From: a virus | IMG/VR virus record: IMGVR_UViG_3300042261_002201 | Coordinates: 1-20,714 of that record | Strand: one strand, 5' to 3' | Length of the DNA: 20,714 bases | In this document: positions 1 to 20,714 of the stretch, piece after piece | Layout: every line of letters starts with the position of its first letter | How positions within the stretch are numbered: the first letter of the stretch is position 1 | The notes under the pieces: model-generated | Told to the model about the DNA's origin: nothing | Seen by the model: the letters and a program-made list of their open reading frames with translations, nothing else | Databases searched by the model: none | Made by a program: the position numbers and the translations under genes

Positions 1-300
1 AGGCGGATCAGACTGACTTCGAGAACAATCTCGACAATATGTACTGGGAGGACCGTCTTGGCGGCAGGTTTAACCGGAAGTGGGAAGACCGTCTAAATGA
101 CCGGAAGATGGATAGAAGACAGGCAGAGGATGAAGCTAGACTTCAAGCACAGGCGGATCAGACTGACTTCGAGAACAATCTCGACAATATGTACTGGGAG
201 GACCGTCTTGGCGGCAGGTTTAACCGGAAGTGGGAAGACCGTCTAAATGACCGGAAGATGGATAGAAGACAGGCAGATGATGAAGCTAGACTTCAAGCAC
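1..300 (+). repeat. 150-bp tandem direct repeat, two visible copies
   Basis: Positions 1-150 and 151-300 are nearly identical; one clear difference is G versus T at 127/277. The unit is a multiple of three and encodes 50 residues rich in Asp, Glu, Arg and Lys, containing MYWEDRLGGRFNRKWEDRLN. The first copy starts at the window edge, so more copies may lie upstream. Near identity implies recent duplication or gene conversion. Confidence 0.95.
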
Positions 301-3300
301 AGATAGACGGGCATTTTCCTGATACTGCCCATGGCAGCACTCCTCCAGTAGATATGCTTACCGGGGACACAGTAGTTCCACAGGACACCCGTTCTGGTAG
401 TAGGTATATTCCGTCCACATACGAGAGAGGGAACTGGAGAGATCTAATCCAGGAGCCAGATAATACCAGACCTTCTCCTGCTATGGATTCAGTTCCAGGA
501 GGTGGAGAACGTCCGTCCATCCCGTCTAGAACTACACCGGATATGCCTCCAGAACCAGATGTGCGTCCGGTAAATAACTGGAGTCACGATATCTCTGATC
601 CACAGATTCGGACCTTAGATGAGTGGAGGTCTAAGTCTGCGGAGCACGGGGTCACACTCAATGCGTTTCGGATTGACAATGGTTCCGATGTGTATGTTCG
701 AAATCCCAGGAATGGGAACACGGTAGCTATTAAGCCGGATGGTTCCATTGCCAGGTTGAACGCAGACGCGAACGCACACATTGACAACCTGGATTATGCA
801 AATCGGCTTGAACCTGTCCGACATAACGATGACGTGCGTGTAGAGATGGAGCAGAAGGCTCGCCATGAAGCCGCGATTGCCGAATCCAGAAGGATCGAAG
901 ACGGATACTATCAGGGACGTGCGCCAAGTGATCCACAGTGGAAGAGGGAGGACGGGAAATGGTATCGGTTGGACGGTGAGAGCAAATGGGTTCGTCATAT
1001 AGCCAAGAAGGGTCTTCCGTCCTCTGTTGAACTGGAAAGGGACAGGAAGATTGGAAATCTGAAACGAATTCGCGGACTGGATGAGGAACCGCAAATGGCG
1101 AGACCGGAGTCAGATGCGGTAGATCCACTGAACGATACAACACCGACCGAGCCGGAAGTGAAAGCATACGAGTCGGCTTCTCCAGCAGAGTCTTCTCCAG
1201 CAGAGTCTTCTCCAGCAGAGTCTTATCCAGCAGAGTCTTATCCAGTAGAGTCTTCTCCAGTAGAGTCTTCTCCAGTAGAGTCTTCTCCAGCAGTGACCGT
1301 GGAGAAGCAATCCATCCCAGTCGTGGATCGGAGTAAGAAAAACTACAAAGAGGCTAATGGAAAGCATGTCAGCATAAGCAAGACAATCACACAATCCGGC
1401 AAGAAGAATGTTGATGTGATCCTGTATGACCCAGACACGCGAGATGTCACTCCAGGATTCCAGATCCGGAGGGGAAGAGACGATAATGGGTGGGCGGTGG
1501 TTAGTAAGGGAGATTGGGTTACTGATTCTCTCGGGAGATCAAAGCAAGAGGAGGTAACTGAGGCCAGGTTTGAAGACCTAAAAGCGGCAAAGGCTTATGC
1601 CGTATCCAGGTTGAATGGGGAGATAAGAAATCCTTCCGATACGATACGTCACGAACCATACACTCCAAAAAAACGTGGTCTTTCTGGGATATCGGACCCA
1701 GTAGAGACCGAAGATGGGTTTCTCAGTGACGGTGCTATGGCAGTAATCCCGAAGACCATGCCGGAGAGCACAAATAAGTTTTCCGTAAACATCCTCGATC
1801 ATCTCGGGATAAGCGATGACCTCACCCCCATAGAGTCAGTATCTCAATATTCCCATCCGGAGTCTCCGACTGAGTATGTTCATGTTGTATCCGAAGGGAA
1901 GCATTCGTTTTACAACCGATTGTATGTGGATCGGGTTATGACGGAGCATCCCGATGCGAATCCCTCTGTATTCCGGAAGACTAAAAAGGACGAGTGGACA
2001 CTGATCTTTACGGACAAGTCCGGAAAGATCGTCGGTGTGGTAATGCCGATGATTATTGAAAAGAGAAGTGGCATTTACAAGGGCGCAGTATCGAGAAGCA
2101 AAGGCACCCCAAAAGACGATTCCACACTCTCCTTCTCCATAAAACCTCCAGACGGGAAAGATCCAGGGATCGATGTGGTTATGGCTAAAGATCGGGCCAA
2201 CGACCCGGACCTGCAATTTTCTCTGAATACTCTGAAGGAGTGGGAGGACGTACATCGGAGAGAGCGGATCAAGAGGGATATTGACCCGGACACTGTTGTG
2301 GAGCACGTCGAGAAGATTGGAAGACTTGGAAGGATACTCAATGAAAGACCGGATCTACTGGAAGAGGAGGGAACCGGTAACCCTATCCGCAAAAATATTG
2401 AATACGGTAAATCGGGTGATCTAAACACGAACTGTCAGAGACGCTTCGAGTACAAGGCGGATATCGAACGGATTGAAAAGAAGCTCGAACGGCTCATGAC
2501 TCCCGATGAGATGTTCGGTCTATCCGCCCTGCTGAAATCCCAGGGCAAGCTAGCTCCGTGCGTCTACTGCTATGTAGAGGGCGCTAGAAGACAATGGAAT
2601 GGAGTAATGCATGCATACGAGCAAAGGCGTGCTGACGCCTTTGCCTACATGGATAAGAATGGAAAGCCGACGGTAGAAGACCTCGGGCAGGCTATTATCG
2701 AAAAGTGGGACAAGAAGGCAGGAATAAAGATACTCAAAGACCTGATCGATGAATGGTTTGAGAGTACCTCCAATGGGGAGAAGCCGTATCATTTCACCAC
2801 CCGATTGATTGCGGACTCGGAGTTTCGAACAAGCGAGTTTGAGCGAGACCCAAGATCCGTCGAAGTGTACAAAACTGCCGTTAAATACGCCACTGTAAGA
2901 TCGCTTGCCAATACGCCTAAACCGTTCGATCCTTACCGGGGACAGTTTTTCGCTGTGAAAGGCAAGGCCAGGCATCTCCAATCCATTCGTGCCGGATGGA
3001 GGTTCTTCTCAACCACCGATGCACAAGTCAATCACATCCCGGATCTCATGCAGATGGTGGTTGACCTGGCACTGATGGGGGATAAGGCACATGCCTACAC
3101 GAAGGAACCATGGTTTGTGAACGTCTTTGGTGAGACGGGCATGAAGATCAATATGTCTATCTTTGCCGAGGGTGGATTGAATGGGGAGCCCATACGCGAG
3201 CCTGTCGCCGGCAACAACGGTATGGCATGGAGTGAAGCTAGAGCACTGAGGGACAAGTTTGATAATGCCGGAACCATCTTTGTCGCTACAAACGATGCAC

Positions 3301-6300
3301 AGATTCGGTGGGCACTCGATCAGTCGTGGATTGACATGATTATCCCGTGGCACCGTTCCGGCATTTCGGAGGCTCAAGGTAAAGCCCTTGGATATACGGA
3401 TTACTCCGGGGTCCAACATGAAAAATGGATAGACGGCAGCAACAAAGGTAAGCCTCCAAAGATCTTTGAGAACCAGCACAAAAACGATCTGGCGACATAC
3501 AGGAGAATCCTGGAGGAAAAAGGACTTCGACCGAAGTTTGAGGATTTCTACGATCACCCAAACTACATGAAGCTCGTAATCGATGCGACACGTCCCGAGA
3601 TTGAGCAAAAGCCGGTAAAACCCAACTTCGATTACAAGTACGCAGAGCAGACCATACGGGACTGGCAGAAAGCGGGTGGGTATTCCTTGGCGCAGGCTGG
3701 AAGCCAGGAGATTGTGGATGCCATGCTTGCCAAGATTCGAAACAAAGAACCAATGTTTTCACAGAAGTCCATCCTTCCGGAAGAGACTAAGGCACTGGAA
3801 GGAATGGTAGCCTCCGATCTGGAAGCTGGTCTGAAGGATACTGCGCGTTCGTGGGAGTCGGCACTCCCTGGCGGTTTCAATATCGTGCAGTCCGAGAGTG
3901 AACTTCCCAGTAATTACCGTGGAAGGATCATGAGTTACGGTCAAGAAAGCAGGGTGGAAGCCTTCTACGATCCCAAGACCAAGTCTGTGTGGATGATAGC
4001 CGACAATATCTCCGATATCGATCGGGCAAAGAGTAGAGCCATACACGAGGTCATAGGTCATCACGGGGTTGATACCATCCTGAAGAAGGGCGGGGACAGG
4101 TTCTTTAATGACTTGTTCGTTGCCAAGAACAAGGAGATCCTGGATTACATTGAGAAGAACAGATCGGATATAGATCCAAACGCTAACAGAGTGCAGGCCG
4201 CCAAGGAGTGGTTTGCGGATGAGATTGCGGCTGGAAGGCATCAGAGCAAAGGATTGGTTGGATGGTGGAACCGGTTTGTTCGTCTGTTCAATGAAGGACT
4301 GAGGAAGTTCGGGTTCGACATGAAGTTGGCCGACTCCGAGATTTCGGACATCGCCACGAGAGCATGGCAGTACGTAGAAGAGCGTTCCATGCCTTTCGGT
4401 ATGGAACTGAGTAGTGGACCGGAGATGGGAAAGATTCGCGGCGATGTGGATCTTCAGACTTCTCTTGCTACCGATCGTGCATCAAAAGCAGAACGTCCGG
4501 AACCGGGTGCTCCAGCATCCAAGCTGACAGAGAACTCCCTGGTGAATGGAATTACCATGGGCCAGGTCGAGAATCTGATTCTGTCTGGCAATAAAGGGAT
4601 ACGGGACGAACTTAGGAATATCCTGAATGCCAGGGTGGAGACCGAAGGATCGGATGGTAGGAACACGTTCCAGGATTGGATGAATCCGGCTAAGGTAGGT
4701 TCCAGAATTTACGCAGAATTGCTAAAGAACGGAATGTCCGGGAAAGAAGCCAGGACGCATCTCTCTGACCTCATGAAAGACTACGAGACAAAGTACAATG
4801 AAGTCCTCGGGAAGGAACCAGATCTCCAGTTCTCCATAAACGCGCAGTCCATCAAAGATAAAGCCAAAGAGGCGGTCAATAACCTGGATGAGCGCCTAAT
4901 GAAGCCTGACAGGCTAGGGACCGAGAAGTTCTACCAGGAAACCGTAAAGCCGGTACTGGGAAATTCTGTTAGTGGGTTCAAGGATCTGGTTACCAGGATG
5001 ACTCATGCGGTAGTTCCAAGAAAGGGAGTCCCGCAGGACTTTCTTGACTCTGCCATGAAGATGCTTGGAACCAGGGAGAAGACCGACTTCATCATTGAAT
5101 CCACACTGAACAAGATGGAAGAGATGATGTGGACAAAGGACCGGGAGGCTTCCGGTAAAAGTACAGATGATCTGTCGGCAAAGATCGCATCGGCGGTCAC
5201 AGGGAAGAAGGTCATGGATACCCTGTCGCGTGAGGAGCAGATCGCCTTCGTGGACAGGATCAAGCGTGGGGAGAAGCAACCCAATGAAGATCTTCAGGCA
5301 GTAGCAGACTTCATGCGAAAGATGGAGGACTACTGGTACGGAGAAGCGAGAAGACTCAACCCAAGCCTGAAGTGGAAGCAAAACCACTACAGGGTATTGT
5401 GGAAGGTGATCCCGGGTTCCATGGAAGATGGATTCGGTGGATTGTTTCGGAAACCGCTTCCAGGGTCCAAGGGATTCACCAAGCAATCCACACTGGTTGA
5501 TATGTCCGACGGTATTGCCAAGGGTGGAGTACCGTATTCCTACAATCCGGTTACGATGTGGCGTGTCGCAATGGAAGACCTCACGAAGTACGTCACTGCC
5601 AACCGAATGATGGAAGAAGGTAAGGATCTCGGGTACTTCAAGTTTGTCAGAGAATTCAGTAAGCCTCCGGAGGGATTCGTTAAGGTGGATGACCCGATGT
5701 TTAGGGTGTATTTCCAGCCCAAGATGACCCAAAAGGAGATGGCGGAAAAGGGAATCACCGATACGAAAGATGCCAGAAAAGGGATGATTACCAAGGCCGG
5801 GGAATGGTACGCAGAACCCAATGCAGCAAGGCTTCTGAATAACTACATCAGTCGGGATCTGATTCGTGAGGTTCCAGCCGGTAGGGCACTTATGGCTCTA
5901 AAGAACATTACCACGGCAGTGGAACTTGGTCTTTCCGCATTCCACTTTGTGTTCGAGACGTTGGACACGGTGGGTTCAGCAGTAGGTCTTGGGCTGGACA
6001 AGATGTGGAATAGAGGTGTTCTGAAAGGTGATTCCACAGCTACGGTAGAAGGGTTCAGGGATATTATCCGTGCGCCTATAACTCCGATCACTTATGCCAA
6101 GATTGGCGGTAGGGCCATCAAGTACCTATCGGAGAAGGCCGAGTTCATGAAGACGAAGGAGGGGAAGTGGTTCTTGGAGAAGGTTCCGGATGCGGAGATG
6201 TTTCTGGACGATATGTTCAACGCCGGCGGAAGATTGGCAATGGCTCAGGATTACAAGATCAACTCTATTGGAACGTTCCGCCAGAACCTGAAGGCCAATA

Positions 6301-7550
6301 ACTACATCGGGACCACCATGAGATTGATCCCTGCCTTGAGCGAGGCGATGATGAAGCCGCTCTTCGAGACGTACATTCCAAGGCTCAAGGTTGGGATGTT
6401 CCTGACCGAGTACGCGAATGCTCTTGCGAAGAATTCAGAGAAGATTGGAACCGGCAAGTTCACCAGGGGCCAAGTTGCGCGTAAGCTGTGGGATTCGGTA
6501 GAGAACCGACTTGGCGAGATGAACTTCGATACGCTCTTCTGGAATCGCACATTCAAGAGCGCGATGCAGCTCATGACCCGTTCGGTTACCTGGAAGTTAG
6601 GAAACTTCCGGTCGATGGGAGGAGCTTTCCTCGGGCAAGCCGCTGAACTGGTTGCGGCCATCAAGGATAGGAGACCCCCTGAGCTTCAGAGCAATATGGC
6701 TTGGTTGCTCGGGATGAGTGCGGTAACCGCCACGATTGGGACAATCATTCAACAAATGGCTACCGGGAAGCCTCCAAAGGATCTGAAGGATCTCATCTAT
6801 CCACAGATTGATCCCAACGACCCGGATGTGCGTATCAGCCTTCCAACCTACTGGAAGGATCTTGTTCATGCAAAGCATGATCCTGTAAAGTACGTAAAGA
6901 GCTCCGCTTCCGGGTGGATTGGCAAGATGGCGGAAATATGGGACAATAAGGACTTCTACGGGGTAGAAGTTGTACATAAAGACGATCCTGTCCCACTCAA
7001 AACTTGGGACGCATTGAAACACATGGTTCCTCTTCCGTTCTCGGTTCAGGGCTTTATGCAGATGAAGGAAAAGCACGAACCGGCGCACAAGATGGTTTCT
7101 GGGTTCCTCGGTTTTGGGCAAGCTCCGAAGTATATCTCGAAAACCCCGGCGGAAACGCTTATGGACGAAATGCTGCAAGCAAAGATGCCGGTAGGGACTA
7201 GAACTGCGCACGAGTTCGAGAAGACCAGAATGATTCAATCTATCCGCAGAGATCTTAGGTCTGGAAACAATGCCGAGGCAGATAGAACTATCCAGGAAGG
7301 CATTCTGAATGGAAAGTTGACAAAACGGGATCTTGTGAATCTATATCGATCTGGAAACGAACTACCCATTGCGACGAGGTTCAGGCATCTCAATATCGAT
7401 GAGTCCTTGAAGGTATGGGAAGCAGCCGACGCCGATGAACGCAAGATTTTGCGACCAATTCTGTTCAAGAAGGGCGGAAACATTAAGAACGCAGAGCCGG
7501 AACATCGGGACGATTTACGGGATCGATTCAGGAAGGCCATGGAGGGATAA
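3..7550 (+). CDS. Giant phage large polyvalent-type protein, 5' partial
   Basis: The frame is open through the left edge, so the true start lies upstream; the first internal ATG is at 39 (residue 1 below). From there 2503 residues are visible. In order: charged 50-residue tandem repeats (1-88); a Pro/Ser-rich disordered stretch with a pentapeptide repeat (380-419); a domain with C799 and a C841-x-x-C844 pair inside PCVYCYVEGAR (about 730-1230); a zincin-like motif HEVIGHHG at 1336-1343 with E1390 in a downstream helix; and a long helical C-terminus with hydrophobic segments near 1962-1985 and 2221-2243. Short linkers resembling DLQFS separate the blocks. This layout matches large polyvalent proteins of phages, thought to be packaged in the virion and delivered with the DNA. 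That role is inferred. The stop lies 3 nt before the tail fibre start, suggesting one late operon. Confidence 0.75.
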   Translation, partial: ADQTDFENNLDNMYWEDRLGGRFNRKWEDRLNDRKMDRRQAEDEARLQAQADQTDFENNLDNMYWEDRLGGRFNRKWEDRLNDRKMDRRQADDEARLQAQIDGHFPDTAHGSTPPVDMLTGDTVVPQDTRSGSRYIPSTYERGNWRDLIQEPDNTRPSPAMDSVPGGGERPSIPSRTTPDMPPEPDVRPVNNWSHDISDPQIRTLDEWRSKSAEHGVTLNAFRIDNGSDVYVRNPRNGNTVAIKPDGSIARLNADANAHIDNLDYANRLEPVRHNDDVRVEMEQKARHEAAIAESRRIEDGYYQGRAPSDPQWKREDGKWYRLDGESKWVRHIAKKGLPSSVELERDRKIGNLKRIRGLDEEPQMARPESDAVDPLNDTTPTEPEVKAYESASPAESSPAESSPAESYPAESYPVESSPVESSPVESSPAVTVEKQSIPVVDRSKKNYKEANGKHVSISKTITQSGKKNVDVILYDPDTRDVTPGFQIRRGRDDNGWAVVSKGDWVTDSLGRSKQEEVTEARFEDLKAAKAYAVSRLNGEIRNPSDTIRHEPYTPKKRGLSGISDPVETEDGFLSDGAMAVIPKTMPESTNKFSVNILDHLGISDDLTPIESVSQYSHPESPTEYVHVVSEGKHSFYNRLYVDRVMTEHPDANPSVFRKTKKDEWTLIFTDKSGKIVGVVMPMIIEKRSGIYKGAVSRSKGTPKDDSTLSFSIKPPDGKDPGIDVVMAKDRANDPDLQFSLNTLKEWEDVHRRERIKRDIDPDTVVEHVEKIGRLGRILNERPDLLEEEGTGNPIRKNIEYGKSGDLNTNCQRRFEYKADIERIEKKLERLMTPDEMFGLSALLKSQGKLAPCVYCYVEGARRQWNGVMHAYEQRRADAFAYMDKNGKPTVEDLGQAIIEKWDKKAGIKILKDLIDEWFESTSNGEKPYHFTTRLIADSEFRTSEFERDPRSVEVYKTAVKYATVRSLANTPKPFDPYRGQFFAVKGKARHLQSIRAGWRFFSTTDAQVNHIPDLMQMVVDLALMGDKAHAYTKEPWFVNVFGETGMKINMSIFAEGGLNGEPIREPVAGNNGMAWSEARALRDKFDNAGTIFVATNDAQIRWALDQSWIDMIIPWHRSGISEAQGKALGYTDYSGVQHEKWIDGSNKGKPPKIFENQHKNDLATYRRILEEKGLRPKFEDFYDHPNYMKLVIDATRPEIEQKPVKPNFDYKYAEQTIRDWQKAGGYSLAQAGSQEIVDAMLAKIRNKEPMFSQKSILPEETKALEGMVASDLEAGLKDTARSWESALPGGFNIVQSESELPSNYRGRIMSYGQESRVEAFYDPKTKSVWMIADNISDIDRAKSRAIHEVIGHHGVDTILKKGGDRFFNDLFVAKNKEILDYIEKNRSDIDPNANRVQAAKEWFADEIAAGRHQSKGLVGWWNRFVRLFNEGLRKFGFDMKLADSEISDIATRAWQYVEERSMPFGMELSSGPEMGKIRGDVDLQTSLATDRASKAERPEPGAPASKLTENSLVNGITMGQVENLILSGNKGIRDELRNILNARVETEGSDGRNTFQDWMNPAKVGSRIYAELLKNGMSGKEARTHLSDLMKDYETKYNEVLGKEPDLQFSINAQSIKDKAKEAVNNLDERLMKPDRLGTEKFYQETVKPVLGNSVSGFKDLVTRMTHAVVPRKGVPQDFLDSAMKMLGTREKTDFIIESTLNKMEEMMWTKDREASGKSTDDLSAKIASAVTGKKVMDTLSREEQIAFVDRIKRGEKQPNEDLQAVADFMRKMEDYWYGEARRLNPSLKWKQNHYRVLWKVIPGSMEDGFGGLFRKPLPGSKGFTKQSTLVDMSDGIAKGGVPYSYNPVTMWRVAMEDLTKYVTANRMMEEGKDLGYFKFVREFSKPPEGFVKVDDPMFRVYFQPKMTQKEMAEKGITDTKDARKGMITKAGEWYAEPNAARLLNNYISRDLIREVPAGRALMALKNITTAVELGLSAFHFVFETLDTVGSAVGLGLDKMWNRGVLKGDSTATVEGFRDIIRAPITPITYAKIGGRAIKYLSEKAEFMKTKEGKWFLEKVPDAEMFLDDMFNAGGRLAMAQDYKINSIGTFRQNLKANNYIGTTMRLIPALSEAMMKPLFETYIPRLKVGMFLTEYANALAKNSEKIGTGKFTRGQVARKLWDSVENRLGEMNFDTLFWNRTFKSAMQLMTRSVTWKLGNFRSMGGAFLGQAAELVAAIKDRRPPELQSNMAWLLGMSAVTATIGTIIQQMATGKPPKDLKDLIYPQIDPNDPDVRISLPTYWKDLVHAKHDPVKYVKSSASGWIGKMAEIWDNKDFYGVEVVHKDDPVPLKTWDALKHMVPLPFSVQGFMQMKEKHEPAHKMVSGFLGFGQAPKYISKTPAETLMDEMLQAKMPVGTRTAHEFEKTRMIQSIRRDLRSGNNAEADRTIQEGILNGKLTKRDLVNLYRSGNELPIATRFRHLNIDESLKVWEAADADERKILRPILFKKGGNIKNAEPEHRDDLRDRFRKAMEG
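1176..1295 (+). repeat. 15-bp tandem repeat, eight units
   Basis: Eight consecutive 15-nt units of the type TCTTCTCCAGCAGAG encode (S/A)-(S/Y)-P-(A/V)-E, residues 380-419 of the giant protein. Variants (TCC/TAT, GCA/GTA) occur in adjacent blocks, as expected from stepwise slippage. The segment is probably a flexible, disordered spacer. Confidence 0.93.
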
Positions 7551-7553
7551 GGG

Positions 7554-10500
7554 ATGTCACTTTCCGCTACGTATGTTTCATCGTATCAATTCACGGTAGA
7601 TTTAGACCAGACCGGGTCTTTTGTTCCTGGCCGATCCGTTCGAATGAACTGTGGGGTAGACGGGTACAAGTATGGGTACGTGGACAGTTCTGCATATTCC
7701 ACGCTTACCACGGTAACACTTCTTTCGTCCGAGTCGGATGCGCTCACAGAGAACCTGGAATCTGTGGACTACAGTTCCGTTAAGCCCGATTCTACCAACA
7801 CCGGTAACCTTGGGATACACGTACCGATTATGCTTAGAGGCTGGGTTTCCGGCTTGGTGATTTCGATCAAAGATTCTGATGAGATCTATATCTCCAGTGG
7901 TGGAATTCACATCAGCGACGGAACATACGAGCGAGTGTACTTGTCCCCGTCTGTCATTACGAAACAGCTCACCGGTCTTAGTGTGAGCACCCGCTATGCT
8001 GTTTACCTGAAGCCTCCAACGTCAGGACTTACGATCTCATCGGATTGTGTGGAATACTCGTCTACGCTTGCCGCGGAGAGTGCATCGAAGCAGGGTTGGT
8101 ATCATCCGTCCAATACAACATGGAGGTGTATCGGATATGTCACAACCGACTCCGGTGGGTTGATAACCAGCAGGGAAGTGTTGGGTGGTGCTGTTCTGAC
8201 TGGGCGCACCTACGGACAGATATTGTGTGGAGGGACTGGTTCCGGCGAGAACCTTACTTTCACTTCCACTTCGAATGCTACGAAGGGAAGTATCCTGTTT
8301 GGAAGTTCAGGATACGATGAGGCAAACAATAGGCTTGGGGTTGGGACTTCCGCTCCGTCCTCCAGGTTGCATTCTCTTGCAACGACGGAGCAATTGAGGC
8401 TTGGGTACGATGCCAGCAACTACAATGCGTTTACCGTAGGATCTACAGGATCTCTCACGATTGCAGCTACCGGTACTAACCCGAGTATTACACTTACTCC
8501 TGGTGGTACTGGAGTTGTTGCTGCTTCTTCTAATTTGACTATTACAGGATCTTCTAATTCAATTGCTACAGTTGGTTCTGAGTTAATTAGTGCATCGGAT
8601 GATAGAACGTTTGCATCGGATACTGGAGCTTGGACGAAAGGTGCGAACTGGACTATCGGATCTGGTGTTGCTACGCATACTGCTGGTGCGAACAATCTAA
8701 CTTATACTGGATTAACACCGACTGCTGGAGCATCGTATCAGATTAAAGCTACGGTAGTGACTACCGTAGCAGGAACGCTTACTCCTCAAATTGGTGGTGT
8801 AAGTGGCTCTGCTGTTGGACAGTCAACTGGAACATTAACGCAGCATGTTTGGGTTATTGTCGGTACGAATACTACGCAATTCTCTTTCGTTCCAAGCAGT
8901 GCTTGGGCAGGAACAATCGATGATGTAACGATTACGCAGATTACTCCGAGCACTTCGATTCTGAATCTTAAGAACAGTGACGCTACGTCTGGTCCTGAAT
9001 TTCGGTCTGGTGGTTCTGGAATAAATGTAACTGCTATCGGTATTGATTCTGGAAAGCATAGAATAACTGGATCTAATGCTGCTACGCTGATTGGTTATCG
9101 TGCTGGTTATTTATCTACTACCGGGGCTCAAACAGCAATAGGTCATCAATCTGGTTATTCCAATACTACTGGAACTCAAACAGCAATAGGTCATCAGGCT
9201 GGTTATTCCAATACAACCGGAAATCAAACAGCAATAGGATATCAATCTGGTTATTCCAATACTACTGGATATCAAACAGCAATAGGATATCAATCTGGTT
9301 ATTCCAATACTACTGGATATCAAACAGCAATAGGACAATCTGCTGGTTATTACAATACTACTGGAGCTCAAACAGCAATAGGATATTCTGCTGGTTATTA
9401 CAATACTACTGGAACTCAAACAGCAATAGGACATGTTGCTGGTTATTCCAATACTACTGGATATCAAACAGCAATAGGACAATCTGCTGGTTATTCCAAC
9501 ACCACTGGGTATCAAACAGCACTAGGATATCAGGCTGGTTATTCCAATACTACTGGAACCCAAACAGCAATAGGATATCAGGCTGGTTATTCCAATACTA
9601 CTGGATATCAAACAGCAATAGGACATCTTGCTGGTTATTCCAATACTACTGGAACCCAAACAGCAATAGGATATTATTCAGACCATTTAGCACCAACAGC
9701 AATAACGACTTCCAATGCTGTAGCATATGCTGGATCTGGAGTAGATGCAGGAACACATAGGTATAGGGTAGTGTTTGTACTAACTGGAGGTGATACCGCA
9801 GGTTCTGATTCCAAATCAGTAACAACTACTTCAGATAATGACCAAGTTGATTTATCTGGAATACCTACTTACGTTGGACCCAAGACGTGTACGGCAAGGA
9901 AGATCTACCGTACCAAGGCAACATCAAGTTCGTCACCGTACTATTTAGTAGCAACTATTTCTGATAATACGACAACTACCTATTCGGATACTACTCCAGA
10001 TGCATCAATCAGCACATTACTTCCTTCACCAAATGCAATGGCTATTGGATATCAGGCTAAAACCATATTCTCGAATGATGTAGTATTCGGTTCAGATACT
10101 GGTCCTGCATCCAATATATACTTTGGTAAAGGCATCTACAGTGCTACTCCAACAACTACTACCATCTATGGGACTGGCGGATTAGGTACAGACATTGCTG
10201 GTGCTGGTCTGTATCTAGCTGGTGGGAAAGGTACTGGAACTGGCAATGGTGGTGACGTACGAATTCAGGTAGCACTTCCAGGATCTAGCGGTACTACTGA
10301 AAACAGTCTTACGGATGTACTAAATGTAATTGGATCTACTGGATATGTTGGAATAGGAACTGCAACGGCTTCGGCCAAGCTTCATTCTCTTGCAACGACC
10401 GAGCAATTGCGGCTTGGATATGATGCCAGCAACTACAATGCGTTTACAGTAGGATCTACAGGATCTCTCACGATTGCAGCTACCGGTACTAACCCGAGTA

Positions 10501-10733
10501 TTACACTTACTCCTGGTGGTACTGGGACCGTTTCTATAGCTGGGAACGTAGGTATCGGAACAAGCAAGTTAGGATTTTATGGTGCTACGCCTGCGAGTAA
10601 ACCATCGGCTTACACTGTGTCTAATGCCTCGGAGGACCGGGCGTACGACGCAAACGCAACGACACTTGACGAAATAGCAGATGTGCTCGGAACTCTGATC
10701 TCAGATCTAAAAACACTTGGATTGATTGGGTAA
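7554..10733 (+). CDS. Phage tail fibre / adhesin with head-type repeats
   Basis: A 1059-residue protein starting 3 nt after the giant gene, with a GGAGGG ribosome site inside that gene's end. The N-terminal ~225 residues resemble virion-anchoring fibre segments. A VGTSAPSSRLHS-type module follows (about 265-330), then a jelly-roll-like, possibly carbohydrate-binding domain (about 345-465). Twelve 16-residue repeats of the form NTTGxQTAIGxxxGYS cover 517-708 and resemble trimeric adhesin head repeats. A fibronectin-like domain lies around 725-825. A second copy of the VGIGT...LH module comes next, and the C-terminus has a heptad-like helix (DEIADVLGTLISDLKTLGLIG) that probably trimerises the fibre. 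The likely role is host receptor binding at the tail tip. The central part is more AT-rich and Thr/Gly-rich than the ends, suggesting module exchange. No enzymatic domain was recognised. Confidence 0.85.
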   Translation: MSLSATYVSSYQFTVDLDQTGSFVPGRSVRMNCGVDGYKYGYVDSSAYSTLTTVTLLSSESDALTENLESVDYSSVKPDSTNTGNLGIHVPIMLRGWVSGLVISIKDSDEIYISSGGIHISDGTYERVYLSPSVITKQLTGLSVSTRYAVYLKPPTSGLTISSDCVEYSSTLAAESASKQGWYHPSNTTWRCIGYVTTDSGGLITSREVLGGAVLTGRTYGQILCGGTGSGENLTFTSTSNATKGSILFGSSGYDEANNRLGVGTSAPSSRLHSLATTEQLRLGYDASNYNAFTVGSTGSLTIAATGTNPSITLTPGGTGVVAASSNLTITGSSNSIATVGSELISASDDRTFASDTGAWTKGANWTIGSGVATHTAGANNLTYTGLTPTAGASYQIKATVVTTVAGTLTPQIGGVSGSAVGQSTGTLTQHVWVIVGTNTTQFSFVPSSAWAGTIDDVTITQITPSTSILNLKNSDATSGPEFRSGGSGINVTAIGIDSGKHRITGSNAATLIGYRAGYLSTTGAQTAIGHQSGYSNTTGTQTAIGHQAGYSNTTGNQTAIGYQSGYSNTTGYQTAIGYQSGYSNTTGYQTAIGQSAGYYNTTGAQTAIGYSAGYYNTTGTQTAIGHVAGYSNTTGYQTAIGQSAGYSNTTGYQTALGYQAGYSNTTGTQTAIGYQAGYSNTTGYQTAIGHLAGYSNTTGTQTAIGYYSDHLAPTAITTSNAVAYAGSGVDAGTHRYRVVFVLTGGDTAGSDSKSVTTTSDNDQVDLSGIPTYVGPKTCTARKIYRTKATSSSSPYYLVATISDNTTTTYSDTTPDASISTLLPSPNAMAIGYQAKTIFSNDVVFGSDTGPASNIYFGKGIYSATPTTTTIYGTGGLGTDIAGAGLYLAGGKGTGTGNGGDVRIQVALPGSSGTTENSLTDVLNVIGSTGYVGIGTATASAKLHSLATTEQLRLGYDASNYNAFTVGSTGSLTIAATGTNPSITLTPGGTGTVSIAGNVGIGTSKLGFYGATPASKPSAYTVSNASEDRAYDANATTLDEIADVLGTLISDLKTLGLIG
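8370..8512 (+). repeat. 143-bp direct repeat, copy 1 (partner at 10383)
   Basis: This stretch, from CATTCTCTTGCAACGAC to GGTGGTACTGG, recurs at 10383-10525 with only a few substitutions. It encodes HSLATTEQLRLGYDAS and the following ~30 residues. The two copies flank the entire variable centre of the fibre, so recombination between them would remove about 2 kb in frame. Confidence 0.93.
9103..9678 (+). repeat. 48-bp tandem repeat, twelve units, in tail fibre
   Basis: The landmark CTGGTTAT recurs exactly every 48 nt from 9103 to 9631, giving twelve units that stop at 9679. Each encodes 16 residues (GYSNTTGxQTAIGxxx). Most variation is at a few codons (Tyr/Thr/Ala after TTG; Gly-Tyr-Gln, Gly-His-Gln or Gly-Gln-Ser in the loop). 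Near identity at DNA level makes copy-number change by slippage or recombination likely. Confidence 0.96.
10383..10525 (+). repeat. 143-bp direct repeat, copy 2 (partner at 8370)
   Basis: This is the second copy of the 143-bp in-frame repeat. Each copy is preceded by a VG(I/V)GT-type segment, so the repeated protein module is somewhat longer than the near-identical DNA core. Confidence 0.93.
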
Positions 10734-10748
10734 ATGGCTACTATCGGG

Positions 10749-10777
10749 TTGACAATATCGATGCAAGAAAGTAATAT
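10749..10777 (+). promoter_or_regulatory. Sigma70-type promoter upstream of small tail genes
   Basis: A perfect -35 box TTGACA (10749-10754) and a -10-like TAATAT (10772-10777, four of six consensus matches) are separated by exactly 17 nt. They lie in the 97-nt gap between the tail fibre stop and the gene at 10831. A start near 10784 would give a short leader ending at GGAG before the ATG at 10831. This suggests the downstream small genes can be transcribed separately from the upstream late genes. Confidence 0.5.
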
Positions 10778-10830
10778 GAACCGGACTATCATCAGGTAAC
10801 CACAAACAAAAACTAGTTATGGAGTAGTAA

Positions 10831-11202
10831 ATGGCATTACAGAAGAATTTTGATCTTCCGACAGGAATCAATCTCCCAGAGGCATACATTAGGATATCCA
10901 CACTGGGGATGGATCTTGATCCATCCCGCAGAAAGGCCGTGTCCATCACGGTGCAGGTGTTTGCCGACAAGGAGTGCAGGGATGAACTGAAACTTCCGGT
11001 AGCTTCTCTGGCTTACGGTTGCTCGGAACCCGAGATTGCTGTAGACCCGGAAACAGGTCTTGAGATTGAGCCTACCGACACCACCTACGCAGACTACTTC
11101 TCGACCAGTGCGCTATCAGTGGATGGGGTAAACATCATATCCAATGCATACGCCTTCCTCAAGGGAACACAGGCATTATTCAACGATGCCATGGATTGCT
11201 AA
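10831..11202 (+). CDS. Hypothetical phage tail-region protein
   Basis: A 123-residue acidic protein starting MALQKNFDLPTGINLPEAYIRI, preceded by GGAG at suitable spacing. It looks like a single compact beta-rich domain: alternating hydrophobic strands such as AVSITVQVFAD, and no membrane segment or signal peptide. Its place between the tail fibre and further tail-type genes suggests a minor tail or chaperone role, but no family was recognised. It is the first gene after the promoter-like element at 10749. Confidence 0.7.
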   Translation: MALQKNFDLPTGINLPEAYIRISTLGMDLDPSRRKAVSITVQVFADKECRDELKLPVASLAYGCSEPEIAVDPETGLEIEPTDTTYADYFSTSALSVDGVNIISNAYAFLKGTQALFNDAMDC

Positions 11203-11222
11203 CACACACAGGAGAACAGACC

Positions 11223-11375
11223 ATGCAGTTCGACAACGAAGACCAGAAGTTTCTATTCCTTCAACTTGTGGAGCAGGCACAGTGGCCGGGTGGCGCTTCG
11301 GAGAAGATCACTGACTTGAAAGAGCAGATTCGGTCGGCGCCAGTATCTGAAACGCAACAACCTCCGGTCGGTTAG
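11223..11375 (+). CDS. Small hypothetical phage protein, 50 residues
   Basis: An ATG at 11223 preceded by AGGAGA (spacing about 7) opens a 50-codon frame ending in TAG at 11375. The product begins MQFDNEDQKFLFLQLVEQAQ, with an amphipathic helix followed by a Gln/Pro-rich tail. Strong ribosome site, snug fit between flanking genes and plausible composition support a real gene. Function is unknown. Confidence 0.55.
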   Translation: MQFDNEDQKFLFLQLVEQAQWPGGASEKITDLKEQIRSAPVSETQQPPVG

Positions 11376-11387
11376 GAAGATTCAAGA

Positions 11388-11825
11388 ATGGCTTGGGGGA
11401 TTACGGAAAGCATTGCTTGGTCCTCATTGGAAGACTCTGCATGGATGTTTTACGAGAAGCTCACTGAACTATCGTCCAGTGTGTACTCGCAAAGCAGCAC
11501 TCACGATACGGTCCCCCTTGTATTCAGTCGATCACTTCTGTCGGAAACACTCCAGGAGAGCTTTACTGCATCCCTGGAGTTGTTTCTTGACCGTTGGCTA
11601 ACAGCCAATGTTGAAGCCCCTTCCGACTCTGCCACAGTCAACCTGCTCTTTACGCGAAACATCGACTCGTCTATTGACCAAGCCACATCGTCATCAGTCA
11701 TGTCCTTGGTTATTGCGTGGGATGTATTCAATACAACTATCGAATCCGTTACTGTCCTTCGTAGTTCGGAGAGTGTCACGCAGTATCTGACCATGGAACG
11801 GATTTACATTCTCTCCATAGAGTGA
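11388..11825 (+). CDS. Hypothetical phage protein, 145 residues
   Basis: A Ser/Thr- and Glu-rich acidic protein starting MAWGITESIAWSSLEDSAWM. It has no cysteines, signal peptide or obvious catalytic motif. It begins 12 nt after the previous small gene and ends 7 nt before the next, consistent with one operon. Tryptophan-containing ESIAWSS/EDSAW motifs near the N-terminus hint at a short duplicated element. No family was recognised; a structural or tail-accessory role is inferred only from position. Confidence 0.6.
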   Translation: MAWGITESIAWSSLEDSAWMFYEKLTELSSSVYSQSSTHDTVPLVFSRSLLSETLQESFTASLELFLDRWLTANVEAPSDSATVNLLFTRNIDSSIDQATSSSVMSLVIAWDVFNTTIESVTVLRSSESVTQYLTMERIYILSIE

Positions 11826-11832
11826 GGAAAAG

Positions 11833-12657
11833 ATGGGGTCTTTGTCCGACTATTCCGAGAATAAGTTGCTGGAACACGTATTCTACTCCGAGCTCACTCC
11901 TCCTGCTACCCTGTATGTTGGGTTGTTTACCGCAGATCCGACAGATACCGGGAGTCTTGCAAACGAGGTCGCAGATTCGAACGGGTATTCCAGGGTAGAG
12001 GTAACGTTCTCATCGTCTTTTAACCGCACGGTTGCCAACGATTCGGACCTGACCTTCCCAGCTACGACTGGATCATGGGGGGATCTGACACACTGGGCCA
12101 TTCTGGATTCTGCAACTCTCGGTAGCGGGAACGTACTAGCTCACGGTTCGCTGTCTGCAACGTTTGCAACGGTTACCGGGAATACCGTCAGAATAGCGGA
12201 GGGTGATTTGTGGGTGAAGATGAATGACTCCACATCCGGATCGGGGTTCACCACATACTTGGCTGACAATCTCCTGAACCTACTGTTCTGCGGAACCAGC
12301 TATAGCGTTCCGTCCACCTATGTCGCACTTTATCACACGGACCTATCAGATTCTTCCGACGATACTACGGATGCCACGGAAGTTTCAGGAACTGGATACG
12401 CTAGAGTCCTGGTCAATCCGAATTCAGGCTCGTCTCCCAAGTGGTCTATCCCATCCAGTGGATCAGTAGAGAATGCCAGTGAGATTTCAATTGGTCCGCC
12501 AACCGGGACATGGACTCAGATTGTTGCTCTTGCCGTGGTAGATAGCAGTGGGGTTGGGAAGGTGCTGTGCTACGACAACAACGTGGTGGACCAGACTCCC
12601 CTTAGCGGGGACACGGTTTCATTCCCTGCCTCCAGCCTGTCAGTCACACTGTCATAG
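11833..12657 (+). CDS. Phage tail protein with two tandem YVGLF/YVALY domains
   Basis: A 274-residue protein made of two related halves. The first opens SDYSENKLLEHVFYSELTPPATLYVGLFTADPTD and the second TTYLADNLLNLLFCGTS followed by VPSTYVALYHTDLSD. In each, a Glu-Val plus G-Y-(S/A)-R-V segment and a W-x-(D/Q)-(L/I)-(T/V)-x-(W/L)-A-(I/V) strand follow. This domain is common in phage tail or fibre-associated proteins, usually as one copy. A GAGGAAAAG ribosome site precedes the ATG. A structural tail role is likely; the molecular function is unknown. Confidence 0.65.
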   Translation: MGSLSDYSENKLLEHVFYSELTPPATLYVGLFTADPTDTGSLANEVADSNGYSRVEVTFSSSFNRTVANDSDLTFPATTGSWGDLTHWAILDSATLGSGNVLAHGSLSATFATVTGNTVRIAEGDLWVKMNDSTSGSGFTTYLADNLLNLLFCGTSYSVPSTYVALYHTDLSDSSDDTTDATEVSGTGYARVLVNPNSGSSPKWSIPSSGSVENASEISIGPPTGTWTQIVALAVVDSSGVGKVLCYDNNVVDQTPLSGDTVSFPASSLSVTLS

Positions 12658-12666
12658 GGGTATTGC

Positions 12667-13011
12667 ATGACCACAGAAACGATCTACATCGGAAGAGACA
12701 ACCGAATCGACATGATCCTGAAGTCAGATGACGAGGCGGTAGATCTAAGCTTGGTGACGAAGATCGAGATCGATATCGACGGCGTGGTGATTTCATCAGA
12801 GAATTGGGTTTCGGACCCTGTTCTATGGAACCGGGAAGGATACGATACCGGAGAGATTCGGATGATCCTCGGATTGGAAGAGGGACTTACGGCATCTGCC
12901 GCGAAGAAGAAAGCATACATCACGGTATACGATGCATCAAACACGCACGGCATCGTGTGGGGATGGTTCCCGGTTAAGGTTACGGATGAGCCGGAACCGG
13001 TCACGCCGTAG
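12667..13011 (+). CDS. Small Ig-like phage tail/baseplate protein
   Basis: A 114-residue protein beginning MTTETIYIGRDNRIDMIL, with alternating strands, a short LGLEEGL segment and an ending GIVWGWFPVKVTDEPEP. The I-G-x-D-N opening and the G-I-V-W-G strand are seen in many small phage proteins near tail-fibre genes, probably with an Ig-like beta sandwich. It starts 9 nt after the previous stop. The assignment is by pattern memory; no precise function is claimed. Confidence 0.6.
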   Translation: MTTETIYIGRDNRIDMILKSDDEAVDLSLVTKIEIDIDGVVISSENWVSDPVLWNREGYDTGEIRMILGLEEGLTASAAKKKAYITVYDASNTHGIVWGWFPVKVTDEPEPVTP

Positions 13012-13076
13012 AATTTTGGTGAAAGTAGATTGCTTTCCTGATATGCTGTACACGAACCTAAACCATGGAGGGCGGC

Positions 13077-13334
13077 ATGAAAACATTGGCATGTGTGGTT
13101 CTGTCGGCAGTTTTGTGTTTGCAGATAGCCATTACCGGAGAGTGGAATCCGTACGCTACATCGTCAGGAAAGCAGAGGCGGGATGACCGGCAAGTTCACG
13201 GGATACCAGGGAACCCAAATTATGTTCCGGCAGACGATGTCTTGGTGAATACCCGGGATGGGAGTGTTGCGGTTCAGGTTGCTCCGGGTGCGTTCGTGGA
13301 CACCAGGACCGGTCAAGTCATTCCTGGATACTAA
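13077..13334 (+). CDS. Small secreted phage protein, unknown function
   Basis: An 85-residue protein whose N-terminus (MKTLACVVLSAVLCLQIAITG) is a typical Sec signal: one basic residue, a hydrophobic core and a small-residue end. The start was set at 13077 because GGAGGG lies just upstream; the in-frame ATG at 13065 would overlap that site and spoil the signal peptide. The mature part is Pro/Gly- and Asp-rich with repeated TRDG/TRTG turns (VNTRDGSVAVQVAPG, VDTRTGQVIPG), suggesting a short beta-hairpin repeat. No lipobox with a small residue before Cys is visible, so I do not call it a spanin lipoprotein. It is the last phage gene before the foreign cassette. Confidence 0.65.
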   Translation: MKTLACVVLSAVLCLQIAITGEWNPYATSSGKQRRDDRQVHGIPGNPNYVPADDVLVNTRDGSVAVQVAPGAFVDTRTGQVIPGY

Positions 13335-13337
13335 CCC

Positions 13338-13351
13338 ACCCAGCAATGGGT
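13338..13351 (+). promoter_or_regulatory. Hairpin with GCAA tetraloop at cassette left edge
   Basis: ACCCA (13338-13342), loop GCAA, TGGGT (13347-13351) is a perfect 5-bp stem closed by a GNRA tetraloop, four bases after the phage stop codon. No U-tract follows, so it is at best a weak or factor-assisted terminator, or a transcript-end stabiliser. It lies where phage composition gives way to the GC-rich cassette. Confidence 0.35.
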
Positions 13352-13367
13352 ATTCCTGGAGGTGCAT

Positions 13368-13751
13368 GTGGGAGAGATTTTTGAGATCTATGTGAAGACG
13401 CACTTCTCCGCCGCCCACCGACTGGAGGGCTACGCCGGGGATTGCGCCAGGACGCACGGGCACAACTGGCTGGTCGAAGCCTACGTCAAGTGCTCCCGAC
13501 TGAACGAGATCGGGATCGGCATCGATTTCCGCGACATCAAGGAGGCCGTGAAAACGGTCCTGTCTGGACTGGATCACTGCGACCTGAACGAAATCCAGCC
13601 CTTCGACCGGGTGAACCCCACCTCCGAAAACATCGCCAAGCATCTCTATGAAGAGCTTTCCAAGCGGCTCGACAGCGACACGGTGAAGGTGTCGAAGATC
13701 AAGGTCTGCGAGACCCCAGGTGCCGGGGCCTACTACTACGTTGAGGAGTAG
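13368..13751 (+). CDS. queD: QueD, 6-carboxy-tetrahydropterin synthase
   Basis: QueD converts 7,8-dihydroneopterin triphosphate to 6-carboxy-5,6,7,8-tetrahydropterin, the second step from GTP to preQ0. In this 127-residue protein the zinc ligands are H17 (FSAAH), H30 and H32 (THGH); the catalytic cysteine is C26; D69-H70 lie in LDHCDLNE and E115 in VCETPGAG. All hallmark residues of the family are present and the length is normal. The GTG at 13368 is preferred because GGAGG (13358-13362) lies 5 nt upstream; the in-frame GTG at 13362 would overlap that site. It is the first gene of the cassette, and no promoter of its own was seen, so read-through from the phage late genes is possible. Confidence 0.9.
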   Translation: MGEIFEIYVKTHFSAAHRLEGYAGDCARTHGHNWLVEAYVKCSRLNEIGIGIDFRDIKEAVKTVLSGLDHCDLNEIQPFDRVNPTSENIAKHLYEELSKRLDSDTVKVSKIKVCETPGAGAYYYVEE

Positions 13752-13754
13752 TCC

Positions 13755-14450
13755 ATGACGAGCGACAGGAAAGCAGTCGTCCTCTCCAGCGGTGGTCTCG
13801 ATTCCACCACGGTGATGGCCATTGCGCGATCGCAGGACTACGAGGTCTACAGCCTGAGCTTTCGCTACGGGCAGCGTCATGCGGTGGAACTGGAGGCTTC
13901 CCGGAAGGTCGCCATCGCCCTTGGCGCCCGGGAGCACCTGGTTGTGGACGTGGACCTGGGGAAGATCGGCGGCTCGGCCCTCACGGCCCCCATCGACGTG
14001 CCGAAATCCAGGGCCGAGGCGGACATGAGCGCCGACATCCCGGTGACCTACGTTCCGGCCCGAAACACCATCTTCCTCTCCTATGCCCTGGCCTGGGCGG
14101 AGGTGCTCGGGGCATCGGACATCTTCATCGGGGTGAACGCCGTCGACTACAGCGGCTATCCGGACTGCCGACCGGAGTTCATCGAAGCTTTCGAGCGCAT
14201 GGCCAATCTTGCCACCAAGGCCGCCGTCGAAGGCAAAATGACGATCAGGATCCAGACTCCCCTCATCCACATGACCAAAGCGGAAATCATCAAGCGCGGG
14301 ATCGCGCTCGGGGTGGACTACGGCCTCACGCACAGTTGCTACGATCCCTCGCCCGAGGGAAAGGCCTGTGGTCAGTGTGACAGCTGCCTTTTGAGGAAGA
14401 AGGGGTTTAGCGAGGCGGGTGTTGAAGACCCGACCGTATACATAGATTAG
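13755..14450 (+). CDS. queC: QueC, 7-cyano-7-deazaguanine (preQ0) synthase
   Basis: QueC turns 7-carboxy-7-deazaguanine into preQ0 using ATP and ammonia, the last step of the preQ0 pathway. The 231-residue protein has the PP-loop SGGLDST at 12-18, the FRYGQRH motif, [12 protein letters not shown], and the [19 protein letters not shown] substrate region. Four C-terminal cysteines (C195, C205, C208, C211) form the zinc site. Length and motifs are those of an intact enzyme. Only 3 nt separate it from queD, so the two are almost certainly co-transcribed. preQ0 can feed tRNA queuosine/archaeosine synthesis or DNA modification; the downstream dpdA points to DNA. Confidence 0.93.
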
Positions 14451-14514
14451 CCTGCGCCGGCACCAACCCCGGGGCAAGGTGCAACGGGCGAGGCGCGTAC
14501 AGGGGACCTCCGAA

Positions 14515-15468
14515 ATGCTCGATGTCCAGAATCAACCGGGTCTGAACACGATCGACATAGACAAAGTGGGCGTTTGCGACGTGAGCTACCCCATCGAGGT
14601 GCTCGACAAGAACCAGGAGAAGCAGAGCACCATCGCCCAGATCAACATGTACGTGGACCTTCCCCACCGGTACAAGGGGACCCACATGAGCCGGTTCATC
14701 GAGGTCCTGAACCAGTACCGCGGGGAAGTCACCGTGCGGAACATGGGGGAGATTCTTCGAGAGATCGCGAGCAGTCTCGAGGCCAAATCCGCTCACATGG
14801 AACTGGCCTTCAAATATTTCGTCGAGAAGGAGGCCCCTGTTTCCAAGTCCAGGAGTCTCATGGGCTACGATTGCCGCTTCACAGGATGCTGCTCGCCGGA
14901 AAACGGGGAAGATTTCGTCCTGGAGGTGACCGTCCCCGTCATGAATCTGTGCCCCTGCTCCAAGGAAATAAGCGCGAGCGCGGCTCACAATCAACGGAGC
15001 GCCGTCACGGTCCAGTTGCGCTTCGCCGAGTTCGTCTGGATCGAGGACGTCATCACCCTGGTGGAGCGGTCCGCCAGTTGCGATCTCTACGCGCTCCTCA
15101 AACGTCCCGACGAGAAGTACGTCACCGAGCGGGCCTACGAAAACCCCCGGTTCGTGGAGGACATCGTGAGGATCATCGCGGAGGAACTGCTGGCCGACCC
15201 AAAGGTGACCTGGTTTTCCGTGAAATCCATCAATTTTGAGAGCATCCACAACCACAACGCCTACGCCTATGTGGAGAGGGACAAGCGTGCGGAACACTGC
15301 GCGTCGTCCTCCGGAGACCGCCGGCCGCTGAGCGCATCCCGACAGGGAAATGACAGGGGCGGATGCCCCGAATGCGGCAATGACACCGGCTTCTACCATT
15401 GGGATGAGGTCTGTCCCAGTTGCGGCTGGAGCAAACCCCTCGTCCCCTCGGGAAACGAGGAGGATTAG
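14515..15468 (+). CDS. folE2: FolE2-type GTP cyclohydrolase with C-terminal zinc ribbon
   Basis: GTP cyclohydrolase IB makes 7,8-dihydroneopterin triphosphate from GTP, the QueD substrate. Family signatures are the N-terminal DVQ and KVGV segments, THMSRFIEVL, NLCPCSKEIS (C146, C148) followed by AHNQRS, and YENPRFVEDIVRIIAEEL. I chose ATG 14515, with AGGGGA upstream, because the family starts close to DVQ; the GTG at 14479 would add a basic, unconserved leader. The product is 317 residues. The core ends near YAYVERDKR, and the last ~55 residues add a linker plus a C284-x2-C287 / C300-x2-C303 zinc ribbon that the family normally lacks. The gene is 64 nt after queC and 3 nt before the next gene. 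Confidence 0.88.
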   Translation: MLDVQNQPGLNTIDIDKVGVCDVSYPIEVLDKNQEKQSTIAQINMYVDLPHRYKGTHMSRFIEVLNQYRGEVTVRNMGEILREIASSLEAKSAHMELAFKYFVEKEAPVSKSRSLMGYDCRFTGCCSPENGEDFVLEVTVPVMNLCPCSKEISASAAHNQRSAVTVQLRFAEFVWIEDVITLVERSASCDLYALLKRPDEKYVTERAYENPRFVEDIVRIIAEELLADPKVTWFSVKSINFESIHNHNAYAYVERDKRAEHCASSSGDRRPLSASRQGNDRGGCPECGNDTGFYHWDEVCPSCGWSKPLVPSGNEED

Positions 15469-15471
15469 GAC

Positions 15472-15864
15472 ATGAGGATATACCTGGCCGGCCCCATTTT
15501 TCAGTGTGAAGACGACGAGTGCATCCACTGGCGCGAAGAGGTCAAGAGGAGGCTTCCGGACCACGAAGTCCTCGATCCCATGGAGAGGGATTATCGAGGG
15601 AAGACGGACGAGTTTTTTCGTGAAATCGTGGAAGATGATAAGGAGCATATAGACAACTGTGATATTCTGTTGGTCAATCATCTGAAGCCGAGCGTAGGAA
15701 CCTCCATGGAAGTCCTCTATGCATGGGAGAGAGGCAAGCACGTCTTCGTTGTCTGTAACAACGGCGAACTGAGCCCTTGGATGCTCTACCACTGCCACAA
15801 GGTTTTCCGGTTCCTCGACGAGGCCATCGCGCATGTGAAGGACCTGACGGTCACACGAGAATAG
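15472..15864 (+). CDS. Nucleoside 2-deoxyribosyltransferase-like protein
   Basis: A 130-residue protein starting MRIYLAGPIF, the signature N-terminus of the nucleoside 2-deoxyribosyltransferase fold. D64 in NCDILLVNHL and E80 in GTSMEVLYAWERGKHVFVV correspond to the substrate-binding aspartate and nucleophilic glutamate of the family. The enzymes exchange or hydrolyse bases on 2'-deoxynucleosides. A GGAGGA site inside the end of folE2 precedes the ATG by a short spacer, so translation is probably coupled. Within a preQ0/DpdA operon it could make, salvage or destroy 7-deazaguanine deoxynucleosides; that is inference. A related sugar-nucleotide hydrolase function is also possible. Confidence 0.78.
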   Translation: MRIYLAGPIFQCEDDECIHWREEVKRRLPDHEVLDPMERDYRGKTDEFFREIVEDDKEHIDNCDILLVNHLKPSVGTSMEVLYAWERGKHVFVVCNNGELSPWMLYHCHKVFRFLDEAIAHVKDLTVTRE

Positions 15865-15871
15865 GCTTTGC

Positions 15872-16006
15872 ATGGTCACTTGGAAACGACAACTGGTTCA
15901 GCTTGATTCCTCCGACGCCGGAGGAACTGGCAGAAACATTCAAGGCGAAGAGGAAGAAATAGTGCGGGACTGGTTGTCAAACACCGGCAGGAAAGTTCCG
16001 GCATGA
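15872..16006 (+). CDS. Possible 44-residue ORF overlapping dpdA start
   Basis: ATG at 15872 opens 44 codons (MVTWKRQLVQLDSSDAGG...) whose TGA overlaps the dpdA ATG as ATGA. This arrangement favours translational coupling. Against it: no convincing ribosome site precedes it, and another frame over the same bases (to TAG at 15962) reads equally protein-like, ending PPTPEELAETFKAKRKK but with no nearby start codon. The stretch may instead be a decayed gene remnant or a leader. Confidence 0.25.
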   Translation: MVTWKRQLVQLDSSDAGGTGRNIQGEEEEIVRDWLSNTGRKVPA

Positions 16007-18066
16007 GGATTATCGTCATCACATCCTGTACGGGCGAGAAGAAATTCACTCCCGATGCTCCGCTCACCAAGGACGAATTCCTGAGCTTACACAACCCGGG
16101 TGAGCTCGAAGTGTTCGAACAGAGACTGGCTCAGTATCAACTGCCGGCCGAGGAGATGTACACGGGCCAGCAGCACGCCCGGTTGATGCGGGGAGTGCGG
16201 GCGGCTCAGGCGTCCAATGGAAATGCTTCCGTCGAACTGTGGATCGTGTCCGCCGGATACGGGTTGATACCTGCAAGCCGCAAGATCGTGCCCTACGAGT
16301 GCACCTTCCAGGGCATGAAGGAGAAGGAGATCCGCAGTTGGGCGGATCACCTCCGGGTGCCCGGCGAAATCCGAAAGATTCTGGGACAACCGTACGACCT
16401 TGGACTCGTGCTGCTGGGGGATTCCTACCTGAAAGCCTGCGGGCTGGATGAGACCGTGAAGCTCGGCGGTCCGACACTCTTTTTCTGTGGTTCCCTGGCG
16501 GCCCGGAAATTTCCGGAGATTGCGAACGCCCGGACCGTGATCCTTTCCAACCCGGAGGCCAAGCGGTTTTCTTGCGGCCTTGTGGGGCTCAAAGGGGAGC
16601 TCGCTTCCCGCCTGCTCGACAGACTATCCACTGACGCCAAGCTCATTGATCAACTCTTCGACCCGTCCACCGATGTCCTCTCCAGGCTCGACGGAGATCA
16701 ACCCGCACCGGCGAGATTGCAGCAACCCGTTCGGATTCGGCCCGACGTGGACCGGGTGATCGAGATTCCCACCTCCTGGTGGCAAAACCCGCGGCGGGAG
16801 AAGCTGCGCTATTTCATTCCCGAGTGGGATGACCTCGTTGATCCGGAGTACGATTTTGTAACGGACACCCATTCCGGAGGTCGAGGTGAGTGGTCGAACG
16901 AAGTGTATGCGCACCAACTTTACCCGGAACCCAACTACGACGGTATTCTCATATCGCGGGCCGTTGCCGAGAAGAGTAAGAAAAAGACGGCCCGACTGAG
17001 CGAACTGGGCGTTCACCGATACCTGCGGGTACCCAGGGAGTTTCCCATCTTGGGTGACTGCGGCGCTTTCGACTACATCGCTTCGGAAGTACCGCCTTAC
17101 GAGACGAACGATATCCTGGACTATTACACCCGCCTTGGTTTCGATTACGGGGTTTCCATCGATCACCTGATCGTGCCGGCGTTCGAAGCCCAAAAGGAGT
17201 TCCGCTACGAACTGACGATCCACAACGCCGAGCAGTTTCTGAAGGAGCACCGTGCACAGGGTTTACGCTGGGAACCCATCGGAGCCGTCCAGGGGTGGGA
17301 CCCTACAAGTTATGCCAATGCCGCGCGCCGATACGTCGAAATGGGATACCGCTACATCGCCCTCGGCGGTCTCGTTCGCAGTTCAACTCCTGAGATCTTG
17401 CAAGTTCTCGAGAAGGTGCACAAGGTTGTTCCTCAAACGGTTAAAGTCCACCTGTTTGGCCTGGCCCGGTTTCGCGCCATCACCGACTTTGTCCGCCTGG
17501 GGGTTCACTCCATCGACAGCGCCTCTGCCCTGCGAAAGGCCTGGCTGGGAAACAACCTGAATTTCCTCACCATGGACGGGTGGTACTCGGCGATTAGGGT
17601 GCCCCAGGTCCCGAAACCCGGCAAGAGAAGCTTTCGCGCCAAGCGGGTCATCGACAGCGGCGCCCAAAGCGAGGAAGGGCTCCACCGTCTGGAACAGGAT
17701 TGCCTCAGTGGCCTCCGAACGTACGGAACTGGAGCAGGAACCCCGCCATCCTCCCTGCTGGACCTGTTGGTCCAATACGATACCCTCATCGCAGGTGAGC
17801 GCAAAGGCACGCGGGAACGAATCCAAAGGACCCTCGAGGACCGCCCGTGGGAGAAATGCGGTTGCGCCATCTGCAGTCGGTGGGGAATTGAAGTGGCCAT
17901 TTTCCGGGGCAACAACCGAAACCGTCGTCGGGGGTTTCACAATACCCACGTGTTCTATCGGTTGATCGACCGGATCATTGCGGGAGAACGCATCCCGTGG
18001 CTCGATGACGACCCGGCCTCCAATGGCGTCGGGGTCCAGTTGAAGCTCTTTTCCGCCAAGCCGTGA
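16003..18066 (+). CDS. dpdA: DpdA-type DNA transglycosylase with N-terminal DUF6884-like domain
   Basis: The 687-residue product has two parts. Residues 1-~215 (MRIIVITSCTGEKK, an LWIVSAGYGLIP strand, VPYECTFQGM) resemble DUF6884. Residues ~240-687 are a tRNA-guanine transglycosylase fold of the DpdA type: D352 in GDCGAFDYI, SIDHLI, GAVQGW, IALGGLV, HLFGLAR and D505 in HSIDSASA. The zinc cluster is C619, C621, C624 with H646 or H649. Known DpdA enzymes swap guanine in DNA for preQ0, which the upstream genes would help make. The HSIDSASA motif and the preQ0 operon argue for DpdA rather than bacterial Tgt; an archaeal-type tRNA enzyme is a less likely alternative. AGGAAAG precedes the ATG by about 8 nt. 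No frameshift or missing catalytic residue is seen. Confidence 0.8.
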   Translation: MRIIVITSCTGEKKFTPDAPLTKDEFLSLHNPGELEVFEQRLAQYQLPAEEMYTGQQHARLMRGVRAAQASNGNASVELWIVSAGYGLIPASRKIVPYECTFQGMKEKEIRSWADHLRVPGEIRKILGQPYDLGLVLLGDSYLKACGLDETVKLGGPTLFFCGSLAARKFPEIANARTVILSNPEAKRFSCGLVGLKGELASRLLDRLSTDAKLIDQLFDPSTDVLSRLDGDQPAPARLQQPVRIRPDVDRVIEIPTSWWQNPRREKLRYFIPEWDDLVDPEYDFVTDTHSGGRGEWSNEVYAHQLYPEPNYDGILISRAVAEKSKKKTARLSELGVHRYLRVPREFPILGDCGAFDYIASEVPPYETNDILDYYTRLGFDYGVSIDHLIVPAFEAQKEFRYELTIHNAEQFLKEHRAQGLRWEPIGAVQGWDPTSYANAARRYVEMGYRYIALGGLVRSSTPEILQVLEKVHKVVPQTVKVHLFGLARFRAITDFVRLGVHSIDSASALRKAWLGNNLNFLTMDGWYSAIRVPQVPKPGKRSFRAKRVIDSGAQSEEGLHRLEQDCLSGLRTYGTGAGTPPSSLLDLLVQYDTLIAGERKGTRERIQRTLEDRPWEKCGCAICSRWGIEVAIFRGNNRNRRRGFHNTHVFYRLIDRIIAGERIPWLDDDPASNGVGVQLKLFSAKP

Positions 18067-18093
18067 CCTTGTCCGGTATGTCTGGAGTTGTGG

Positions 18094-19284
18094 ATGGATT
18101 TCGATTTCCTCGATCGCTCGTTTCTCGGTGCCGCGAAGCAGGCCGTCGCGGATTTTCGCCAAGCCGTCGAGAAATCGCAGCCGGCGGGGGACGAACTCGA
18201 GCAACTGTGCGAACGAGCCCGGGATTACGGGCACTGCACGACTCTCGGTGAAGATTTCGTGATCGGGGCAATCGACGGCTCGGGGGAATACCCCATTCTC
18301 CAGCAGGACGACGTGTTCGTGCACTTCGTGTCGGCTGCCAGAGCCTGTTACAGGACCGAAAGCGCGCACCAGCACAAACTCTCCACGGTTTGGGGCCGGC
18401 CCGTCATTTTCAAGACATTCGTCGTGATGCGGGACGAGCGGTCTTCTTTGGCGGAATCATACGAACGGTACCTCGACCAGCTCACCGGGCTCTCTCTCGG
18501 GAAGGTCGTCTCGGAAAGCGATTACTGCCGTGTCTTTTCCACATACGGCAAACGGATTCGCAAAACCGACGTCGTCTGGGATGCGATCGCCCTGGCAAGG
18601 GCCTCCCAGATCGCAACCCACGCCTACCAGTTGCGCAGTCTCGCCGAACTGGGGATGGCGGTCCGTCTGCTGGAACGCCGTCCCAAGTATCTCCTCCTCG
18701 ATACCACCCTGGTCTACTTTCTGCTCGGGGAGACCCCCTACCTGCCCGAGATCCTGAAGCGCTACCTCATCTGCCGGGCCAACGCGCAGGGCACCGCGGT
18801 CATTGCCCTCAGCAAGTCTCACAACATTCCCAACGGGGATCTCATCGGGCGCTTCGTGCGGGAGAAGTTCGGCTTCAAAGACCACTGGCACCTTCGACTT
18901 CCGGCGGAAGCCCTGGGGGAGGCCCCGCTTCGTTTCCTGAAGGACAAGGAGGTCCCGCCGAAGCTCTCGGTTTCCTACCTTTTCAAGTTCCACGCGACGT
19001 TCTTTCCCATGCGCATCGATGTGGACGCTGCCTGGTGGCGGGAAAACATCAACCACGATGCGGAACGAGAGGCACAACTCTTTCGCGATCTCGATTACAC
19101 GTGCCACGACATTCGGAGCTACGGGTACCCCTACCCCCTCCACGCAGTCCACCGGTCCGCGAGTTTGACCAAATCCGAGAAGAAGGCGATCCGCGATATT
19201 TTGCTTCAGAACGCCCAGTCCGAGGGCATCCTTCGGGGAGCCTTCATGTCGGAACCTGAAGAAGTGCACAGAGGGGGGATCTGA
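18094..19284 (+). CDS. nurA: NurA-domain nuclease
   Basis: NurA proteins are metal-dependent nucleases that work inside a ring formed by the HerA translocase, resecting or degrading DNA. In the 396-residue product D61 lies in VIGAIDGSGEYP, the characteristic N-terminal motif. D203 lies in YLLLDTTLVYFLL. The C-terminal GYPYPLHAVHRSASL segment carries H350/H353 and is followed by a Lys-rich helix. ATG 18094 is used because GGAG (18084-18087) is 6 nt upstream; the in-frame TTG at 18088 sits too close to it. The gene begins 27 nt after dpdA and ends 2 nt before herA. Adjacent nurA-herA is the usual arrangement for this pair. In a modification operon it could cut unmodified invading DNA (inference). 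Confidence 0.8.
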   Translation: MDFDFLDRSFLGAAKQAVADFRQAVEKSQPAGDELEQLCERARDYGHCTTLGEDFVIGAIDGSGEYPILQQDDVFVHFVSAARACYRTESAHQHKLSTVWGRPVIFKTFVVMRDERSSLAESYERYLDQLTGLSLGKVVSESDYCRVFSTYGKRIRKTDVVWDAIALARASQIATHAYQLRSLAELGMAVRLLERRPKYLLLDTTLVYFLLGETPYLPEILKRYLICRANAQGTAVIALSKSHNIPNGDLIGRFVREKFGFKDHWHLRLPAEALGEAPLRFLKDKEVPPKLSVSYLFKFHATFFPMRIDVDAAWWRENINHDAEREAQLFRDLDYTCHDIRSYGYPYPLHAVHRSASLTKSEKKAIRDILLQNAQSEGILRGAFMSEPEEVHRGGI

Positions 19285-19286
19285 CC

Positions 19287-20084
19287 GTGGATTACGACGA
19301 AATCCTGACCACTCTCGGGCAGGAGGAATACTTCGGGGTGCTCGCCGCGGCCTCGACCACTGAAATCGTGGTCTATGCCCGCAACCATGACACCTCCATC
19401 GGGGACCTCTTCCTCATCCCCTGCGACCGGGGAGGCCGGCGCATCTACATCTTCCGCATGACGGAGTACGCCAACGTGCTGCGCCGGGAGGACGAACTGG
19501 CCCCCATGGCCAAGAACTTGATTGCCATGGATGATTCGTTCTACGCGGACGACTTCGAAACCGACAAACTGCTGCGACTCTCGGGATCACTCCTGGGGTA
19601 TTCCGAAGAGGTGCACACCGGGGGCTGGACCTTCCGTCCCCCGCGAAAACTCCCCGCCCACCTTTCCAAAGTCTACAAGGTCGGTTTCGGGTCCGAAGAG
19701 GAGATCCGGCTACAGGAGTCGTGCCTGGCGTCTTTGCTGAGGAGTCAGCTCGGCGAGGGCGTGTTCGTGGGGGAGCTTCTGGCTGGAGAGAGGGCGCTGT
19801 CGGGTGTCCGGGTCTCTATCCCCGGTGAGTACTTCGCCCACCACCTAGGGGTCTTCGGGCGGACCGGGACTGGGAAGAGCAACATCTTGATGGTGCTCAT
19901 CAATTCCATCTACCGAAACAACCGCGCAGCTTTTACAGATTGTGGATATCCACCGGGGACTGTATCTCCGTCCCGTCTTCTTTGCACGCTTTCACATAGT
20001 CGGGGTGCTCTAGCAAGATTCTACAGTTGCAGAGCACTTTCCCGTCGTGCCGTCGGAACATGCATTGAGGATGGTGCCAATTGA
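19287..20084 (+). pseudogene. herA: HerA-type ATPase, truncated after Walker A
   Basis: A GTG start 2 nt after nurA, with GAGGGGGG upstream, opens a HerA-like protein. The N-terminal ~160 residues form a HAS-barrel (EYFGVLAAASTTEIVVYAR, GDLFLIP). HHLGVFGRTGTGKSN has the Walker A lysine K197. Homologous sequence ends around residue 215 (YRNNRAA, near 19931). HerA proteins normally run several hundred residues more, with Walker B, arginine-finger and C-terminal segments, all absent here. The frame stays open to 20084, adding ~50 unrelated residues antisense to a phage gene. It cannot hydrolyse ATP normally, so either the gene is dead in this genome or the contig is chimeric. Confidence 0.82.
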
Positions 20085-20130
20085 ACGGAACCTTGGTGCA
20101 GATCTCGAACTGTCTCTCTGTGGTAAGCAT
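19933..20130 (-). CDS. Small Cys/His-rich phage protein
   Basis: A 65-residue product begins MLTTERQFEICTKVPFNWHH. C11, H19/H20, C23, C34 and C36 could bind a metal. The start ATG at 20130 shares its A with the TGA of the upstream endolysin gene (TGATG), so translation is probably coupled; a GTG at 20133 is an alternative start. The TAA stop at 19933-19935 lies within a few bases of the cassette boundary, so the gene itself appears intact. No family recognised; its location next to the endolysin suggests a lysis-module accessory. Confidence 0.6.
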   Translation of the reverse strand: MLTTERQFEICTKVPFNWHHPQCMFRRHDGKVLCNCRILLEHPDYVKACKEDGTEIQSPVDIHNL

Positions 20131-20522
20131 CACGGCACCAACTCAAAGTGAGGAAGGTCATCGAACCTGTTCGAACTGAACTTGCCATCCATGTCCCAGT
20201 TCCCACCCCACCGCACCTTGACTCCTCGCTGTTTGGCTATCGCCATGACCGCGCCGGCAAGGAAGTAGAAGCTCTCTCGGTCTTCCCACTTAACCGGGTA
20301 GGGCGCCACATCCACTGCCTCGGCAGGCAGTCGGCAATGCTTGCTGCGCTCCGGCCCCACCTTTGACTTCCCGTCTCTTTGCGCCTTGAGTTGGTCTTCT
20401 ACTGACCGATGTCCTTCCAGAACCGTGAAATCAAAAATCTTAATTGCTTCATTCATGATGTCCTGGAGTTTCTTGTCGCATGTCCCAAGTCTCTCTATCG
20501 ACTTATTGCTGAATTCAGGCAT
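20130..20522 (-). CDS. Phage endolysin, peptidase M15 family
   Basis: A 130-residue peptidase related to T5-type L-alanyl-D-glutamate endopeptidases, which cut the stem peptide of peptidoglycan to release phage. Visible signatures are EGHRSVEDQ (36-44), SKHCRLPAEAVDVAPYP with zinc ligands H62 and D71, and the C-terminal PHFEL with H125 and E127. ATG 20522 is preferred over GTG 20528 because AGAGG lies 5 nt upstream of the ATG. There is no signal peptide, so a holin outside the window would be needed. Family length is normal. It is transcribed toward the cassette and coupled to the small gene downstream. Confidence 0.87.
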   Translation of the reverse strand: MPEFSNKSIERLGTCDKKLQDIMNEAIKIFDFTVLEGHRSVEDQLKAQRDGKSKVGPERSKHCRLPAEAVDVAPYPVKWEDRESFYFLAGAVMAIAKQRGVKVRWGGNWDMDGKFSSNRFDDLPHFELVP

Positions 20523-20570
20523 TTTCACCTCTTTTTTTAAGATGGACGACCAATCATACTACCTGAGCAG

Positions 20571-20598
20571 AAAAAAAGGATTCTAGGGCTTGGAATCC
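20571..20598 (-). terminator. Rho-independent terminator, minus strand
   Basis: Reading the minus strand, GGATTC, a 9-nt loop and GAATCC form a perfect 6-bp stem (20578-20598), followed directly by seven U residues (A-tract 20571-20577). It overlaps the last codons of the partial gene to its right and lies just upstream of the endolysin. It should therefore end or attenuate that transcript before the lysis genes. Confidence 0.75.
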
Positions 20599-20714
20599 AA
20601 GGAGCGCACCATCTTTTTTCTAAGTGTGTCCGCCATTCTCTTTTTGGCTTCATCCGAAATGAATGGGTTCTTCCCCATCCGGTAAGGATGGATTGGGCAG
20701 TCTGTATCCTGACA
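20583..20714 (-). CDS. Partial phage ORF running off the right edge
   Basis: On the minus strand the frame is open from the window edge to TAG at 20583-20585, giving 43 residues that begin CQDTDCPIHPYRMGKNPFIS and end in a Lys-rich tail. A Cys-x4-Cys-Pro segment followed by P-Y-R-x-G-x-N-P recurs in small phage proteins as far as I recall. The terminator directly at its end supports a real gene. The start lies outside the window. Confidence 0.5.
   Translation of the reverse strand, partial: CQDTDCPIHPYRMGKNPFISDEAKKRMADTLRKKMVRSLDSKP

What the first reader, a model, noticed from the sequence alone, without database searches (positions are those of the whole stretch)
19287..20084. HerA severed after Walker A at an abrupt switch to phage DNA
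The herA frame matches its family up to about residue 215 and then, near 19931, becomes antisense to an intact phage gene whose stop codon is only a few bases from the breakpoint. GC content drops at the same place. Either the phage captured a bacterial fragment by illegitimate recombination or two genomes were joined during assembly. Which is true decides whether the phage really carries this cassette.
Basis: seen in the sequence. Interest (0 to 1): 0.7.

Follow-up and report, generated by a model that had tools for sequence, protein, structure and literature searches.

The report
Phage-borne Dpd cassette with severed HerA
A 6.6-kb bacterial gene set that chemically marks DNA (7-deazaguanine) sits between two convergent phage genes, but the helicase of its DNA-cutting half is cut off right after its ATP-binding loop; this is most likely a real phage capture that keeps the protective mark and loses the restriction motor, although an assembly error cannot be fully excluded without reads.

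Summary
The herA frame (19287-20084) matches chromosomal HerA only to residue 213-215, with Walker A intact; Walker B and the whole C-terminal half are missing. A homology-independent change point falls at 19928. Beyond it the DNA is phage-like and antisense to a 66-aa frame (stop at 19933) overlapping an M15 endolysin. The cassette (about 13356-19930) encodes QueD, QueC, FolE2, a nucleoside deoxyribosyltransferase (NDT), a DpdC-DpdA fusion, NurA and HerA'. Twelve cellular islands carry DpdCA with full-length NurA-HerA; all lack DpdB.

A natural, phage-resident capture is favoured over a chimera. The cassette is bracketed by phage DNA. Its left break is intergenic; its right break abuts a phage stop codon. 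The NDT is absent from every cellular island examined, and its best phage match lies in another phage's 7-deazaguanine cluster. NurA and HerA' have diverged far more than DpdCA. A second viral contig carries queC-folE2-DpdCA without HerA. I read it as a modification arm kept and a restriction motor lost. Raw reads were not available, so chimera at the right junction is not excluded. No other record shows either junction. Moderate interest: a new variant of the Dpd kind.

The parts
11833..12657 (+). phage virion gene (Gp80-like podophage fibre/head protein), anchors left flank as phage
   Evidence: Pfam PF23140 1.2e-57; phrog_240; 30% full-length match in Desulfofustis phage
13065..13334 (+). 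last phage ORF before the cassette (89 aa, signal-peptide-like N-terminus), frame intact
   Evidence: ORF; phage-like composition of 13012-13334; no family hit
13335..13361 (.). left junction zone, intergenic; change point 13356; second copy of a 9-bp direct repeat ATTCCTGGA (13320 and 13352)
13362..13751 (+). queD (true start probably GTG 13368)
   Evidence: TIGR03367 above cut-off; PF01242
13755..14450 (+). queC
   Evidence: PF06508 1.6e-77; TIGR00364 above cut-off
14479..15468 (+). folE2 (GTP cyclohydrolase)
   Evidence: PF02649 1.2e-94; NF010200 above cut-off
15472..15864 (+). nucleoside 2-deoxyribosyltransferase-like gene (NDT), lower GC, phage-associated
   Evidence: PF05014/PF15891; absent from cellular loci and 10 whole genomes; best phage hit in a 7-deazaguanine cluster
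16003..18066 (+). DpdC-DpdA fusion (DUF6884 + TGT), 687 aa
   Evidence: PADLOC DpdC 9.6e-13 at residues 2-111 and DpdA 1.5e-121 at 268-658; NF041059 DpdA above cut-off
18088..19284 (+). nurA-like nuclease, frame intact, unusually diverged
   Evidence: 28-34% to NurA of 12 islands; weak Pfam NurA
19287..19931 (+). herA': N-terminal 213-215 codons with Walker A
19926..19935 (.). right junction
   Evidence: change point 19928; end of HerA homology
19932..20084 (+). out-of-family read-through of the herA frame on the antisense of phage DNA
   Evidence: no HerA homology
19933..20133 (-). short phage ORF (66 aa), stop 19933-19935, start overlaps endolysin stop
20130..20528 (-). M15 endolysin
   Evidence: phrog_465 9.8e-37; 1428 phage records match

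Best explanation
A tailed phage acquired, between two convergent phage genes, the modification genes and part of the restriction genes of a bacterial 7-deazaguanine island (DpdC-DpdA fusion + NurA + HerA). Inferred working: FolE2, QueD, a host QueE and QueC make preQ0; the DpdA domain exchanges guanine in DNA for preQ0 and the fused DpdC domain may hydrolyse it to ADG; the mark shields phage DNA from a host island of this type or from other nucleases. HerA lost everything after Walker A, so the NurA-HerA motor/nuclease cannot assemble as a working restriction complex. The phage therefore keeps the mark without the restriction motor. Shown: anatomy, truncation, both junction positions, cellular homologues. 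Inferred: enzymology, protection, and that the join is biological.
For: (1) Phage DNA on both sides of the cassette; the right flank scores phage-like (+0.034/base; left windows +0.021 to +0.154; cassette -0.10 to -0.02). (2) The left break lies in the 2.7% of the left phage part that is non-coding; a frame cut at random into antisense cassette DNA meets a stop within 9 nt only 7% of the time, yet here the phage stop is at the break. (3) The NDT gene inside the cassette is absent from 37 DpdCA loci and from 10 whole genomes, and its best match in the phage collection lies near queC, folE and a TGT in Edwardsiella phage ZHS. (4) NurA and HerA' are far more diverged than DpdCA predicts (z 3.7 and 4.3; no other taxon beyond 1), so the cassette is not a plain copy of a sampled cellular island. 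(5) An independent 87.6-kb viral contig has queC-folE2-DpdCA, no HerA detected, and a phage-type polymerase and helicase. (6) DpdCA keeps 140 of 142 columns that are invariant in the other 12.
Against: No reads, no second record with either junction, no donor island close enough to show the intact herA. The NurA frame is intact and HerA' open, which is not expected of long-useless genes; a divergent, unsampled NurA-HerA lineage would explain the excess divergence equally well. The right flank is only 782 bp, its half next to the junction scores weakly (+0.014), and its genes' GC3 (0.64-0.68) is at the top of the phage range. The cassette has not drifted to phage GC.
Confidence: 0.62

Rival explanations
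1. Assembly chimera at the right junction only: the phage really carries the cassette, with a full herA, and the 782-bp endolysin piece was joined wrongly.
For: HerA' is open to the last codon before the break; the linker after residue 215 is variable in relatives, so a short shared k-mer there cannot be excluded; the right flank is short and cannot be tied to the left phage: none of the five viral records with the endolysin homologue showed the left-flank proteins.
Against: Composition of the right flank is phage-like; the break coincides with a phage stop codon (7% by chance).
Confidence: 0.17
2. The whole cassette is bacterial chromosome joined to phage DNA by assembly at both ends.
For: Sharp composition shift on both sides; cassette genes resemble cellular islands; no other viral contig has the junctions.
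Against: Needs two independent false joins, the left one in a 2.7% non-coding target; the NDT gene is absent from the cellular islands; excess divergence of NurA/HerA'; a second viral contig carries the same modification genes.
Confidence: 0.1
3. A chromosomal island wedged between two prophage fragments (nested or decayed prophages), herA interrupted by the second one.
For: Structural genes on one side, an oppositely oriented lysis gene on the other.
Against: No integrase was seen among the window's annotated frames; phage structural and lysis frames are intact; spacing to the phage stop codons is under 30 nt.
Confidence: 0.08

Closest known systems
Dpd (7-deazapurine in DNA) genomic islands, dpdA-C synthesis plus dpdD-K restriction
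   Same: DpdA and DpdC domains, preQ0 synthesis genes, linked to putative restriction genes
   Different: DpdC and DpdA are one protein, there is no DpdB, and NurA-HerA stands where dpdD-K would be; here HerA is cut
Phage 7-deazaguanine DNA modification (phages 9g, CAjan, Rosebush; PMC6884629)
   Same: phage-encoded FolE/QueD/QueC plus a DpdA
   Different: no QueE; DpdA is of the cellular fusion type (one partial hit, 33%, among 50,697 phage records); restriction genes came along
BREX-Related Capture systems with HerA/FtsK and TGT (PMC12839542)
   Same: pairs a HerA translocase with a TGT for DNA marking
   Different: those have PglZ, DUF6079, STAND NTPase and DUF4007; here NurA, a DpdC fusion and preQ0 genes
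HerA-NurA end-resection complex
   Same: adjacent NurA and HerA genes
   Different: embedded in a modification island; HerA lacks most of its motor

Membership tests
Dpd genomic island | DpdA (TGT-like) | tested here: met
   NF041059 438 bits, cut-off 200
Dpd genomic island | DpdC | tested here: met
   as N-terminal domain of the same protein, PADLOC DpdC 9.6e-13
Dpd genomic island | DpdB (DGQHR/DndB-like) | tested here: not met
   no tblastn hit in the window or in any DpdC-DpdA fusion locus; the same query found DpdB in L047
Dpd genomic island | restriction genes dpdD-K | tested here: inconclusive
   no PADLOC DpdD-K match among the seven cassette proteins, but the record is a fragment; L013 has a DEAD helicase with a DpdF hit
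Phage 7-deazaguanine modification cassette | complete preQ0 pathway FolE, QueD, QueE, QueC | tested here: not met
   QueE absent from the window and from L048 as held; found in 7 of the 12 NurA-HerA islands
Phage 7-deazaguanine modification cassette | modified base in virion DNA | not testable with these tools
   needs mass spectrometry of DNA
HerA translocase | Walker A, Walker B and arginine finger | tested here: not met
   only Walker A present
NurA nuclease | conserved acidic and His residues of the nuclease core | tested here: met
   D63, D145, Y297, H302 conserved with the 12 islands; their catalytic role is by analogy, from memory

The most novel reading that the evidence does not exclude
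The DpdC-DpdA fusion with NurA-HerA is an uncharacterised, DpdB-less restriction-modification-like defence system in many bacterial phyla, and this phage disarmed a captured copy by severing HerA while keeping the modification arm as counter-defence.
Probability: 0.4. Interest if true: 0.62.

Novelty: new variant of a known kind. Interest (0 to 1): 0.45.

Why it matters
If real, it shows a phage in the act of turning a host DNA-marking defence island into its own camouflage: the marking enzymes intact, the restriction motor cut. It also points to DpdCA-NurA-HerA as a Dpd variant that surveys requiring DpdB (PMC11888242 set dpdAB as required) would miss; no held paper mentions DpdA and NurA together.

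Tried and rejected
Exact-pattern scans of viral contigs beside both junctions: nothing. Viral-contig scans with HerA', the giant virion protein, the 66-aa ORF and the NurA alignment: nothing usable. Endolysin relatives (L002-L006) do not show the left-flank genes, so they do not tie the two flanks together. Donor search in 195 and 379 genomes of two phyla: no close donor. DNA search of 50,697 phage records with the cassette region: none. Rejected: HerA' as a functional short HerA (no Walker B or arginine finger); homology beyond 19931 (none). The Burkholderia phage hit to the 66-aa ORF (E=0.03) is not beside an annotated endolysin and was not used. Promoter and terminator scans were at chance level. 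Papers on Dpd biochemistry (PMC10164549, PMC10966956, PMC4801273) are not held.

Full report
The window is a complete IMG/VR record of 20,714 bp, most likely a phage fragment. The left 13.3 kb carries phage genes: a giant 2515-aa frame, a tail-spike-like protein and a Gp80-like virion protein. The best full-length match to the Gp80-like protein is in Desulfofustis phage LS06-2018-MD01, at 30% identity. The right 0.8 kb carries an M15 endolysin on the opposite strand.

Between them lies a GC-rich cassette (59%): queD, queC, folE2, a nucleoside 2-deoxyribosyltransferase-like gene, a 687-aa protein, a NurA-like protein and the herA frame. The 687-aa protein is a fusion: residues 2-111 match DpdC and 268-658 match DpdA. 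It is 42-58% identical to the fusion proteins of 12 cellular islands.

Homology: 12 cellular HerA proteins of 597-656 aa align to the window frame only up to residue 213-225, and the multiple alignment ends at NNR; the AIDPHDEF, IEEAPSVLNP and RDISRQGRKFGIG blocks are missing. Composition: a change-point analysis that knows nothing of homology puts the break at 19928 and the left break at 13356. GC: a drop is present but uneven. The finding is therefore confirmed.

Where does the cassette come from? A scan of one genome per species found 37 loci with relatives of the DpdC-DpdA fusion; 12 of them, in Planctomycetota, Verrucomicrobiota, Acidobacteriota, Myxococcota, Bacteroidota, Bacillota and Gammaproteobacteria (by record titles), carry NurA and HerA nearby, usually directly next to the fusion, with HerA full length in all 12. 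Seven of these have a QueE gene nearby; the window has none. No fusion locus has DpdB, while the same query found DpdB in a control locus.

Natural capture or chimera? Reads are not available. For capture: the cassette has phage DNA on both sides; the left break falls in an intergenic gap, although only 2.7% of the left phage DNA is non-coding; the right break falls at a phage stop codon, which a randomly cut frame would meet within 9 nt only 7% of the time. The right flank's composition is like the left flank and unlike the cassette, though weakly so near the junction. These two coincidences rest on ORF calls, and the 66-aa frame has no convincing homologue.

Two further facts speak for residence in a phage. 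First, the deoxyribosyltransferase gene in the middle of the cassette is absent from all cellular loci and from ten whole genomes that hold the island, while its best match in 50,697 phage records (44%) lies in a 7-deazaguanine cluster of Edwardsiella phage ZHS together with queC, folE and a TGT. Second, the restriction genes have diverged out of proportion: relative to DpdCA distances, NurA lies 3.7 and HerA' 4.3 standard deviations above expectation, whereas no other genome departs by more than 1. DpdCA itself is typical: 2 of 142 otherwise invariant columns changed, against 11 of 45 in NurA and 12 of 70 in HerA'. The 12 loci were also chosen by DpdCA similarity, which limits the comparison.

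An independent viral contig (87.6 kb, L048) carries queC, folE2 and a DpdC-DpdA fusion 57% identical to the window's; no HerA was detected in the whole record, and it has a phage-type DNA polymerase and helicase. Its viral status rests on IMG/VR and these two proteins. So modification genes of this kind appear to travel in viruses without the motor.

Mechanism, inferred: preQ0 is made by FolE2, QueD, host QueE and QueC; DpdA puts it into DNA and DpdC may convert it to ADG, as in known Dpd islands (PMC11888242, PMC12839542); phages use such marks to resist host restriction (PMC6884629). HerA without Walker B and its arginine finger should not act as a translocase, so the restriction complex should be dead while the mark persists. 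NurA alone may be inert or harmful; this is untested.

Verdict: a real capture is favoured at about 0.62, with chimera at the right junction the main rival. It works like a Dpd modification system; it is not filed as a canonical Dpd island, because DpdB was tested and is absent, and HerA-NurA stands where dpdD-K would be.

Noticed in passing
L008:13145-14977 and homologues in L009, L010, L026, L042: A 574-610-aa protein (the L008 member has no Pfam or PADLOC match) lies downstream of HerA in 5 of 12 islands, directly so in L008, L009 and L026; a candidate further component of the system.
   Followed up: partly
window 13320-13328 and 13352-13360: A 9-bp direct repeat ATTCCTGGA lies beside the left junction; it may mark the insertion event or be chance.
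   Followed up: partly
window 1-300: Near-perfect 150-bp tandem repeat at the very start of the contig inside the giant virion gene; could be where assembly stopped.
   Followed up: no
window 8994-9761: 48-bp (16-aa) tandem repeats in the tail-spike-like gene (GYSNTTGTQTAIGYQA type).
   Followed up: no
L048:5458-8505 and 13080-18353: Viral contig with long low-complexity tracts flanking its queC-folE2-DpdCA genes.
   Followed up: no
L048:11983-13083: PAPS-reductase/DndC-like gene directly after DpdCA in the second viral contig.
   Followed up: partly
L047 (MT835580.1): An unannotated human-gut phage scaffold holds DpdB, DpdA, DpdB, QueE, QueD and QueC homologues; five of the six are 48-68% identical to a Methylobacterium plasmid island.
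   Followed up: partly
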